Source: Bacteroidota bacterium
Lineage (GTDB): Bacteria; Bacteroidota; Bacteroidia; Chitinophagales; Chitinophagaceae
Length of the DNA: 64,000 nucleotides
Direction of reading: 5' to 3'
NCBI GenBank assembly: GCA_026391455.1
Contig: JAPLEH010000009.1
Span: forward strand, 1 to 64,000
Part shown: positions 1 through 64,000 of the stretch, piece by piece
Numbering within the stretch: the first letter of the stretch is position 1
Layout: each line of letters begins with the position of its first letter
The notes under the pieces: model-generated
Databases searched by the model: none
What the model was told of the DNA's origin: nothing
The model's input: only the letters and a program-made list of their open reading frames with translations
Position numbers and translations under genes: made by a program

Positions 1-56
1 AATCCTGATAAAGAGGCTTTTCCTGTGATAACAAAGCCCCTATAATCCTGGTGCAA
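1..56 (-). CDS. IS4-family transposase, N-terminal codons only
   Basis: This is the first 18 or so codons of the transposase, identical to the start of the gene at 61724-63082. The frame opens with a TTG at 54-56 on the minus strand, because an in-frame stop lies upstream and no ATG is available. The remainder is outside the window, so it is not known whether this copy is intact. Confidence 0.8.
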   Translation of the reverse strand, partial: MHQDYRGFVITGKASLSG

Positions 57-133
57 AAATAACCCGATCTTGAATTACAAAAATTGTCAAAGAACTTTAT
101 TTATCTTTATTTCTTAAGTAAACGGCATTGAAT
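1..133 (-). mobile_element. Right end of an IS4-family insertion sequence, cut by the window edge
   Basis: Bases 1-124 are identical to 63027-63150 inside the complete IS copy near the other end of the window. The right terminal inverted repeat lies at 113-133 and differs from the copy at 63139-63159 by one base (position 125). The rest of the element lies left of the window. Both copies have the same orientation. Confidence 0.9.
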
Positions 134-215
134 GGTGAATGATGAATAGAACCTGATAACAATCCGACAATGTTTGCATAAGGCAACGCCGTTTTCAGTT
201 ATCATCTATTCACTA

Positions 216-1622
216 TCAACTACCAGTGCTAAATTCTTTAATATCCCGCATCAGTTGCATGGCAATATTATTGGCCGTGGTTTCGAAATCGCTTTCGGAA
301 TAAATGCGGATGATGGGTTCTGTATTGGACGTACGGAGATGCACCCAATCATTATCAAATTCAATCTTCAGTCCGTCTTCAGTATTGATCGGCTGGCGGA
401 CATATTTTTCTTTGATCCGCTCAAATATGGTGGATACAATCTTCTTAGTCTCTTCCTGATTGGAACCCGGCAACTCCACCTTATTCTTTGAAATAAAATA
501 ATCCGGATACGTACTTCGCAATGATTTGATCCCTTTCTTATGGCCCGCCAGGTGACTAAGGAACAAACCAATGCCGATCAGTGCATCACGCCCATAATGA
601 AAATCGGGCACAATGATGCCTCCGTTTCCTTCTCCGCCTATTACCGCCTGCACCGCTTTCATTTTTGTAACCACATTCACCTCCCCTACTGCTGAGGGAA
701 AATATTCACCGCCATGTTTAAGCGTGATCTCTTTGAGCGCTTTGGTGCTGCTCATATTGCTTACGGTATTGCCTTTTCGTTTTCCCAGTATATAATCAGC
801 TACGGCTACCAGTGTATATTCTTCGCCAAACAAACTGCCATCTTCATTTACAAAACAAAGCCGGTCCACATCCGGATCCACGGCAATACCCAGGTCTGCT
901 TTCTGTTGAACCACTTCGCTGCACAACTGTGAAAGATGTTCTGGCAACGGCTCCGGATTATGGGCGAATTTTCCATTGATCTCACCGTTCAATACGATTA
1001 CATCATTTACCCCCAGTGCCTTCAGTAAAGCCGGCACATAAATGGCGCCGGTTGAGTTGATGGCATCCACCACCACTTTGAAGTTCTTTTTTGCAATGGC
1101 TTTGGCATTGACTAGCGGATATTTCAGTATCGCATCAATATGTTTTTCGAGATAACTGTCATCTGCAGTTACTATTCCCATTTTATCAACAGAAGCAAAA
1201 CTAAAATCTTCCCGGGCAGCCAGTTCCAGTACGGCGGCTCCGGTTTCTGCAGAAATAAATTCCCCCTCACTGTTCAATAATTTCAGGGCATTCCATTCTT
1301 TGGGATTATGGCTGGCGGTAAGAATGATTCCTCCGTCAGCGTTTTCCATTTTTACAGCCACTTCCACGGTTGGAGTGGTCGAAAGACCGAGATCCACTAC
1401 ATCAATGCCCAATCCGCAAAGTGTGTTCATCACCAGGTTTTGTACCATGGCACCGGATATGCGGCCATCCCGGCCTACAACGATCTTTGTTTTTTCTTTT
1501 TGTGCTGAAATGATGGTGCCGAATGCTGCGGTGAATTTTACCACATCCACCGGTGTGAGGTTATCGCCCGGTTTTCCTCCTATCGTTCCTCTGATACCTG
1601 AAATACTCTTAATTAATGTCAC
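216..1622 (-). CDS. glmM: Phosphoglucosamine mutase GlmM
   Basis: Alpha-D-phosphohexomutase family enzyme, 468 residues, the usual length. GlmM interconverts glucosamine-6-phosphate and glucosamine-1-phosphate for UDP-GlcNAc, peptidoglycan and LPS synthesis in the cytoplasm. Visible motifs are the N-terminal SGIRGTIGG, the phosphoserine loop TASHNPKEWNALK near residue 105, the metal loop VDPDVDRLCF near 250, the sugar-binding GEGNGG near 330 and the C-terminal phosphate loop RTSNTEPIIRIY. The frame starts with GTG at 1620-1622, directly before TLIKSISGIRG; no better ATG is present. Phosphomannomutase cannot be strictly excluded, but the SGIRGT start and Bacteroidota usage favour GlmM. Confidence 0.88.
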   Translation of the reverse strand: MTLIKSISGIRGTIGGKPGDNLTPVDVVKFTAAFGTIISAQKEKTKIVVGRDGRISGAMVQNLVMNTLCGLGIDVVDLGLSTTPTVEVAVKMENADGGIILTASHNPKEWNALKLLNSEGEFISAETGAAVLELAAREDFSFASVDKMGIVTADDSYLEKHIDAILKYPLVNAKAIAKKNFKVVVDAINSTGAIYVPALLKALGVNDVIVLNGEINGKFAHNPEPLPEHLSQLCSEVVQQKADLGIAVDPDVDRLCFVNEDGSLFGEEYTLVAVADYILGKRKGNTVSNMSSTKALKEITLKHGGEYFPSAVGEVNVVTKMKAVQAVIGGEGNGGIIVPDFHYGRDALIGIGLFLSHLAGHKKGIKSLRSTYPDYFISKNKVELPGSNQEETKKIVSTIFERIKEKYVRQPINTEDGLKIEFDNDWVHLRTSNTEPIIRIYSESDFETTANNIAMQLMRDIKEFSTGS

Positions 1623-1657
1623 TCGTAATGATTTAATCTGTAATTTTTATAAGGTGG

Positions 1658-1665
1658 CAAAAATA
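1658..1665 (-). promoter_or_regulatory. Candidate -7 element for glmM
   Basis: On the minus strand this reads TATTTTTG, a match to the Bacteroidota TAnnTTTG -7 consensus, 36 bases upstream of the GTG start. I do not see a good -33 TTG at the usual spacing. Confidence 0.4.
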
Positions 1666-1777
1666 CGTTATTCCTGCCCAATGAGACGTGCCTTTCCATA
1701 GAACCGTTGCCCCGAAAAGAAGCTAAATCACAGGTATTCACCCATTTCTGAATATTCAACCGATTTAAATTTTTCGT

Positions 1778-1807
1778 TTGGACACACAGGGTTGTGCCTT
1801 ACATTTG
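1778..1807 (+). promoter_or_regulatory. Bacteroidota-type promoter producing a near-leaderless mRNA
   Basis: TTG at 1778-1780, a 19-base spacer, then TACATTTG at 1800-1807: both the -33 and the -7 parts of the Bacteroidota sigma-70 promoter with correct spacing. The first ATG of the methyltransferase is at 1812, only four bases after the -7 element, so transcription should begin at or beside the start codon. Confidence 0.6.
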
Positions 1808-1811
1808 CCAC

Positions 1812-2549
1812 ATGGCTGAACAGGCATGGTATAAAAATTGGTTCAATTCTCCTTTTTATCACAAACTCTATTTTGAAAGGGACGAACAAGAGGCTTCTGC
1901 CTTTATTACAAAAATGATCAATCACTTGCGCCCGGTACCCGGATGCCGGATGCTGGATGTGGCCTGCGGAAAGGGAAGGCATAGCAAGACGCTGGCCGCG
2001 ATGGGGTACACCGTTACCGGTATCGATATTTCAACAGATAGTATTGAATGGGCCCGTCAGTTTGAAACAGAACACCTCGATTTTTTTGTCCATGATATGC
2101 GCCTGCCTTTTTGGGGCAACTATTTTGATTATGCGTTCAATTTTTTTACCAGTTTTGGCTATTTCAATACCCGTCGCGAACATGATGATGCCATCCGGAC
2201 CATTGCGAAGAGCCTGAAATCGGGTGGATATTTTATCATTGATTATCTCAATGTACACTATGCCGAAGATCATCTCCGGCGGGAAGATATCAAACAGGTA
2301 GATGATACGGTGTATACCATTCACCGCTGGGATAATGAGACGCATTTTTATAAAAAGATCAGCGTGGCCGATCCCTCACTCAGCCGTCCACTCGAATACA
2401 CGGAGAAAGTGGCAAAATTCTCCTTGGGCGATTTTACCGATATGCTCAGTTTTCAGGGACTACAGGTACAGGAAGTGTTTGGCGATTACCAACTGAATCC
2501 CTATCATCTACGGGATACTCCACGACTTATCATTATTGCAACAAAATAA
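1812..2549 (+). CDS. Class I SAM-dependent methyltransferase
   Basis: Cytosolic Rossmann-fold methyltransferase of about 245 residues, target unknown. Motif I is MLDVACGKGRHSKTL near residue 45, followed by an acidic loop VTGIDIS near residue 63 that should bind the SAM ribose; FDYAFNFFTSFGYF corresponds to motif IV. The fold and spacing match the small ubiE/COQ5-like methyltransferases common in Bacteroidota. An in-frame GTG exists at 1794, but it overlaps the -7 promoter element, so I prefer the ATG at 1812. It is transcribed divergently from glmM and convergently with the next gene; neither neighbour predicts a substrate. Confidence 0.8.
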   Translation: MAEQAWYKNWFNSPFYHKLYFERDEQEASAFITKMINHLRPVPGCRMLDVACGKGRHSKTLAAMGYTVTGIDISTDSIEWARQFETEHLDFFVHDMRLPFWGNYFDYAFNFFTSFGYFNTRREHDDAIRTIAKSLKSGGYFIIDYLNVHYAEDHLRREDIKQVDDTVYTIHRWDNETHFYKKISVADPSLSRPLEYTEKVAKFSLGDFTDMLSFQGLQVQEVFGDYQLNPYHLRDTPRLIIIATK

Positions 2550-2590
2550 TCCGGCCACTGCCAGCTTGTACAAAAGAAAATGCCAAAGCC

Positions 2591-4570
2591 TTAATCCTTA
2601 TTATTATTCATGAGCATGTAGCGGGCTGTTTCGAAGAATGCTTGCGAAAAAACGGAAAGTCTGGCCCTTGCAGAATCTTTCTGCGCGGCTGAATATTGTA
2701 CCGCCCCGGTGCGGATCGGGTTCAACTGTTCTTCTCCGGAATTGATATTTCGGGTGAAGTAAAAATCATCCGTAACAATACCGATCGCGTCTGCGGTATT
2801 GGTAATAAAAGCGTAGTTATTTTTTTTATTGGGATCGAGCAGGTCCCTGCCCAATGTGGTATTCACATACGATTGATGCAGCATACCAGCGATAGTGGGC
2901 AATATGTCGATTTGTGATACCACTTCCGTTCGCCGCTGCGGGGTAAGCAGGCCGGGGGCATAAAACAGCAAGGGCACATGTTCATCGGTAAGCCGTTGCT
3001 CTGTCCATACCGGCGGGTACATGGATTCTGCATTTCCCGCAAGGCCATGATCGCCTACAAATACAAAAATGGTGTTCTGAAAATATTTTTCCTTTTGTGC
3101 GGCCTCTATAAATTTCCGGAAACAATAATCGGAATACCGGAAGCAATTGAATTCATCGAGCGATTCAAATCCATATTGCCTCAGTTGCTCATCGGCAATG
3201 AACAACCGTTTAAAATCGGTATCGGATGCAGGAATGGTACGGTTATACGGGCGATGATTACCGGATGTTTGTATATAAGCAAAAAAGGGTTTGTCTTTTT
3301 GACGGAATACCTGGTTGGCTTCGAGGAATAAATTCTTATCGCTGATGCCCCACACATTCACCTCCGGAATGTCTTTTCGCTTACCGGTATGCATTTGTAA
3401 TCCATCTATATTCTGCAGCAATCCGTTGAAATTACCAAAGTTGGGATCTCCCCCGAGGAAGTAATGTTTTTCGTATTCCTTGAAATTATCAATGACCGTA
3501 TGCTGTTTCAATGCTTCGGTATTCTGCGTGGAAAACTTGAACAGTTGTGCATCCGGTATACCGGTAATAATCGCAAATAAGGCCCGGGCGGTAGAGAAAT
3601 GAGGGGTAAAGCAACGTTCAAAGAAAATACCATTGCGGCTGAGTGAGTCAAAAAAAGGTGTGGCATCCAACGGGTTTCCGCTCATGCTGCTTTTATACAT
3701 GCTGAATGACTCGCACTGAACCAATACAATATTCGGCTTGCTTTCCAATCCATTACTCCGGGGACCAATCTCTCTGCGATAGGAAAAAATGCCGGTATTG
3801 GGCAACTGCATCCATTCGGCCATAACCGGAAAAGCTTCTTTAGCTTTCTTTTCATTAAACTCCGGTTTACGTAACCGCAGGGTGGCGAAAAAATTCTGTA
3901 TTGGGTTAATAGCGAGGTAGGATTTAAAACTGTTGTTGAAACGGAAACAATCATTGCGGGTCAGCGGGTGAAGGGTAAAACTACTGTGTATAAAAAAGAG
4001 TAATACCAGTGACGCAACGATAAAGTATTTCTTCCGGTGAGGGATTCCTTTGCCATCCGTACGGCTGATCACCTGCCAGTGACTGCGGTGATACATCCAG
4101 CGGAAAAACAAAACGGCCACCACCAGTCCCAGTATCATCCACACCATCGGATAGGTTTGCCACATCATCTTCATGGAAATGGCAAAATCTTCTGCAAAAT
4201 TCATAGCTCCGGCATCGAGCGGTGTACGGTTGTAAGAATAACTGCCAAATCCGGCTGCAAAAAAGAAGAAGATAATAAATGTGATCACTGCGAGGTACCA
4301 GGTCCACCATTTCTTGTTGCGGGCAGAATAAAAAGGAGACAGTTTGGGAATATAGCTGATGAGTACAACCGGTAATAATACAATAGATATCCAGCGCAGG
4401 TCGTACCGGATGCCCATTAAAAAAGACGGGAGCACATCGCCCAGTGATACGCCCTTTGGCCGGAAGGCAATGAACATGGCCATCCTGAACAGGGTAAAGA
4501 TGAGCAGGAAGATGAGCAACAGGTTGATCACCCACAATAAGGTCTTTGGTATTTTATACTTTACAAACAT
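2591..4570 (-). CDS. LtaS-like sulfatase-fold membrane protein (first of two)
   Basis: About 659 residues: an N-terminal block of roughly five membrane helices (first about 190 residues) and a large extracytoplasmic alkaline-phosphatase-superfamily domain. Motifs are NIVLVQCESFS (metal-binding Glu), HFSTARALFAIITGIPD (candidate catalytic Thr) and FVGDHG (metal-binding Asp and His). Family members transfer phosphoglycerol or phosphoethanolamine from lipids to envelope polymers; Bacteroidota have no classical lipoteichoic acid, so the acceptor is unknown. The frame could extend to a TTG at 4696, but that overlaps the divergent PAP2 promoter, so the ATG at 4570 is chosen. A paralogue lies at 5446-7443 with the PAP2 phosphatase between them. 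Confidence 0.85.
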   Translation of the reverse strand: MFVKYKIPKTLLWVINLLLIFLLIFTLFRMAMFIAFRPKGVSLGDVLPSFLMGIRYDLRWISIVLLPVVLISYIPKLSPFYSARNKKWWTWYLAVITFIIFFFFAAGFGSYSYNRTPLDAGAMNFAEDFAISMKMMWQTYPMVWMILGLVVAVLFFRWMYHRSHWQVISRTDGKGIPHRKKYFIVASLVLLFFIHSSFTLHPLTRNDCFRFNNSFKSYLAINPIQNFFATLRLRKPEFNEKKAKEAFPVMAEWMQLPNTGIFSYRREIGPRSNGLESKPNIVLVQCESFSMYKSSMSGNPLDATPFFDSLSRNGIFFERCFTPHFSTARALFAIITGIPDAQLFKFSTQNTEALKQHTVIDNFKEYEKHYFLGGDPNFGNFNGLLQNIDGLQMHTGKRKDIPEVNVWGISDKNLFLEANQVFRQKDKPFFAYIQTSGNHRPYNRTIPASDTDFKRLFIADEQLRQYGFESLDEFNCFRYSDYCFRKFIEAAQKEKYFQNTIFVFVGDHGLAGNAESMYPPVWTEQRLTDEHVPLLFYAPGLLTPQRRTEVVSQIDILPTIAGMLHQSYVNTTLGRDLLDPNKKNNYAFITNTADAIGIVTDDFYFTRNINSGEEQLNPIRTGAVQYSAAQKDSARARLSVFSQAFFETARYMLMNNNKD

Positions 4571-4711
4571 GTGTAATGGAAAATCGGGCGCGGCCCGGAT
4601 TTTTACCCGCTGTGCTGTGCCCGATTTGCAAAGGAATAGAAATATATCCACTATAGCAATACCCAATAACCGCAACCGATACCCGGACTTACCCAATTCA
4701 CGCCTATGCCC

Positions 4712-4719
4712 TAAATTTG
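4712..4719 (+). promoter_or_regulatory. -7 element directly before the PAP2 start codon
   Basis: TAAATTTG at 4712-4719 matches TAnnTTTG and is followed by CAC and the ATG at 4723. The arrangement is nearly the same as at 1800-1812. A TTA at 4689-4691 could serve as a weak -33 element. Confidence 0.5.
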
Positions 4720-4722
4720 CAC

Positions 4723-5337
4723 ATGCACTTTCTGAACGCAGGATTCTGGCAACAAATCATTCAATGGGACCATTCTATGTTTAAAACGGTGAATACCGGT
4801 ATGGCCAACCCATTGTTTGACGTGGTGATGCCATTCATGCGCAACTCCCTCCATTGGATACCCCTTTATCTTTTCCTGATCGTATTTGTGTTACTTAACT
4901 TCAAAGGCAAAGGGGCCTGGTGGATCGTTTTTTTTCTGGTCACGGTCTCCCTCTGTGATATGACAGGCACCAAACTTTTTAAATATAATTTTTTGCGTAC
5001 GCGCCCCTGCAACAGTGATGAATTCATCGGCCAGATTCGATTGCTGGTTACCTGCCCCTCAGGCTACGGATTTACGTCCAACCATGCGGCCAATCACTTT
5101 GGCATGGCCATGTTCTTTTTCCTGAGTTTCCGTCGTATACTGGGCCGCTGGGCCCTGCTGGCTTTTCTCTGGGCCGGCATGATCGCCTTTGCACAGGTAT
5201 ATGTAGGTATCCATTATCCCGGCGATGTAGTGGCCGGCAGTCTGCTGGGCATTTTTTATGGCAGTATTACGGGGGTTTTCTTTAATAGGCAGTTTGGGCT
5301 TAGTTACAGAAATACTCCAAAAAAGCTAAGTGAATAG
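4723..5337 (+). CDS. PAP2-family membrane phosphatase
   Basis: About 204 residues with five or six hydrophobic segments. The three phosphatase motifs are visible in order: KYNFLRTRP (the KxxxxxxRP block), GFTSNHAAN (the PSGH-like block) and VYVGIHYPGDV (the SRxxxxHxxxD-like block, with His and Asp). These enzymes remove phosphate from phosphatidate or undecaprenyl diphosphate at the outer face of the inner membrane. Sitting between two LtaS-like genes, it may recycle the lipid by-product of their transfer reaction; that is inference from position. The start is the ATG right after the -7 element rather than the TTG inside it. Confidence 0.85.
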   Translation: MHFLNAGFWQQIIQWDHSMFKTVNTGMANPLFDVVMPFMRNSLHWIPLYLFLIVFVLLNFKGKGAWWIVFFLVTVSLCDMTGTKLFKYNFLRTRPCNSDEFIGQIRLLVTCPSGYGFTSNHAANHFGMAMFFFLSFRRILGRWALLAFLWAGMIAFAQVYVGIHYPGDVVAGSLLGIFYGSITGVFFNRQFGLSYRNTPKKLSE

Positions 5338-5345
5338 TGAAAAAC

Positions 5346-5384
5346 GAAAAGATAATAGTTACCTCAATTAACTATTATCTTTTC
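5346..5384. terminator. Bidirectional intrinsic terminator between convergent genes
   Basis: A perfect 15-base stem, 5346-5360 pairing with 5370-5384, with a nine-base loop and A/T tracts on both flanks. It sits between the ends of the PAP2 gene (plus) and the second LtaS-like gene (minus). Confidence 0.75.
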
Positions 5385-5445
5385 ACTATTAACTTTTCAA
5401 TATTATCTAAGAAATCATCGGAAACAATACATAGCATACGCGCCC

Positions 5446-7443
5446 TCACCGCTTCTTATTATTAAACAGCAAATACCTCGATGTTTCAAAATAGCCAAGA
5501 GTGAGTTGTCGAAGGCTGTCGAGTGCGTTGGAAGAAGGTTCTCCGGGAGACAGCGGGTTATTATGCAGCAGGGAATACACCCCTTCTTTTTTTGTTTTCA
5601 GGTTTACCTGGTAATAATAATCTTTACTCACCAATCCCGCCAGTCCGAGATCGAAGTCAAATACAAATGCATGATTGCGGCTATTGTTCAATGAAGCCGT
5701 ATCGGCGAAAATATTACGCCCCAACGTAGTGTTGCGCACCGGCAATCCGGCCAATGCGGCAATACTCGGTATTACATCCACCTGCGATACTTTATGCTCC
5801 ACTACTTGCGGACGGAGTTTGGATGGTGCATAAAAAAGTAATGGTACATGCCATAAAGTAAGGCTCTGATCGGTCCATACTTTCGGCATCATGTTGCCGG
5901 CACTGCCCCGGATACCATGATCACCAATGAATACAAACAGGGTATTGTCGAAATATTTTTCTTTCTGTGCTGCCTCAATAAATGTTTTGTAGGTATAATC
6001 CATGTACGAAAATGCATTGAGTTCTTCATTGGTCCAGAACCCGTATTTCTTCAGCGTATCCTGCGGAAACTGCTGCATTTTTACAAAAGGCCGGTCTTCG
6101 GCAGGTATGGTATAGGGCCGGTGATTGTCGGCCGTTTGAATGATCGCAAAAAAGGGTTTATCCTGCTTGCTGATCACTTTATTCGCTTCCAGAAACAGAT
6201 TCTTGTCGCTGATACCCCATACATCCACCCCTTTGGCACTGTAATCTTCCTGTTCATAAAGATGCAAATCTTTTACATTCGCTTCCAGTACACCACGGAT
6301 ATTGGCCCAACTGGCACTCCCTCCGATGAAATAAAATTTTTCATATCCCTTGATGTCATTCAGTACCGTTTGCTGATCCACCAGCCGGGGATTGCGGCTG
6401 GCGGTTTTATACTCCGTCACATCCGGAATACCCGTAATGAGCGCCCATACCCCCCGGGCTGTGCCATACGCCGGGGTAAAACAATTGTTGAAGAAGATAC
6501 CCTGTTTACAAAGTTCATTGAAATAGGGTGTGGTATTGAGCGGATTGCCCCACATAGAACTTTTATAAGCTGAAAAACTTTCGCAGATCACCAATACAAT
6601 ATTGGGTTTTCGGGAAGCACTGTCTCCGGTGGTGGTACGAAGAAAATTGAGGGATACGGAATCAGGATTCGTAATGCCCAATTGTTCCGTCATCAGCGGA
6701 TAATATTTTTTGGTCTGAGCGAGGTCGTAACTGCTGCTGCGGAATTTCAGGCTGCTGATAAAACTCTGAAAGGGGTTGAGTGCCAGGCTGGCTTTATAAT
6801 CACTGTTGAGCCGGTAGGCATCACTCCAGCGGAGCGGAAACTTACTTACCCGTCCGAAGATGGCGAGGCCAAGTACCAGGAAAAAAGGAAATAAGGTGGC
6901 CAGTTTGTTTTTCCATCCGGCCCGGGTTTCAGGCATGGCGCTTCGCTTATACAGATACCGGGTAGCATAGAAAATAAGTACAAATCCGATGATCCAACCC
7001 AATACAATTTTAATTACCGGATAACTCTGCCATACCATCCTTGCAGAAATGAAGGCATCATCTGCATAACTGAGAATACTGGCATTGAGCCGTTGCCGTA
7101 AATAGGCAAAATGGGCAAAGTCAAATGTGTAAAGGAAAATGATCAATACACCGAAAAAGCGGGAATAGATCAGCAAGAACCGTTTTGCCCATTTTCCGGA
7201 AAAAGATTGCTTATAAAAGATCAATCCGCCAATAAAAGCGATGAGCAAAAATATACATACCACCCGGGCATCGTAGCGCATACCCATCCAAAAGGCCCTG
7301 GAAAGTCCGGTTTCAGTATCCGGTTTGAATACCCAGTTGAACACCAGCCGGAGCAAACTCATCAGCAACAGAAAAAAAACACCGGTGAGCAGCATCCAGC
7401 GCAGCAACCGGGAACGGAAAATATGGGAGGATTGAAAATTCAT
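5446..7443 (-). CDS. LtaS-like sulfatase-fold membrane protein (second of two)
   Basis: 665 residues with the same architecture as the 2591-4570 protein: N-terminal membrane helices, then a periplasmic sulfatase-type domain. Shared motifs include NIVLVICESFSAYKSSMWGN, AYGTARGVWALITGIPD (candidate nucleophile Thr), the WGISDKNLFLEAN block and FIGDHG. Identity with the paralogue is high in the catalytic core and low in the membrane part, so the pair is an old duplication with possible substrate divergence. It starts at the ATG at 7441-7443 and converges on the PAP2 gene. Predicted role: envelope polymer or lipid modification; the substrate is unknown. Confidence 0.85.
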   Translation of the reverse strand: MNFQSSHIFRSRLLRWMLLTGVFFLLLMSLLRLVFNWVFKPDTETGLSRAFWMGMRYDARVVCIFLLIAFIGGLIFYKQSFSGKWAKRFLLIYSRFFGVLIIFLYTFDFAHFAYLRQRLNASILSYADDAFISARMVWQSYPVIKIVLGWIIGFVLIFYATRYLYKRSAMPETRAGWKNKLATLFPFFLVLGLAIFGRVSKFPLRWSDAYRLNSDYKASLALNPFQSFISSLKFRSSSYDLAQTKKYYPLMTEQLGITNPDSVSLNFLRTTTGDSASRKPNIVLVICESFSAYKSSMWGNPLNTTPYFNELCKQGIFFNNCFTPAYGTARGVWALITGIPDVTEYKTASRNPRLVDQQTVLNDIKGYEKFYFIGGSASWANIRGVLEANVKDLHLYEQEDYSAKGVDVWGISDKNLFLEANKVISKQDKPFFAIIQTADNHRPYTIPAEDRPFVKMQQFPQDTLKKYGFWTNEELNAFSYMDYTYKTFIEAAQKEKYFDNTLFVFIGDHGIRGSAGNMMPKVWTDQSLTLWHVPLLFYAPSKLRPQVVEHKVSQVDVIPSIAALAGLPVRNTTLGRNIFADTASLNNSRNHAFVFDFDLGLAGLVSKDYYYQVNLKTKKEGVYSLLHNNPLSPGEPSSNALDSLRQLTLGYFETSRYLLFNNKKR

Positions 7444-7602
7444 AAACGGAGCTAAAGTATTGCGTTTTTCCGGTCAACCTTCAGCTTTTTGCAAAGAAAA
7501 AAGTTATTTCTGCAGAAAACAGCGGCTGAAAGGGCGTTTGAAGGCATAATTTAAGCCAAAACCCCTGTTTTGTTTATCTTCGCTCACCAACCTGCTATAT
7601 AA

Positions 7603-8904
7603 ATGGAGATAATTATTCTGCTGGCTTTGATCTTTGTGAATGGATTATTTGTAATGTCTGAGATTGCACTGGTCTCTGCCCGCAAAGCCCGGCTGGAAAG
7701 CCAGGCTGAAAAAGGCGACCTGAAAGCCCGCAAAGCACTGGATCTTTCCAATACGCCGGAAAAATTTCTATCGGCTGCGCAAATTGGTATCACGCTGATC
7801 GCTATCCTTACGGGTGTGTATTCCGGTGAGCGTTTTGCACAATACCTGGAACCATCTATCGAAAAGATCGGCTTTCTGAAAGAATATGCGAGTACTGTAT
7901 CCACGATCATCATTGTTATCATCGTTACATTCTTATCCATCATTTTTGGGGAACTGATCCCCAAACAGATTGGTCTGATCAAAGCGGAACGGATCGCGAA
8001 AATGGTAGCCGGCCCCATGAATGTATTCGCCACCATTACCCATCCCATTGTTTGGTTACTCAACAAGATCAGCACCCTGTTCTTCCGGGTTTTCAATATC
8101 AAGAAATCGAAAGATGATGCGGTGACGGAAGAAGAGATCAAAACACTGATTACCGAAGGTACCGAAGCCGGTACTATTGATGAGGCGGAACAGGAGATCA
8201 TCGAGCGGGTATTTCACCTGGGCGACCGGAATATCACCTCCCTGATGACGCACCGCAGTGATATCATCTGGTTCAACCTCGACGATAATGAAGATAAGAT
8301 CAAAGAAAAGATTTTGCAGGAGCCGCATTCGGCCTATCCGATTTGCGATGGCACCATTGATGATATCAAAGGAGTGGTATCGATAAAGGATCTCTATATC
8401 AGCCCGGACGATACCCTTTTCAAAGAGATCATGCAACCGGCCTTATTCATTCCCAACAATAATTCGCCGTACCAGGTAATGGAGAAATTCAAAGCATCAA
8501 AGATCCATTCTGCCTTTATTGTGGATGAATACGGAAGCATTCTCGGACTCATCACCCTCAACGATATCCTTCAGGCCATCGTGGGTGATATCCCGCAGCC
8601 CGATGTGGATGATTATGAAATCCGCAAACGGGATGATGGAAGTTACCTGGTAGATGGACAAATTCCCTTTTATGACTTTCTGACCCGCTTTGAAAAAACA
8701 GAGTGGATGAATGAAGGCGAACACGATTTCGATACCATTGCCGGATTTATCCTGCACGAATTAGAACGCATCCCCAAAACCGGCGACCAACTCGAATGGA
8801 AAGGCTTTAAGATCGAAGTACTCGATATGGACGGCCACCGGATCGATAAAGTGCTGGTAACGCTGAGCGAGGAGTTGAAGGAAGATATGGAAGAGGAAGA
8901 ATGA
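7603..8904 (+). CDS. HlyC/CorC (CNNM-type) membrane protein with CBS pair
   Basis: 433 residues in three parts: an N-terminal DUF21/CNNM membrane domain of about 190 residues, a tandem CBS pair (about 200-320) and a C-terminal CorC_HlyC domain (about 340-425). Proteins of this family are linked to magnesium or cobalt efflux; the older name hemolysin is misleading. The CBS pair probably senses a nucleotide. The ATG at 7603 is the natural start; TATCTTCG about 20 bases upstream resembles a -7 element. The gene stands alone between repeat-rich spacers. Confidence 0.88.
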   Translation: MEIIILLALIFVNGLFVMSEIALVSARKARLESQAEKGDLKARKALDLSNTPEKFLSAAQIGITLIAILTGVYSGERFAQYLEPSIEKIGFLKEYASTVSTIIIVIIVTFLSIIFGELIPKQIGLIKAERIAKMVAGPMNVFATITHPIVWLLNKISTLFFRVFNIKKSKDDAVTEEEIKTLITEGTEAGTIDEAEQEIIERVFHLGDRNITSLMTHRSDIIWFNLDDNEDKIKEKILQEPHSAYPICDGTIDDIKGVVSIKDLYISPDDTLFKEIMQPALFIPNNNSPYQVMEKFKASKIHSAFIVDEYGSILGLITLNDILQAIVGDIPQPDVDDYEIRKRDDGSYLVDGQIPFYDFLTRFEKTEWMNEGEHDFDTIAGFILHELERIPKTGDQLEWKGFKIEVLDMDGHRIDKVLVTLSEELKEDMEEEE

Positions 8905-9167
8905 TGTACGGTGTGAGATGTACGGTGTACGCGGCTTCCTTTATTTTTGATTTTAGACCCGATAGCTATCGGGTTACGGTTTTAGATTATCCGCTAAAGT
9001 TGTATTCATTTCCACATTTTCTCATTTCCACATTCTCACATTTCCAAATAGACTAATTTCCAAATTAATTCATTTCCAAATCAACTCAATCCGACAATCG
9101 AAATCATCCACACTACACGTATCAACCGCGACGGAAAACTTAAAACTTAATACCTACAACTTAAACC
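8905..9167. repeat. Intergenic word-repeat region
   Basis: No gene is visible. The spacer is built of short A/T-rich phrases repeated with variation: gatgtacggtgt twice, then several copies of catttcca(c/a)at, then aaacttaa-type phrases. It also contains one CCCGATAGCTATCGGG palindrome. The same phrase families recur in other spacers of this window. Confidence 0.7.
8957..8974. repeat. ACCCGATAGCTATCGGGT palindrome
   Basis: A perfect 18-base palindrome, identical to those at 12781-12798 and 15435-15452; a broken copy lies at 61668-61680. All four lie just behind a gene end. Confidence 0.9.
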
Positions 9168-9683
9168 CTAAAACCCAAAACTCGCCTCCTTCTCCGGATA
9201 ATTCAATTTCGTGCTTTTGCGGTTACCCCCTACCGTTATGTGCATGATATTCATCTGGTCGTCGAACTGGTCGTACATGATATTGGTGGTGACGGTAAGA
9301 TTGCTGACAGAAGGTACATTGCTCACTTCCACATACCCGTAGGCGGCTTCGTTCTCATTTTCAAAACCCACATAGGACAGTGTTACCGGGCGGCCGTTGA
9401 CCTTCAGGGATAAATGACTGAAAATATATTTCTTCACCAGGCTGTCCATCGCGGCTTTATTCGGCGGATTGATGAGATCCACTTTGGCATTGTAGTTACG
9501 GGCCAGCGTTTTCTCAAAATCGTCGGTAAAAATCTTGCAACTGATCTCCAGCGATTTCTCCGACACATTATGATTTATCTCTATAACACTCACATGAAAT
9601 GGGTGCTTCGGAGCCGGCTTTCCCGCCATCAGCGCCATTCCTAAGAAGGGGGCCAGAAACCATTTATAGACAGATGCTGCCAT
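9168..9683 (-). CDS. DUF6702-family exported protein
   Basis: 171 residues, opening with a hydrophobic stretch compatible with a signal peptide or anchor, then HPFHVSVIEINHN, typical of the DUF6702 family. The function of the family is not known. In Bacteroidota the gene commonly neighbours a HupE/UreJ-like membrane gene and a secreted M1 peptidase, as here, which suggests a shared envelope role. The ATG at 9681-9683 is preferred over a GTG two codons upstream. It is divergent from hupE, with about 110 bases between. Confidence 0.75.
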   Translation of the reverse strand: MAASVYKWFLAPFLGMALMAGKPAPKHPFHVSVIEINHNVSEKSLEISCKIFTDDFEKTLARNYNAKVDLINPPNKAAMDSLVKKYIFSHLSLKVNGRPVTLSYVGFENENEAAYGYVEVSNVPSVSNLTVTTNIMYDQFDDQMNIMHITVGGNRKSTKLNYPEKEASFGF

Positions 9684-9792
9684 TGACACAATAATTTATA
9701 ATAATACAAAAGTCTGGATTATTTTCCGTTCTCAATTGGCCGTTCACACTATTTCAATTACCAAATTACAGATGCGGCCAACTGATCAAACG

Positions 9793-10488
9793 ATGCAGGA
9801 CTTCGGATTTTATTTTAAGCTGGGCTGGGGACATATCATGGACTGGGGCGCACTTGACCACCTGTTATTCATTGCAGCATTGGCAGCGATCTACCTTATT
9901 CACGATTGGAAACAGGTGCTCGTTCTGGTTACCGCCTTTACCATTGGTCATTCGCTCACGCTCGCACTGAGTGTGTTCGATCTGATCCGTTTTAACAGTC
10001 AATGGGTGGAATTCCTGATACCCTGTACTATCGTAATTACCGCTATCAGTAATCTCTTTCAAAAAAAGTTCACGGCCAGGTCGATCCGGATCAACTACTT
10101 CCTGGCGCTGATCTTTGGGCTGGTACATGGTATGGGCTTTGCCAATTCGATACGGTTTTTGATGGCCGATGATCAAAACCTGGGCTGGAGCCTCTTTGCA
10201 TTCAATATCGGGCTGGAAGCAGGCCAGATTGTGGTGGTGACCCTAATCCTGTTGGTATCTTACCTGCTGGTGAATAAGGTGAAGATGGAACGGCGCGAGT
10301 GGGTCATCTTTTTATCCGCAGCCGTATTCAGCCTTGCATTAAAAATGGCAATAGAACGATTACCAATAAAAAAGAAACGACATGATGAAACAACTTGCAC
10401 TGAGTTGCCTGCTTCTGGGCGCAGCAACTGTAACACAGGCGCAGAATATTCAAAACAATCCCTCCTCCGGGCACGGGAACAAGTTTGA
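9793..10488 (+). CDS. HupE/UreJ-family membrane protein
   Basis: About 231 residues with six predicted membrane helices and the family motifs GALDHLLFI, AFTIGHSLTLALS and LVHGMGFA, whose histidines suggest metal binding. Relatives are annotated as nickel or cobalt permeases; the substrate here is unknown. The start MQDFGFYFKLGW at 9793 fits the family; ATG 9772 and TTG 9736 are alternatives. The family core ends near residue 196; the last 35 residues or so are read from inside the next gene, a 107-base overlap, and look like out-of-frame sequence. A lost stop codon or an indel near the A-run at 10367-10377 may explain this. Confidence 0.8.
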   Translation: MQDFGFYFKLGWGHIMDWGALDHLLFIAALAAIYLIHDWKQVLVLVTAFTIGHSLTLALSVFDLIRFNSQWVEFLIPCTIVITAISNLFQKKFTARSIRINYFLALIFGLVHGMGFANSIRFLMADDQNLGWSLFAFNIGLEAGQIVVVTLILLVSYLLVNKVKMERREWVIFLSAAVFSLALKMAIERLPIKKKRHDETTCTELPASGRSNCNTGAEYSKQSLLRAREQV

Positions 10489-12313
10489 ACAATTAGGCAC
10501 CATCTTACCCACTCCCAACGAACAACGTACGGCGAGCGGTGCCCCGGGGCCAAAATACTGGCAACAGCGCGTGGACTATGATATCAAATGCGAACTGGAC
10601 GAAGCAAACAATAAGCTCACAGGCAGTGAAACCATTACCTATATCAACAACTCGCCCGATGTGCTCAGTTATTTCTGGATGCAGCTCGACGAGAACCAGC
10701 ATAATACAGCCAACAATGCCAACTACCAGAACAGTAATCCGATGGGCATGCAGTACACCGATAAAGTACTGGACCGCTTTGAAGAAAAAAAATCAGACAA
10801 CGGTTATGGGGTGAACATCACCAAACTGACCGATGCAGCAGGTAAACCCCTGCAGTATACCATCAACAAAACCATGATGAAAGTGGATCTTCCGGTGCCG
10901 CTGAAACCCGGACAGAAATTTGTATTCAACGTATCCTGGAATTATAAGATCGCTAACCGTGGTGACTTTATCCGATTTGGTGGCGCCAGAGGCGGATATG
11001 AAAATTTTCCGGAAGACAATAATAACAACTATACCATGACGCAATGGTATCCCCGTCTTTGCCGCTACAGTGATGACCAGGGCTGGCAAAATCATCAGTT
11101 CACAGGAACGGGCGAATTCACACTTTGCTTTGGTAATTTCAAAGTGGCAATGACCGTACCCGCCGATCATATTGTGGGTGCCACCGGCGAATGTCAGAAT
11201 TATGCACAAACTTTATCCGCCACACAAATGGCCCGCTGGCAAAAAGCGCAAACCGCCAAAGACCCCCTGCAAATCGTAACACTCGATGAAGCATTGGCAG
11301 CATCCAAAAATAAAAGCACCGCTAAAAAAACCTGGATCTATAAAGCCGATAACGTGCGTGACTTTGCCTGGACATCTTCCCGTCGTTTTGTATGGGATGC
11401 CATGCCCGCTTATATCGAAGGAAAAAAAGCCATGGCCATGAGTTACTATGCCAAAGAAGCGTATCCCATTTACAGCAAGTATTCTACCAAGGCTGTAGCG
11501 CATACACTTAAAACTTATTCGAAATTCTCGGTGCCCTACCCCTACCCCGTTGCCATCAGTGTGGAAGGCAATCAGGGCATGGAATACCCGATGATATCCT
11601 TCAATCCCGGTCGTGCAGAGAAAGACGGAACCTATACCGAAGGGGCTAAGAATGCCGCCATCTTTGTAATCATCCATGAAGTGGGACATACCTTCTTCCC
11701 GATGATCATCAACAGCGATGAACGCCAATGGACCTGGATGGACGAAGGACTGAACTCCTACATGCAATATCTTTCTCAGGAATTATGGGATAATAAATTC
11801 CCTTCCAACGGCGGGCCGGCCTGGACCATTACCAGCTATATGAAACTGCCCAAGGATCAGTTGGAACCCATCATGACCAACAGTGAGAACATTCAGAACT
11901 TTGGTGCCAATGCCTATTCCAAAGTAGCCACCGGTCTGAATATTCTCCGGGAAACCATCGTGGGCCGTGAAGCATTCGATAATGCATTCCGTGAGTATTC
12001 TAAAAGATGGGCGTTCAAATCGCCCACTCCTGCCGACCTGTTCCGTACCCTTGAAGATGCAACCGGTGAAGACCTCGACTGGTTCTGGAGAGGATGGTTC
12101 TATGGCACCGATGCCTGTGATATATCCATCGACACCGTGAAGCATGCAGTGCCCGATGTGAATGCAGTACCCAACCAGGTGAATGATACCACCGTAATGC
12201 GTTCATTGCCGAAACCGAATGTGAATCCTTTTGAAGACATTTCCAAGATCAGAAATAAAGAGGATAAGAGCATTCAGTTTGAAACCGATAAAGACACCAC
12301 CCTCCGACCGTGA
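10382..12313 (+). CDS. Secreted M1-family metallopeptidase, 3' end frameshifted (first of tandem pair)
   Basis: 643 residues with a signal peptide ending near TQAQ (residue 20). Zinc-peptidase motifs are IIHEVGHTF (HExxH) and the downstream zinc Glu in WMDEGLNSY; GNQGMEYPM corresponds to the GxMEN exopeptidase motif. The gene matches its tandem paralogue (12952-15339) up to DISKIRN, then ends after DKDTTLRP, while the paralogue continues for about 150 more residues. That missing part is encoded directly downstream in another frame, so a small deletion at about 12300 shifted the frame. The catalytic domain is intact and the protein could still work without its C-terminal domain. Confidence 0.85.
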   Translation: MMKQLALSCLLLGAATVTQAQNIQNNPSSGHGNKFEQLGTILPTPNEQRTASGAPGPKYWQQRVDYDIKCELDEANNKLTGSETITYINNSPDVLSYFWMQLDENQHNTANNANYQNSNPMGMQYTDKVLDRFEEKKSDNGYGVNITKLTDAAGKPLQYTINKTMMKVDLPVPLKPGQKFVFNVSWNYKIANRGDFIRFGGARGGYENFPEDNNNNYTMTQWYPRLCRYSDDQGWQNHQFTGTGEFTLCFGNFKVAMTVPADHIVGATGECQNYAQTLSATQMARWQKAQTAKDPLQIVTLDEALAASKNKSTAKKTWIYKADNVRDFAWTSSRRFVWDAMPAYIEGKKAMAMSYYAKEAYPIYSKYSTKAVAHTLKTYSKFSVPYPYPVAISVEGNQGMEYPMISFNPGRAEKDGTYTEGAKNAAIFVIIHEVGHTFFPMIINSDERQWTWMDEGLNSYMQYLSQELWDNKFPSNGGPAWTITSYMKLPKDQLEPIMTNSENIQNFGANAYSKVATGLNILRETIVGREAFDNAFREYSKRWAFKSPTPADLFRTLEDATGEDLDWFWRGWFYGTDACDISIDTVKHAVPDVNAVPNQVNDTTVMRSLPKPNVNPFEDISKIRNKEDKSIQFETDKDTTLRP

Positions 12314-12746
12314 GATCGAAAAATATGATTCCACCAAATACCCCGTATTGGTAAAAGCACAGACCGAAGCACTGGATGAAGCAGGACGTGCCAAATACGG
12401 AAGCAAGCATTTATATGAGATCACTTTCAGCAATAAAGGCGGACTGGTAATGCCCATCATCATTGAATGGACCTATAAAGATGGAACCAAAGAAATAGAA
12501 CGAATACCCGCCCAGGTTTGGAGACAGAATGAAAAGAAAGTGATCAAAACCTTTATGAAAGAGAAAGAAGTGGCCAGTGTAAAACTGGATCCCTACCGGG
12601 AAACCGCCGACGTGGATGAATCAAACAATACCTACGGTGATATAAAAGAACCCAGCAAATTCAAAGTGTTTAAACAAAAGCAGAACGTAACCCCTGCACC
12701 GGGCATCAACCCCATGCAGAAAGCGAAAGAGAAAAAAGGGTTTTAA
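12314..12746 (+). pseudogene. Displaced C-terminal part of the first M1 peptidase
   Basis: This frame encodes REIEKYDSTKYP, then YEITFSNKGGLVMPIIIEWT and ESNNTYGDIKEPSKF, colinear with the paralogue's last 150 residues or so. It is open from before 12300 in a frame different from the upstream CDS. About a dozen codons equivalent to KQDFYWRYARGL are missing at the junction, so the lesion is a short deletion rather than a single-base indel. Domain type: C-terminal beta-rich domain of these peptidases. Confidence 0.8.
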
Positions 12747-12780
12747 ATGTAGAATTTAGAATTATGAATTATGAATGTAA

Positions 12781-12798
12781 ACCCGATAGCTATCGGGT
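12781..12798. repeat. ACCCGATAGCTATCGGGT palindrome
   Basis: Perfect palindrome, followed within 25 bases by an intrinsic terminator. The whole block from here to about 12858 recurs at 15435-15512 after the second peptidase gene. Confidence 0.9.
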
Positions 12799-12821
12799 CT
12801 AAAATCCAAAATAAAAAAAAG

Positions 12822-12853
12822 GGGATATAGCACAAGCTGTATCCCTTTTTTTA
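12822..12853 (+). terminator. Intrinsic terminator after first M1 peptidase
   Basis: Stem GGGATA-TAGC / GCTG-TATCCC with a four-base loop, followed by a T-run. The same hairpin follows the second peptidase at 15475. Confidence 0.8.
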
Positions 12854-12901
12854 TCTTTAAAATCTGTACTATTTATTGTTTACACATTGATCGATTTGGC
12901 T

Positions 12902-12909
12902 TAGCTTTG
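12902..12909 (+). promoter_or_regulatory. Candidate -7 element for the second M1 peptidase
   Basis: TAGCTTTG matches TAnnTTTG, 42 bases before the ATG at 12952. The nearest upstream TTG (12876-12878) is at 23 bases, slightly long for the -33 element. Confidence 0.4.
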
Positions 12910-12951
12910 GAGACTCCGATCGTTTCATTACCATACAAAATCATAACACAA

Positions 12952-15339
12952 ATGAAAAAACCCATCTGCTTCCTGGTGATTCTTTGCTGTACGGCTGGTT
13001 GGATATCCGCCCAAAATATCTACAACAACCCCAACAGTAATCACGGAAACAAATTTGAACAACTGGGAGGCACACTCCCCACCCCCAACGAATACCGCAG
13101 CGCCAGTGGTGCCCCGGGTCCCAAATACTGGCAGCAACGCTGTGATTATGATATCAAGTGTGAACTCGATGAGAAAACACAAAAACTCAATGGCAGCGAA
13201 ACCATTACCTATTTCAATAATTCACCGGATGTGCTCACCTTTCTGTGGATGCAACTGGACGAGAACCAGCATAGCAGCGTGAACAATGCGAATTACCAGA
13301 CCAGTAATGCCATGGGGCTGCAAACCAACCCCCAGACATTGGACCGTGCCGAAGAAGCCAAAGGAAATAATGGTTATGGATTTAATATCACCAAACTAAC
13401 CGACGCAGCCGGAAAGCCCCTGAAATACACGATCAATAAAACCATGATGCGGGTGGAATTGCCGGCACCACTTAAACCCGGTCAGAAATTTGTATACAAA
13501 CTCGACTGGAATTATAAGATCGTTGACCGCATGAGCCGTGGTGGTCGTGGTGGGTATGAATATTTTCCCGAAGATGGTAACTATCTTTTTACGCTTACGC
13601 AATGGTATCCCCGCCTTTGTGTGTACAGTGATTTCCAGGGATGGCAGAATCACCAGTTTACCGGCCGTGGTGAATTTGCACTCACCTTCGGCAATTTCAA
13701 AGTACAGATGACCGTGCCGTCTGACCATGTGATCATGGCGACTGGTGAATGTCAGAATTATCCTGCCGTACTTACACCGGCACAACTGGCCCGCTGGACC
13801 AAAGCACAGCAATCCAGTGAGCCCATGGAAGTAGTAACGCTTGATGAAGCCAAGACCGCTGAAAAAACAAAATCAGACAAAAAAGAAACCTGGATATTCA
13901 AAGCCGATAACGTGCGCGACTTTGCCTGGGGCTCTTCCCGCAAATTCGTATGGGATGCTCTCGCCACCAAAATCGAAGGAAAGCGCGTAATGTGTATGAG
14001 TGCCTATGGCAAAGAAGCCTACGGATTGTACCGCAAGCTGTCTACCAAAGCTGTAGAACATACCATTAAGACCTATTCCAAATTCACGATTCCCTATCCG
14101 TATCCGGTGGCACAGAGTATAGAAGCATCTAACGGTATGGAGTACCCGATGATCTGTTTCAACTTTGGCCGCACCGAAAAAGATGGCACCTACAGTGAAG
14201 GCACCAAGAATGGAATGCTCGGTGTGGTGATCCATGAAGTGGGCCATAATTTCTTTCCCATGATCATCAACAGTGATGAACGCCAGTGGAGCTGGATGGA
14301 TGAAGGCCTGAATACGTTTGTAGAATACCTTACGGAAGAACTCTGGGATAGTAAATTCCCCAGCCGCCGCGGGCCTGCTACGTTCATTACCGATTATATG
14401 AAATTGCCGAAGGACCAACTGGAGCCCATTATGTCGAACAGTGAGAACATTGTACAGTTTGGCCCCAATGCCTATTCCAAACCGGCTACTGGTCTGAACA
14501 TCTTACGCGAAACAATCATGGGCCGCGAATTATTCGACTACTCCTTCAAAGAATATGCACGCAGATGGGCCTTCAAACATCCCGAACCCGCAGACCTTTT
14601 CCGCACCATGGAAGATGCCAGTGGTGAAGACCTGGATTGGTTCTGGAGAGGATGGTTCTTCAGTACGGAAGTATGCGATATTTCACTGGATAGTGTACGC
14701 TATGCCAAACCTAACCTGGATGCCGTAGGAGCAGAAACCAAAGAATCCACCCAAACGCTGAGTGTGGCCAAACCACTCGTATCAACCTTTGACGATATCT
14801 CGAAGATCCGCAACCGCGAAGACAAGAACATCGTATTTGCCACCGATGCTGATACCGCCAAGCAGGATTTTTACTGGCGCTATGCCCGTGGACTGGAACC
14901 CATTGATACAACCAAATACACGGTAACAATTCCTGGCAGCAAACCACAACCGCTTACGGATGAAGAAAAGGCCAAATATGCCAATAAGAATATGTATGAA
15001 CTTACGTTCAGCAATAAGGGTGGTCTGGTAATGCCGATCATTATTGAATGGACGTATACCGACGGCACTAAAGAAGTGGAACGCATTCCGGTACAGGTAT
15101 GGCGGCTGAATGAAAATAAAGTGGTGAAAACTTTTATTAAGGACAAAGAAGTAGCATCTATCAAACTGGATCCGTATAAAGAGACTGCTGATATTAACGA
15201 AAGCAATAACAGTTATAAATCCATTCCCGAGCCTTCGCGCTTCAGTATCTTCAAAGGACGCCAGGGTGGCGGACCGAGAGGTGGTGGCGGACAGGCAGGG
15301 AATCCGATGCAAAGGGCGCAGGAGAAAAAAGGGTTCTGA
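12952..15339 (+). CDS. Secreted M1-family metallopeptidase (second of tandem pair)
   Basis: 795 residues with a signal peptide (MKKPICFLVILCC..SAQ). The M1 catalytic core has VIHEVGHNF (HExxH), WMDEGLNTF (third zinc ligand, Glu) and SNGMEYPM (GxMEN-like). A C-terminal beta-rich region ends in a Gly/Arg-rich tail, GRQGGGPRGGGGQ, just before QEKKGF. It probably trims peptides in the periplasm or outside the cell. It is a close paralogue of the 10382 gene, and the shared terminator and palindrome show that the whole gene plus its 3' flank was duplicated. The ATG at 12952 is chosen over an in-frame TTG at 12907, because the latter overlaps the -7 element. Confidence 0.9.
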   Translation: MKKPICFLVILCCTAGWISAQNIYNNPNSNHGNKFEQLGGTLPTPNEYRSASGAPGPKYWQQRCDYDIKCELDEKTQKLNGSETITYFNNSPDVLTFLWMQLDENQHSSVNNANYQTSNAMGLQTNPQTLDRAEEAKGNNGYGFNITKLTDAAGKPLKYTINKTMMRVELPAPLKPGQKFVYKLDWNYKIVDRMSRGGRGGYEYFPEDGNYLFTLTQWYPRLCVYSDFQGWQNHQFTGRGEFALTFGNFKVQMTVPSDHVIMATGECQNYPAVLTPAQLARWTKAQQSSEPMEVVTLDEAKTAEKTKSDKKETWIFKADNVRDFAWGSSRKFVWDALATKIEGKRVMCMSAYGKEAYGLYRKLSTKAVEHTIKTYSKFTIPYPYPVAQSIEASNGMEYPMICFNFGRTEKDGTYSEGTKNGMLGVVIHEVGHNFFPMIINSDERQWSWMDEGLNTFVEYLTEELWDSKFPSRRGPATFITDYMKLPKDQLEPIMSNSENIVQFGPNAYSKPATGLNILRETIMGRELFDYSFKEYARRWAFKHPEPADLFRTMEDASGEDLDWFWRGWFFSTEVCDISLDSVRYAKPNLDAVGAETKESTQTLSVAKPLVSTFDDISKIRNREDKNIVFATDADTAKQDFYWRYARGLEPIDTTKYTVTIPGSKPQPLTDEEKAKYANKNMYELTFSNKGGLVMPIIIEWTYTDGTKEVERIPVQVWRLNENKVVKTFIKDKEVASIKLDPYKETADINESNNSYKSIPEPSRFSIFKGRQGGGPRGGGGQAGNPMQRAQEKKGF

Positions 15340-15434
15340 TTTTAGATTTTCGGTTTTGGATTTTGGATTTTCGGTTTTAGATTTTTCGTTTTAAAAATGC
15401 ATTTACATTCCGCATGAGTTAATCTAAAATCGTA
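15340..15434. repeat. Word-repeat spacer
   Basis: Repeated phrases of the type ttttagattttcggttttgg follow each other with small changes. No gene is visible. Confidence 0.65.
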
Positions 15435-15452
15435 ACCCGATAGCTATCGGGT
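15435..15452. repeat. ACCCGATAGCTATCGGGT palindrome
   Basis: Third perfect copy, followed by gtctaaaatccaaaataaaa exactly as at 12798, apart from the last bases. Confidence 0.9.
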
Positions 15453-15474
15453 CTAAAATCCAAAATAAAACACT

Positions 15475-15505
15475 GGGATATAGCACAAGCTGTATCCCTT
15501 TTTTT
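15475..15505 (+). terminator. Intrinsic terminator after second M1 peptidase
   Basis: Same hairpin and T-run as at 12822-12853. The T-run flows directly into TATCTTTA (15505-15512), a -7-like box four bases from the next ATG, so terminator and promoter are back to back. Confidence 0.8.
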
Positions 15506-15515
15506 ATCTTTAAGG

Positions 15516-16337
15516 ATGCGAAAGACATTGATTCTTTTATGTTGCATGGTTTGGGTGCTATCTGTAAAGGGAGCTGTGGTAGATACTGTGGATATTTACA
15601 GTAATGCTATGCAGAAAAGTTATAAATGCGTGGTGATCAAACCGGCGGCGTATAAGCATAAGAAAGAGCGATTCCCGGTGATATATCTGTTGCATGGTTA
15701 CAGCGGCTGGTACAGCAATTGGCTATTAAAAGTACCTGCACTAAAAGACCTGGCTGATGAGCATCGAATGATGATCGTATGCCCCGATGGCGGGTACAGC
15801 AGTTGGTATCTGAACAGTCCCGTGGATACGGCCTGGAAATTTGAAACCTATATTGCTGAAGAAGTAATTTCGTTTATTGATGCCCGTTACCGCACCATAC
15901 CCGATCGTACCGGCAGGGCCATTACCGGATTGAGCATGGGCGGCCATGGAGGATTGTACCTGGGCTTCCGGCATGCCGGCATATTTGGCGCCTGCGGCAG
16001 TATGAGCGGCGGTGTATACCTGCGCCCCTTTCCCAAAAACTGGGACCTGGCCAAACGACTCGGTGATACCCTGAACCATGCCGCCAATTGGGAATCCTAT
16101 TCCGTGATCAATATCATTGAAAAAAAACCGGCCGATTCGCTGGCCATCATCGTCGATTGCGGTACGGAGGATTTCTTTTACAACGTGAATCATGCCCTGC
16201 ACGAAAAAATGCTGCGCCTGCATATTCCCCACGACTATATCGAACGCCCCGGCCGGCACGACTGGGCCTATTGGAGCAATGCGGTGGAGTACCAGGCTTT
16301 GTTTTTTAGTACGTATTTCGGGAAAAACAAAAAGTAA
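15516..16337 (+). CDS. Exported esterase-D-like alpha/beta hydrolase
   Basis: 273 residues with an N-terminal signal peptide of about 19 residues. Motifs: YLLHGYSGWY (oxyanion region), GLSMGGHGGLYLG (nucleophile Ser), DCGTEDFF (acid) and PGRHDWAYW (His). This is the esterase D / FrmB / antigen-85 fold, but the signal peptide argues for an acyl esterase in the periplasm, for example one acting on feruloyl or acetyl esters of polysaccharides; the substrate cannot be read from sequence. The start ATG lies only four bases after a TATCTTTA box. Confidence 0.85.
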   Translation: MRKTLILLCCMVWVLSVKGAVVDTVDIYSNAMQKSYKCVVIKPAAYKHKKERFPVIYLLHGYSGWYSNWLLKVPALKDLADEHRMMIVCPDGGYSSWYLNSPVDTAWKFETYIAEEVISFIDARYRTIPDRTGRAITGLSMGGHGGLYLGFRHAGIFGACGSMSGGVYLRPFPKNWDLAKRLGDTLNHAANWESYSVINIIEKKPADSLAIIVDCGTEDFFYNVNHALHEKMLRLHIPHDYIERPGRHDWAYWSNAVEYQALFFSTYFGKNKK

Positions 16338-16415
16338 TTAAGGATTTTAGTTATAATTAGAAGTACCGCATTAAAATAATTTGCCATATTGTTTCGTTTC
16401 TGATTAAAGGAAAGT

Positions 16416-17270
16416 ATGGCCCGCTATTTTTTATTCCTTCTATTCGTATCGGTACAAAGCTGCAAAACCGACAAACTACAACAGCAAGAAAGGGATCGTG
16501 CATTAACACAGAGTTTTGAAAATGCAACTTCTTCACTGAAAGCAAATACTTCAGGCTTGCTGAAACTACTTGATGAAAAAAGTACAGATTATTGCACAGC
16601 AGATGCAGGAAAAATCTGGTTAAAAAAAGCGGAATCCATTACAAACTATTGTTCTAAACTCAATGATCTGATAAAAGGCGAGTCTTTCCAATCGAATGAT
16701 CCGGCTAAAATCTGGAATCAGGTCCCCAAAAAAATAATGGAAACCCGGGATTCTCTTCTCGCAGTAGATGAAGGGTTGCGTGAGACATTTGACGATAAAT
16801 TTGAATTCATCGCTGTATTCTACCGGATGGTTACGAATGATTCAACAGGCAGCGCTTCCATAATGAAAGGACTTGGTGCTACTGAGTATAGGCTTTGTAT
16901 TGCGCAATTACTCACAGAGTTTGCCCGAATAGAAAACAATATGATTGCATTTTGCAATAGTAAAGTAGGTTGTATGGCATTTTTCCATTACAATTATTAT
17001 CCGATCATCCAACAAAACAGCACCGTATTTGAACCGGGAGATACCCTTGAAATAACTGCAGGAGTCGGAAATTACTCCATGTACGCTCGCCCTAAAATCT
17101 TAATCGGTGACGAAGAAATAATAAATAATGAAGGGGGATTATTCCGGCAAGAGAGAGCTATATCTCAAATCAAAGGCATGTATAGCATTCCTGTAACCAT
17201 CAAGTATATTAATGATATTACAGGCAAACCCGAAGTTTACAAACGAACTATAAGATATAAAGTAAAATAA
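16416..17270 (+). CDS. GldM-like lipoprotein (first of two)
   Basis: 284 residues with a short hydrophobic leader and a lipobox-like VQSC near residue 16, so probably an anchored lipoprotein. The first 180 residues are helical; then FEPGDTLEITAGVGNY, PKILIGDEE and YSIPVTIKYIN resemble the beta-sandwich domains of the type IX secretion/gliding protein GldM, but the usual N-terminal membrane helix is replaced by the lipid anchor. The similarity is a judgement from pattern, not a search result. A diverged paralogue follows at 17594. Role unknown. Confidence 0.55.
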   Translation: MARYFLFLLFVSVQSCKTDKLQQQERDRALTQSFENATSSLKANTSGLLKLLDEKSTDYCTADAGKIWLKKAESITNYCSKLNDLIKGESFQSNDPAKIWNQVPKKIMETRDSLLAVDEGLRETFDDKFEFIAVFYRMVTNDSTGSASIMKGLGATEYRLCIAQLLTEFARIENNMIAFCNSKVGCMAFFHYNYYPIIQQNSTVFEPGDTLEITAGVGNYSMYARPKILIGDEEIINNEGGLFRQERAISQIKGMYSIPVTIKYINDITGKPEVYKRTIRYKVK

Positions 17271-17300
17271 AGTAATCTCAGTATGCCATTATTGATCGGC

Positions 17301-17383
17301 ACACATCATCCCCCCGTATTCCCATCCCTCACTTTCACTTTCTTCTTATTGGAGTTTTTCTTCTCGTAGTCGAGAATGGCCTG
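17301..17383 (-). pseudogene. 5'-truncated copy of the 3' end of the MORN-type gene
   Basis: Eighty-three bases match 18498-18580 with three mismatches. On the minus strand they encode the final 25 residues of that protein, QAILDYEKKNSNKKK through GNTGG, plus stop. All three differences are synonymous (ATA/ATT, CTT/CTC, CGG/AGG). The rest of the 17271-17593 spacer is A/T-rich and shows no other gene. Confidence 0.9.
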
Positions 17384-17593
17384 AGATTTTTATTTTAGAT
17401 TTTAGGTTGGCGGTTTTAGACTTTTTGCTAACCCTATTTTTAAAATTTCCATCTGAGAGCATACTTCAGTTTCTGGCGTACCGGCATTTTTGAAGCCTGC
17501 GGAAAATTGAAGAAGTGTATTAATATAATAATTGCTTAATATTTTTCCGGCAAACAATTTCAACCAAGTCTTTTCGTTGAGAAAAGAAAAGCC

Positions 17594-18484
17594 ATGTACC
17601 TCAACCAACGCATTTACCTTTTATTCATCCCGATTTTATTGCTGACCACTATAAGTTGTAACCGACCAAAGAAGGATAAAAAGATAATCGCTGAACTCAG
17701 TGAGAAAATAAAAGAGCTTGACCTTATCAACCAAATACATACTTCGGGGACCATGGCAGATTTAAGTAAGGCAACCTATGACTGGTCTGTTCATGACAAT
17801 GCTGATGTCTGGCACCCGAAAGCTGAAAAAATAGCTGATCGTTCGAAGGAAATTAAATATACCATCAGCCAACTTTTGGAGAAGAAAAATATTCCCGATA
17901 CAGCTGTCACTGGTTTAATCACTACGCTTTTACAATATAAAAAAGACATATTGGAATCCGATGAAAATCTCTATGAAGTCTTTAAAGACAAATTTGATTT
18001 CATTTCGCTCTTTTTACAACGGTTTACAGGCGATTCTACTGGCCGTTCATCAAGCCAGCAATACAACGATATAACATACAACCAGGCATGTCTTACCTTG
18101 TTGCATGCAGATGTCAGTATTATTGAAGGTAAATTGATCGCCTATTGCAATCAGATGACAGGTCCCCGTGGTTGCATTTTAACTTTTGACACTTACGCCC
18201 CTACGATCATTCAAAATTCAAAAGTATTTCTGCCCGGGGAAGAGTTAGTTATAAAAGCGGGTATATCTGCCTATAGCAGGAATGCTGCTCCAAAAATTTC
18301 CTTAGACGGAAGAGAATCGCAACTGGGGCCGGAAGGATACGTAAGACTGAATAAGAAAGTACCGGATAAACCGGGCATATATGCTATCCCCGCCAGTATC
18401 CGCTTTATGAACCAAGTTACTGGCAAAGAAGAATATTATACTACCCACATTAAATATACTGTGGTGGCACCGTGTAAGGAATAG
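17594..18484 (+). CDS. GldM-like lipoprotein (second of two)
   Basis: 296 residues with a signal peptide and a lipobox ending TTISC near residue 22. It shares the layout of the preceding paralogue: an N-terminal helical half with the KFDFISLFLQRFTGDSTG block, then FLPGEELVIKAG, PKISLDGRE, and IYAIPASIRFMNQVTGKEE. By eye identity is roughly a third, so the two are old or imported variants rather than a fresh duplication. It converges on the MORN-type gene with 18 bases between stops. Function unknown; an envelope location is inferred from the lipobox. Confidence 0.6.
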   Translation: MYLNQRIYLLFIPILLLTTISCNRPKKDKKIIAELSEKIKELDLINQIHTSGTMADLSKATYDWSVHDNADVWHPKAEKIADRSKEIKYTISQLLEKKNIPDTAVTGLITTLLQYKKDILESDENLYEVFKDKFDFISLFLQRFTGDSTGRSSSQQYNDITYNQACLTLLHADVSIIEGKLIAYCNQMTGPRGCILTFDTYAPTIIQNSKVFLPGEELVIKAGISAYSRNAAPKISLDGRESQLGPEGYVRLNKKVPDKPGIYAIPASIRFMNQVTGKEEYYTTHIKYTVVAPCKE

Positions 18485-18502
18485 TAAAGGGATATAAACA
18501 CA

Positions 18503-19207
18503 TCATCCCCCCGTATTCCCATCCCGCACTTTCACTTTCTTCTTATTGGAGTTTTTCTTCTCGTAGTCAAGTATGGCCTGGGGCTTTACCGGTTTTTTAC
18601 CGGCGGTATCAGCGGGGGCTTTATTATTGGTGCGAATGCTCAGGGGTTTTATTTCATCATCGGCGATCATGCCGTTTTCATCGGTTTGCAGTTTGCCCAT
18701 TACATATTGCTCGGTGGCTTCTATCCGTCCTTCCCTCGGGTCATAATAGGTCCATTGGCCATGCTTCATCGCTTTGCCATCATTTTTCACCACTACCTGC
18801 CCCACTTCTTTATTGGGATCGTTTACGTCATAGACAGCTACCGTATCATAGGCATTGGCCGGATCAATGGCCCGCCAGTGCTCCACACGCAGGAGACCAC
18901 CATTGTAAGTAAAATATTGCTGTTTGCCGTTGAGTTTGCCCCAGCGGTAATTTTCCTCGGCGATCTTTACCCCATCCAGGGAAAATTTCTTCCAGGTGCC
19001 TTCTTTCTGGTCATCTTCATAATAGCCTTCTTCCTCATACCCTCTTTCCCCGCGCAGGTCGGGTACTTTCACCACCCAGGGCCCCTGTTTTTTATCTTTC
19101 ATATCCACCCGGTTCAGGGTATCACCACGCACCCCAATGATAAAGGATTTCCACTGGCCATGACCATTTATGGAAATAAAGAGTACCAATAAAGCAAGTA
19201 AACGCAT
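18503..19207 (-). CDS. Exported MORN-variant (YwqK-like) repeat protein
   Basis: 234 residues with a signal peptide (MRLLALLVLFISINGHG). Repeats of the type KQGPWVVK, KEGTWKKFSLDG, KLNGKQQYFTYNGG and KHGQWTYYD are MORN-variant units, as found in proteins often labelled toxin-antitoxin YwqK-family antitoxin; that label should not be taken as a function. The tail is Lys-rich (KKNSNKKKVKVRDGN). A duplicate of its last 25 codons lies at 17301. Function unknown, probably a periplasmic or surface beta-sheet protein. Confidence 0.75.
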   Translation of the reverse strand: MRLLALLVLFISINGHGQWKSFIIGVRGDTLNRVDMKDKKQGPWVVKVPDLRGERGYEEEGYYEDDQKEGTWKKFSLDGVKIAEENYRWGKLNGKQQYFTYNGGLLRVEHWRAIDPANAYDTVAVYDVNDPNKEVGQVVVKNDGKAMKHGQWTYYDPREGRIEATEQYVMGKLQTDENGMIADDEIKPLSIRTNNKAPADTAGKKPVKPQAILDYEKKNSNKKKVKVRDGNTGG

Positions 19208-19298
19208 AGTTTAGTAAGTTTGAAAGAGAAGCTGCCGGCTCTCAGCAATTGGCTGTACGCCCCACACTTCCCACTAATAACGCCAAAATAAGCAGTTT

Positions 19299-21905
19299 AT
19301 GTTTCTAAAATTAGCGCAATTTTTGTTGCCCGCCCTTGCGATCAGTATTTCCGTACAAACCATCGCTCAGGTAAGCCCCACGCCTGCCACCCAACGGATG
19401 CAGGTATCGGAACAAAGACGTCAACTGGAGTCCCGTTCGTTGCTTAAAGACATTCCTTTTCGCAATATTGGCCCCTCCATCATGAGCGGGCGGGTAGTGG
19501 ATATTGATGCCAACCCCGATGACCCCACTGAATTCTATGTGGCTTTTGCCACCGGCGGCCTCTGGCATACCACCAACAACGGGCAGAGCTTTACACCTAT
19601 TATGGATAGCCTTGATATGTTGTTCATTGGTGATATCGCTGTAAACTGGAGCAACCGCACCATCTGGCTGGGCACCGGCGAAGTAAACAGCAGCCGCTCC
19701 TCCTATGCGGGTATCGGTATGTATAAATCCACCGACAACGGAAAGAACTGGGAATACCTCGGCCTGCCCGAATCGCACCATATCGGAAAGATCCAATTGC
19801 ACCCCAGCAATCCCAACATAGCCTGGGTGGCAGTATTGGGCCATTTATATTCCGCCAATAAAGACCGTGGCGTATATAAAACCACCGATGGCGGCAAAAC
19901 ATGGAAGCAAACTTTGTATGTAGATGACAATACCGGTTGTGTGGACATTGATATCAACCCCTCCAACCCCAACGAAGTATATGCCGGTATGTGGTACCGG
20001 GTGCGCCGTGCCTGGAAATTTGAAGAGAGCGGCAAATCAAGTGGTATCTATAAAAGCAGCGATGGCGGGGAAACCTGGAAACTCGTTTCCGGTCCGGGCT
20101 CCGGCTTTGTAAGTGGGGAAAAGATTGGCCGTATCGGGCTTACCGTATATCCCAAACAACCCAATACTGTATGGGCCGTGGTGGACAATAACACACCCAA
20201 ACCGGATACTGCTAAAAAGAACGACAGCCTCTATACCAAAGACCTGTTTAAATTGATCAGCAAAGAAGATTTTGCAAAACTGAAAGATAATTTACTCGAT
20301 ACCTTCCTGAAAAAAAATGGTTTTCCCCGGAAGTATAATGCGAAAAATGTAAAAGAGATGGTGGCGGCAGATAAGGTAAAAAGTACGGCCCTCTGGGATT
20401 ATCTCGATAGTGATGATGGATTTCAAAACAGCGGCATTGCCGGATGCGAAGTCTATCGCAGTGATGATGGCGGTGCCACCTGGAAAAAAACGCATACCAA
20501 ACCCATCAGCATTTTCAACACCTATGGTTATTATTTTGCCAAGATCTATACCTCCCATACCAATCCGGATAAAGTATTCATCATCGGGTTCAATGCACTG
20601 GTATCGAAAGACGGGGGCAAAACATTTACCCGTATGGACAAAGCCAATGTGCATGCCGACCATCATGCCCTTTGGGTAAATCCCAAAAGAGATGCGCACG
20701 TGATCAATGGGAATGACGGTGGATTGAATATCAGTTATGATGACGGGGCCAACTGGATCAAAGCGAATACGCCACCCGTGGGGCAGTACTATGCCATTAC
20801 GGTAGATGAGGCCAAACCCTATAATGTATATGGCGGCCTGCAGGACAATGGAAGCTGGTGGGGCCCTTCCACCAATGTGGAAAGCATTAACTGGACGGCC
20901 AACGGACAATATGCCTTCCGCGGCATCAATGGTGGCGATGGTATGCAGGCACAGGTGGATACACGTGATAATGTAACCGTCTATTCCGGTTCTCAATTCG
21001 GCGTATATGGCCGATACAGAAAAGATACGCGCGGGGCGCAAAAATTCTTACGTCCGCAGCATGAGCTGGGCGACAAGCCCCTGCGTTTTAACTGGCAGAC
21101 ACCCATCTGGCTCAGCCGGCATAATCAGGATGTGCTGTACTATGGTACCAACCGGGTGTATCGTTCATTGAATAAAGGCGATACCCTGATTGCCATGAGT
21201 GCCGACCAGACCAACGGACGTGTACCGGGCAATGTACCTTATGGCACCATTACCAGCATACATGAATCCCCCCTCCGCTTCGGGCTCATCTATACCGGCA
21301 CGGATGATGGAAATATACACCGCTCGTATGATGGTGGTTATAGCTGGGAAAAACTGAATGCAGAATCGGCCATGCCTGATAAAAAAACAGCTGGAAAAAA
21401 AGACGTACCAGATTATTTAAAGTTGGTAACCAACCAGCTTTGGGTAAGCCGTGTTACCGCTTCTCAGCACAAAGAATCCCGCGTATATGTATCGCTCAAC
21501 GGATACCGGTACGACAACTTTGCCCCCTACCTCTATATCAGTGATGACTATGGTAAAAGCTGGCTCCCCATTGGCAATACCCTGCCCATGGAGCCCATCA
21601 ATGTAATAAAGGAAGATCCGAAGAATGACAGCATTCTTTATGTGGGTACCGATGGAGGCTTGTATGTAAGTTTTGACATGGGCAAGTCCTTTATGCTGTG
21701 GAATGCTGGTATGCCCAAGTCCGTACCCATACATGATATAGCCATACAGCAGCGCGACAATGAGATCGTACTCGGCACCCATGGCCGCAGTCTCTATGTA
21801 GCCAAACTGGACGATGTACAAAAACTAAAAAAAGATCCGGAATGGATGAATAAGAAACCGAAGCCGAAGAAGGAGGTGAAGACTGAGGAAGATGATGATG
21901 ATTAA
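19299..21905 (+). CDS. Exported BNR/VPS10-like beta-propeller protein
   Basis: 868 residues with a signal peptide. Many Asp-box (BNR) repeats are visible: STDNGKNWEYLG, TTDGGKTWKQ, SSDGGETWKL, SDDGGATWKK, SKDGGKTFTRM, SYDGGYSWEKL and SDDYGKSWLPIG, giving one or two propellers as in sortilin-type (VPS10) proteins. It is annotated in relatives as a WD40/YVTN/BNR-like or glycosyl hydrolase-like protein; there is no clear catalytic motif, so a binding role is as likely. The acidic tail KTEEDDDD is unusual and differs from the tails of partial copies at 24681 and 25323. Its 3' end is an insertion hotspot (see findings). Confidence 0.85.
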   Translation: MFLKLAQFLLPALAISISVQTIAQVSPTPATQRMQVSEQRRQLESRSLLKDIPFRNIGPSIMSGRVVDIDANPDDPTEFYVAFATGGLWHTTNNGQSFTPIMDSLDMLFIGDIAVNWSNRTIWLGTGEVNSSRSSYAGIGMYKSTDNGKNWEYLGLPESHHIGKIQLHPSNPNIAWVAVLGHLYSANKDRGVYKTTDGGKTWKQTLYVDDNTGCVDIDINPSNPNEVYAGMWYRVRRAWKFEESGKSSGIYKSSDGGETWKLVSGPGSGFVSGEKIGRIGLTVYPKQPNTVWAVVDNNTPKPDTAKKNDSLYTKDLFKLISKEDFAKLKDNLLDTFLKKNGFPRKYNAKNVKEMVAADKVKSTALWDYLDSDDGFQNSGIAGCEVYRSDDGGATWKKTHTKPISIFNTYGYYFAKIYTSHTNPDKVFIIGFNALVSKDGGKTFTRMDKANVHADHHALWVNPKRDAHVINGNDGGLNISYDDGANWIKANTPPVGQYYAITVDEAKPYNVYGGLQDNGSWWGPSTNVESINWTANGQYAFRGINGGDGMQAQVDTRDNVTVYSGSQFGVYGRYRKDTRGAQKFLRPQHELGDKPLRFNWQTPIWLSRHNQDVLYYGTNRVYRSLNKGDTLIAMSADQTNGRVPGNVPYGTITSIHESPLRFGLIYTGTDDGNIHRSYDGGYSWEKLNAESAMPDKKTAGKKDVPDYLKLVTNQLWVSRVTASQHKESRVYVSLNGYRYDNFAPYLYISDDYGKSWLPIGNTLPMEPINVIKEDPKNDSILYVGTDGGLYVSFDMGKSFMLWNAGMPKSVPIHDIAIQQRDNEIVLGTHGRSLYVAKLDDVQKLKKDPEWMNKKPKPKKEVKTEEDDDD

Positions 21906-21912
21906 AAAAAAC

Positions 21913-21948
21913 ACCCCGGTCTTTAAGAATTAAGCCGGGGTATTTTTT
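21913..21948 (+). terminator. Intrinsic terminator after VPS10-like gene
   Basis: ACCCCGG / CCGGGGT stem (21913-21919 and 21935-21941) followed by a T-run. It starts eight bases after the stop codon. Confidence 0.8.
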
Positions 21949-22012
21949 ACAAGAACGCAGGAGACGATAAAATATGTTCTGTATTCCCATGCAATATTTT
22001 GTATGAAGAATT

Positions 22013-22344
22013 TTATGAACTCATGTTGGATTTATACCACTCATAATATTCCTCAAGTCTGGCAAAATACAGATCAAGTGCCTTTACTTGATCATCCTCT
22101 ACTTCTGCCAAAAGTAATCAGTCCAATAGCTCTTTTGCGGCAGATTATATTTCATAACATACGAGGAAAGAAACCCCTTTTCCCCGAAATAGAAGTCTTG
22201 CACATTTTTTGAATGCATATTACCAAATTCATACCCAAGAATGAAGTTTCGAAGCGCTGAAAGTTTACACTCTCTAAGATACATTCCGGGCCTTTGTCTG
22301 ATGATACCCAATAATAATTCTGTTAGGGAAGTATGCTGTAACAT
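22013..22344 (-). pseudogene. Small immunity-like protein, frameshifted
   Basis: The frame from ATG 22344 gives IIRQRPGMYLRECKLSALRN and stops at 22099 after DYFWQK. In the neighbouring frame the sequence continues as EVEDDQVKALDLYFARLEEY and KSNMSS to a stop at 22013-22015, giving a coherent protein of about 109 residues with one base missing near 22103-22110. RPGMYLxE..SAL..FI.GY resembles small proteins seen as orphan immunity genes in Bacteroidota (inference). Either a real lesion or a base-call error. Confidence 0.6.
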
Positions 22345-22434
22345 GCTATTGATATTGAGATGAAAAGCTATAAAACAACAAACAGATTTTTCCGCTGATG
22401 TTTGCTGGTCATGTCCAACTTGTATAAAACAATG

Positions 22435-23055
22435 TCAGTTGCCGGTTTTAATTTTCCACAAAATAAGTTCAGTATCAGAGATCTCCTCATGTCTAAACCC
22501 AATCTCTTTCCATATCTCAATCAGCTTTTGACGTGCGGCGATATGATTAAAAACAAGCCTAAGCGCATTATTTCTGCCAGCCTCTCTTTTTATATCAAAT
22601 GTGCCATCAATCTCATTTTCCATTCTTCTTGCGCCAGTTAAGATGGATAAAAAATCAATTTCCTCTGTATTCACATATTGCCGCTTCACAATTTTTTGTT
22701 TAATTTTTTCAATTAATAAATCTGTGCGGGGCTTATCATTTTCTTTACCATCCAGCAGACCCATTAAGTAATCATAATCCTGCCTATGTTGTATATCTTC
22801 TTCACTAGGTTCAAGTAAATCGGCGTAATCTCCATAAAACCACTCCCCTGATCCAAGAAGCCTGTATTCGTTCTTTTGTTTATCAAATATTACCGGGCCA
22901 GGACCCACTACCTGCCCCCGCTCATCGTCAATGTCATATTCTTTGTGTTTCCAGAAAATAATGACAAAAGGCTTTGTGTCGAAATATTCATGGATTTCGA
23001 AATCGGGGCTTATTTCTTCTTCAATAATTCTTTGGACCAAACTAATATCTATCAT
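22435..23055 (-). CDS. Imm35/YrhB-like protein
   Basis: 206 residues, no signal peptide. The N-terminal part contains VVGPGPVIFDKQKNEYRLLG, the GxGPvivdk..G..y.lgs pattern of Imm35-like immunity proteins; the rest is helical and charged and ends in ELILWKIKTGN. Imm35-type proteins neutralise toxins of polymorphic toxin systems, but no toxin gene is nearby, so it would be an orphan immunity gene. Family assignment is by motif only. It is noticeably AT-richer than core genes of the window. Confidence 0.5.
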   Translation of the reverse strand: MIDISLVQRIIEEEISPDFEIHEYFDTKPFVIIFWKHKEYDIDDERGQVVGPGPVIFDKQKNEYRLLGSGEWFYGDYADLLEPSEEDIQHRQDYDYLMGLLDGKENDKPRTDLLIEKIKQKIVKRQYVNTEEIDFLSILTGARRMENEIDGTFDIKREAGRNNALRLVFNHIAARQKLIEIWKEIGFRHEEISDTELILWKIKTGN

Positions 23056-23279
23056 CGCCTGGGGTTTAAATTCTCAAACATCGGGCAGATCATTCTGCTG
23101 TGCTGATATTCTGTGATATTTTAATCCGCACCGAAGCTGGTTAAAGTTAAAAAAATTAATATTAAACGCGTTTGTTCGGCTTTAATACTTGTGACGGACC
23201 GCAGGTTAAAACGCAAAGGGATGAAAGACATATATTCGTATGCCAGCATAGCAGCAAAAACCAAAGTTGTACGCTGATT

Positions 23280-23768
23280 TTAGTAATATAATTTCCAGCT
23301 TTTTTTAACACTGTCAACCCCTAAACTGTCAAGAGGTTTATACTTTTTGTCGAAGTCAAGGCTTAGTGATTTGCTTTCATTCTCCATAACATAAAAGACC
23401 AATCCGGTAACAGTCACAGTCGAATCTTTTCTGAATTTGCTATCTACATTAAGCTGGTAGAACAAAGTATCATCTATCCTTTTACGAAATGCGTCGCTTT
23501 CAAAAGTCAGAATAGACCTGCCGGCAGTAATAGCTTTCCAGACATGCAAAACATTTGTGTCACGAGGGAATTTTGGTGAAGTCGCCCACCGGGTATCTGA
23601 CAAATCCGCTGACTCGTCTTGAGTCATAACAGCTTCGATGATCGGAATATGAAACCTGCGGCGTAGCTCATTTGAATCCTTACTGTTGTAAAACTTTTTG
23701 TCAATTTTAGAACAGCTAAAGAATATGAACACCATTGTGACCAGGGCTATTGTTCTTTCTAAAATCAT
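23280..23768 (-). CDS. Hypothetical lipoprotein
   Basis: 162 residues with a hydrophobic leader and a lipobox-like FFSCS near residue 19. I do not recognise the family. The body mixes beta-strand-like stretches (STVTVTGLVFYVMENES) and charged turns. It is one of a row of minus-strand single genes between the VPS10-like gene and the AIPR gene. The 224-base spacer upstream of the next gene contains GTATGCCAG and GCAGCAAAA words that recur at 27299-27336. Confidence 0.45.
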   Translation of the reverse strand: MILERTIALVTMVFIFFSCSKIDKKFYNSKDSNELRRRFHIPIIEAVMTQDESADLSDTRWATSPKFPRDTNVLHVWKAITAGRSILTFESDAFRKRIDDTLFYQLNVDSKFRKDSTVTVTGLVFYVMENESKSLSLDFDKKYKPLDSLGVDSVKKSWKLYY

Positions 23769-23950
23769 ATTAAATTGGCAATATTTATTATCTTACAAGG
23801 AGCAAGCATTAACCATAGTGGAGAATCAGGTTTCACTCAAACCGGAAATACTGCCCTGTTATAATTAACAATCAAGAAAAAGATCTAAAGCAGGGCTATA
23901 CTCGAAAAACCGCAAAGACCCCAAAACGACTTTATAGATATCCCCATCTA

Positions 23951-24559
23951 CTATTTGGTGTCGAGGTCTTCGTATCTGTAAGAGTTTGTTGTCAATGTCT
24001 TGTCGCTTAAAAAGCCCCAAAATGTTTCCTGTCTGTTGGGATTTGTAATATATTCAAGGTAGTTTACACAATCGTTGGTATCAAATTCAAAAGTAACCTC
24101 ACCTTTGGCATACAACTTTAAATCACATGCGCCATATGGAAAATAGATTGTCGTATCAAGCCAATACTCATAGCACTCACTGTCAACATTTTCAAGTGTC
24201 CACTCCCTTTTATAAACAACATCGTTGCCTTTTCTGTCTTTTAAAAACTGTTTATTATCAAAGGGTGAAATAGAGATTTTTCCTGCAACCACATCCCTAA
24301 ATGTCAAAATTCCAAATCCTTTGATTGTCGTCTCATTGCCTGGTGTCTGCTGTCTAATGGTTTTAATTTTTATTTCTTTGGCAATATCAATGTATTTTGT
24401 CCAGTCAAAATCGGGCATAATTCCAGCACCCCAGACTTTAAACGAAACGATTGAAGGAAGAAATGTGGTTGCATCGAAAAAGATAGTCTTACTATCATAA
24501 AAATTAACTGTGCCTGCATCATCAAATTTTTCTCTTGTCAGGTCCAGTAGTATTTTCAT
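23951..24559 (-). CDS. Hypothetical protein, 202 residues
   Basis: Cytosolic by appearance: no signal peptide or membrane segment. Features are a mixed alpha/beta composition with many aromatic residues (DSECYEYWLDTTIYFPYG) and three cysteines clustered in the last third. No family recognised. Base composition is AT-rich like its neighbours, and its setting among immunity-like genes suggests an accessory role. Confidence 0.45.
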   Translation of the reverse strand: MKILLDLTREKFDDAGTVNFYDSKTIFFDATTFLPSIVSFKVWGAGIMPDFDWTKYIDIAKEIKIKTIRQQTPGNETTIKGFGILTFRDVVAGKISISPFDNKQFLKDRKGNDVVYKREWTLENVDSECYEYWLDTTIYFPYGACDLKLYAKGEVTFEFDTNDCVNYLEYITNPNRQETFWGFLSDKTLTTNSYRYEDLDTK

Positions 24560-24680
24560 TGCACGGTATGTATTAAAGTTACCTAAAAACGTAAAATTAT
24601 GCTATTAAACGAACCTATGCCAAAAAATCAACTAGAATATTAAGGCATCATTATTCTACATTCTTCAAGGTGTAAATATC

Positions 24681-24737
24681 CATGGCCGCAGCCTCTATGT
24701 AGCCAAACTGGATGATGTAAAAAAAAACTAAAAAAAG
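24681..24737 (+). pseudogene. Fragment of the VPS10-like gene 3' end
   Basis: About 57 bases match 21780-21834, encoding HGRSLYVAKLDDV, then run into an expanded A-run that breaks the frame. It stands between two orphan genes and marks an insertion boundary. Confidence 0.85.
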
Positions 24738-24769
24738 AATAGAATTAAAAAGAGGCAATTGCATTTCTA

Positions 24770-25180
24770 TCACCAATTAACATCAAAGTGACTCTCCATA
24801 AAAGCCAGGGGCTCTTGATATTCCATATTTAGCATGCCCATAATTTTACGAGCCTGCTTTATTACGACATCCCAGGAGGTATCTTTCACTTTGCTAAGCC
24901 ATTCATTTGTACTAAGTATTTGCAGCATATCCCTCAATTCAAGCAATTCATGCACCGAAGCTGAATCGATAGAAATAAAACAACGTATTGAATGCAAAAA
25001 ATCGGTAGTCAACAACACTTCACTTCTTTCTACGAGGAATTCTACAAAACCAACCAGTTCATCGCTCTCATAATTAGTCAAGTCCGTAGCAGACAGAAAA
25101 AGTATCAACCTGATTTCATCCGCATGGTATTTCTTTATCTTGTATTCTTGTGTGGTAGTATCATCCATTTCATTCATCAA
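24770..25180 (-). CDS. Hypothetical helical protein, 136 residues
   Basis: Acidic, leucine-rich and predicted helical throughout (VHELLELRDMLQILSTNEWL); no signal peptide. The pattern DEIRLILFLSATDLTNYESD and the C-terminal AFMESHFDVNW do not match a family I know. It is bounded on both sides by pieces of the VPS10-like gene 3' end, so it appears to be a single-gene insertion. An immunity or antitoxin role is possible but unproven. Confidence 0.45.
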   Translation of the reverse strand: MMNEMDDTTTQEYKIKKYHADEIRLILFLSATDLTNYESDELVGFVEFLVERSEVLLTTDFLHSIRCFISIDSASVHELLELRDMLQILSTNEWLSKVKDTSWDVVIKQARKIMGMLNMEYQEPLAFMESHFDVNW

Positions 25181-25322
25181 TTTAGTATAAAATTATTCTC
25201 ATTAGAATTATAATAACTTGGCGAAAAAGGAGCTTAGCACCTATTCAGCCAATTCTTAATCAGTATAAAAATACTAAAAAAAGAAATGATGACTAGCTGT
25301 GTAATTACTTTACGCCCAAATT

Positions 25323-25533
25323 CGTACCCATACATGATATAGCCATACAGCAGCGCGAGAATGAGATCGTACTCGGCACCCATGGCCGCAGCCTCTATGT
25401 AGCCAAACTGGACGATGTACAAAAACTGAAAAAAGATCCGGAATGGATGAATAAAAAACCGAAGCCGAAGAAGGAGGTGAAGAATGATAGCGATGAGGAT
25501 GATGACGAAGCGAATCCGGGACACAGGGAGTAG
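25323..25533 (+). pseudogene. 5'-truncated 3' end of a VPS10-like gene, different tail
   Basis: Bases 25323-25485 match 21722-21884 with four differences, three of them synonymous. The sequence then diverges: the intact gene ends in KTEEDDDD, this fragment ends in KNDSDEDDDEANPGHRE and its own stop. It therefore derives from a distinct allele or paralogue, not from simple decay of a local copy. The remaining spacer from 25181 to 25586 has no other gene. Confidence 0.9.
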
Positions 25534-25586
25534 AAATACTAACTTGTCAATCCCCGCTTGCACAAAATCCCTATTGTAGTTAATTA

Positions 25587-26039
25587 TTATTGCTTTTCAT
25601 ATAGTTGCTTCAATTGATATGCTTTTTTCTTTTCAGTTTCAATGTCTGGAATTGAAGTTTTATACTCATGTTTATATACTAAATTTTCATCATTGAAATA
25701 ATAATTACAAATTTTTCTTCGGGGATCTTTTATCGGAGCATTATTATACTTTGTAATGTAAATCAGCTTTCCATTTCTAAAATGATAAAAATAAATCCAG
25801 AATTTCGTTTTTTCGTCTGGCACTTTGAAATGCACCTCCGAAACCAGAAGAATCTCCTTAGACTTTTTTGCAAACCATACCTGATATTGCACACCGTCTG
25901 TGGAAGATTTAAAATTTTGCTTTGTAGTTTTTATCTTTTCACGCCAGATACTGTCAATTTTCTTGACAATAATTATTGAGTCTTGTCCATAACTATCTGT
26001 AGATGCGAAAAGAAAAATGAGCAGTAAAACTCGCAACAT
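25587..26039 (-). CDS. Hypothetical exported protein, 150 residues
   Basis: Signal peptide MLRVLLLIFLFASTDSYG, then a lysine-rich body with strand-like segments (KFWIYFYHFRNGKLIYITKY). No family recognised. The low GC and isolated minus-strand setting match the neighbouring accessory genes. Spacing to the next upstream gene is about 200 bases, so it is probably transcribed alone. Confidence 0.45.
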   Translation of the reverse strand: MLRVLLLIFLFASTDSYGQDSIIIVKKIDSIWREKIKTTKQNFKSSTDGVQYQVWFAKKSKEILLVSEVHFKVPDEKTKFWIYFYHFRNGKLIYITKYNNAPIKDPRRKICNYYFNDENLVYKHEYKTSIPDIETEKKKAYQLKQLYEKQ

Positions 26040-26242
26040 AATTTCAGGGATTAGTTAGATTTATTTTCCAGCAATATCAAAATTTTTAAAGCTAGTGTTC
26101 AAAATTGCCTACAAAGCTAAAGCATTAGTCATGCGCAGGAATTTTGTGTCAAGCCAAATAAGGCCGCTGCGAACTTGCTGACGTTAGGCAGGTTAAAAAT
26201 ACGCAGGCTTTCTAAAAAGCCAATTAATTAAAATTTAGATGA

Positions 26243-27166
26243 CTAATGGTCGACATTCTTTTTGAGTGAAGTATATTTTGCCAAACATCTTTTTCTTAAA
26301 CCACTTTGTTCCAGAATATCTTTTAGATCTGTTTCAGTAACTGTGTTAAACTTATACTCTAATAACAGATGGTATCTTATATAGGAGTACATGTCTCTAC
26401 ATGGTTGGCCAACTAGCTTAGACTGAATGAGCAACTGTTCTTTGGCAACCTTTGCAACATAATGTTCAAATCCTAAAGTCTCGAGAATATTCCTGTTAAT
26501 GATTTTAGAAACTCGGAAACAAATATCTGAGTATGTTATAGCGTGGTGTGGCTTAAATTGAATCAAGCCCCCTTTATTAATTGTAGGGATTGGAGACAAT
26601 TTTCTACCTGGAATAACCGTTGGCCAGTTATTTATTGCGGATACAAATTTCTGGGAGGAAGCCATGGATTCTAATTCGGCTGTAGCTTTACCCATATTGT
26701 GAACAATACAGTGCCTTGACAAGCCGTAAAAATCAAAAACTGTAAGCAAATATTCTATTTCCTCTAGACTCCATTTATGTTTAACGAACAGTTCTTTTAA
26801 ACGAATTGATTCTTTTAACTCTTCACGCTGACTTCTTGTATTGACTTGAATTACTTCAGACAGCTCACTATGAGCACGATTCAAAAAAACTTCAAAAGAG
26901 GAAAATACCCACATAATAGCAGATTGTGCTAATTGCGAACGTAGTTCCTTTAACTTTCTTATTGGATTTTTATATGTTGTCGGCACCCACCTTTCACCAG
27001 CATCTTTTATTAAAATAAATATAAGCTTAGCTATTAACTTTTCATCCTGCGAATGATTCACAAGATTATCAATCGCTGAAGTCGACAATTTCACATAGTC
27101 ATTGATTCCAATATGAAAATCTACAAATTGGGAGAAAGGTTTTGAAATGAATTTCTCGTGTAGCAT
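26243..27166 (-). CDS. HEPN-like protein, candidate ribonuclease
   Basis: 307 residues, mostly helical. Around residue 151 the sequence LSRHCIVHNMG gives RxxxxH (Arg151, His156), the catalytic motif of HEPN-superfamily RNases, embedded in a helix after FDFYGL as in RiboL-PSP-type HEPN domains. HEPN proteins act as RNA-cleaving toxins in phage defence and toxin-antitoxin systems. No separate nucleotidyltransferase antitoxin is adjacent; the C-terminal 100 residues are of unknown type. The next gene upstream is the AIPR defence gene, which strengthens a defence reading. Family call from motif only. Confidence 0.5.
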   Translation of the reverse strand: MLHEKFISKPFSQFVDFHIGINDYVKLSTSAIDNLVNHSQDEKLIAKLIFILIKDAGERWVPTTYKNPIRKLKELRSQLAQSAIMWVFSSFEVFLNRAHSELSEVIQVNTRSQREELKESIRLKELFVKHKWSLEEIEYLLTVFDFYGLSRHCIVHNMGKATAELESMASSQKFVSAINNWPTVIPGRKLSPIPTINKGGLIQFKPHHAITYSDICFRVSKIINRNILETLGFEHYVAKVAKEQLLIQSKLVGQPCRDMYSYIRYHLLLEYKFNTVTETDLKDILEQSGLRKRCLAKYTSLKKNVDH

Positions 27167-27335
27167 TTAAATTAATTTTATATCCGCTAATAGCCACAGC
27201 TTTGTGTTCGGCTGGTTATTTGGAAAACATCCAGCCTGGAACTGCTGCTAGATTTTGCAATATTGCTAATGTTAAGAACTGTTGCTTGGTTTTATACGTA
27301 TGCCAGAACAGAGGCTTAAAGCGAACTGCAGCAAA

Positions 27336-27380
27336 AGCTAACAATGTCCAGCCTTACTTGCTGCCATAAACTTGTTAGGC
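27336..27380 (+). other. attC-like imperfect hairpin behind the AIPR gene
   Basis: CTAACAA (27338-27344) pairs with TTGTTAG (27372-27378), and inside it CAGC (27349-27352) pairs with GCTG (27360-27363), leaving bulges. The 3' side GTTAGGC fits the GTTRRRY box of integron attC sites; the 5' box is degenerate. A matching GCGCCTAAC stands on the other side of the AIPR gene at 29150-29158. No integrase is in the window. Confidence 0.35.
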
Positions 27381-27385
27381 GCAGT

Positions 27386-29125
27386 TTACTTATTGAAATA
27401 TTCTTTAATGTCATTGTCAATAGTTTTCCCTTTGTAATAATTATCTATATCAAAATTTTCGCCGCCATAAACATCCTGATTTGCTTGTTTAGCCATAAAC
27501 CAAGTTTCAAAGGAGGTCCATTTCCCCTCTAAGTTATTAATCTCCTCTTCTACAGTAATATCTATATTTGACTTATTCAACTTTTGTTTATCAATCATTC
27601 GCGATATCGCAGCTATGATTGCCATTTTTCCATAACGCAAACCGCTGCCCCAATTTTTATTATTGATTTCATTCAGTTTTAGTAATATTCTATAGGCAAA
27701 GTACATTTCCATATAATTAACTGAACTATTAAACAGATCATCGAAAGAATTTTTTCTAAATAGTACTTCGCTTCCTTTTTGGCGAGCCCATCTTGGTTGT
27801 CCGCAATAAGCTAGGTAGGCTCTCAAAAAATTATACCTATCAATTATTAGATTCTTATTTATATAGCCTCCATTAATTCCGTAATAAAATTCTCCTTTTT
27901 TCCTTTCATAGTAAAACCCGAAATCTTCATATACCTTTCGCTGAATTTCATATTGCACTTTTTCATTAGATCTTCGATCTGCTTCTTCAACACGGCTCTG
28001 CTGATTAGTTGAGTTAGAAAGCTCTTCAATCAATTTCATGTCAACTTTCTCATAATCTTTCAAAATAATTATCTTCAGCATAACTTCCTTAGTATCGAAT
28101 AGTCGAATATTATGGTGCATGTCTTCATCCCATATTTTACTAAGTGTATAAGCAGTTTGGCCACCATTGATAATCTGAGGGTTAGTCATAATTACTTGGC
28201 CAATATTTTCTTCACCAGTCGTTTCAGAAATCTTAAAAGAATTTGCAAGTAATGTTATCCCATTATTTAAAAGAGCAAATTCATTAGATGTTGAGTTTAA
28301 AATGCTATTTCGGATTCCTTGGTTCACTTTGTTTTGCGATAAAGACAAATAATTCCTCGGATTGAATTTTAATATTGAATTTTTATACTTTGATAGAATT
28401 TTACCAATTTCTTTCGTCGGAACAAAAAGAACTCTTACTTCAAAATCGCCATATTTTGTTGGAATCTTTCTTTTTAAAACGTTTGCGCCATCATCATTCA
28501 AGGTTATTGTAATCTTAATTTCTTTAGGATCAAAAAAAGTACCCGAGCATAGAGGGAAAACTAATTCATTATATGTTCGATCAAAATTAAAAATCTCGTA
28601 GCTTGCATCATCAATCAATTTTTTTATTTGCGTATCGGTATATCGAGTAATATTTCCCAAAAATATTACCTTATAAATCCAATTTGCGTGGTCATGAATA
28701 GCTTTCCATTTTTTATGTAACGCCTTTATCTTATCATTATATTTTTCAATTTCGATTCCTTTTAAAATATCGACAATTTCCATTTTAATAATTTCATCTG
28801 CAGTTATTGATTTTGTCTTGAAATTAGAAGAGTCAATTCTGAATTTAGATTGAATTAAAAGTAGTACTTTGTTTTCCTCGTCAAAATAATATGCATCTAT
28901 ACCTCCATCTCCAGTTTCATCTGTTAAATGAGCAAAACGTTCCTTGAAACTTGTTTGATTGCATTTGACTTTTAAAAACAGATGTATAAATGATTTAGCT
29001 CGAGCCTTATTAAGATTGTCAAGATCAGTGGAGGCAGGGTGATATGACTTGTATTCTACAGGAGCTTCACTTGATAATTTGTCGAGTAAACCCACAAGTG
29101 TTTCATACTTAATTTGATCTTCCAT
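27386..29125 (-). CDS. AIPR-family phage-defence protein with nuclease-like N-terminus
   Basis: 579 residues. The central AIPR signature is visible as EFALLNNGITLLAN and MTNPQIINGGQTAYTLSKIW, followed by LSNSTNQQSRV, near residues 280-380. The N-terminal region has DETGDGGIDAYYFD then VLLLIQSKF (about residues 68-93), which fits a PD-(D/E)XK nuclease core with Gln in place of Glu. AIPR proteins are linked to abortive infection and are often found beside restriction systems; the mechanism is not settled. The gene stands alone, is AT-rich, and is flanked by inverted GCGCCTAAC/GTTAGGCGC boxes at 29150 and 27374. Confidence 0.75.
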   Translation of the reverse strand: MEDQIKYETLVGLLDKLSSEAPVEYKSYHPASTDLDNLNKARAKSFIHLFLKVKCNQTSFKERFAHLTDETGDGGIDAYYFDEENKVLLLIQSKFRIDSSNFKTKSITADEIIKMEIVDILKGIEIEKYNDKIKALHKKWKAIHDHANWIYKVIFLGNITRYTDTQIKKLIDDASYEIFNFDRTYNELVFPLCSGTFFDPKEIKITITLNDDGANVLKRKIPTKYGDFEVRVLFVPTKEIGKILSKYKNSILKFNPRNYLSLSQNKVNQGIRNSILNSTSNEFALLNNGITLLANSFKISETTGEENIGQVIMTNPQIINGGQTAYTLSKIWDEDMHHNIRLFDTKEVMLKIIILKDYEKVDMKLIEELSNSTNQQSRVEEADRRSNEKVQYEIQRKVYEDFGFYYERKKGEFYYGINGGYINKNLIIDRYNFLRAYLAYCGQPRWARQKGSEVLFRKNSFDDLFNSSVNYMEMYFAYRILLKLNEINNKNWGSGLRYGKMAIIAAISRMIDKQKLNKSNIDITVEEEINNLEGKWTSFETWFMAKQANQDVYGGENFDIDNYYKGKTIDNDIKEYFNK

Positions 29126-29439
29126 TAACGTGTTATCTTTTAAAAATTGCGCCTAACTCATAATTTGATGATATAAGACGCACCTTTGAAATAAAAATCA
29201 CCATTGATAATCAAGGTGCTTAATTTTATACATATTAAACCTGCCTCTCTGCAAACAAGTTCTCGTTAAGACAATCCACCAAACACATACCTGTTTACAA
29301 ACTTTTACTCCCGGATATCACCTCCGAACTTACACCCCTCCCCCCACTCCCACAATACCAAAAACAGGGTATTTTTTCCCTCCCCAAAATTTCTTAAAAT
29401 CAGCCTACGTAGTTTTTTCATTCATATAATTCTATTCCC
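29126..29439. other. Gene-free spacer before the candidate RNA
   Basis: No coding frame is convincing. Contents: a GCGCCTAAC box at 29150, a C-rich stretch around 29330-29350, and a weak plus-strand terminator-like hairpin AATACC/GGTATT with T-run at 29354-29378. Confidence 0.5.
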
Positions 29440-29447
29440 TACTTTTA
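29440..29447 (+). promoter_or_regulatory. -7-like element before the candidate RNA
   Basis: TACTTTTA, one base off TAnnTTTG, placed so that transcription would begin at about 29451, the first base of the long outer stem. A T-run at 29413-29418 lies at the -33 position. Confidence 0.45.
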
Positions 29448-29448
29448 C

Positions 29449-29620
29449 CCTGCGTTATATTTCTGTACAAGGTGGGTCAACCTGCCTCTATTAAGTTGCG
29501 GGCTTTTTTATGCCCGCAACTTTACCGATAGTACGGTTCTGCACCCCCGTGCATATCTGTAATGGATATGCTGCCTTGTACAGGTGTAACGCAACGGGAC
29601 AGGCAGTACCGTATTTTTTT
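29449..29620 (+). ncRNA. Candidate structured RNA, about 170 nt, possibly 6S-like
   Basis: Four paired elements fit together. The outer stem is TGCGTTA/TAACGCA (29451-29457 with 29587-29593) plus CTGTACAAGG/CCTTGTACAG (29463-29472 with 29574-29583). Inside are an 11-pair hairpin (29493-29503 with 29512-29522) and a GCATATC/GATATGC hairpin (29551-29557 with 29565-29571). In addition 29533-29542 can pair with 29603-29612 beyond the outer stem (one mismatch), forming a pseudoknot or an alternative terminator stem, followed by seven T. A closing stem, an open bubble and an apical hairpin are also the layout of 6S RNA, which is the best alternative to a new RNA or a leader for the small gene at 29646. 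Confidence 0.55.
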
Positions 29621-29645
29621 CTGCCCCAAAAAAACACCTTACCCC

Positions 29646-29861
29646 ATGACCCGCCCCACCCCGCAACAGGTGCTGCAAGCCCTGCTCGATGGCAATGAAG
29701 ACCTTTTTATAGTAGATAATATCATCTCCACCGCCAAAGCCATTCTATATGTGGCGCAAACGGGTAAGCTGAGTACGGAGGGGAAATACACCCTTTTTGA
29801 GTTGGAGAAAAGGTTGTTGTTTTATGTGAGGTTGTGGGAAATGACGGATGTGAATTCTTAA
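29646..29861 (+). CDS. Small hypothetical protein, 71 residues
   Basis: The ATG at 29646 opens MTRPTPQQVLQALLDGNEDL, followed by helical segments (ILYVAQTGKLS, LFELEKRLLFYVRLWEM). The frame is open further upstream to 29562, but that part overlaps the structured RNA and has no protein-like character. The gene begins 26 bases after the T-run of the candidate RNA, so RNA and gene may belong to one unit. Function unknown. Confidence 0.5.
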   Translation: MTRPTPQQVLQALLDGNEDLFIVDNIISTAKAILYVAQTGKLSTEGKYTLFELEKRLLFYVRLWEMTDVNS

Positions 29862-29926
29862 GGGAAAGCTGTGCGGGGAAGGGAAGTTGAGTGGTGAGGG
29901 TTTTAGGTTGTAGGTTTTAAGTTTTA

Positions 29927-30155
29927 GGCCTGCCTGCCGCCAGGTAGGTTATAAGTTAAGGGATTGGGTCATGTTATGAGAATATTCATCACACGAATGC
30001 TTTCTCATGCGCTATCTTAAGAATACAGTCAATAATGAATAGCCGAAACGCAGGCGAGGGTTTTAAGTTGTAGGCCTGTCTGCCGCCAGGTAGGTTATAA
30101 GTTAAGGGATTTGGTGATATTATGAGAACATTCATCACAGGAATGCCTTCTCTGC
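29927..30155. repeat. Imperfect direct repeat of about 80 bases
   Basis: 29927-30009 (ggcctgcctgccgccaggta, then ggttataagttaaggg and gagaatattcatcac) recurs at 30073-30155 with scattered changes. Each unit begins with the inverted motif CCTGCCTGCCGCCAGG. Surrounding bases are ttttaggttgtagg-type words. The whole 29862-30218 spacer has no gene. Confidence 0.8.
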
Positions 30156-30175
30156 GTTATCATGAAATTAAAACC

Positions 30176-30213
30176 AAAAGTGAAAAGTCAATCTGGATGG
30201 ACTTTTCACTTTT
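30176..30213 (-). terminator. Intrinsic terminator for the S1C protease gene
   Basis: A perfect 14-base stem, 30176-30189 with 30200-30213, with a ten-base loop, located five bases past the stop codon in the minus direction and ending in a T-tract on that strand. Confidence 0.75.
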
Positions 30214-30218
30214 AACTT

Positions 30219-31586
30219 TTAACTTTTAGCTTTTTTTCTTCGGAATACTAATAGAAGAAGAATCACCAATGCTAATACACCCCCGCCTATGTAATAGTAC
30301 ATCTTCATATCGGTGGGTTCTTTATCCAGCCCCTTGTCGATATTACGCTGGGTGTCGCTGATCATTTTGCCAATGAAGGGGAAGGAACTGTTCATATCCT
30401 GTACTTCCTTGAATTTTTCCAGGGCTTTTTTAAAGCGCGAAGCATCGAAGAGACTCATCGCTTCTTCATAAGCCAGTGAGATATCGCTCATCTGAGGCGT
30501 GATGTCTTTTTTATCGAGAAATTCCTGTACGATGGTGCTGGGCACAATGAAATTCATTCCCTGCACTTCCTGCCCCCGCTGCTGGTCGATACTGCCAAAG
30601 GTAGCCAGCCCCACCACTTCGCCGGATTCATTCATCACCGGGCCACCACTATTACCATGGGTAATGGATGCATCCGTCTGCAATACTTCCCAGCCATCTT
30701 TCATATTCTTCTTGGCACTTACAAGTCCGCGGGTAAGCGATGCCTCGGAAATCGATTCTTCTGAGATCAATGGGTGAAAAGTGGCCACGGCGGGATAGCC
30801 CAATACATATACCTGATCGCCCACGCGCATATCCTTATCATTGCCCAGGCGTATGGTGGGGTAGGTATGCTTTTCCGTAAGGCGCAATATGGCCACATCC
30901 TTACCGGGTATAGGTTTGCCCTGCACCACCAGTTTGGCCGGTATCACCAATGGCACAATCTTATTGTTCTTGCCACTAACGCCCATCACTACACTAAATT
31001 CTTTGCTGATATCGCTCACTTCCATGGTTTGCGAAAAATACCAGCCATTGGCATCCAGCAGGGCTTTCGCTTCATCATCCGTGAGTTTGCGCTCCATGGA
31101 GCTTTCTATTTCCTTGGCATCATTCTCCATGATCTCCTGAAAGGCCTGTTTCGCAAAATTGGCCTTGGTCTCTTCATCATTTTCATCCACCACATGCGCA
31201 TTGGTAATTACATAGCCATCGGGGGTAATGATAAAACCGGAACCCACCATGGTAATGTCGAGGTCTTTGGTTACAGTTTTGGTACCCTTCATCATGTATT
31301 TGTCTACGTTGGCACAAAAGGTGCGGATATATACATTCCAGAAAAGATCTTTGGTGAAAGTGCCTTCGGCTTCCAGTTGTTCCTTTACCTGCAATGCGAG
31401 TCCTTCCAGGGCAGCCTGATCAAATTCGGGTTCGATGGCACTCACGGTTCCTTTAAAGGTAGCCTGTATCATTACCGTACCAGGCTTATTCCGTTCGGCG
31501 ATCTGCACGGGGCTCATGCCTTTTTGCTGGGCGATCAATGAGAGGGAAAGAATAGAAATAACAGTAAGGAGCAATAGCTTCTTCAT
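30219..31586 (-). CDS. S1C-like trypsin-fold serine protease with C-terminal membrane anchor
   Basis: 455 residues: signal peptide (1-20), a trypsin-like domain with catalytic His131 in ITNAHVVD, Asp in GKDVAILRL and Ser in HGNSGGP, then a helical segment (about 370-420) and a C-terminal membrane helix (YYIGGGVLALVILLLL) followed by RRKKAKS. There is no PDZ domain, unlike DegP/HtrA. A long insertion between His and Asp carries NDAKEIESSMERKL. Predicted to act at the outer face of the inner membrane in protein quality control. It is followed by a strong terminator. Confidence 0.85.
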   Translation of the reverse strand: MKKLLLLTVISILSLSLIAQQKGMSPVQIAERNKPGTVMIQATFKGTVSAIEPEFDQAALEGLALQVKEQLEAEGTFTKDLFWNVYIRTFCANVDKYMMKGTKTVTKDLDITMVGSGFIITPDGYVITNAHVVDENDEETKANFAKQAFQEIMENDAKEIESSMERKLTDDEAKALLDANGWYFSQTMEVSDISKEFSVVMGVSGKNNKIVPLVIPAKLVVQGKPIPGKDVAILRLTEKHTYPTIRLGNDKDMRVGDQVYVLGYPAVATFHPLISEESISEASLTRGLVSAKKNMKDGWEVLQTDASITHGNSGGPVMNESGEVVGLATFGSIDQQRGQEVQGMNFIVPSTIVQEFLDKKDITPQMSDISLAYEEAMSLFDASRFKKALEKFKEVQDMNSSFPFIGKMISDTQRNIDKGLDKEPTDMKMYYYIGGGVLALVILLLLVFRRKKAKS

Positions 31587-31609
31587 ACAGGAAGGTTTTG
31601 GTTGATGCC

Positions 31610-31617
31610 TAAAGATA
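31610..31617 (-). promoter_or_regulatory. -7-like element for the S1C protease gene
   Basis: Reads TATCTTTA on the minus strand, 24 bases upstream of the ATG. No clear -33 element. Confidence 0.35.
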
Positions 31618-31628
31618 GAAAAACCGCG

Positions 31629-32912
31629 TTAAAATAGTTTGAATCGTTCAAAACAGGCTTTCTCCAGCATGTCCCGGTCATCGGGGTGCGCAATATCGAT
31701 CAGCGCTTTGGCCCGCTGCCGGAGGTTTTTGCCAAATAAATAGGCCACGCCATATTCCGTTACTACATAGTGGATATGGCCTCTTGTGGTAACCACACCT
31801 GCCCCCGGTTTTAAAAAGGGTACAATGCGGTTGATGCCTTTGGCCGTGCGACTGGTTAAAGCGATGATGGGTTTCCCCCCTTCGCTGAGCGCTGCCCCCC
31901 GCATAAAATCCATTTGCCCGCCAATACCGCTGTATTGGGTGGTACCGATCGAGTCCGCACATACCTGCCCGGTAATATCTACTTCGATGGCACTGTTTAT
32001 GGCCACCACTTTGGGATTGCGGCGTATTACATGCGGATCGTTCACATAGTCGATATCGAGAAACACGAAGGCGGGATTATCATGTACATAATCGTACAGA
32101 CGCCGGGTACCTACGGCAAAGCCGGTAACGGTTTTATTTGGGTGTATTCTTTTCTGCGAATTATTGATCACATCTTTTTCAAACAGGTCAATGATGCCAT
32201 CGCTGCACATTTCGGTATGCACGCCCAGGTTTTTATGACTGTATAATGATTTTAATACTGCATCCGGTATGGTGCCAATACCCATTTGCAGGGTGCTGCC
32301 ATCTTCAATGAGGCCGGCAATGCGTTTACCAATGGTGAGTTCATCGGGCCCCACTTTAGCTCCATAATCCACCTGCGGCAGTTCCTCCTCGTGATACACC
32401 ATGGTGGTGAACCGTTTGGTATGAATGAGGCTGTCGCCATGTGTGCGGGGCACGCGCGGATTCACCTGTGCAATGATATGCGTGGCGGTATTCACGGCAC
32501 TGCGCGCAATATCCACCGATACACCGAGTGAACAATAACCATGCTCATCGGGTGGCGATACCTGTACGAGCGCCACATCAATATGCATTTGCTTGCGAAA
32601 CAGATCGGGTATATCACTGAGAAAAACCGGGATGAAATCAGCACGGCCTTCGTTCACCGCTTTGCGAACGGATTCCGATACGAACATGCAGTTGATATGA
32701 AAGGAATCCGCATATTCGGGTTTGTCGAGTTCAATATCACCCTGCACGGTGATAAAGGTTAATTCCACATCCCGCAATTCCGGGGCCCGTTTGGCGAGCT
32801 GGCGCAGGAGGAATAAAGGTGTTTGGGCACTTCCCTGTACAAATACCCGGTGACCGGATTGTATGACGGACAATGCGTCTGCGGCGGACTGATATTCAAT
32901 TGACATTTTCAT
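31629..32912 (-). CDS. Acetyl-CoA hydrolase/transferase family protein
   Basis: 427 residues, the normal length for 4-hydroxybutyrate- or acetate-type CoA-transferases. Visible features are the catalytic Glu in GVHTEMCSDGIIDLFE (about residue 230), the QMGIGTIPDAVL glycine-rich motif and the C-terminal GVAYLFGKNLRQRAKALIDI typical of the family. It moves CoA between acyl-CoA and a carboxylate in the cytosol; which acids cannot be read from sequence. It precedes aroQ on the same strand but is separated by its own region, so co-transcription is uncertain. Confidence 0.85.
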   Translation of the reverse strand: MKMSIEYQSAADALSVIQSGHRVFVQGSAQTPLFLLRQLAKRAPELRDVELTFITVQGDIELDKPEYADSFHINCMFVSESVRKAVNEGRADFIPVFLSDIPDLFRKQMHIDVALVQVSPPDEHGYCSLGVSVDIARSAVNTATHIIAQVNPRVPRTHGDSLIHTKRFTTMVYHEEELPQVDYGAKVGPDELTIGKRIAGLIEDGSTLQMGIGTIPDAVLKSLYSHKNLGVHTEMCSDGIIDLFEKDVINNSQKRIHPNKTVTGFAVGTRRLYDYVHDNPAFVFLDIDYVNDPHVIRRNPKVVAINSAIEVDITGQVCADSIGTTQYSGIGGQMDFMRGAALSEGGKPIIALTSRTAKGINRIVPFLKPGAGVVTTRGHIHYVVTEYGVAYLFGKNLRQRAKALIDIAHPDDRDMLEKACFERFKLF

Positions 32913-32983
32913 TTTGCAAAACTATCCCGAATACTGAGCGTGCGCCTGATTTTGATTACTGCCATTCCTGACAGCCATCAGTG

Positions 32984-33406
32984 CTATTTACGGGTGAGTA
33001 ACCAGTCGATGGCCAGTTCATATCCCTTCAACCCCAGCCCGATGATACTGCCTGCTGCCTTGGCAGACACATGCGATATTTTCCGAAATTCTTCCCGGGC
33101 ATGCACATTGGAAATATGTACTTCCACTACCGGAGCGGTGATAGCGGCGATGGCATCACCAATGGCTACGGAGGTATGTGTATAACCTCCCGGATTCAGC
33201 ACAATACCATCGTGTGAAAAACCCACCCGCTGCAATTCGTTGATCAGTTCGCCTTCCACATTGCTCTGAAAATAGTCAAACTCCACCGATGTATATTTTT
33301 TGCGGAGCGCATCGAGAAAAGTGTCAAACGACATATCACCGTACACGGAGGTTTCCCGGGTACCCAGCAGATTCAGGTTGGGGCCATTGATGATCGCGAT
33401 CTTCAT
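32984..33406 (-). CDS. aroQ: Type II 3-dehydroquinate dehydratase
   Basis: 140 residues, the normal AroQ size. It catalyses trans-dehydration of 3-dehydroquinate to 3-dehydroshikimate in the shikimate pathway. Motifs: IINGPNLNLLGTRE at the N-terminus, VYG with the catalytic Tyr, FQSNVEGELI, LNPGGYTHTSVAI and VEVHISN.H with the catalytic His. The ATG at 33404-33406 starts exactly at MKIAIINGPN; a TTG six codons upstream is rejected. It forms a dodecamer in known members. Confidence 0.93.
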   Translation of the reverse strand: MKIAIINGPNLNLLGTRETSVYGDMSFDTFLDALRKKYTSVEFDYFQSNVEGELINELQRVGFSHDGIVLNPGGYTHTSVAIGDAIAAITAPVVEVHISNVHAREEFRKISHVSAKAAGSIIGLGLKGYELAIDWLLTRK

Positions 33407-33455
33407 AGCCCGAATATAATTCAAATAAAAAAAGCTGCGAAATAATGTCCGCTTT

Positions 33456-33917
33456 TTAAAATACGGTCACGATCGGTATGCTTTTCACCAGCACTTCATC
33501 ATGATAAAAATTAACCCGTTTTACCTGGCTGTTGCGGGGCACAGCGATCATGGACACGGAGTCATCCGTTTCCTGTGCGTATTTATCTTTCTTCAGTTTG
33601 AAATACACATTCAACTCTTCCTTACCGGCTACTGACCGTTTAAATACCAGCGTATAGGCATGATGTACCGTTTTTACTTTACCGGCCACCACCCATTCGG
33701 CATCAAAATCAGGGTACATGGGACTATTACCTGCCGGTAAAAAAATATCACAGAACACTTCTTTATTGGTCACCACCCAGAGATTGTAGTCGGTGAGGGA
33801 AAAATTATGGTTAGCGAGTTTGTATCCGCGAATTTCTTTTACATCTTCATCAACCGGTCTTCCCGTGAAGGAACTGAGCACCATACTCAGTATGATCAGG
33901 GGTAAAAATTTCTTCAT
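33456..33917 (-). CDS. Hypothetical exported protein, 153 residues
   Basis: Signal peptide MKKFLPLIILSMVLSSFTG. The mature part begins with a short DVKEIRGYKL segment and continues as strand-rich sequence ending ILV-type (VNFYHDEVLVKSIPIVTVF). I do not recognise the family. It lies between carA and aroQ on the same strand, with about 50 bases to aroQ and 107 to carA. The ATG at 33917 is preferred over a codon seven residues upstream. Confidence 0.6.
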   Translation of the reverse strand: MKKFLPLIILSMVLSSFTGRPVDEDVKEIRGYKLANHNFSLTDYNLWVVTNKEVFCDIFLPAGNSPMYPDFDAEWVVAGKVKTVHHAYTLVFKRSVAGKEELNVYFKLKKDKYAQETDDSVSMIAVPRNSQVKRVNFYHDEVLVKSIPIVTVF

Positions 33918-34024
33918 TGCTGTCAGATTTGAATACAAAGCAACAACAATAAACTACCCGGGAAAATGCGGATGCGATGAACTGCTAATAGCAGCAGGTG
34001 AGTTGCGAAAATGACCGGTGAAAA

Positions 34025-35128
34025 TTAATTCGATGCTTTGATCAGATCCATGAACTCATCAAATAAATACCGGCTGTCGTGCGGGCCGGGGGTGCCTTCG
34101 GGGTGGTATTGTACCGAAAAGGCCGGCTTGCCTTTTACCCGTATGCCTTCGATGCTTTGGTCATTCAGGTTTACATGGGTGATCTCAATATGTTCGGCTT
34201 TCTTTACCGCTTCCGGATCCACACCAAAGCCATGGTTTTGCGTGGTGATCTCAGAACGGCCGGAGATCATATTCTTTACCGGGTGATTGAGACCTCGGTG
34301 GCCATGGTGCATTTTAAAAGTGGGAATATCATTGGCCAGTGCCAGCAACTGGTGACCGAGGCAAATGCCGAATACAGGCTTTTCTTCTTTCAGTATCGCT
34401 TTCACCGTTTCAATGGCATAATCCATTGGGGCCGGATCGCCGGGACCATTGGAGATGAAATAACCATGCGGTTGAAATTGCTTCACTTCATTGAGCGGTG
34501 TTTTGGCCGGAAATACTTTTACATGCGCCCCGCGCTCCACCATGCACTGCAGGATATTCTTTTTTACACCATAATCCATCACGGCTATTCGTATCGCTGC
34601 ATTCGTATCGCCCAGTTCATATACTTCTTTGGTACTCACTTTGGAAGCCAGTTCGAGGCCATCCATATTGGGCGTATCGGCCAGTTTTTTCTTCAGTGTT
34701 TCAATATCGGTAGTCTCTGAAGAAATGATACAGTTCATAGCACCCTTGGTGCGGATATGTGCCACCAGGGCCCGGGTATCCACGCCTTCGATGGAGACGA
34801 TCTTGTTCTTTTTCAGGTATTCGTTCAGCGAGCCATTGGCCATTTTGCGGGAGTACTGGTCTTCGAGGTTGCGGCCTATGAGCCCGTTGATCTTTACGCC
34901 GTCCGATTCCACATCGCCATCCCTCACGCCGTAATTACCAATATGGGCGCTGTTCATGATCAGGATTTGCCCGAAATAACTGGGATCGGTAAATACTTCC
35001 TGGTAGCCGGTCATGCCGGTATTGAAACAGATCTCTCCGGTAGTAGTACCAATGGCGCCAAAGGCTTTTCCATGGGCAACAGTTCCGTCGGCGAGCAATA
35101 AAACAGCGGGGATAGACTGATCAGGCAT
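34025..35128 (-). CDS. carA: Carbamoyl-phosphate synthase small subunit
   Basis: 367 residues. The glutamine amidotransferase subunit supplies ammonia to CarB for carbamoyl phosphate (pyrimidines, arginine). The N-terminal half has GEICFNTGMTGYQEV; the class I amidotransferase domain (about 180-365) has ISNGPGDPAPMD, the nucleophile Cys in FGICLGHQLLALA and His/Glu in QYHPEGTPGPHDS. carB is not in the window. A -7 element (TACATTTG, minus strand 35161-35168) lies 33 bases upstream. Confidence 0.95.
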   Translation of the reverse strand: MPDQSIPAVLLLADGTVAHGKAFGAIGTTTGEICFNTGMTGYQEVFTDPSYFGQILIMNSAHIGNYGVRDGDVESDGVKINGLIGRNLEDQYSRKMANGSLNEYLKKNKIVSIEGVDTRALVAHIRTKGAMNCIISSETTDIETLKKKLADTPNMDGLELASKVSTKEVYELGDTNAAIRIAVMDYGVKKNILQCMVERGAHVKVFPAKTPLNEVKQFQPHGYFISNGPGDPAPMDYAIETVKAILKEEKPVFGICLGHQLLALANDIPTFKMHHGHRGLNHPVKNMISGRSEITTQNHGFGVDPEAVKKAEHIEITHVNLNDQSIEGIRVKGKPAFSVQYHPEGTPGPHDSRYLFDEFMDLIKASN

Positions 35129-35160
35129 TTTTTGGGTTTTTGCTGAAAAAACAAATTGTG

Positions 35161-35168
35161 CAAATGTA
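35161..35168 (-). promoter_or_regulatory. -7 element for carA
   Basis: TACATTTG on the minus strand, a full match to TAnnTTTG, giving a 5' leader of about 25 nt. No clear -33 TTG is seen. Confidence 0.5.
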
Positions 35169-35357
35169 GGAAGGATGGGGGAAATTTTTAAGATGAGTTT
35201 TCAAGGACTTATACACAGGAAGAGTTGTCCTGATAAAGCAGAAAACAAATTGAAATCATTAGCCGACGAATAACCAACCCTTTTAATAATCCAATACTCA
35301 AAGAGAGTTTTGCAGTATATTACAATACCATTAATAGCTGATATTCATCCTTTTTAC

Positions 35358-35365
35358 TAATTTTG
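35358..35365 (+). promoter_or_regulatory. -7 element for the restriction-modification genes
   Basis: TAATTTTG, a full match to TAnnTTTG, 16 bases before the methyltransferase ATG at 35382. Confidence 0.45.
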
Positions 35366-35381
35366 GTAATTCGATAACAGA

Positions 35382-36392
35382 ATGAATTATAGTGAGTATA
35401 TAAATAGCACCCTGAAACCAAAGGTTACTGAAAAAGAGATCATTTTGGATCTTTTTGCAGGCTGTGGGGGCTTATCATTGGGATTCGAAGCAGCAGGATT
35501 CAGAACAATAGGCTTTGAAATGGATAAATTCGCTGCAGAAACATACAAGAAAAATCTGAATGGAGAATGCCATGCCATAAAGCTTGATTTAGATTTTAAA
35601 TACCCTGATGCTGAGATTATTATTGGTGGTCCGCCTTGTCAGCCATTTAGTGTAGGAGGTCATCAAAAAGGAATGGAAGATGCACGTGATGGCTTTCCAA
35701 TTTTTATTGATGCCGTGAAAAAATTAAACCCGAAAGTTTTCATGTTTGAAAATGTCAGGGGTTTGCTTTATACAAACAAATGGTATTTTGAACTTGTAAT
35801 TGAAGAGCTAAAAAAACTCGGATACTTCATAGAGTATAAATTACTAAATGCAGTAAACTTCGGTGTTCCACAAAACCGAGAAAGACTTTTCGTTGTAGGG
35901 CATAGATCAAAATTTACATTTCCAAAGCAACAAAGAACAAAAATAACAGTCGGCGATGCCATCGGAGATTTGATGTACACTATTCCGCCAGAAAGCAAAT
36001 TTTTAACACCCTCAATGGATGCATATGTTGCTAAATACGAAAAAGCTTCAGATTGCATAAACCCACGGGATCTTTATCCAGACAGGCCAGCCAGAACACT
36101 CACCTGTCGAAATCTTGCAGGAGCTACCGGAGATATGCAAAGAGTCAGGCTTAAAGATGGAAGAAGAAGACGTCTATTACACAGAGAAGCCGCGCGACTA
36201 CAGACATTCCCAGATTGGTTTGAATTCGTTGGTAACGAAACTCAACAATACAACCAGATTGGAAATGCTGTACCACCTCTTTTAGCATACCAACTTGCCT
36301 GTTCTGTGAAAGAGTGTTATAATCATCCTGAGATTTATTCTTTAGATGAAATTTCTGAAATTGAATCTCATAAGGTTCTAACTCTTTTTTAA
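35382..36392 (+). CDS. DNA (cytosine-5-)-methyltransferase of a type II system
   Basis: 336 residues with the ordered C5-methyltransferase motifs: I DLFAGCGGLSLGFEAAGF, IV GGPPCQPFS with catalytic Cys86, VI MFENVRG, VIII PQNRERLFVVG, a short recognition domain and X QIGNAVPPLL. It methylates cytosine at C5, protecting DNA from the endonuclease encoded eight bases downstream. Base composition is AT-richer than flanking core genes, which suggests horizontal acquisition. Recognition site not readable from sequence. Confidence 0.93.
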   Translation: MNYSEYINSTLKPKVTEKEIILDLFAGCGGLSLGFEAAGFRTIGFEMDKFAAETYKKNLNGECHAIKLDLDFKYPDAEIIIGGPPCQPFSVGGHQKGMEDARDGFPIFIDAVKKLNPKVFMFENVRGLLYTNKWYFELVIEELKKLGYFIEYKLLNAVNFGVPQNRERLFVVGHRSKFTFPKQQRTKITVGDAIGDLMYTIPPESKFLTPSMDAYVAKYEKASDCINPRDLYPDRPARTLTCRNLAGATGDMQRVRLKDGRRRRLLHREAARLQTFPDWFEFVGNETQQYNQIGNAVPPLLAYQLACSVKECYNHPEIYSLDEISEIESHKVLTLF

Positions 36393-36400
36393 GAAGTTGC

Positions 36401-37396
36401 ATGAAAAATTATATACCCAAAAGCACTAAACCTGCTCGTATCCAAAAATTAATAAACGAAGCACTTGATATTCTCGAAAATGTTGGGATTCCATTTGAAA
36501 AAAAGACCCCAAAAGGCCTGCAAAGTATGGCTATGGCCTTTTTAGCGGTAGCGGGAGTAACAAAATCATGGAAAGAAGCCAAAGGATTGAAAGAAAATCG
36601 TCATTTAAAGACCAGAGATATAATCAAATTTATTAATGAAAATTTTGAAGAAAATATATCTCCTGGCTCATATGATGACATGAGGCGAAAACATTTAAAG
36701 TTGCCAGTTTTAGCTGATTTAATTTTAAATAGCGCAGATAATCCAAATGCAGCAACAAATGACCCTACCAGAGGATATACACTCAACAATGATTTTAAAT
36801 CACTATTGCTTTTTTATGGTACAAAAGATTGGCAAATTAAATTAAAGCTATTCAATAAAAACAGACCCTCACTTGAAGAGATTTTACAAAGAAAGAGGAA
36901 CTTAGTAAAAATCCCAATCATTCTTCCCGGAGGCCTCAAACTTGAATTATCACAAGGAGGACACAATCAGTTACAAAGAGAAATAATTGAGGAATTTTTG
37001 CCGCGCTTCGGCAATGGTTGTGAGGTTTTGTATATAGGAGATACCACTAACAAATACCTTATAAGAGACGATAAAAAATTACAAAACCTCGGCTTTTTTG
37101 AGTTGACACATGACTCACTTCCTGACATAGTCGCTTACGACAAAAAGAGAAATTGGCTTTTCTTAATTGAGGCATTTTATAGCTCCGGTGCTATGAGCGA
37201 AGAAAGAATATTCGAGTTAAAAAAGAGCCTGAAAAAGTGTACCGCGGGAATGATATTTATAACCGCATTTACATCAAAAAATGACTTCAAGAAAAACGCA
37301 ACTGAAATTGGCTGGGAAAGTGAAGTTTGGACAGCAGACAATCCCGAACATTTAATTCATTTTAACGGACACAAATTTCTTGGCCCTATGAGTTAA
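36401..37396 (+). CDS. BsuBI/PstI-type restriction endonuclease
   Basis: 331 residues. The C-terminal domain has VLYIGDTTNKYL, LPDIVAYDKKRNWLFLIEAF and SSGAMSEERI, the metal-binding PD...E block and conserved surroundings of the BsuBI/PstI family; the N-terminal 120 residues form the helical domain of that family (MAMAFLAVAGV, KTRDIIKFIN). BsuBI and PstI cut CTGCAG; family members with other specificities may exist, so the site is inference. Translationally close to the methyltransferase (eight bases). Note that the characterised CTGCAG partners are N6-adenine enzymes, while this partner is a C5 enzyme. Confidence 0.82.
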   Translation: MKNYIPKSTKPARIQKLINEALDILENVGIPFEKKTPKGLQSMAMAFLAVAGVTKSWKEAKGLKENRHLKTRDIIKFINENFEENISPGSYDDMRRKHLKLPVLADLILNSADNPNAATNDPTRGYTLNNDFKSLLLFYGTKDWQIKLKLFNKNRPSLEEILQRKRNLVKIPIILPGGLKLELSQGGHNQLQREIIEEFLPRFGNGCEVLYIGDTTNKYLIRDDKKLQNLGFFELTHDSLPDIVAYDKKRNWLFLIEAFYSSGAMSEERIFELKKSLKKCTAGMIFITAFTSKNDFKKNATEIGWESEVWTADNPEHLIHFNGHKFLGPMS

Positions 37397-37513
37397 ATCC
37401 ATAAAAATCATCAGTTTTATACCATTCGATATCTAACTAAGTTAGATCTGCCATTTCTTTTGCATAATAATGATTTCATGCTACAGGTAAATTCCTGAAA
37501 GAAGTTACAAATA

Positions 37514-37596
37514 ATGTTGTACACCAAAACAAAGTCTTTACTCTGTGATCTGCAAAGTCAATATTCCAAATCATATCAAAAGGTGAGCCTATTGAA
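37514..37596 (+). pseudogene. Displaced N-terminus of the Fic gene
   Basis: ATG 37514 opens LYTKTKSLLCDLQSQYSKSY, which looks like a genuine Fic N-terminus, then leaves the Fic frame. Adding one A to the AAAA run at 37578-37581 would join it to GEPIEMDSFIKHKRMGVSY of the downstream frame. Confidence 0.5.
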
Positions 37597-38205
37597 ATGG
37601 ATTCTTTCATTAAACATAAACGGATGGGGGTTTCCTATCAGCCCGACTATACCCGAAAAACAGATGACTTGTATGATGCCTATATTTTTGCGCAGCAACA
37701 TTTGCTGTCCAGAGATAATATACGGAAGGCGCACAGGATGTTAACCAAACATATTTTGCATGAAACCAGCCAGGGCACATTAAGAAAAGGGAATATGTAT
37801 GTTATTACCGAAGATGGTAAAATTGAATATGTGGCCGTATCTCCGGATAAAGTAGCGGCTGAAATGGAAAAGTTCTATGCGGATCTAGACACCTTACTGA
37901 AGACAGATATATCCTTTCAAGAAATATTTTTCTTCGCCTCACTCCTTCACCTTGTATTTGTAAAAATTCATCCCTTTGAAGATGGGAATGGCCGCACGGC
38001 CCGTTTACTGGAAAAATGGTTTCTGGCGCAGAAATTGGGCGCGAATGCATGGTTCATAGAATCGGAAAAATATTATTATTCGCAACACCATCTGTACTAT
38101 ACAAATATCCGCAAACTGGGCCTGGAATATGATTTTTTGGATTACACGAAAGCATTGCCATTTTTACAAATGTTGCCTCAATCGCTTTCAGTAAATAATT
38201 CATAA
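37597..38205 (+). CDS. Fic-family protein (AMP-transferase type)
   Basis: 202 residues. The Fic core motif HPFEDGNGRTAR (catalytic His125) is complete, with a preceding helical segment ISFQEIFFFASLLHLVFVKI. Fic enzymes attach AMP or another nucleotide part to target proteins. No separate Fic-inhibiting antitoxin gene and no clear inhibitory (S/T)xxxE(G/N) motif is seen in this part. The reading frame probably lost its first 29 codons or so through a one-base change near 37580. It follows a restriction-modification pair, a common place for Fic genes. Confidence 0.8.
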   Translation: MDSFIKHKRMGVSYQPDYTRKTDDLYDAYIFAQQHLLSRDNIRKAHRMLTKHILHETSQGTLRKGNMYVITEDGKIEYVAVSPDKVAAEMEKFYADLDTLLKTDISFQEIFFFASLLHLVFVKIHPFEDGNGRTARLLEKWFLAQKLGANAWFIESEKYYYSQHHLYYTNIRKLGLEYDFLDYTKALPFLQMLPQSLSVNNS

Positions 38206-38256
38206 AACCAGGAGGCTGGTGAGCGAATAATTATTTTCTAATTTTCCTCCGGCTTA

Positions 38257-39360
38257 CTACTCCCCCAACCGCTTTCTCCAAAACGGAGCATCCGCCCATC
38301 TTTTCTCTTCGCCATACCATTGTTCCAGGTGCCGTTGGTATGCCTGCTTAATGGACTGTATGGAATGGATATAGTCGTTAAAATCGGTACAGGCTCCAGA
38401 CAAATAGCGGTAACTGTTTTCGGCAGCAGCCAGCCCTGTATAGAGTGCATTAAATATTCCCTGCGATGATAAAGGATCAAAACCGAGTGCCGCATCGCCC
38501 GTTGCCAGCCAACCTTCCCCGGCACAGGGCTGCAGGTAAGATGAATTCGCTGCGGTAGTGCCATGTATCAGCTCAAGCGGATTCGTACAAAAATGAGTGA
38601 GTGAAATATGCCTGCTCAACTGTGTTTGCTGTTGCAATCGCTGCCAAAAATCTTGAGGACTACGCAACCAGGTATTATCGTTTTGTTCATTGTCGGTATG
38701 AAAAGAAATGATACGCTTCCCCGCTGTAAGCGGCGCCGTGTACCACCAGCCATTTTCTTCTGATTGTATATAACTCAACCCCTGCGGATTGACAATATCA
38801 TCCTTTCCAATTACCCATCCGCATATTAATGAATCCGTTTGTATTCTGTTTGCCCCCAGCCTTCTGGCCACCGATGACTGTCGCCCCCCGGCATCAATTA
38901 ATAAGCGGGTGTCGATCTCCAATGTTTCATTATTCTTACTTACCGTTATTCGCCAATTCTTAGAAGGAAGTTGTACCGCCTCTTCCAGTTTTACCCCAGA
39001 CCAACATTCTGCACCCCGTTCTTTTGCTTTCTGCTGCATCCATCGTTCAAACTGTTGCCGGTTGATATGCCAGCCATGCCCATCAGGATCACGCAAAAAA
39101 TCGGTTTCTTTCAATTCATCGGAGCCCCATCTTGACTGATTGCCATAATGAGGCAAATGGCCTTGCCGGATAAAATCATCCCAAAGCCCCATATCCTTTA
39201 TCAATTTATTAGCCGCCGGTGGTAACGATTCACCGGCTTTTGGCATCCGTTCGGGCATACGATCTATCACCAACACCCGATAATTTGGTGCCAGGTTAAG
39301 CGCATAACTGCATCCCGCAGGTCCGGCACCCACCACTACTGCATCTGTTGTAATCATCAA
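38257..39360 (-). CDS. LodB-like FAD-dependent maturase of the quinoprotein oxidase
   Basis: 367 residues. N-terminal FAD motif VVVGAGPAGCSYALNL, then GESLPPAANKLI (substrate loop), LLIDAGGRQSSVARRLGA and GWLATGDAALGFDPLSSQGI (the second FAD motif). This places it in the flavin monooxygenase/halogenase-like group, and position decides the rest: it begins six bases after the LodA-like gene. LodB proteins are required for forming the cysteine tryptophylquinone cofactor of LodA. Function by context and family; no signal peptide. Confidence 0.8.
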   Translation of the reverse strand: MMITTDAVVVGAGPAGCSYALNLAPNYRVLVIDRMPERMPKAGESLPPAANKLIKDMGLWDDFIRQGHLPHYGNQSRWGSDELKETDFLRDPDGHGWHINRQQFERWMQQKAKERGAECWSGVKLEEAVQLPSKNWRITVSKNNETLEIDTRLLIDAGGRQSSVARRLGANRIQTDSLICGWVIGKDDIVNPQGLSYIQSEENGWWYTAPLTAGKRIISFHTDNEQNDNTWLRSPQDFWQRLQQQTQLSRHISLTHFCTNPLELIHGTTAANSSYLQPCAGEGWLATGDAALGFDPLSSQGIFNALYTGLAAAENSYRYLSGACTDFNDYIHSIQSIKQAYQRHLEQWYGEEKRWADAPFWRKRLGE

Positions 39361-39366
39361 TCAATG

Positions 39367-42252
39367 TTAAGATTGCCGGAAACGTCGTACTTTATCAATG
39401 AGCCGCAGATCAAATACATCGGGGGCATCTTCCACCGTTTGCATTTTTACCTGCAAGGGTTTCATATTATTGCTCAATGGTTGCTGCTTTTTCATTTCCT
39501 CCACTTCCATTACTGCTGGAAATAATGGATCATCCGGTAAGCCCGGCATTACTTCCACGATACCCAGTTCATCAAAATGTGCAATCATATAATTGATCTG
39601 GAATGTATATCCTTTATCCAGATGTAAAGGTGCTAACCAACTGGCTCGGTTTGCAAATGCCTGCAGCCGCAACCCGGGATCCAGGTCTGTATCCATCACA
39701 ATTTTGTAGGCTTCTGCTGTCATTACCTGATTGGGAACCCGCGCAGGCCAGAAGGTGGGTACATATGGATCGTAGGTGGTATCATAACCCGAACGGCAAC
39801 TGGCTGTATCGGTTTGCCAGGGTACTGCCATCCACCGCGTAATACCTCCGGGTACTTGTCCCCCGGACAAGGGGCTGTTGGGTAATGAAATCACATCGCT
39901 GTTGAGTATGGCTCCATAATTCGGCTCGATCCAATTTTCCGGCGCATGCTGCAGCCGGAATGCGGATTTATACATACTGGCGGTACGCAATGGCCAGGTC
40001 ATTTCACAACCCGGATGAAATGCATCGGCCAGACAAAATTCCATGGCAGCACGCGTGAGCATATCGGGCTGATCCTGCACAGGCACTTCTTCCAATGTGC
40101 GCGGATATTTATAATTCGCATCATAATCTGGAATAAAATCTCCTGCTGCCCACTGATCCAAAAAACGCAATTGTGTATCTGTGAGAAATGCGTGCTGCCG
40201 CGGTGTATGGGCCGCAGGAATATTCATTGCATCTCCATACAACCATGGGAAAGGTGCCGGAGACCAGGAGTCCACATCACCGTGTCTGAAATGATTGGCG
40301 AGTACTTTTCGGGTTTCATTATATGCCGGTGAAGGTGTGCTTAATTTCGCTACCCATTCCGGTGTACTGAAATCAAATACTCCGTTGTGTCCAAAGGCCG
40401 CAGCGAATCCCGCATTCACCCATTGCAAGCGGTGCATCCGCTCAAAGATCGGATAGATATCATGCAGGTAAGATGGTCTTGCAGGTGTTGGCAATAATTT
40501 ATTCTGAATGGCCACATCCCGCATCAGATCCCACATAGTGCGTACCGATTTTTGCAAAGGCGCATAGTTAGGTGGCGCAGTTACCACCCAGGCCGGCTCC
40601 ACTTCCAGTTTTTTACCATTGTATTCAACGGTAGCAGTAACCGGTCCGTCCGATACATCGTCATGCCATCCATCATTATTGGCAAAGGTTACTGCCTTCG
40701 TGCCATCATAGGAGGCGGACTTGCCATGTCCTCCCAATACAATTAAACGACCATCACTGTCAGTACGAACCTCACCGAGGTACACATCCTTTTTCATGAA
40801 CTGACCCGAGAGTGGCTTACTGGTTTTATTTTTTCCGGAGATCTTCACTTTACCTGCATCGATACTTAATTGATTCCGATCCGCAACCTGCGGATTTCTC
40901 AATAAAGAAGGCGGTGCATCTTTTGCTTCGGGAATATCGAGTGCCAACTGAAACTGATACCAGGACGCTTTATGATTGGCCAGATGTACATGCCAGGTTA
41001 TGTCTGCATCGGAAGCGGTGAGTTCCTTTACCGCTTTTCCTTTTGCATTCAATCCATATATCCTGAAGCGTGCTGCCTGCCGTTTAATGGCTCCTTTTGC
41101 ATCCCGGTAAAATCCGGGTTGCTCTGGCAGCGGCTCGGCTACTTCGGGCCCGATAAAAAATTCCTTTTCACTGTTACCCACTCTGCAAATACCAATGGGC
41201 GGATATATGGCTGCGGTAAGAATGGTCTGATCATCGTCTTCCTCCCTTTCCGTTTTTTCTTCTGCTCCTGCGGGTATAGCAGGGTGAACCGGCTCACGGG
41301 TGGAGATACCATTTGCCGTATGTCTCTTCACAGCAGATGCTTCATACACCACTTTTCTTGCTTGTGAAATACTGCCCTGTGGTTCATGTTCGGCAAGACT
41401 ATGCCAGGGATTAAAGGCGAGGTTTTCACCATACTCCGCCTGACCCGGCGCACATATATCCTGTTGGGGTAAATGTAATGTGGCGATATGCACCGGCACA
41501 CTGGCTGTCTCACTCCATTGTACCGTGGCCTTATCGAGCGGCATCGTTTTAGGATTGGTACGAAACTGTACCATAAAGCGGAAGGAGGCCGGGCCTTTGC
41601 GTAAACGGTTTTGGAGGTCCAGTGCCAGATAATTCGGATTATTGAATGGTTCACCGGCAGGCTGATCTATGGGTTCCAATTTATACTTTACATACCGGTC
41701 TTTACCAAATGAGTACGGCAGGCCGCTCCAATAATTGGTGGTCAACGAACTCGCCACTATTTTTTCCATTTCATCCAGAATACGTTTTGTTTCGGGATGT
41801 GCAGCGAGATAGGGATCATAATTCCCATCGATCACGCCGGCCTTGGTAAATTCCGCCATATCCTTTGCGGTATCTACAAAGAACACATCATGGTTCTGCA
41901 TCAGAAAATCCTGCGTCTCTCCATCTCCCAGTAATTTCTTTCCTTTTACACCAAAGAGTTTAATTCCAATTCCACAAGTTGTTTTCAAATCAGGAGTTGT
42001 AGGTGTTGTATCACTGGAAAAACGCACCCAGGCGTCCAGTTTTTTGTATTTGAAAACACCCACCCGCAATTCTTTTGGCAGATCGCTTCGCATTTCGAAG
42101 TATCCATGTGCCACACCATGTGGCTTGAGGAATACAGGTCTGCGGGCTGGTTTCTGACCGAGATTAATTCTGTTTTGTTGTACAATGTCAACAAACATTT
42201 CCTTGAGCTGCTCAGTGGGAGTCTTTTTGTCCCAATTCTTATTTTTACTCAT
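39367..42252 (-). CDS. Fusion of a catalase-like domain and a LodA-like CTQ oxidase
   Basis: 961 residues in two parts. Residues 1-320 are a catalase-like (SrpA-type) domain: RRPVFLKPHGVAHGYFEM, WVRFSSDTTPTTPDLK, GIGIKLFGVKGKKLLG, QDFLMQNHDVFF and ARKVVYEASAVKR (candidate proximal Tyr303). The position of the distal His is Phe41. From about 341 a LodA-like domain follows: IYPPIGICRVGNS, the cofactor Cys749 in HPGCEMTW and Trp807 in GGITRWMAVPWQTDTASCRS. LodA-type enzymes oxidise amino acids and release hydrogen peroxide. Ordinary LodA proteins are about 650-700 residues, so the N-terminal third is extra. Substrate unknown. Confidence 0.85.
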   Translation of the reverse strand: MSKNKNWDKKTPTEQLKEMFVDIVQQNRINLGQKPARRPVFLKPHGVAHGYFEMRSDLPKELRVGVFKYKKLDAWVRFSSDTTPTTPDLKTTCGIGIKLFGVKGKKLLGDGETQDFLMQNHDVFFVDTAKDMAEFTKAGVIDGNYDPYLAAHPETKRILDEMEKIVASSLTTNYWSGLPYSFGKDRYVKYKLEPIDQPAGEPFNNPNYLALDLQNRLRKGPASFRFMVQFRTNPKTMPLDKATVQWSETASVPVHIATLHLPQQDICAPGQAEYGENLAFNPWHSLAEHEPQGSISQARKVVYEASAVKRHTANGISTREPVHPAIPAGAEEKTEREEDDDQTILTAAIYPPIGICRVGNSEKEFFIGPEVAEPLPEQPGFYRDAKGAIKRQAARFRIYGLNAKGKAVKELTASDADITWHVHLANHKASWYQFQLALDIPEAKDAPPSLLRNPQVADRNQLSIDAGKVKISGKNKTSKPLSGQFMKKDVYLGEVRTDSDGRLIVLGGHGKSASYDGTKAVTFANNDGWHDDVSDGPVTATVEYNGKKLEVEPAWVVTAPPNYAPLQKSVRTMWDLMRDVAIQNKLLPTPARPSYLHDIYPIFERMHRLQWVNAGFAAAFGHNGVFDFSTPEWVAKLSTPSPAYNETRKVLANHFRHGDVDSWSPAPFPWLYGDAMNIPAAHTPRQHAFLTDTQLRFLDQWAAGDFIPDYDANYKYPRTLEEVPVQDQPDMLTRAAMEFCLADAFHPGCEMTWPLRTASMYKSAFRLQHAPENWIEPNYGAILNSDVISLPNSPLSGGQVPGGITRWMAVPWQTDTASCRSGYDTTYDPYVPTFWPARVPNQVMTAEAYKIVMDTDLDPGLRLQAFANRASWLAPLHLDKGYTFQINYMIAHFDELGIVEVMPGLPDDPLFPAVMEVEEMKKQQPLSNNMKPLQVKMQTVEDAPDVFDLRLIDKVRRFRQS

Positions 42253-42721
42253 AGTATAAGTTCCCTACTCATAAGGCTTTTCGGGTAACGCCGGTGGTTT
42301 GTAATTCGATGTATGAAGAGCTTTATAAATGCTGCAATTACACTACACATGCTGGAACAAAGGGTATGCGGATCCGAAACGGGAAGTAAAACGGGCACTT
42401 ATCTGGCACTCATTTTCGGATAATCATTGCAATCTATCCTATTTAATACGGGATGGCAATACCATAAATTGGTTATTTTTTGAAGTATCAGGCTTTTTAT
42501 ACCCTGAAAAATAAGTGCTTCTCCCTATGGCCGGGCCGGCAGGAAAACCAGATGAAAATAAATCATCCTAAAAAAAGGAATAGTTTACGTAGTATCAACA
42601 GCGTTTTAGAAACGGGATTGTTTCAAATGTTGTCAAATCGTATCACCTATTCCTTTCATTACTCCTTTTATGGGAACAAGAAATAATTGACCGGTTCTAT
42701 TTTATGATCGGTGAAAGGTTA
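42253..42721. other. Gene-free spacer of 469 bases
   Basis: AT-rich, no coding frame with protein-like character (a 61-codon frame at 42329-42514 has no recognisable features). No clear promoter for the LodA gene and no strong terminator. Confidence 0.5.
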
Positions 42722-44278
42722 TCACTGGGTTCTGCGTTTCAAATTGGAACTGTATTTCTTTTTGATCACATCCTCCACCTGTACCCCGCTGATCTTACTC
42801 TCCAGCCAGGAGATTACATCCAGGTATACAAAGGCGCGGCTTTCGAGGGGATTGCCTTCGTATTTTTTGAGTTTGAGCAATAGTTTTTCAAATTCCGGTT
42901 TTAGCGCATGGGCCCCCACACGGAAGGATCGGCGCAAAAAGGCAAACATCTCATCCTCCACTTTACTCAGATTCTCCATACGGGCCATATAGCGGTATAC
43001 CGATTTGATAAGGTATTCGAGCAGATCGAAATTGCCCAGTTCATAATGCGCGATCAGGTGCAGCAGGCGGGCATAGCATTGCAGGTCGGTACGCAGATCC
43101 CCCTTCTGGTTGATGATGCGGTTGAGGTAATCAATGGCTTTTTCATTATCGCCACTGCCAAAATACAGACAAGCAATCTTATAATAAAATACCAGCACCC
43201 GATGTGTGTCAAGATACAGCCCGTATTCTTTCAGCATGGCTTCCAGGAAGGGAACGAGGCGCAATCCCTTCGTGAATTTGCCCTGCAGAAAATATAAATT
43301 TATCCTGGCCGTATAGAGATACTGATAGGCCAGTATACGGTCGTTTTCATTTTGCTGCAAAAATTTCTGCCGGGTAAACTGTTCAAACTGACGAATACGC
43401 ACCGCCAGTTTTTCTGCATTGAGCAAAATAAAATCAGCCCCCATCAGGTTGTGCATGCCTTTGATATAAGCAGCCGTTTCCACTTTTACCAGATCCGGGA
43501 ATTCTTCGAAGAGGCTTACCCATTTTTGCGAATAGCGGTAATAAGGCAAAAAATCCTGGCGGATAAATGCATACCATACCTGGCATTGAAAAAAATACAG
43601 CCGTTCATAAAAACCGGATTCGCGCTTATCCATCGCCGGTAGTTGCTTTTCAAAATAAGCCCGGAGGCTTTTTACATCTTTCTCATTGCGCGCATGGCCA
43701 TGCTGTATATACCAACTGTAGAGTTGAAGGGAAAGATTGGATAATTTGCTCACCAGAGAAAGCCGTTCATTGATCTGGTCCGACTCAGCCGACAACTGAT
43801 CGGCGCGGTCCTGCATACTGCGGGTGATAAAAAGTGTCTCAATTTTCTTTTCAAAAAAAAGCGCCTGTTGAATATAGGTGAGTTGCTGATGGGTCCGTGC
43901 CGTTTCCTTCAGCCGGTCGAGCACTTTGAGACTTTGCAGGTAAAGCCCTTTATTGTACAAAATACGCGCATGGTCCATTTGTTCATGCAGGTGAATATCA
44001 ATATTGTCTTCGTCTTTGATGAGCCGCAGGCTGGACAGGATCTGCTTATACAAGTGGGCCTTGATATTCGACAATTGCTGCTTCTTGATACCCCGGGCCC
44101 GGGTGAGCAACAATTTCTCATCGTATTCATTCATCCGGTCGAGTGCATCAAAGAGTTGAATGATCTTCAGGTCACCGCTGTCTGAGTTACGCTTCACATA
44201 GAGCTTAAAATTGCGTTTCTCGCTCTTTTCGAGCGATTTAACAAGCTGAAACAAGGCATCGGCGGGACGGTTGGACAT
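42722..44278 (-). CDS. Large helical hypothetical protein, TPR-like
   Basis: 518 residues, almost entirely helical with repeating Tyr/Leu/Ala patterns such as ACLYFGSGDNEKAIDYLNRI, typical of TPR-like solenoids. No signal peptide or membrane helix, so cytosolic. Conserved-looking N-terminus SNRPADALFQLVKSLEKSEK with a KRNFKLYVKRN segment. The family is known to me only as a conserved protein of Chitinophaga relatives; no function is established. Divergent from leuA with 250 bases between. Confidence 0.65.
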   Translation of the reverse strand: MSNRPADALFQLVKSLEKSEKRNFKLYVKRNSDSGDLKIIQLFDALDRMNEYDEKLLLTRARGIKKQQLSNIKAHLYKQILSSLRLIKDEDNIDIHLHEQMDHARILYNKGLYLQSLKVLDRLKETARTHQQLTYIQQALFFEKKIETLFITRSMQDRADQLSAESDQINERLSLVSKLSNLSLQLYSWYIQHGHARNEKDVKSLRAYFEKQLPAMDKRESGFYERLYFFQCQVWYAFIRQDFLPYYRYSQKWVSLFEEFPDLVKVETAAYIKGMHNLMGADFILLNAEKLAVRIRQFEQFTRQKFLQQNENDRILAYQYLYTARINLYFLQGKFTKGLRLVPFLEAMLKEYGLYLDTHRVLVFYYKIACLYFGSGDNEKAIDYLNRIINQKGDLRTDLQCYARLLHLIAHYELGNFDLLEYLIKSVYRYMARMENLSKVEDEMFAFLRRSFRVGAHALKPEFEKLLLKLKKYEGNPLESRAFVYLDVISWLESKISGVQVEDVIKKKYSSNLKRRTQ

Positions 44279-44391
44279 CGTAATTCAGAAATTTTAAAAT
44301 CCTTTACTGGCAAGGGTTTCAGGCGAAATACCCCCTTTTAAGCAATGTAATTCTGCACACAATATGATTTCCCCCGGCCCCGGTCCGGGCT

Positions 44392-44399
44392 TAATTTAG
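44392..44399 (+). promoter_or_regulatory. Candidate -7 element for leuA
   Basis: TAATTTAG, one base off TAnnTTTG. Transcription would start near 44403 and give an untranslated leader of about 125 nt. Confidence 0.35.
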
Positions 44400-44402
44400 A
44401 CG

Positions 44403-44501
44403 TGCAGGTTGTTTATCAATTTATTTATAGCAAGCAATACCACCTGTTACAATACTTTTTTAAGCGCGGTAACAGGTACAAAAATAAGCAGCCTGCATTT
44501 T
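44403..44501 (+). promoter_or_regulatory. Folded leader of the leu operon
   Basis: TGCAGG (44403-44408) pairs with CCTGCA (44492-44497), enclosing a nine-pair hairpin ACCTGTTAC/GTAACAGGT (44442-44450 with 44469-44477); the outer stem is followed by five T. This could act as a regulatory fold, but no leader peptide with clustered Leu codons was found, so the mechanism is open. Confidence 0.35.
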
Positions 44502-44528
44502 TAATCTCACCAATTTACCCATTTTATT

Positions 44529-45692
44529 ATGGCAGACCATAAGGTACACATCTTTGATACCACCCTCCGTGATGGAGAGCAGGTGCCGGGCTGTAAACTG
44601 AACAGCTCAGAAAAACTGGAACTCGCGCTGCAACTTGAATCACTCGGCGTGGATATCATCGAAGCCGGCTTCCCCATTTCCTCACCCGGCGATTTTGAAT
44701 CGGTAAGTCAGATTGCAAAAAGTATAAAGAATACAACCGTTTGTGCGCTCAGCCGCGCGGTGGAAAAAGATATTGAAGCCGCCGCGCAGGCATTGAAATA
44801 TGCCGTACGTCCACGGATTCATACCGGTATCGGTACATCGGATCTGCATATCAAAGCGAAATTCAATTCCACCCGTGATGAAATACTGGCCCGCGCCATT
44901 CAATGTGTGAAATGGGCACGCAACTATACCGATGATGTGGAGTTCTATGCAGAAGATGCGGGACGTACCGATAATGATTACCTCGCCCGTGTGATCGAAG
45001 CAGTGATCAAAGCCGGTGCCACCGTAGTGAATATTCCCGATACCACGGGCTATTGCCTTCCGCATCAATATGGGGAGAAGATCGCCTACCTGGTAAACAA
45101 TGTTCCGAATATTGATAAAGCGATCATCTCCTGTCATTGCCACAATGATCTGGGGCTCGCTACTGCCAACTCCATTGCCGGGGTGATCGCCGGTGCCCGC
45201 CAGATCGAATGTACCATCAACGGGCTGGGCGAAAGAGCCGGTAATACATCGCTCGAAGAAGTGGTGATGATCATGAAGCAGCACAAACACCTTGGCCTTT
45301 ATACCAATATTGTGGCCGAACAACTGAATCCCGTGAGCCGTCTGGTATCGGAAACGATGCGTATGCCGGTACAACCGAATAAAGCCATTGTGGGAAGTAA
45401 TGCCTTCTCTCATTCCTCCGGTATACACCAGGATGGATTTTTGAAAGATGCACAAACCTATGAGATCATAGCACCGGAAGAAGTGGGTGCCGACAGTTCA
45501 CGCATCGTGCTTACCGCCCGCAGCGGCCGCAGCGCCCTCGCCTACCGTTTTCAGAAATTAGGATTTCAGTTCGACCGCAATGATGTGGACGCACTCTATG
45601 CGGAATTTCTGCGGGTGGCCGACAGTAAAAAAGAAGTGGAAGACACCGACCTGACCGATATGGCCCAGCGCCACCAGGTGGCCGTGGACTGA
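44529..45692 (+). CDS. leuA: 2-isopropylmalate synthase (short form)
   Basis: 387 residues. It condenses acetyl-CoA with 2-oxoisovalerate, the first committed step to leucine. Motifs: [26 protein letters not shown] (metal ligands) and [15 protein letters not shown]. The TIM barrel is followed by only a subdomain ([22 protein letters not shown]); the C-terminal LeuA allosteric domain of the 500-residue enzymes is absent, so leucine feedback at this enzyme may be missing. First gene of leuACDB. Confidence 0.93.
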
Positions 45693-45788
45693 TATAACGG
45701 TAATGAATATGCGAAAATGACCGCTGCTGAGTAAAGAACTAAACGATGCAGTGTGCGACGCAACAGAAGATGATCAGTGAACAGGAAG

Positions 45789-47216
45789 ATGACAAAAAAA
45801 TTAACGATGCCAAGAACATTATTTGAAAAGATCTGGGATACCCATATTGTCAAAACGATTGACAACGGCCCATCGGTGTTATATATCGACCGGCATTTTA
45901 TCCATGAAGTAACCAGCCCGCAAGCCTTTACTGGTCTCAACCAGCGTGGCATCCGGGTATTACGGCCACAGCAAACCATTGCCACAGCCGATCATAATGT
46001 ACCCACCCTTAACCAACACCTCCCCATTAAAGAAGAACTGAGCCGCCTGCAGGTGGAAGCATTGAAAAAGAACTGTGCTGAACACGGCATTGAATTATAT
46101 GGATTGGGCCATCCCTTCCAGGGCATCGTGCATGTGATAGGGCCTGAACTGGGCATTACACAACCGGGTATGACCATCGTATGCGGCGACAGCCATACCT
46201 CCACACACGGTGCATTTGGTTCCATTGCATTTGGTATCGGCACCAGTGAAGTGGAAATGGTATTTGCTTCGCAATGCCTGTTGCAGAACAAACCCAAACT
46301 CATGCGCATTACCATTGATGGCAGCCTGCAAAAAGGCGTGGTATCAAAAGATATTGTATTGCATATTCTCTCGGTGATCACTGCAAGTGGTGCCACCGGC
46401 TATGCTGTAGAGTTTGCCGGCTCCGCCATTCGCGCTCTCAGTATGGAAGCCCGCATGACCATCTGCAATATGAGCATTGAAATGGGTGGACGCTGCGGAC
46501 TCATCGCACCGGATGAGATCACATTCAATTATATAAAAGGCAGAACATTTGCGCCGCAGGGCGAAGCATGGGATAAAGAAATGGCCCGCTGGCAAACCCT
46601 GTACTCCGATGCCGATGCGGTATTTGATAAAGAAGTATTCATTAAAGGAGAAGATATTGAACCTATGATAACCTATGGCACCAATCCCGGAATGGGTATT
46701 GGTATCAGCCAACTGATCCCCACTACGGAAACAGTGAACGAACAGGATAAGAGCGGGCTGGCCCGCTCACTGGCCTATATGGGATTGGAAGCCGGTACTT
46801 CCATTCGCGGACAAAAAATTGATTATGTTTTCATTGGCAGTTGCACCAACTCGCGTATCGAAGATCTGCGCATGGTAGCATCGTTTGTAAAAGGCAAAAA
46901 GAAAGCTGCCGATGTGGAAGTATGGATCGTACCGGGCAGTAAACAGGTGGAGGCACAGGCCATCGCCGAAGGCATTGATAAAATATTCGAAGAGGCCGGT
47001 TTTCAATTGCGCCAGCCCGGATGCTCGGCCTGTCTGGGTATGAATGAAGATAAAATACCTGCCGGTAAATATTGTATCAGTACATCCAACCGAAATTTCG
47101 AAGGACGACAAGGAGCCGGTGCCCGTACCTTACTGGCAAGTCCGCTTACGGCAGCGGCGGCGGCGGTGACGGGGGTGGTTACTGATGTTAGAGAACTTAT
47201 GCTAAACAATAATTAA
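45789..47216 (+). CDS. leuC: 3-isopropylmalate dehydratase large subunit
   Basis: About 475 residues. With LeuD it isomerises 2- to 3-isopropylmalate. The three [4Fe-4S] cysteines are visible in [12 protein letters not shown] and [26 protein letters not shown] and [14 protein letters not shown] are family signatures. The ATG at 45789 is chosen; 45807 ([11 protein letters not shown]) is also plausible, while GTG 45777 is less so. The 96-base gap after leuA shows no terminator, so it is likely co-transcribed. Confidence 0.93.
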
Positions 47217-47239
47217 TAATTATTAATTAATAATTACTG

Positions 47240-47827
47240 ATGCCTAAAGCCCTGAGTACAATACAGAGCTGCTTCGTTCCGATAAAAATCGAGAACATCG
47301 ACACGGACCAGATCATTCCGGCAAGGTTTCTGAAAGCCACCACCAAGGAAGGGTTTGGAAAAAATCTTTTCCGCGACTGGCGGTACGAAAATGATGATGA
47401 AGCAAAACCAAAAGCAGATTTCCCTTTGAATCAACCCACTTACAGGGGAGAGATACTGGTGGCCGGTAAAAATTTTGGTTGCGGCTCCTCCCGTGAACAT
47501 GCCGCCTGGGCCATCCTCGACTATGGTTTCCGTGTGGTAGTGTCCAGTTTCTTTGCCGATATATTCCGCAACAATGCACTGAACAACGGTGTGCTGCCGG
47601 TTCAGGTATCCGATACTTTTCTGCAAAAAATATTTATGCAGGATGCCAGTGCAACACTTACTGTTGATCTGGCCGCGCAAACCATTGCCATTGATACTAC
47701 GGGCGAAACGGAATCATTTGACATCAATCCGTATAAAAAAACCTGTCTGCTCAACGGGTACGACGATATAGATTATTTATTAAGCATAAAAGAAGAGATA
47801 CAACAATTCGAATCCCTGCAAAACTGA
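47240..47827 (+). CDS. leuD: 3-isopropylmalate dehydratase small subunit
   Basis: 195 residues, standard LeuD length. Motifs: [15 protein letters not shown] near the N-terminus and [18 protein letters not shown], the substrate-binding swivel-domain loop. It lies 23 bases behind leuC and four bases before leuB, so one operon. Confidence 0.94.
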
Positions 47828-47830
47828 AGA

Positions 47831-48958
47831 ATGATGAAAAAAAATATTGCTGTTATTGAAGGAGATGGAATAGGCCCGGAAGTGACCCGCCAATCCATAC
47901 GCGTATTGAATGCCATTGCCGAACATTTTGGACATGAGTTCACCTATACCTATTGCCTGATGGGCGCAACGGCCATCGACAAAACAGGCAATCCACTGCC
48001 TGACGAAACCATTGAAGTTTGCCTCCAGAGTGATGCGATTCTCTTTGGAGCTATCGGCGATCCGAAATATGATAATGACCCTTCTGCAAAAGTGCGGCCC
48101 GAACAAGGATTGCTCAAACTAAGAAAGACCTTACAACTGTATGCGAACATACGCCCGGTAAGCACCTACTCTTCGCTGCTCCATTTATCGCCACTGAAAA
48201 GTAAACATATTGAAGGGGTTGATTTTATCATCTTCCGTGAACTGACCGGCGGCATCTATTTTGGGAAAAAAGAACTGAGCGAAGATGGCCGTTCCGCATT
48301 GGATGAATGCACGTATTCAAGAGAAGAGATCGAACGCATAGCCCACCTGGCTTTTCATTTTGCACAAAAGCCAGCGCGGAGAAAAAAACTGACACTGGTG
48401 GATAAAGCCAATGTATTGGAAACATCGCGCCTCTGGCGTACGGTGGTGCGCGAACTGGCAACACAATATCCGGATGTAACGGTAGATTATATGTTCGTGG
48501 ATAATGCTGCGATGCAGATCATTCAGAATCCGAAACAGTTTGATGTCATCCTCACTGAAAATATGTTTGGTGATATCATCAGCGATGAAGCCAGTGTGAT
48601 CAGTGGTTCATTAGGACTGCTTCCTTCCGCATCGGTGGGCACCGGCGGGCTTGCATTATTCGAGCCCATACACGGTTCGTATCCGCAGGCGGCCGGAAAA
48701 GATATTGCCAACCCGATTGGTTCCATTTTATCGGCTGCCATGATGCTGCAATTCCTGAGCATGGAAGAAGAAGCTCGAATGGTACAGGAAGCCGTACAAT
48801 GGACATTGCAAAATGCATTCGTAACAAAAGATATTGACCCGGTTAATTTTTATTTCACTTCCACCATTGGCGAACTGATCAGTGACTATGTAAGCGGAAA
48901 AATTGGCGGCTCCATAAAGAAAGAAAATATTGAGTTGCGTAAATCAACGATCATCTGA
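47831..48958 (+). CDS. leuB: 3-isopropylmalate dehydrogenase
   Basis: 375 residues. NAD-dependent oxidative decarboxylation of 3-isopropylmalate. Motifs: IEGDGIGPEVT, RPEQGLLKLRKTLQLYANIRP (substrate Arg residues), FRELTGGIYFG, VDKANVLETSRLWR and VTLTENMFGDIISDEASV-like metal loop (VILTENMFGDIISDEAS). Last gene of the leu cluster; a small hairpin ACGAAC/GTTCGT follows at 48972-48987, without a T-run. Confidence 0.94.
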   Translation: MMKKNIAVIEGDGIGPEVTRQSIRVLNAIAEHFGHEFTYTYCLMGATAIDKTGNPLPDETIEVCLQSDAILFGAIGDPKYDNDPSAKVRPEQGLLKLRKTLQLYANIRPVSTYSSLLHLSPLKSKHIEGVDFIIFRELTGGIYFGKKELSEDGRSALDECTYSREEIERIAHLAFHFAQKPARRKKLTLVDKANVLETSRLWRTVVRELATQYPDVTVDYMFVDNAAMQIIQNPKQFDVILTENMFGDIISDEASVISGSLGLLPSASVGTGGLALFEPIHGSYPQAAGKDIANPIGSILSAAMMLQFLSMEEEARMVQEAVQWTLQNAFVTKDIDPVNFYFTSTIGELISDYVSGKIGGSIKKENIELRKSTII

Positions 48959-49041
48959 CGGTTACGCATATACGAACAAAGGTTCGTCTATTATAAAAAA
49001 TAATTATTGCTTGCTGAGTTCTTTTTTTGAAACGGCGGGTG

Positions 49042-49049
49042 TATATTTG
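49042..49049 (+). promoter_or_regulatory. -7 element for the ilv attenuator and operon
   Basis: TATATTTG, a full match to TAnnTTTG, 16 bases before the leader peptide ATG. A TTTG at 49026-49029 is only 12 bases away, too close for -33, so the -33 part is unclear. Confidence 0.5.
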
Positions 49050-49065
49050 TAAGCATACATCCTTC

Positions 49066-49161
49066 ATGTTGAAGAATATTATACATAATGTCATTGCTTC
49101 CGCAGCCGCAATTATTATTGTGGTAGTCATTATTATATCTTCAAACGGAGGTGGTGCATGA
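49066..49161 (+). CDS. Branched-chain leader peptide of the ilv attenuator
   Basis: Thirty-one codons, MLKNIIHNVIASAAA followed by IIIVVVIIISSNGGGA and stop. It contains nine Ile and four Val codons, nine of them consecutive (49111-49137). It sits 180 bases before ilvE, directly behind a -7 element and ahead of a terminator. This is the classical design of a leader peptide whose translation speed reports charged tRNA-Ile and tRNA-Val. No protein function is expected. Too short for usual gene finders. Confidence 0.82.
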   Translation: MLKNIIHNVIASAAAIIIVVVIIISSNGGGA

Positions 49162-49218
49162 TTATAAACTAATAAAAAGTAAAATACGCAACCCGCCTCC
49201 ACAAAGGCGGGTTTTTTG
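49147..49218 (+). promoter_or_regulatory. Attenuator: antiterminator and terminator of the ilv operon
   Basis: Terminator: ACCCGCCT (49191-49198) pairs with AGGCGGGT (49205-49212), followed by six T. Antiterminator: GGAGGTGG (49147-49154), inside the last codons of the leader peptide, can pair with CCGCCTCC (49193-49200), with one G-U pair, taking the left arm of the terminator. A ribosome stalled in the Ile/Val run leaves GGAGGTGG free; one reaching the stop codon at 49159 covers it. Confidence 0.8.
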
Positions 49219-49329
49219 TTTTATTACCTCTCCAAACCCCTCCAAAAGAGGGACTGAAAGAGGCGCCGAATCAAAATAAGAATCTTAAACCTAAAATGAG
49301 CAAGATCTCCGGTTGTGGAGGAGATGCAA

Positions 49330-49337
49330 AGGAGGTG
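49330..49337 (+). promoter_or_regulatory. Strong Shine-Dalgarno site before ilvE
   Basis: AGGAGGTG ends four bases before the ATG at 49342. Such a site is unusual in this window, where other genes lack one. It may keep ilvE translation high. Confidence 0.6.
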
Positions 49338-49341
49338 AATT

Positions 49342-50238
49342 ATGTATTACAACAACGACACGATCATTTATTTCAACGGGCAGTTTGTAAAAGCGGCTGA
49401 AGCAAAGACCGACCTGTACAGCCAGAGTCTTCACTATGGCTATGCTGTATTTGAAGGCATCCGCTCCTACCCTGTCAATGGCGGCACCAAAATGTTCAAA
49501 GGGGCGGAACATTATGACCGCTTACGCCGTTCGGCCCAAATGATGAAAATGCCTTTTCATTATACCACCGAACAACTGGTGGCATTGACGTATGAAGTAC
49601 TGAAAAGAAACCAGTTCACCGATGCCTATATACGTCCCATTGTACTTTGTTCGCCGAATATGTCATTATCCAAAGGCAAAGAATGTTTTCTGGCTATCGA
49701 AACCTGGGAATGGACCAATGGATATATGAGCAACCAGATGAACATTATGACATCATCCTACCGCCGGCCAAACGCCGATGCCTTTCATGTGGAAGCCAAA
49801 GTAAGCGGACACTATGTCAATTCTATCCTCGCCTGCCAGGAAGCCAAAGACAATGGCTTCGATGAAGCGCTGGTACTCGATTGCAACGGGTTTGTAGCGG
49901 AAAGTTCCGGTGCCAATATCTTTTACGAAAATGAAGGCATACTCTATACGGCACCAAAAGGAAATATCCTTCCAGGTATCACGCGCGCCACCGTATTGGA
50001 ATTATGTGAGGAACTGAATATACCCGTTGAAGAAAGATTTTTCAAACCCGAAGATATGCGCGGGGCAGATGCCGGATTCTTTTGTGGTACCGCCGCAGAA
50101 GTAGTGGCACTGAGTTCGCTGGACAACGTACCCTTCCGTAAAAAATGGGAAGATACATTCAGCTATACCATTCAACAGGCGTATAAAAATAAAGTAATGG
50201 AGAAACCCTATCTCCGGCTGGAGGAGAAAGTAGCCTGA
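49342..50238 (+). CDS. ilvE: Branched-chain amino acid aminotransferase
   Basis: 298 residues, fold-type IV PLP enzyme. It makes Ile, Val and Leu from their 2-oxo acids with glutamate. Motifs: LHYGYAVFEGIRSY, the PLP Lys in HVEAKVSGHYVNS (about residue 153), EALVLDCNGFVAESSGANIF and FFCGTAAEVVAL. First structural gene behind the attenuator. Confidence 0.92.
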   Translation: MYYNNDTIIYFNGQFVKAAEAKTDLYSQSLHYGYAVFEGIRSYPVNGGTKMFKGAEHYDRLRRSAQMMKMPFHYTTEQLVALTYEVLKRNQFTDAYIRPIVLCSPNMSLSKGKECFLAIETWEWTNGYMSNQMNIMTSSYRRPNADAFHVEAKVSGHYVNSILACQEAKDNGFDEALVLDCNGFVAESSGANIFYENEGILYTAPKGNILPGITRATVLELCEELNIPVEERFFKPEDMRGADAGFFCGTAAEVVALSSLDNVPFRKKWEDTFSYTIQQAYKNKVMEKPYLRLEEKVA

Positions 50239-50300
50239 TAAAGAAAATCACCCAATAGTACAACAACGAATACATCACAGGCAATAACCCGTTGACAAAA

Positions 50301-51983
50301 ATGAAAGAACTCAATCAATACAGTAAAACGCTCACACAGGATGAAACACAGCCTGCTGCACAAGCCATGTATTATGCCATCGGCTTCAGTGAAAGTGATT
50401 TCTCCAAAGCACAGGTGGGAATCGTGAGTATGGGATGGGATGGCAACCCCTGTAATATGCACCTGAATGACCTGGCTACTACCGTAAAACAAAGTGTGAA
50501 TGCCACGGAAGGATTATTAGGACTTCGCTTCTATACCATCGGTGTAAGTGATGGTATCAGCATGGGTACCGATGGCATGCGTTACAGCCTCGTAAGCCGT
50601 GATGTGATCGCAGACAGTATAGAAACCAATGCAGGCGCCCAATACTATGATGCGATCATTGCCATTCCCGGTTGCGATAAAAATATGCCCGGTGCCCTGA
50701 TGGCCATGGGCCGGCTCAATCGTCCATCCCTTATGTTGTACGGAGGCACCATCGCACCCGGTCATTATAAAGGCGAAGACCTGAACATCGTGAGTGCGTT
50801 CGAAGCATTGGGACAAAAGATCGCGGGCAACTTATCCGAAGGTGATTTCAAAGGCATCGTACAACATGCCTGCCCCGGTGCCGGTGCCTGCGGTGGTATG
50901 TACACGGCCAATACCATGGCAGCAGCGATCGAAGCACTCGGTATGAGCTTACCCAATTCATCATCCAATCCTGCATTGAGCGCCGACAAACAAAAAGAAT
51001 GTGAAGCAGCTGGAGCAGCGATAAAGATCTTGTTGGAAAAAAATATTCGTCCTTCTGATATTATGACACGTAAAGCATTTGAAAATGCCATTACCGTCAT
51101 TATGGTATTGGGCGGAAGCACCAATGCGGTATTGCATTTGGTGGCCATGGCCAAAAGTATCGGTGTATCACTTACTCCGGATGACTTTCAAACCATCAGT
51201 GATCGCATTCCGGTATTGGCCGACTTTAAACCATCGGGCAAATACCTGATGGAAGATCTGCACCGGCATGGTGGTGTGCCTTCGGTAATGAAATACCTGT
51301 TACAGAAAGGATGGCTGCATGGTGATTGCCTGACCGTAACCGGTAAAACAGTAGCTGAAAATCTGGCATTGGCACCTGAACTAGATTTTGATCAGCAACA
51401 GATCATTCGCCCCGCAGAAGATCCGATCAAAGCAACCGGACACCTGCAGATTCTCTATGGCAATCTCGCCACCGGAGGAAGTGTGGCCAAGATATCCGGC
51501 AAAGAAGGTGAAAGATTTGAAGGCACGGCCCGTGTATTCGATGGAGAGAAAGATCTGATTCATGGTTTGCAATCCGGTAAAGTAAAAGCAGGCGATGTGG
51601 TGGTGATCCGTTATATCGGTCCCAAAGGAGCACCCGGTATGCCGGAAATGCTGAAACCTACCGCTGCTATCATTGGAGCTGGATTGGGAAAATCCGTTGC
51701 TCTCATTACCGATGGCCGTTTCAGTGGCGGCACCCATGGATTTGTGGTGGGACATATCACTCCCGAAGCATATGATGGCGGTCTCATTGCATTGGTGAAT
51801 GACGATGACCTGATTGAAATAGATGCCGTAAACAATACAATCACACTAAAAGTAAGTGAAGAAGAAATTGCCAAACGTAAAGCTGACTGGATACAACCAC
51901 CGTTGAAAGCCACAAAGGGCGTATTATATAAATATGCAAAATCTGTACGCCCTGCCAATGAAGGCTGTGTAACGGATGAATGA
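50301..51983 (+). CDS. ilvD: Dihydroxy-acid dehydratase
   Basis: 560 residues, normal length. It dehydrates dihydroxy acids to the 2-oxo precursors of Val and Ile, using an Fe-S cluster. Motifs: [17 protein letters not shown] (cluster Cys), [17 protein letters not shown] and [16 protein letters not shown]. The ATG at 50301 is chosen over the TTG at 50292. Follows ilvE by 62 bases. Confidence 0.95.
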
Positions 51984-52049
51984 TGCAGGTGTTAATGATT
52001 CGACTAAAATAGTTTGTAAAAAAATATTGTCAAGATAAAAATTGTGAAC

Positions 52050-53795
52050 ATGGATACACTGGAATTATTTGCCGCCGAAAAAGCAACCACTACCCCGGTT
52101 GCCACCCGTGAACTGAGTGGCTCAGCAGCTGTGCTGGAGGCATTTATTGCAGAAGGGGTACACACGATATTTGGTTATCCCGGTGGTGCCATCATGCCCA
52201 TCTATGATGCGTTATATGATTATCATGAAAAGCTGAATCATATTCTGGTGCGTCATGAGCAGGGAGCCATCCATGCAGCACAGGGCTTTGCACGTGCCAG
52301 TGGAAAAACAGGTGTGGTGTTTGCCACCAGTGGCCCCGGTGCCACCAACCTGGTAACCGGTCTTGCCGATGCCATGATCGATTCCACTCCGGTGGTATGT
52401 ATCACAGGACAGGTGTATGCTCATTTACTGGGTACGGATGCGTTTCAGGAAACAGATGTGATCAATATCACGGCACCGGTTACTAAATGGAATTATCAAA
52501 TAACCGATGCTAACGAGATACCTGCAGTATTGGCAAAAGCATTTTATATAGCCGGCAGTGGCCGTCCCGGTCCGGTATTGATCGACATTACCAAAAATGC
52601 ACAGCTGCAGAAATTTGATTATGCCGGCTATGTGCCCTGCACACATATCCGCAGCTATCGGCCCAAACCCATAGTGAGAAAAGAATATATCGAAACAGCT
52701 GCTGAGATCATCAATGCAGCAGAAAAACCCTTTATCATATTCGGACAGGGTGTGTTACTCGGCAAAGCGGAAAAAGAATTCATACAATTCCTGGAAAAAT
52801 CGGGTGCCCCTGCTGCATGGACCATCATGGGCATGAGTGCCATTCCCACCGACCATCCGCAGGCAACGGGGATGCTGGGTATGCATGGCAATTACGGCCC
52901 CAATGTACTCACCAATGAATGTGATGTACTGATCGCGGTCGGTATGCGCTTTGATGATCGTGTTACCGGACGCCTGGATAAATATGCCAAACAGGCAAAG
53001 ATCATTCACCTGGACATCGACCCCTCAGAGATCGATAAGAATGTAAAGACCACAGTGGGCATCTGGGGAGATTGCAAAGAAACACTGCCGCTGCTTACAT
53101 CCATGCTGAAACAAAAAGTATATCCGCAATGGTTGCAGCGTTTCAATGATTTCAAACAACAGGAAGAAGAGACCTGCATCATTCCGGAGATGAATCCGGA
53201 CTCGGATATACTCTCCATGGCGGAAGTGATCAATGCACTGAATGAATGTACCGGTGGCAACGCGATCGTGGTAACCGATGTGGGACAGCACCAGATGGTT
53301 ACCTGCCGCTATGCGAAATACAATACTTCCAAAAGTAATATCACCTCCGGTGGTCTGGGCACCATGGGTTTTGCATTGCCCGCAGCCATCGGTGCCAGCT
53401 TTGGAGATCCGAACCGTGATGTAGTGGCCGTAATCGGTGATGGTGGCTTTCAGATGACGATACAGGAACTCGGTACCATTATGCAAAGCGGTGCCAATGT
53501 AAAGATCATCATCCTCAATAATCAGTTTCTCGGCATGGTACGCCAATGGCAGCAACTCTTTCACGATAAGCGTTACTCTTTCGTGGATATAGCCAGTCCC
53601 GATTTTGTAATGGTGGCCAAAGGCTATTCGATCGAAGGAAGAAAAGTGAGTGAACGTGCGGAACTGAAAGTAGCACTGCAGCAAATGATGAAGCATCCCG
53701 GCAGTTACCTCCTTGAAGTAATGGTGGGCAAAGAAGACAACGTATTCCCGATGGTACCACAGGGATGCAGTGTATCAGAAATCAGACTTAAATAA
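52050..53795 (+). CDS. ilvB: Acetolactate synthase large subunit
   Basis: About 581 residues, thiamine-diphosphate enzyme. Motifs: FGYPGGAIMPIYDALY, the catalytic Glu in LVRHEQGAIHAAQGFARAS, and the ThDP motif VIGDGGFQMTIQEL...IILNNQFLGMVRQWQ. It makes acetolactate and acetohydroxybutyrate. The ATG at 52050 is preferred over the GTG two codons before. Seven bases separate it from the regulatory subunit gene. Confidence 0.94.
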   Translation: MDTLELFAAEKATTTPVATRELSGSAAVLEAFIAEGVHTIFGYPGGAIMPIYDALYDYHEKLNHILVRHEQGAIHAAQGFARASGKTGVVFATSGPGATNLVTGLADAMIDSTPVVCITGQVYAHLLGTDAFQETDVINITAPVTKWNYQITDANEIPAVLAKAFYIAGSGRPGPVLIDITKNAQLQKFDYAGYVPCTHIRSYRPKPIVRKEYIETAAEIINAAEKPFIIFGQGVLLGKAEKEFIQFLEKSGAPAAWTIMGMSAIPTDHPQATGMLGMHGNYGPNVLTNECDVLIAVGMRFDDRVTGRLDKYAKQAKIIHLDIDPSEIDKNVKTTVGIWGDCKETLPLLTSMLKQKVYPQWLQRFNDFKQQEEETCIIPEMNPDSDILSMAEVINALNECTGGNAIVVTDVGQHQMVTCRYAKYNTSKSNITSGGLGTMGFALPAAIGASFGDPNRDVVAVIGDGGFQMTIQELGTIMQSGANVKIIILNNQFLGMVRQWQQLFHDKRYSFVDIASPDFVMVAKGYSIEGRKVSERAELKVALQQMMKHPGSYLLEVMVGKEDNVFPMVPQGCSVSEIRLK

Positions 53796-53802
53796 ATGAT
53801 GT

Positions 53803-54393
53803 ATGAATAAGAGAGAATTTACAATCACCGTATATACCGAAAACCAGGTGGGGCTGCTCAACCGGATCGCGATCATCTTCTCCCGCAGAAAGATCAATAT
53901 CGAAAGCCTGAATACCTCGCCTACAGAAGTGGAAAGTGTGCATCGCTTTACCATCGTGATAGACGAAACAGAAGATGTAGTGCGCAAACTATGCCGGCAG
54001 ATTGAGAAACAGGTGGAGGTGTTAAAAGCCTATTACAATACAGAAGACGAGATCGTATGGCAGGAACTGGCCCTGTACAAAGTAAGTACGGATGCCATTG
54101 CAGAAAAAGTAAAAGTGGAGCGCCTGCTTCGCGAATATGGTGCGAGAGCCGTGGCGATACGTAAAGATTATACAGTGTTTGAAACGACAGGACATCGGGC
54201 AGAAACAGACAACCTGATCAAAGCACTGGAGCCATATGGTCTTATTGAATTCGTTCGCAGCGCCCGTGTGGCCATCATCAAAGCCAGCAGCGGCTTCCAC
54301 GACCGGCTCAAAGAATTTGAACAAAAAGAACCGGGTGAAGAAGTAATGGAAAATGAATACCTCGGGAAGAAAGAGGAAGTGTTTACGATGTGA
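53803..54393 (+). CDS. ilvN: Acetolactate synthase small (regulatory) subunit
   Basis: 196 residues. An N-terminal ACT domain (FTITVYTENQVGLLNRIAII) and a second C-terminal ACT-like domain (ALYKVSTDAIAEKVKVERLL, EFVRSARVAIIK). It binds valine for feedback control of IlvB. The name ilvH would serve equally well. Confidence 0.9.
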   Translation: MNKREFTITVYTENQVGLLNRIAIIFSRRKINIESLNTSPTEVESVHRFTIVIDETEDVVRKLCRQIEKQVEVLKAYYNTEDEIVWQELALYKVSTDAIAEKVKVERLLREYGARAVAIRKDYTVFETTGHRAETDNLIKALEPYGLIEFVRSARVAIIKASSGFHDRLKEFEQKEPGEEVMENEYLGKKEEVFTM

Positions 54394-54573
54394 AGAGAGA
54401 AAGTCGGAAAGACGGAAAGTCCGAGAGTCCGGAAGACCGACGTGTCCGCCGTGGCGGAAAGGCCGAGAGTCGGACAGTTAGAAAGTCCGCTATTGCGCAG
54501 AGACAAACCTAAAACTTACAACCTACAACTTAGAACTTAAAACCTAAAACTTACAACTTAAAACCTAAAAACA
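54394..54573. repeat. Word-repeat spacer inside the ilv operon
   Basis: Two phrase families: gaaagtcggaaagacggaaa-type units (with several GTCCG/CGGAC inversions), then aaaacttacaacttaaaacc-type units. No gene. It separates ilvN from ilvC without a visible terminator. Confidence 0.7.
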
Positions 54574-55704
54574 ATGGCAAAACTAAACTTCGGCGGCGTG
54601 GAAGAAAACGTAGTAACCCGGGAAGAATTTCCCCTCCAAAAAGCGCAACAGGTACTGCAAAATGAAACGGTGGCGGTAATCGGTTATGGTGTACAGGGCC
54701 CCGGACAGGCATTGAACCAAAAAGACAATGGCATCAATGTGATCGTCGGTCAGCGGAAAAATTCAAAAACATGGGATAAAGCAGTACGCGATGGATTTGT
54801 ACCCGGTGAAACACTGTTTGAAATTGAAGAAGCCCTGGAGCGCGGTACGATCATCTGTTATCTGCTGAGTGATGCCGCACAGATAGCGTTATGGCCTACG
54901 GTAGAAAAACATCTCACACCCGGCAAAGCCTTATACTTCTCTCATGGCTTTGGTATTACGTTCAATGAACAGACCGGCATCATGCCACCCAAAGATGTGG
55001 ATGTGTTCTTAGTAGCTCCCAAAGGAAGTGGCACATCACTTCGCAGAATGTTCCTGCAGGGAAGAGGGCTCAACAGTTCCTATGCGATCTACCAGGATGC
55101 CACCGGCCGCGCCTTTGAACGTGTGATCGCACTGGGCATTGCCGTAGGCAGTGGTTATTTATTCGAAACGGATTTCCGCAAAGAAGTGTATAGCGATCTT
55201 ACCGGTGAAAGAGGAACGCTCATGGGTGCTATTCAGGGCATCTTTGCCGCACAATATCAGGTACTGCGTGACAGGGGCCACTCTCCTTCTGAAGCGTTCA
55301 ATGAAACGGTGGAAGAACTGACCCAATCACTCATGCCGCTCGTAGCAGAGAATGGTATGGACTGGATGTATGCGAATTGCTCCACTACGGCACAACGCGG
55401 CGCTTTGGATTGGTGGAAAAAATTCAGGGATGCAACAGCTCCGGTATTCAATGAATTGTACGACAGCGTAGCGAGCGGTAAAGAATCACAACGTTCGATT
55501 GACAGCAACAGTAAAGCTGATTACCGCGAAAAACTGGAAGAAGAACTGAAAGAACTCCGTGAAAGTGAATTGTGGCAGGCAGGTAAAACAGTAAGAAGTC
55601 TTCGTCCGGAAAATCAACCCAAAGCAGAACCGGCCAAACCCGCTGCATCGTCCCTTAAGGATGTGTTCAGCAAACTGACATTGAAATCTGAATCAGTAGG
55701 ATAA
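54574..55704 (+). CDS. ilvC: Ketol-acid reductoisomerase
   Basis: 376 residues, class I. N-terminal NADPH-binding motif AVIGYGVQGPGQALNQKD, then VFLVAPKGSGTSLRR and ETDFRKEVYSDLTGERGTLMG with metal-binding acidic residues. It converts acetolactate to dihydroxyisovalerate. The C-terminal tail beyond residue 345 (ENQPKAEPAKPAASS) is a low-complexity extension. Confidence 0.93.
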   Translation: MAKLNFGGVEENVVTREEFPLQKAQQVLQNETVAVIGYGVQGPGQALNQKDNGINVIVGQRKNSKTWDKAVRDGFVPGETLFEIEEALERGTIICYLLSDAAQIALWPTVEKHLTPGKALYFSHGFGITFNEQTGIMPPKDVDVFLVAPKGSGTSLRRMFLQGRGLNSSYAIYQDATGRAFERVIALGIAVGSGYLFETDFRKEVYSDLTGERGTLMGAIQGIFAAQYQVLRDRGHSPSEAFNETVEELTQSLMPLVAENGMDWMYANCSTTAQRGALDWWKKFRDATAPVFNELYDSVASGKESQRSIDSNSKADYREKLEEELKELRESELWQAGKTVRSLRPENQPKAEPAKPAASSLKDVFSKLTLKSESVG

Positions 55705-55713
55705 ACAAAAAGT

Positions 55714-56970
55714 ATGAATCAATCCGGTGTGATAAATGTGCAGCCCGATTTTGCATCTGCTTACCAGCGGTTGAAAAAGATCGTAACCCGTACGCCCCTG
55801 ACGTACAATATCAGTCTCTCTAAAAAGTATAACTGTCATGTATACCTGAAAAGAGAGGATCTGCAAATTGTACGTTCGTATAAACTGCGGGGAGCATACA
55901 ATATGATGAGTTCCCTGCCACAGTCGCAATTAGAACAGGGAGTCGTATGCGCCAGCGCGGGCAATCATGCACAGGGATTTGCCTACAGTTGCCGTAAACT
56001 GGGCGTTAAAGGCACGGTATTCATGCCGGTGATCACACCCAAACAAAAAGTAAAACAAACAAGAATGTTTGGGGAGCAGTTCATCGAAGTCATTCTCTCC
56101 GGAGACACCTTTGATGACTGTGCCATTGCTGCAAAAAAATTCACTGCTGATCATAACATGGTATTCATACCACCCTTCGATGATATGCGTATCATCGAAG
56201 GACAGGGCACCGTGGGTGTGGAGATACTGGAAGACCTTTCCGAAGTAGATTACCTTTTTACACCGGTAGGTGGTGGCGGACTGAGCGCAGGAGTAGGCAC
56301 TTATTTTAAAACCTATTCACCACACACCAAGATCATCGGTACCGAGCCCGAAGGAGCTCCATCTATGTATGAAGCCATGAAAGCGGGTCATCCGGTCACA
56401 CTCGATCATATCGATCGGTTTGTGGATGGGGCAGCCGTAAAACGGGTAGGCGATCTAACCTTCCGTATTTGTAAAGATGTATTGGATCATATGCACCTCG
56501 TTCCGGAAGGAAAAGTATGCTCCACGATCTTAAAATTATACAATGAAGATGCAATCGTGGCTGAACCCGCCGGTGCGCTGTCCATTGCCGCTTTGGATGA
56601 TTTCGCAGAAGTGATACAGGGAAAGAATGTGGTGTGCATTGTAAGCGGGAGCAACAATGATATTGACCGGATGCAGGAAATAAAGGAACGCAGTCTGCAG
56701 TACGAAGGTTTGAAACATTATTTTCTTATCAGCTTTGCACAACGTCCGGGTGCGTTGAAAGAATTTGTAAACAATGTACTGGGACCTACCGACGATATCA
56801 CCCGTTTTGAATATATGCAGAAGACAAATAAAGAGAACGGTCCGGCATTGGTGGGAGTGGAATTGCAACAGCCTGCCGACTATGAACAACTGTTGAACAA
56901 AATGAAATTATCCAATATCAGTTTTTCGGAAATCAACAAGAACGACCAGTTGTTTGGATATTTAGTATAA
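55714..56970 (+). CDS. ilvA: Threonine ammonia-lyase
   Basis: 418 residues, fold-type II PLP enzyme. It makes 2-oxobutyrate from threonine for isoleucine synthesis. The PLP Lys is in VRSYKLRGAYNMM (about residue 58); VGGGGLSAGVGTYFK binds phosphate; a single C-terminal ACT-like domain (HYFLISFAQRPGALKEFVNN) gives the short form. The pathway setting supports the biosynthetic rather than catabolic role. It ends the ilv cluster. Confidence 0.92.
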   Translation: MNQSGVINVQPDFASAYQRLKKIVTRTPLTYNISLSKKYNCHVYLKREDLQIVRSYKLRGAYNMMSSLPQSQLEQGVVCASAGNHAQGFAYSCRKLGVKGTVFMPVITPKQKVKQTRMFGEQFIEVILSGDTFDDCAIAAKKFTADHNMVFIPPFDDMRIIEGQGTVGVEILEDLSEVDYLFTPVGGGGLSAGVGTYFKTYSPHTKIIGTEPEGAPSMYEAMKAGHPVTLDHIDRFVDGAAVKRVGDLTFRICKDVLDHMHLVPEGKVCSTILKLYNEDAIVAEPAGALSIAALDDFAEVIQGKNVVCIVSGSNNDIDRMQEIKERSLQYEGLKHYFLISFAQRPGALKEFVNNVLGPTDDITRFEYMQKTNKENGPALVGVELQQPADYEQLLNKMKLSNISFSEINKNDQLFGYLV

Positions 56971-57126
56971 GCTGATTAGTCTATTGATTTTGTGGATAAA
57001 TACATATTCAATCCAATAACCAATTGAAAGATTTTTAGTAATTTCAAACGGTTCGCTTGCTATACGAAATATGATGCGGAATGTTTCAAACTCATTCCTA
57101 TTATTTCATTAAACGATTAACTACCA

Positions 57127-60100
57127 ATGGCAGGCAACCAGGGACTTTATGATCCTTCTTTTGAACATGATGCATGTGGCATCGGCTTTGTGGCCAATAT
57201 TCGCGGCCATAAATCGCACCAGCATATTTCCGACGCACTTACGGTATTAGAGAACATGGAACACCGGGGTGCCTGTGGTTGTGAAAACAACACCGGCGAC
57301 GGAGCGGGCATCATGTTTCAAACGCCCCATGAATTCTTTTTTGATGAATGTCTTAAACTGGGCATTCATCTTCCTTCATTTGGGAAATATGCCGTGGGAA
57401 TGATCTTCTTCCCCAAAGAGATCCGGCTGCGCGAAGAATGCCGCGATATAATTATCCGCGCAGCGGAAAAACTGGGACTTGATATCCTCACTTTCCGCAA
57501 AGTACCCGTCAATACAACTGGCATTGGTCCCACTGCCCTGAGCGTGGAGCCTGAAATAGAACAGGTATTCGTGGCCTGTCCCGATCATATCACCCAGCCG
57601 GATGATTTTGAAAGAAAATTATTTGTGCTTCGCAACTATGCCACGCATCTGATCAATAGTACAGTACGAAAAGATGAGATCGGTTTTTATATCGCATCGC
57701 TCTCCTATAAAACCATCGTATACAAAGGGCAACTCACCAGCATGCAGGTGCGTCAGTATTTTCCTGACCTCAGCAACAAACGGGTGGTAAGTGCATTCGG
57801 GTTGGTACATTCCCGCTTTGCCACCAATACATTCCCATCGTGGAAACTTGCCCAGCCATTCCGTTATATCGCACACAACGGTGAGATTAATACCCTGCAG
57901 GGTAACCTGAACTGGCTTAAGACCAGTGAAAAAGGGTTCACCACCCCTTATTTCTCCAAAGAAGAAATGGAAATGCTGCTGCCTGTCGTCACGGAAGGAC
58001 AAAGTGATTCGGCCTGCCTGGATAATATCATTGAATTGCTCACGCTTACAGGTCGCTCGCTGCCCCATGTGATGATGATGCTAATACCTGAAGCCTGGGA
58101 CGGGCACGATGAAATGGATCCTGTAAAAAAAGCCTTCTATGAATTCCACTCTTCCTTTATGGAACCCTGGGATGGGCCCGCTTCCATTTCATTTACCGAT
58201 GGAAAAATAATCGGTGCCACGCTCGACCGCAACGGACTCCGCCCCTCGCGCTATTGCGTTACCAATGATGATCGCGTGATCATGGCTTCAGAAACAGGTG
58301 TATTGCCCGTGGATCCTGCTATCATTATAGAAAAAGGAAGATTGCAACCAGGAAAGATGTTCGTGGTGGATATGGAGAAAGGACGTATCATCAGTGATAC
58401 CGAACTAAAACAACATATCTGTTCGCAAAAGCCTTATGGCGACTGGCTGAATAAATATAAAATTCGTCTCGAAGAATTGCCAGAACCCCGGGTTATGTTC
58501 ACACACCTGGAGCATGACCAGGTTTTCAAATACCAGAAAACATTCGGCTACTCTTCGGAAGACCTGCAAACCATTATCGCTCCCATGGCACTCGAAGGCA
58601 AAGAGCCGGTGGGCTCCATGGGAACCGATGTGCCATTAGCCGTACTCAGTGATCAGCCGCAACACCTGAGCAGTTATTTCAAACAATTATTTGCACAGGT
58701 TACGAATCCGCCTATTGATCCGATACGGGAGCGACTGGTGATGTCGCTCGCCACTTTCGCCGGTAATAACGGCAACCTGCTGACGGAAGATCCGCTTACC
58801 TGTCATAGTGTGGCATTGAAACATCCGGTACTCAATAATTATGAACTCGAAAAGATAAGAAGTATTGACACCGGTTTATTCCAATCAAAAACCATTCAGT
58901 GTTTTTTCAAAGCGGATGGAAAACCGGGTTCTTTACAAAGGGGATTGGAACGCATTTGTGAATATGCGGTACATGCAGTCGAAGATGGATTTAAAGTACT
59001 CATTCTGCAGGACAGGGCCATCGACTCCATGCATGCGGCCATACCTTCTCTGTTATCCACTGCAGCCGTACATCATCATCTTATCCGCAAAGGGATGCGC
59101 GGCCAGGTGGGGATTATCGTGGAAGCAGCGGATGTATGGGAAGTGCATCATTTCGCCTGTCTCATCGGATTTGGTGCAACTGCCATCAATCCCTATCTCG
59201 CCTTATCCTCCATTCGTGATATGCGCGAAACCGGCAAGCTGTTGGCACCCGATGGCAGTACCACTACATTGACCGAAGATGTACTGAAGAAAAATTATAT
59301 CAAAGCCGTTAATGACGGATTGCTCAAAGTGTTTTCCAAAATGGGCATATCCACCTTGCAATCTTACCAGGGTGCACAGATATTCGAGATACTGGGGTTG
59401 AACAAAGAGGTGGTGAATAAATATTTCACCGGGGCCACTTCCCGTATTGAAGGCATGGGACTCGATGAGATCGCGAAAGAAACATTGGCGAAACATTTTT
59501 ATGCGTTCAGCAAAAAAGATATTCCGGTAGACCGGTTGCCGGCCGGTGGTGTATACCAATGGAAACGAAAAGGTGAATTCCATTTATTCAATCCGCAAAC
59601 CATTCACCTGTTGCAGCATGCCACCAGCATGAACGACTATACCACATTTAAAAAATATTCCAGACTGGTGAACGAACAAGCGGAAAAAGCCTGCACACTC
59701 CGGGGTTTATTCCGATTTCGTAAACACCGGAATGCTGTGCCCATCGAAGAAGTGGAGCCTGCTGAAAATATATTCAAACGATTTGCTACCGGTGCTATGA
59801 GTTTTGGTTCCATTTCCTGGGAAGCACATACCACATTGGCGATTGCCATGAACCGCATCGGAGCAAAAAGCAATACTGGTGAAGGTGGTGAAGATGAACG
59901 CCGTTATGAAAAATTGCCGAATGGAGATTCCATGCGCAGTGCCATCAAGCAAGTGGCCAGTGCACGATTTGGTGTCACCAGTTTATATCTTACAGAAGCC
60001 GACGAACTGCAGATCAAAATGGCACAGGGTGCCAAGCCCGGTGAAGGCGGCCAATTGCCCGGACATAAAGTAGATGAATGGATCGGTAAAGTACGACATG

Positions 60101-61665
60101 CCACGCCAGGTGTGGGACTGATATCACCACCACCGCATCACGATATTTATTCGATAGAAGATCTTGCGCAGTTGATCTACGATCTGAAGAATGCAAACCG
60201 TGCAGCACGCATCAGTGTAAAACTGGTGAGCAAAGCCGGTGTGGGTACCATTGCTGCCGGCGTTACCAAGGCCAAAGCAGATGTGGTGCTGATCGCAGGG
60301 CATGATGGAGGCACCGGTGCATCACCATTGAGTTCAATCCGGCATGCAGGTCTTCCCTGGGAACTGGGGCTGGCAGAAACACACCAGACACTGGTGAAGA
60401 ACCGTCTCCGCAGCCGTGTAGTGGTGCAGGCAGATGGTCAATTGAAAACAGGAAGGGATATCGCCATTGCTGCTTTGCTCGGTGCAGAAGAATGGGGTAT
60501 TGCCACCGCGGCATTGGTGGTGGAAGGATGCATCATGATGCGCAAATGCCATATGAACACCTGTCCCGTGGGTGTGGCCACACAGGATGGTGAATTGCGC
60601 AAGCGTTTCAAAGGGAATCCCGATCATGTGGTGAATTTCTTCCGGATGATCACCCAGGAACTAAGGGAGATCATGGCTGAACTTGGGTACCGAACAGTAA
60701 ATGAAATGATCGGCCAGGTAGACAGCCTTGAAATGCGTGATGATATCGAACATTGGAAATATAAAACACTGGATCTGTCGGCAGTGTTGTACAAAGAACC
60801 CAATTCATTGTACACCACATTGCATTGCAGTGAAGCGCAGGACCATGGATTAAGTGAAAGTCTCGACTGGAAATTATTGGAAGCCGCAAAGCCTGCGATG
60901 GAGAAACAGGAAAAAGTGCGTGCTGCATTTACCATAAAAAATACGGACCGTACTGCAGGCACGATCTTATCGAATGAGATCACGAAGAAATATAAAGCGG
61001 CGGGATTGCCTGAGCATACCATTCATTTCAATTTTACAGGGACAGCAGGTCAGAGTTTTGGAGCCTTTAATACCAAAGGGATCACATTGGAACTGGAAGG
61101 AGATGCAAATGATTATTTCGGCAAAGGGCTGAGTGGTGCAAGACTGATCATTTATCCTCCCAAAACCGCCACCTATACACCGGAAGAAAACAGTATCATT
61201 GGCAATGTGGCACTCTATGGTGCTACGTCGGGTGAAGCATTTATCAGAGGTAAAGCCGGGGAACGTTTTTGTGTACGTAATTCCGGCGCCAGTGTGGTGG
61301 TGGAATCAGTGGGCGATCATGGATGTGAATATATGACCGGTGGTAAAGTGGTGATACTGGGAGATACCGGACGGAATTTTGCAGCCGGTATGAGCGGAGG
61401 CATCGCGTATATCTATGATGTAAAAGGAAAATTTGCCGGCAATTGTAATCAGGAGATGGTGGACCTCGACCCCTGTGATATTGCGGATAAAAATGAATTG
61501 TTCACTTTATTGCAAAAACACCTGGAATACACGGGCAGTACAGTAGCTGAATTCATACTTAAGGACCTGGATAATCAGTTACCTCATTTTGTAAAAGTAT
61601 TTCCGAAGGATTACAAAAAAGCATTGCAAACAAAATCAACAGCCGTAAAACAAATGCACAATTAA
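57127..61665 (+). CDS. gltB: Glutamate synthase large subunit
   Basis: 1512 residues, full length. The N-terminal glutaminase domain begins with HDACGIGFVAN, whose Cys becomes the nucleophile after propeptide removal. Then a central domain, the FMN domain (VKLVSKAGVGTIAAGVTKAK, GHDGGTGASPLSSIRHAGLPW), the [3Fe-4S] motif MMRKCHMNTCPVGVATQ and the C-terminal beta-helix (GLSGARLIIYPP, GNVALYGATSGEAFIRG). It forms glutamate, the amino donor for IlvE. The partner gltD does not follow; an IS lies 37 bases downstream. Confidence 0.95.
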   Translation: MAGNQGLYDPSFEHDACGIGFVANIRGHKSHQHISDALTVLENMEHRGACGCENNTGDGAGIMFQTPHEFFFDECLKLGIHLPSFGKYAVGMIFFPKEIRLREECRDIIIRAAEKLGLDILTFRKVPVNTTGIGPTALSVEPEIEQVFVACPDHITQPDDFERKLFVLRNYATHLINSTVRKDEIGFYIASLSYKTIVYKGQLTSMQVRQYFPDLSNKRVVSAFGLVHSRFATNTFPSWKLAQPFRYIAHNGEINTLQGNLNWLKTSEKGFTTPYFSKEEMEMLLPVVTEGQSDSACLDNIIELLTLTGRSLPHVMMMLIPEAWDGHDEMDPVKKAFYEFHSSFMEPWDGPASISFTDGKIIGATLDRNGLRPSRYCVTNDDRVIMASETGVLPVDPAIIIEKGRLQPGKMFVVDMEKGRIISDTELKQHICSQKPYGDWLNKYKIRLEELPEPRVMFTHLEHDQVFKYQKTFGYSSEDLQTIIAPMALEGKEPVGSMGTDVPLAVLSDQPQHLSSYFKQLFAQVTNPPIDPIRERLVMSLATFAGNNGNLLTEDPLTCHSVALKHPVLNNYELEKIRSIDTGLFQSKTIQCFFKADGKPGSLQRGLERICEYAVHAVEDGFKVLILQDRAIDSMHAAIPSLLSTAAVHHHLIRKGMRGQVGIIVEAADVWEVHHFACLIGFGATAINPYLALSSIRDMRETGKLLAPDGSTTTLTEDVLKKNYIKAVNDGLLKVFSKMGISTLQSYQGAQIFEILGLNKEVVNKYFTGATSRIEGMGLDEIAKETLAKHFYAFSKKDIPVDRLPAGGVYQWKRKGEFHLFNPQTIHLLQHATSMNDYTTFKKYSRLVNEQAEKACTLRGLFRFRKHRNAVPIEEVEPAENIFKRFATGAMSFGSISWEAHTTLAIAMNRIGAKSNTGEGGEDERRYEKLPNGDSMRSAIKQVASARFGVTSLYLTEADELQIKMAQGAKPGEGGQLPGHKVDEWIGKVRHATPGVGLISPPPHHDIYSIEDLAQLIYDLKNANRAARISVKLVSKAGVGTIAAGVTKAKADVVLIAGHDGGTGASPLSSIRHAGLPWELGLAETHQTLVKNRLRSRVVVQADGQLKTGRDIAIAALLGAEEWGIATAALVVEGCIMMRKCHMNTCPVGVATQDGELRKRFKGNPDHVVNFFRMITQELREIMAELGYRTVNEMIGQVDSLEMRDDIEHWKYKTLDLSAVLYKEPNSLYTTLHCSEAQDHGLSESLDWKLLEAAKPAMEKQEKVRAAFTIKNTDRTAGTILSNEITKKYKAAGLPEHTIHFNFTGTAGQSFGAFNTKGITLELEGDANDYFGKGLSGARLIIYPPKTATYTPEENSIIGNVALYGATSGEAFIRGKAGERFCVRNSGASVVVESVGDHGCEYMTGGKVVILGDTGRNFAAGMSGGIAYIYDVKGKFAGNCNQEMVDLDPCDIADKNELFTLLQKHLEYTGSTVAEFILKDLDNQLPHFVKVFPKDYKKALQTKSTAVKQMHN

Positions 61666-61667
61666 TA

Positions 61668-61680
61668 ACCCGATAGCTAT
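61668..61680. repeat. Broken CCCGATAGCTATCGGG palindrome
   Basis: ACCCGATAGCTAT is present but the expected CGGGT is replaced by ggttc. The IS left end lies 22 bases further on, so the break may record the IS insertion or a nearby deletion. Confidence 0.7.
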
Positions 61681-61702
61681 GGTTCATTATTCACTATTCG
61701 CC

Positions 61703-63159
61703 ATTCAATGTCGTTTACTTAAGCTACAATTGTTTGTAATTCATTGAAGGTGGTTTCTTTTTAATTTTCTTTCGTTTAAACTTTCTATTTGGTCTGACTA
61801 TTTCGGTAGTAGCTTTGAGCACTTTGTCAATGGCCTGCAAAACCGGCCTGACTATTTTACTTATAAATACTTTTGTGATGTTTTCTTTGATCATCGACAA
61901 TGCATTTGTTCTGTTCACCTTATGCGGATGTTTTCTTTCCTGAGTTTCGGCCTCTTTTTTGAGTTTCTCTTCTATCGGAAAAAGCATTACCGCAGTGGTG
62001 GTCATTGTAAATAGTTTTGCATAAAAATCCTGCCTTACAGCAAGGGCTGTTTTACCAGAAAAAGCTTCTAACTGCAATCTGCTTTTAAATAGTTTATACC
62101 CCTCTTCTACATTCCATCGGTAATGGTATAATTCTGAAAAACAATCATATGGAAGTACTTTCTCGTCTGTAATTGAAGTACAAAGCACTTCCGAACCTCC
62201 ATCGGGTAATGGTACGCAAACCAGACGGCACTTAATGGTGTGCCGATCTTTTTTGTTCTTTTCGTGCTGATCCTTTTTGCTTACCGGCAACCTAAAGGTG
62301 ACTTGCTTATCCTTAATACCATCTGCTATCATTTGCCGGGCCTCAAGCCACCATTTTTCCTGTATCCGAAGTACATATTCAATTCCCCGGGACTGCATAT
62401 CAGACATCAGTTCCAGGCTTGGATAACCCCGGTCGAATATCACTAAATCTTTACCAGCAACTACTTGTGTAAAATGATTTCGAGCCAGATCACGCTCACT
62501 TTGTGTATAAGAACCCATCTGGCCATCCAATACTGTTAAATTAAGCACATCATACAAAACAGAGATCCTGGCCACCGAGCGCGGACTATCTGCGTAAGGA
62601 CCAAAACAAACTGTCCCGAATTGTTCAGTAATACTTTCATGATTGGGCAAAACGGCGGTGCTCCCATCTATAGCCAGCAACCGAAACCCATTAAAACTCC
62701 GCCATGGAGCATTTTTATAAAAGCTTCGCAGGCCTACCTGATTCAACTCAGAAAATGCCTCTGGCTTTAATTTAGACCGGCTACGGCTAAAGGCACCTTT
62801 GGTCACATGTTGAATGCTAAAATCAGTTCCCTGAAGACGCTGGTAAAAACTATTGAGTTCCCGTTGAAGAGAACGGCTAAGACCTTGCGTAAGCAATGTT
62901 ATCAGGTGTTTGAAGGTTATTTTTCTGTTCCGGGTAAATCCTTTTCCGCCGTCTTGTGAACGGCTTCTGTTAACAAATTTCTCATCTTCTATGGTATTTA
63001 TTACTTCATCAAAATAGTTTTCCCGAAATCCTGATAAAGAGGCTTTTCCTGTGATAACAAAGCCCCTATAATCCTGGTGCAAAAATAACCCGATCTTGAA
63101 TTACAAAAATTGTCAAAGAACTTTATTTATCTTTATTTCTTAAGTAAACGACATTGAAT
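61703..63159 (-). mobile_element. Complete IS4-family insertion sequence
   Basis: About 1457 bases with perfect 21-base terminal inverted repeats: 61703-61723 and 63139-63159. It contains one transposase gene. The flanks are tgaatagtgaat-type word repeats, which blur any target-site duplication; none is certain. The right 124 bases are identical to 1-124. Confidence 0.88.
61724..63082 (-). CDS. IS4-family transposase
   Basis: 452 residues. The DDE residues are visible: Asp in LLAIDGSTAVLP (about 143), Asp in LVIFDRGYPSLEL (about 220) and Glu in the Y-x2-R-x3-E-x6-K signature YHYRWNVEEGYKLFK (about 345). The tail is rich in Lys (RKFKRKKIKKKPP). The frame opens with TTG at 63080-63082, since a stop lies seven codons upstream; no ATG is near. 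It looks intact and, given the identical second copy, recently active. Confidence 0.9.
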   Translation of the reverse strand: MHQDYRGFVITGKASLSGFRENYFDEVINTIEDEKFVNRSRSQDGGKGFTRNRKITFKHLITLLTQGLSRSLQRELNSFYQRLQGTDFSIQHVTKGAFSRSRSKLKPEAFSELNQVGLRSFYKNAPWRSFNGFRLLAIDGSTAVLPNHESITEQFGTVCFGPYADSPRSVARISVLYDVLNLTVLDGQMGSYTQSERDLARNHFTQVVAGKDLVIFDRGYPSLELMSDMQSRGIEYVLRIQEKWWLEARQMIADGIKDKQVTFRLPVSKKDQHEKNKKDRHTIKCRLVCVPLPDGGSEVLCTSITDEKVLPYDCFSELYHYRWNVEEGYKLFKSRLQLEAFSGKTALAVRQDFYAKLFTMTTTAVMLFPIEEKLKKEAETQERKHPHKVNRTNALSMIKENITKVFISKIVRPVLQAIDKVLKATTEIVRPNRKFKRKKIKKKPPSMNYKQL

Positions 63160-63282
63160 TGTGAATAGTCAATAGTGAATGGTCAATTGTGAATCGCCAA
63201 TCTAAAACCGAAAATCTAAAACCTAAAACGTACACCGTACATCGTACATCAAAAATCGTTCATCAAACATCGTACATCAACC
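63160..63282. repeat. Word-repeat spacer before folA
   Basis: Phrases gtgaatagtcaatagtgaat, then aaccgaaaatctaaaaccta, then repeated cgtacatcaa-type units up to the folA ATG. Confidence 0.65.
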
Positions 63283-63774
63283 ATGATTATTTCTCTTGTA
63301 GTAGCAGCGGCCAATAATAATGCGATTGGAAAGGACGGGAAGATGCCCTGGCATTTGCCCAATGATTTGAAGCATTTTAAGAATGTAACCTGGGGGATGC
63401 CGGTGGTGATGGGGCGGAAAACCTATGATTCTTTAGGGAAACCGCTTGCCGGGAGGAAAAATATTGTCATTACCCGTCAGCCGGGTTGGGAAGCAACTGG
63501 TACAGTAGCTGTAAAGAATATAGAAGATGCACTCTTTGTAGCCCGTCAGGCGGATGTGCTGGAAGTGATGGTGATCGGAGGTGGTGAAATTTATAAAGCG
63601 TTATTTGAAAAGGCTAAACGCATTTACCTAACCCGTGTGGAAGCAGAACCCGAAGCGGATACTTTTTTTCCGGCGATTCCCCCCGATGAATGGCGGCTCG
63701 TAAGTCAGCAAAATCACGAAGCCGATGAAAAGAATGATTATAATTATTCGTTTCAGATTTGGGAACGCATTTAG
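63283..63774 (+). CDS. folA: Dihydrofolate reductase
   Basis: 163 residues, type I DHFR. It reduces dihydrofolate with NADPH. Motifs: ISLVVAAANNNAIGKDGKMP (substrate-binding loop), PWHLPNDLKHFK, VVMGRKTYDSLGKPLAGRKN and VMVIGGGEIYKALFEKA. It stands alone between repeat spacers; thyA is not in the window. Confidence 0.95.
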   Translation: MIISLVVAAANNNAIGKDGKMPWHLPNDLKHFKNVTWGMPVVMGRKTYDSLGKPLAGRKNIVITRQPGWEATGTVAVKNIEDALFVARQADVLEVMVIGGGEIYKALFEKAKRIYLTRVEAEPEADTFFPAIPPDEWRLVSQQNHEADEKNDYNYSFQIWERI

Positions 63775-63878
63775 TTAGTTTGCAGTTGGCAATTTGCAGT
63801 TGGCAGTTGGCAATTTGCAGTTGGCTGTTTTGTATTCCATTAGCACATTAGCAAATTAGCACATTAGCATATTATCAC
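63775..63878. repeat. Word-repeat spacer after folA
   Basis: gcagttggcaattt repeats with single-word swaps, then agcacattagcaaatt repeats, running up to the next start codon. Confidence 0.7.
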
Positions 63879-64000
63879 ATGTACTCCCCTTCGCAATTAG
63901 CATTTAAATACCTGAAATATTATCTTACTTCATCCAATGGGAAGGGGCATGGCACGCATTCACCGTTTGTGTTTCAGTTTATCACAAAAGTGATGAATGA
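63879..64000 (+). CDS. N-terminus of a class I methyltransferase-like protein, cut by the window edge
   Basis: The first 40 codons: MYSPSQLAFKYLKYYL, then HGTHSPFVFQFITKVMN. The HSPFVF.FIT pattern at the N-terminus is typical of a Bacteroidota SAM-dependent methyltransferase family; the SAM motif itself would lie outside the window, so the call is tentative. Confidence 0.55.
   Translation, partial: MYSPSQLAFKYLKYYLTSSNGKGHGTHSPFVFQFITKVMN

What the first reader, a model, noticed from the sequence alone, without database searches (positions are those of the whole stretch)
39367..42252. LodA-like quinoprotein oxidase fused to a catalase-like domain
The sequence shows a SrpA-type catalase-like domain (1-320) joined to a complete LodA-like domain (341-961) with the Cys749/Trp807 pair of a cysteine tryptophylquinone cofactor, and a LodB-like gene six bases downstream. 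LodA-type enzymes release hydrogen peroxide. A peroxide-handling domain on the same chain could detoxify the product or use it in a second oxidation. The distal His position of the catalase-like domain is Phe41, while Tyr303 is kept, so plain catalase activity is doubtful and a new peroxygenase-like or structural role is possible.
Basis: partly seen in the sequence, partly recalled or inferred. Interest (0 to 1): 0.78.

Follow-up and report, generated by a model that had tools for sequence, protein, structure and literature searches.

The report
Amine oxidase fused to altered catalase
This gene joins a probable peroxide-producing amine oxidase to a catalase-shaped, probably heme-binding domain; the fusion type was reported in 2015, but its catalase part lacks the one histidine that destroying peroxide needs, so it probably does some other job that remains untested.

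Summary
The fusion is real: one intact 961-codon gene on the minus strand (39367-42252), followed by a LodB/GoxB-like maturase gene. Residues 1-321 are predicted to have a catalase fold (nearest solved structure 3e4y); residues 345-922 match GoxA/LodA. An assembly error is excluded by 82 other distinct fusions in at least six phyla.

The architecture is not new. Campillo-Brocal et al. 2015 (PMC4417212) list 21 LodA-like proteins with this N-terminal domain, all uncharacterised.

The distal His is Phe in 82 of 83 distinct fusions (the 83rd has a gap there), while the other haem-site residues are invariant, except the distal Asn (81 of 83). Of 31 thinned relatives with His, none lies on a LodA chain. 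The Phe type forms one clade, so the His/Phe change probably happened once, in the lineage tied to LodA. One genome carries the Phe-type domain as a separate gene beside LodA- and LodB-like genes.

Best reading: a CTQ amine oxidase with a non-catalase haem domain whose remodelled pocket serves other chemistry or regulation. Function is untested.

The parts
39367..42252 (-). Fused gene, 961 aa: N-terminal catalase-fold domain plus LodA-like CTQ oxidase
   Evidence: Intact ORF; 82 other distinct fusions of the same layout
41290..42252 (-). Catalase-fold domain, residues 1-321
41221..41289 (-). Linker, residues 322-344 (low confidence around 330-339)
   Evidence: pLDDT under 50 at 330-339
39487..41220 (-). 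LodA/GoxA-like domain, residues 345-922
42130..42132 (-). Codon of Phe41, in place of the catalase distal His
   Evidence: Codon TTC; aligned with His of human catalase and of 3e4w; Phe in 82 of 83 distinct fusions, the other a gap
41893..41898 (-). Codons of Gln119 and distal Asn120
   Evidence: Asn in 81 of 83, Ala in 2; Gln119 in 60 of 60 Phe-type rows and 0 of 31 His-type rows
41344..41346 (-). Codon of Tyr303, predicted proximal haem ligand (R299-x-x-x-Y303)
   Evidence: 83 of 83
39796..39798 (-). Codon of Cys819, predicted CTQ cysteine (LodA Cys516)
   Evidence: 83 of 83
39748..39750 (-). Codon of Trp835, predicted CTQ tryptophan (GoxA Trp697, LodA Trp581 by motif)
   Evidence: 83 of 83
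39808..39810 (-). Codon of Asp815 (GoxA Asp678)
   Evidence: 83 of 83
38257..39360 (-). LodB/GoxB-like flavoprotein maturase gene, 367 aa from TTG (in-frame ATG at 39355-39357)
   Evidence: NCBIfam GoxB E 2e-67 and LodB E 5.4e-66, both under their equivalog cut-offs; a LodB-like ORF follows the fusion in 77 of 81 loci, the other 4 end at or near the contig edge

Best explanation
What it is: an operon for a bifunctional-looking protein and its maturase. Residues 345-922 are a LodA-like oxidase of the catalase-fused kind. The LodB-like flavoprotein helps to cross-link Cys819 to Trp835 to make the quinone cofactor CTQ (inferred by homology). The quinone then oxidises a primary amine, not known and probably not glycine, to an aldehyde or keto acid and releases ammonia and H2O2 (inferred by homology). 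Residues 1-321 are a catalase-fold domain that very probably still binds haem b through Tyr303. Of the known haem-site residues it lacks only the general acid-base His, so it should not run the catalase cycle (inferred). Its distal pocket differs from that of its relatives (Phe41, with neighbouring Asp81 and Gln119 also fixed), probably since one event, and has been held constant since. The most likely role is therefore a haem step other than H2O2 dismutation, working with the oxidase: a reaction on an organic product or peroxide in a hydrophobic pocket, as the catalase-related allene oxide synthase does for its fused lipoxygenase. Shown here: sequence, fold prediction, residue conservation, one Phe clade, operon link. 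Not shown: haem, CTQ, substrate, any activity.
For: LodA domains and LodB-like gene. Fold of both halves. Haem-site residues kept: R77, S79, R299, Y303 and R310 in 83 of 83, R38 in 82 of 83 (one gap), N120 in 81 of 83; these match the cAOS list R64, R102, R360, N137, Y353 (PMC5617202), with Phe at the H67 site in 82 of 83 and one gap. Quick tree with the distal column masked: the Phe type is one side of a branch, support 100; of its 31 rows 29 are LodA fusions, one (L035) is followed by broken LodA pieces and one (L124) stands in the same operon as a LodA-like gene. Over 95 thinned N-domains, 58 of 60 Phe rows and 0 of 31 His rows lie on a LodA chain. Domain about as conserved as the oxidase: mean column conservation 0.70 against 0.72. 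Phe-type-specific positions include neighbours of the pocket residues in sequence (V40, F41, S80, D81, Q119). A split version exists: LodA-like, LodB-like and Phe-type catalase-like genes in a row (L160). Precedent for partnership with an oxygenating enzyme: cAOS-lipoxygenase, which does not remove H2O2.
Against: No haem, activity or substrate has been measured here, and I found no report of one. Haem binding is inferred from residues alone. Close LodA relatives without the domain (L033, L034, 59% and 56% identical in the oxidase part) show that the oxidase can exist without it. Conservation is equally expected of an interface. AlphaFold gives no trustworthy relative placement of the domains (pTM 0.66 whole, 0.92 for the N-domain alone), so channelling is not shown. 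In two fusions the distal Asn is Ala.
Confidence: 0.55

Rival explanations
1. Structural role: the domain is a scaffold for folding, oligomerisation or partner docking (for example LodB), with or without a vestigial haem.
For: Absence of the key catalytic His; relatives of the oxidase that lack the whole domain; catalases are tetramers (PMC9687031).
Against: The other haem-site residues are invariant or nearly so in 83 distinct fusions; the proximal RxxxY and three Arg are hard to explain without haem. Type-specific changes sit next to the haem-site residues.
Confidence: 0.2
2. Detoxification: the domain removes the H2O2 released by the oxidase, using another residue (such as the conserved His45) as acid-base catalyst.
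For: His45 is present in 82 of 83 distinct fusions, the other a gap; the genome has no PF00199 match of its own.
Against: His45 is also present in many His-type relatives, which keep the catalytic His as well, so it is not a new replacement. An HPII variant lacking this His (H128N) is described as inactive (PMC9687031, passage). cAOS, with the His, does not remove H2O2 (PMC5617202, passage).
Confidence: 0.1
3. Redox partner or maturation aid: the haem exchanges electrons with CTQ (as in quinohaemoprotein amine dehydrogenase) or helps make CTQ (as MauG does for TTQ).
For: CTQ and haem would share one chain; haem-assisted maturation of tryptophylquinones is known (MauG, in PMC7876137, passage).
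Against: A LodB-like ORF follows in 77 of 81 loci, the other 4 being cut, and a LodA relative without the haem domain has a flavoprotein gene in the same place (L034). A Tyr-ligated haem should have a low potential (recalled).
Confidence: 0.1
4. Assembly or annotation artefact joining two adjacent genes.
For: None found.
Against: 82 other distinct fusions from many assemblies, among them complete plasmid records of Azospirillum and Rhizobium.
Confidence: 0.01

Closest known systems
LodA-like proteins of group III fused to a pfam00199/cd08152 domain (Campillo-Brocal et al. 2015, PMC4417212; abstract, sections 7 and 11 with Table 3, and passages seen)
   Same: Same two domains in the same order, lodB-like gene nearby; Table 3 strains Tenacibaculum ovolyticum DSM 18103 (L058) and Streptomyces afghaniensis 772 (L109) are in my set at 56% and 51% identity
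   Different: That paper says of the domain that its families bind haem and need not be catalases; in the parts seen there is no mention of the distal His/Phe difference, of a single Phe clade, or of the split operon
GoxA, CTQ glycine oxidase (PDB 6byw and mutants)
   Different: No catalase-like domain; the stretch that I count as holding GoxA Tyr766/His767 has no counterpart, so glycine is not the expected substrate; 432 bits against the NCBIfam cut-off of 750
LodA, lysine epsilon-oxidase (PDB 2ymw, 3weu)
   Different: No catalase-like domain; 184 bits against a cut-off of 600
[quoted passage not shown]
   Different: cAOS keeps His67 and Thr66 (here Phe41 and Val40) and is fused to lipoxygenase
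33 kDa catalase-related protein of Mycobacterium avium subsp. paratuberculosis (3e4w, 3e4y)
   Different: Stand-alone; keeps the HAK motif

Membership tests
LodA/GoxA family of CTQ oxidases | LodA_N and LodA_C domains | tested here: met
   295 and 139 bits, cut-offs 26.3 and 25
LodA/GoxA family of CTQ oxidases | Cys and Trp aligned with the LodA/GoxA cofactor residues | tested here: met
   Cys819 by alignment; Trp835 by alignment to GoxA and by motif to LodA; both 83 of 83
LodA/GoxA family of CTQ oxidases | Adjacent lodB-like gene | tested here: met
   38257-39360; 77 of 81 fused loci
LodA/GoxA family of CTQ oxidases | CTQ actually formed; amine oxidised with H2O2 release | not testable with these tools
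   Needs the protein
Glycine oxidase GoxA (equivalog) | NCBIfam NF038173 cut-off; Tyr766/His767 | tested here: not met
   432 of 750 bits; that stretch is unmatched in the profile alignment
Lysine epsilon-oxidase LodA (equivalog) | NCBIfam NF038172 cut-off | tested here: not met
   184 of 600 bits
Catalase-fused LodA-like proteins (2015) | N-terminal catalase-like domain on a LodA-like protein, lodB-like gene nearby | tested here: met
   same architecture as PMC4417212 Table 3
Catalase-fused LodA-like proteins (2015) | Group III in that paper's tree | tested here: inconclusive
   Their tree was not rebuilt; in a quick tree the window falls in one supported clade (99) with L109, the protein of a Table 3 strain
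Monofunctional haem catalase (PF00199) | Catalase fold | tested here: met
Monofunctional haem catalase (PF00199) | Proximal Tyr in RxxxY, three propionate Arg, distal Asn and Ser | tested here: met
   R38, R77, R310, R299, Y303, N120, S79
Monofunctional haem catalase (PF00199) | Distal His | tested here: not met
   Phe41
Monofunctional haem catalase (PF00199) | Pfam gathering score | tested here: not met
   13.8 of 25 bits
Catalase-related allene oxide synthase | Distal His67 and Thr66, lipoxygenase partner | tested here: not met
   Phe41, Val40, LodA partner
Any haem protein | Haem bound | not testable with these tools
   Inferred from residues only

The most novel reading that the evidence does not exclude
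The Phe-type domain is a separate class of catalase-fold haem enzyme, born once by replacing the catalytic His with Phe in the lineage that joined LodA. With Phe41, Asn120, Gln119 and Asp81 around a Tyr-ligated haem, it carries out a new haem reaction on the amine oxidase's own product, making a two-step, two-cofactor (CTQ and haem) biosynthetic enzyme found in at least six phyla.
Probability: 0.3. Interest if true: 0.75.

Novelty: new member of a known kind. Interest (0 to 1): 0.42.

Why it matters
The architecture is already in print; its function is not, as far as I found. A peroxide-producing enzyme tied to a catalase fold invites the label 'self-detoxifying'. The general absence of the one residue that catalase chemistry needs argues against that label and points to a haem reaction nobody seems to have assayed. 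Group III LodA-like enzymes had no characterised member in 2015. Because the Phe type is one clade and His-type relatives survive, a single residue swap (Phe41 to His, and the reverse in a stand-alone relative) can test what the change did.

Tried and rejected
Assembly error: rejected (82 other distinct fusions). Cys749/Trp807 as CTQ: rejected for Cys749 and judged wrong for Trp807 by alignment, not by conservation, since Trp807 is also 83 of 83. Detoxifying catalase: disfavoured, not excluded. Pseudo-domain in decay: disfavoured, as it is about as conserved as the oxidase domain.

Led nowhere: a single-sequence scan of genome contigs found no relatives; the profile scan then did. Searches of the paper library for catalase with LodA or tryptophylquinone gave only the 2015 survey as relevant; y4iL gave that survey and an unrelated genome paper; the 3e4w protein's own paper was not found; EasC, another catalase-family protein, came up as PDB 9jdb, and one search listed no paper devoted to it; no paper with the GoxA or LodA cofactor residue numbers in three-letter form was found, nor in PMC3948610. 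That I know of no print source for the His/Phe difference rests, in an open-access library, and on the parts of PMC4417212 seen. Domain-domain geometry could not be judged: no coordinates were laid in the script box and the pTM of the whole is 0.66.

Rows dropped: L091 was left out and 52 of the other 88 rows were kept at 85% identity; one of the 52 (L032) was left out of A2. In one search rows under 250 aa were dropped (138 of 140 kept) and 95 were kept at 90% identity. In one search L091 and the cut L105 relative were dropped and 63 rows kept. In one search, 42 of the candidate rows (110 plus the window) were kept; L107 is labelled unfused there but is cut by the contig start and is really fused, so the 8 changes include this mislabel. 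In one search the script's own count was 46 of 81; for 31 more the LodB-like ORF overlaps the end of the fused gene in stop-to-stop frames, which I read from its list by eye; in L087 that ORF lies in two frames. The His-type loci from the genome search hold only about 1.5 kb on each side, so a LodA gene further off was not tested for them. My fusion set leans to close matches: one search kept the best 80 of 559, themselves from a capped list.

Full report
The observation. The gene is one open frame of 961 codons on the minus strand, 39367-42252; the finding did not give a strand, and the plus strand is closed. A LodB/GoxB-like flavoprotein gene follows at 38257-39360, with a TTG start at 39358-39360 and an in-frame ATG at 39355-39357. 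Pfam finds LodA_N at residues 350-557 and LodA_C at 681-835. The first 338 residues give only a sub-threshold catalase match (E 0.03) but match the sequence of the solved catalase-related protein 3e4w (E 1e-5; E 5.3e-14 with a profile of relatives).

Cofactor residues. LodA Cys516 (PMC4417212) aligns with a Cys of the relative L010 that falls in one column with Cys819. Trp835 aligns with GoxA Trp697 and stands in the same kind of motif as LodA Trp581. I counted these numbers from printed rows, and the role of GoxA Trp697 is recalled. Asp815 stands at GoxA Asp678, a residue discussed in PMC7876137. Cys819, Trp835 and Asp815 are 83 of 83 in distinct fusions; Trp807 is 83 of 83 as well, so conservation alone does not choose the Trp. 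GoxA Phe316 and His583 have equivalents (Phe523, 81 of 83, Tyr in 2; His746, 83 of 83), but the stretch with Tyr766/His767 has none. The roles of these four residues are recalled.

How widespread. In 395 genomes of the same phylum, 18 matched and 8 (the window's and seven others, L002-L008) carry the full fusion. In 398 genomes of the phylum of an Acinetobacter, 48 matched the N-domain; among the loci I held from that search, two are fusions with LodA (L118, which is the centre genome, and L123) and one is a split version (L124). A profile scan of genome contigs found 559 relatives and kept the best 80; 79 of these 80 span both domains by the cut I used. One of the 79 (L091) has a frame break near residue 70, and the eightieth (L107) is cut by the contig start. 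Adding two plasmid copies and the seven above, and removing duplicates, leaves 83 distinct fusions including the window's: Bacteroidota 36, Pseudomonadota 26, Actinomycetota 10, Acidobacteriota 3, Myxococcota 3, Cyanobacteriota 1, and 4 to which the script could give no name, the window among them. A LodB-like ORF follows in 77 of 81 of the loci checked; the other four end at or near the contig edge. In the window's own genus 0 of 34 other genomes match, some of them incomplete. The nearest relative, 71% identical, is a Methylococcaceae MAG (L037), so the copy here was probably gained by horizontal transfer (inference).

The distal pocket. Profile alignment sets Phe41 against the distal His of human catalase and of 3e4w. 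It is Phe in 82 of 83 distinct fusions, the other being a gap (L091), and in 25 of 25 after thinning to 70% identity. The rest of the haem site as listed for cAOS and catalase (PMC5617202; PMC9687031) is kept: Arg77, Ser79, Arg299, Tyr303 and Arg310 in 83, Arg38 in 82 with one gap, Asn120 in 81 of 83. Among 95 N-domain sequences thinned to 90% identity, 60 have Phe, 31 His, 3 Asn and 1 a gap. Of these, 58 of 60 Phe rows, 0 of 31 His rows and 0 of 3 Asn rows lie on a chain with a LodA match; two of the His rows are separate genes near a fusion (in L105 and L115). With the distal column masked, 31 Phe rows form one side of a branch with support 100, and the Asn rows another; two changes explain all 63 rows (a quick tree without bootstrap, with some long branches). 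Twenty positions separate the Phe type from the His type by my cut, among them Val40, Phe41, Ser80, Asp81 and Gln119 beside known haem-site residues. The domain is about as conserved as the oxidase (0.70 against 0.72).

Association beyond fusion. In G732 (L160) three genes stand in a row: a 796-aa LodA-like protein, a LodB-like protein, and a 635-aa Phe-type catalase-like protein with an unrelated tail. Broken LodA pieces follow a Phe-type gene in Sinorhizobium (L035). Close LodA relatives with no catalase-like match in the stretch held also exist (L033, L034, L036), and they fall among the fused ones in a quick tree that needs up to 8 changes between fused and unfused. With the single Phe clade this fits one gain and several losses or splits, but repeated exchange of the domain is not excluded, and that tree is weak in places.

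Mechanism. By homology the oxidase oxidises a primary amine and releases H2O2. The catalase-fold domain keeps what is expected for a Tyr-ligated haem but lacks the acid-base His; an HPII variant without it is called inactive (PMC9687031, passage). Detoxification is therefore unlikely. A haem step of another kind is my first choice, by analogy with cAOS, which has the catalase fold, is fused to the enzyme that feeds it, and does not remove H2O2 (PMC5617202, passage). A structural role is second. The sequence evidence cannot decide.

Known or new. The fusion is known: PMC4417212 lists 21 proteins with this layout and places them all in its group III, of which no member had been characterised (abstract, sections 7 and 11 and passages seen). 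I found no mention of the Phe difference in the parts seen or in five searches. The window's protein is a new member of a known kind; the constant Phe is a testable detail about that kind that I have not found in print.

Noticed in passing
L162:8754-11390 (+): A DyP-type peroxidase-like part (TIGR01413, 100.0 bits against a cut-off of 100.5) followed on the same chain by a catalase-like domain with Asn in place of the distal His; L129 and L136 share the Asn type, their partners were not tested.
   Followed up: partly
L115:1296-4223 (+): His-type catalase-like domain fused to an animal haem peroxidase (PF03098, E 2.7e-97), about 1.7 kb upstream of the LodA fusion in a Streptosporangium; a related long frame of untested content in L122.
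   Followed up: partly
L104:10378-11562 and L105:10202-11173 (+): A separate His-type catalase-like gene, with a lipoprotein-like start by eye, lies about 1.2 to 1.4 kb after the LodA fusion in two Acinetobacter; in L104 the LodB-like ORF stands between.
   Followed up: partly
L160:9752-10543 (+): Gene for an NPP1-family (necrosis-inducing) protein next to the split LodA-, LodB- and catalase-like genes.
   Followed up: no
window 35382-37396 (+): C-5 cytosine methylase and BsuBI/PstI-type restriction enzyme side by side, G+C 0.38 and 0.35 against 0.44 for the window.
   Followed up: no
window 37597-38205 (+): Fic/DOC-family gene convergent with the LodB-like gene.
   Followed up: no
window 42722-44278 (-): TPR-like protein with a sub-threshold match to the BT2802 family.
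   Followed up: no
own genome (G000): No PF00199 catalase match at E 0.001 in a genome rated 100% complete.
   Followed up: no
L035 and L159 (Sinorhizobium plasmids): Relatives of the fusion in which the LodA part lies in several frames, so apparently broken.
   Followed up: no
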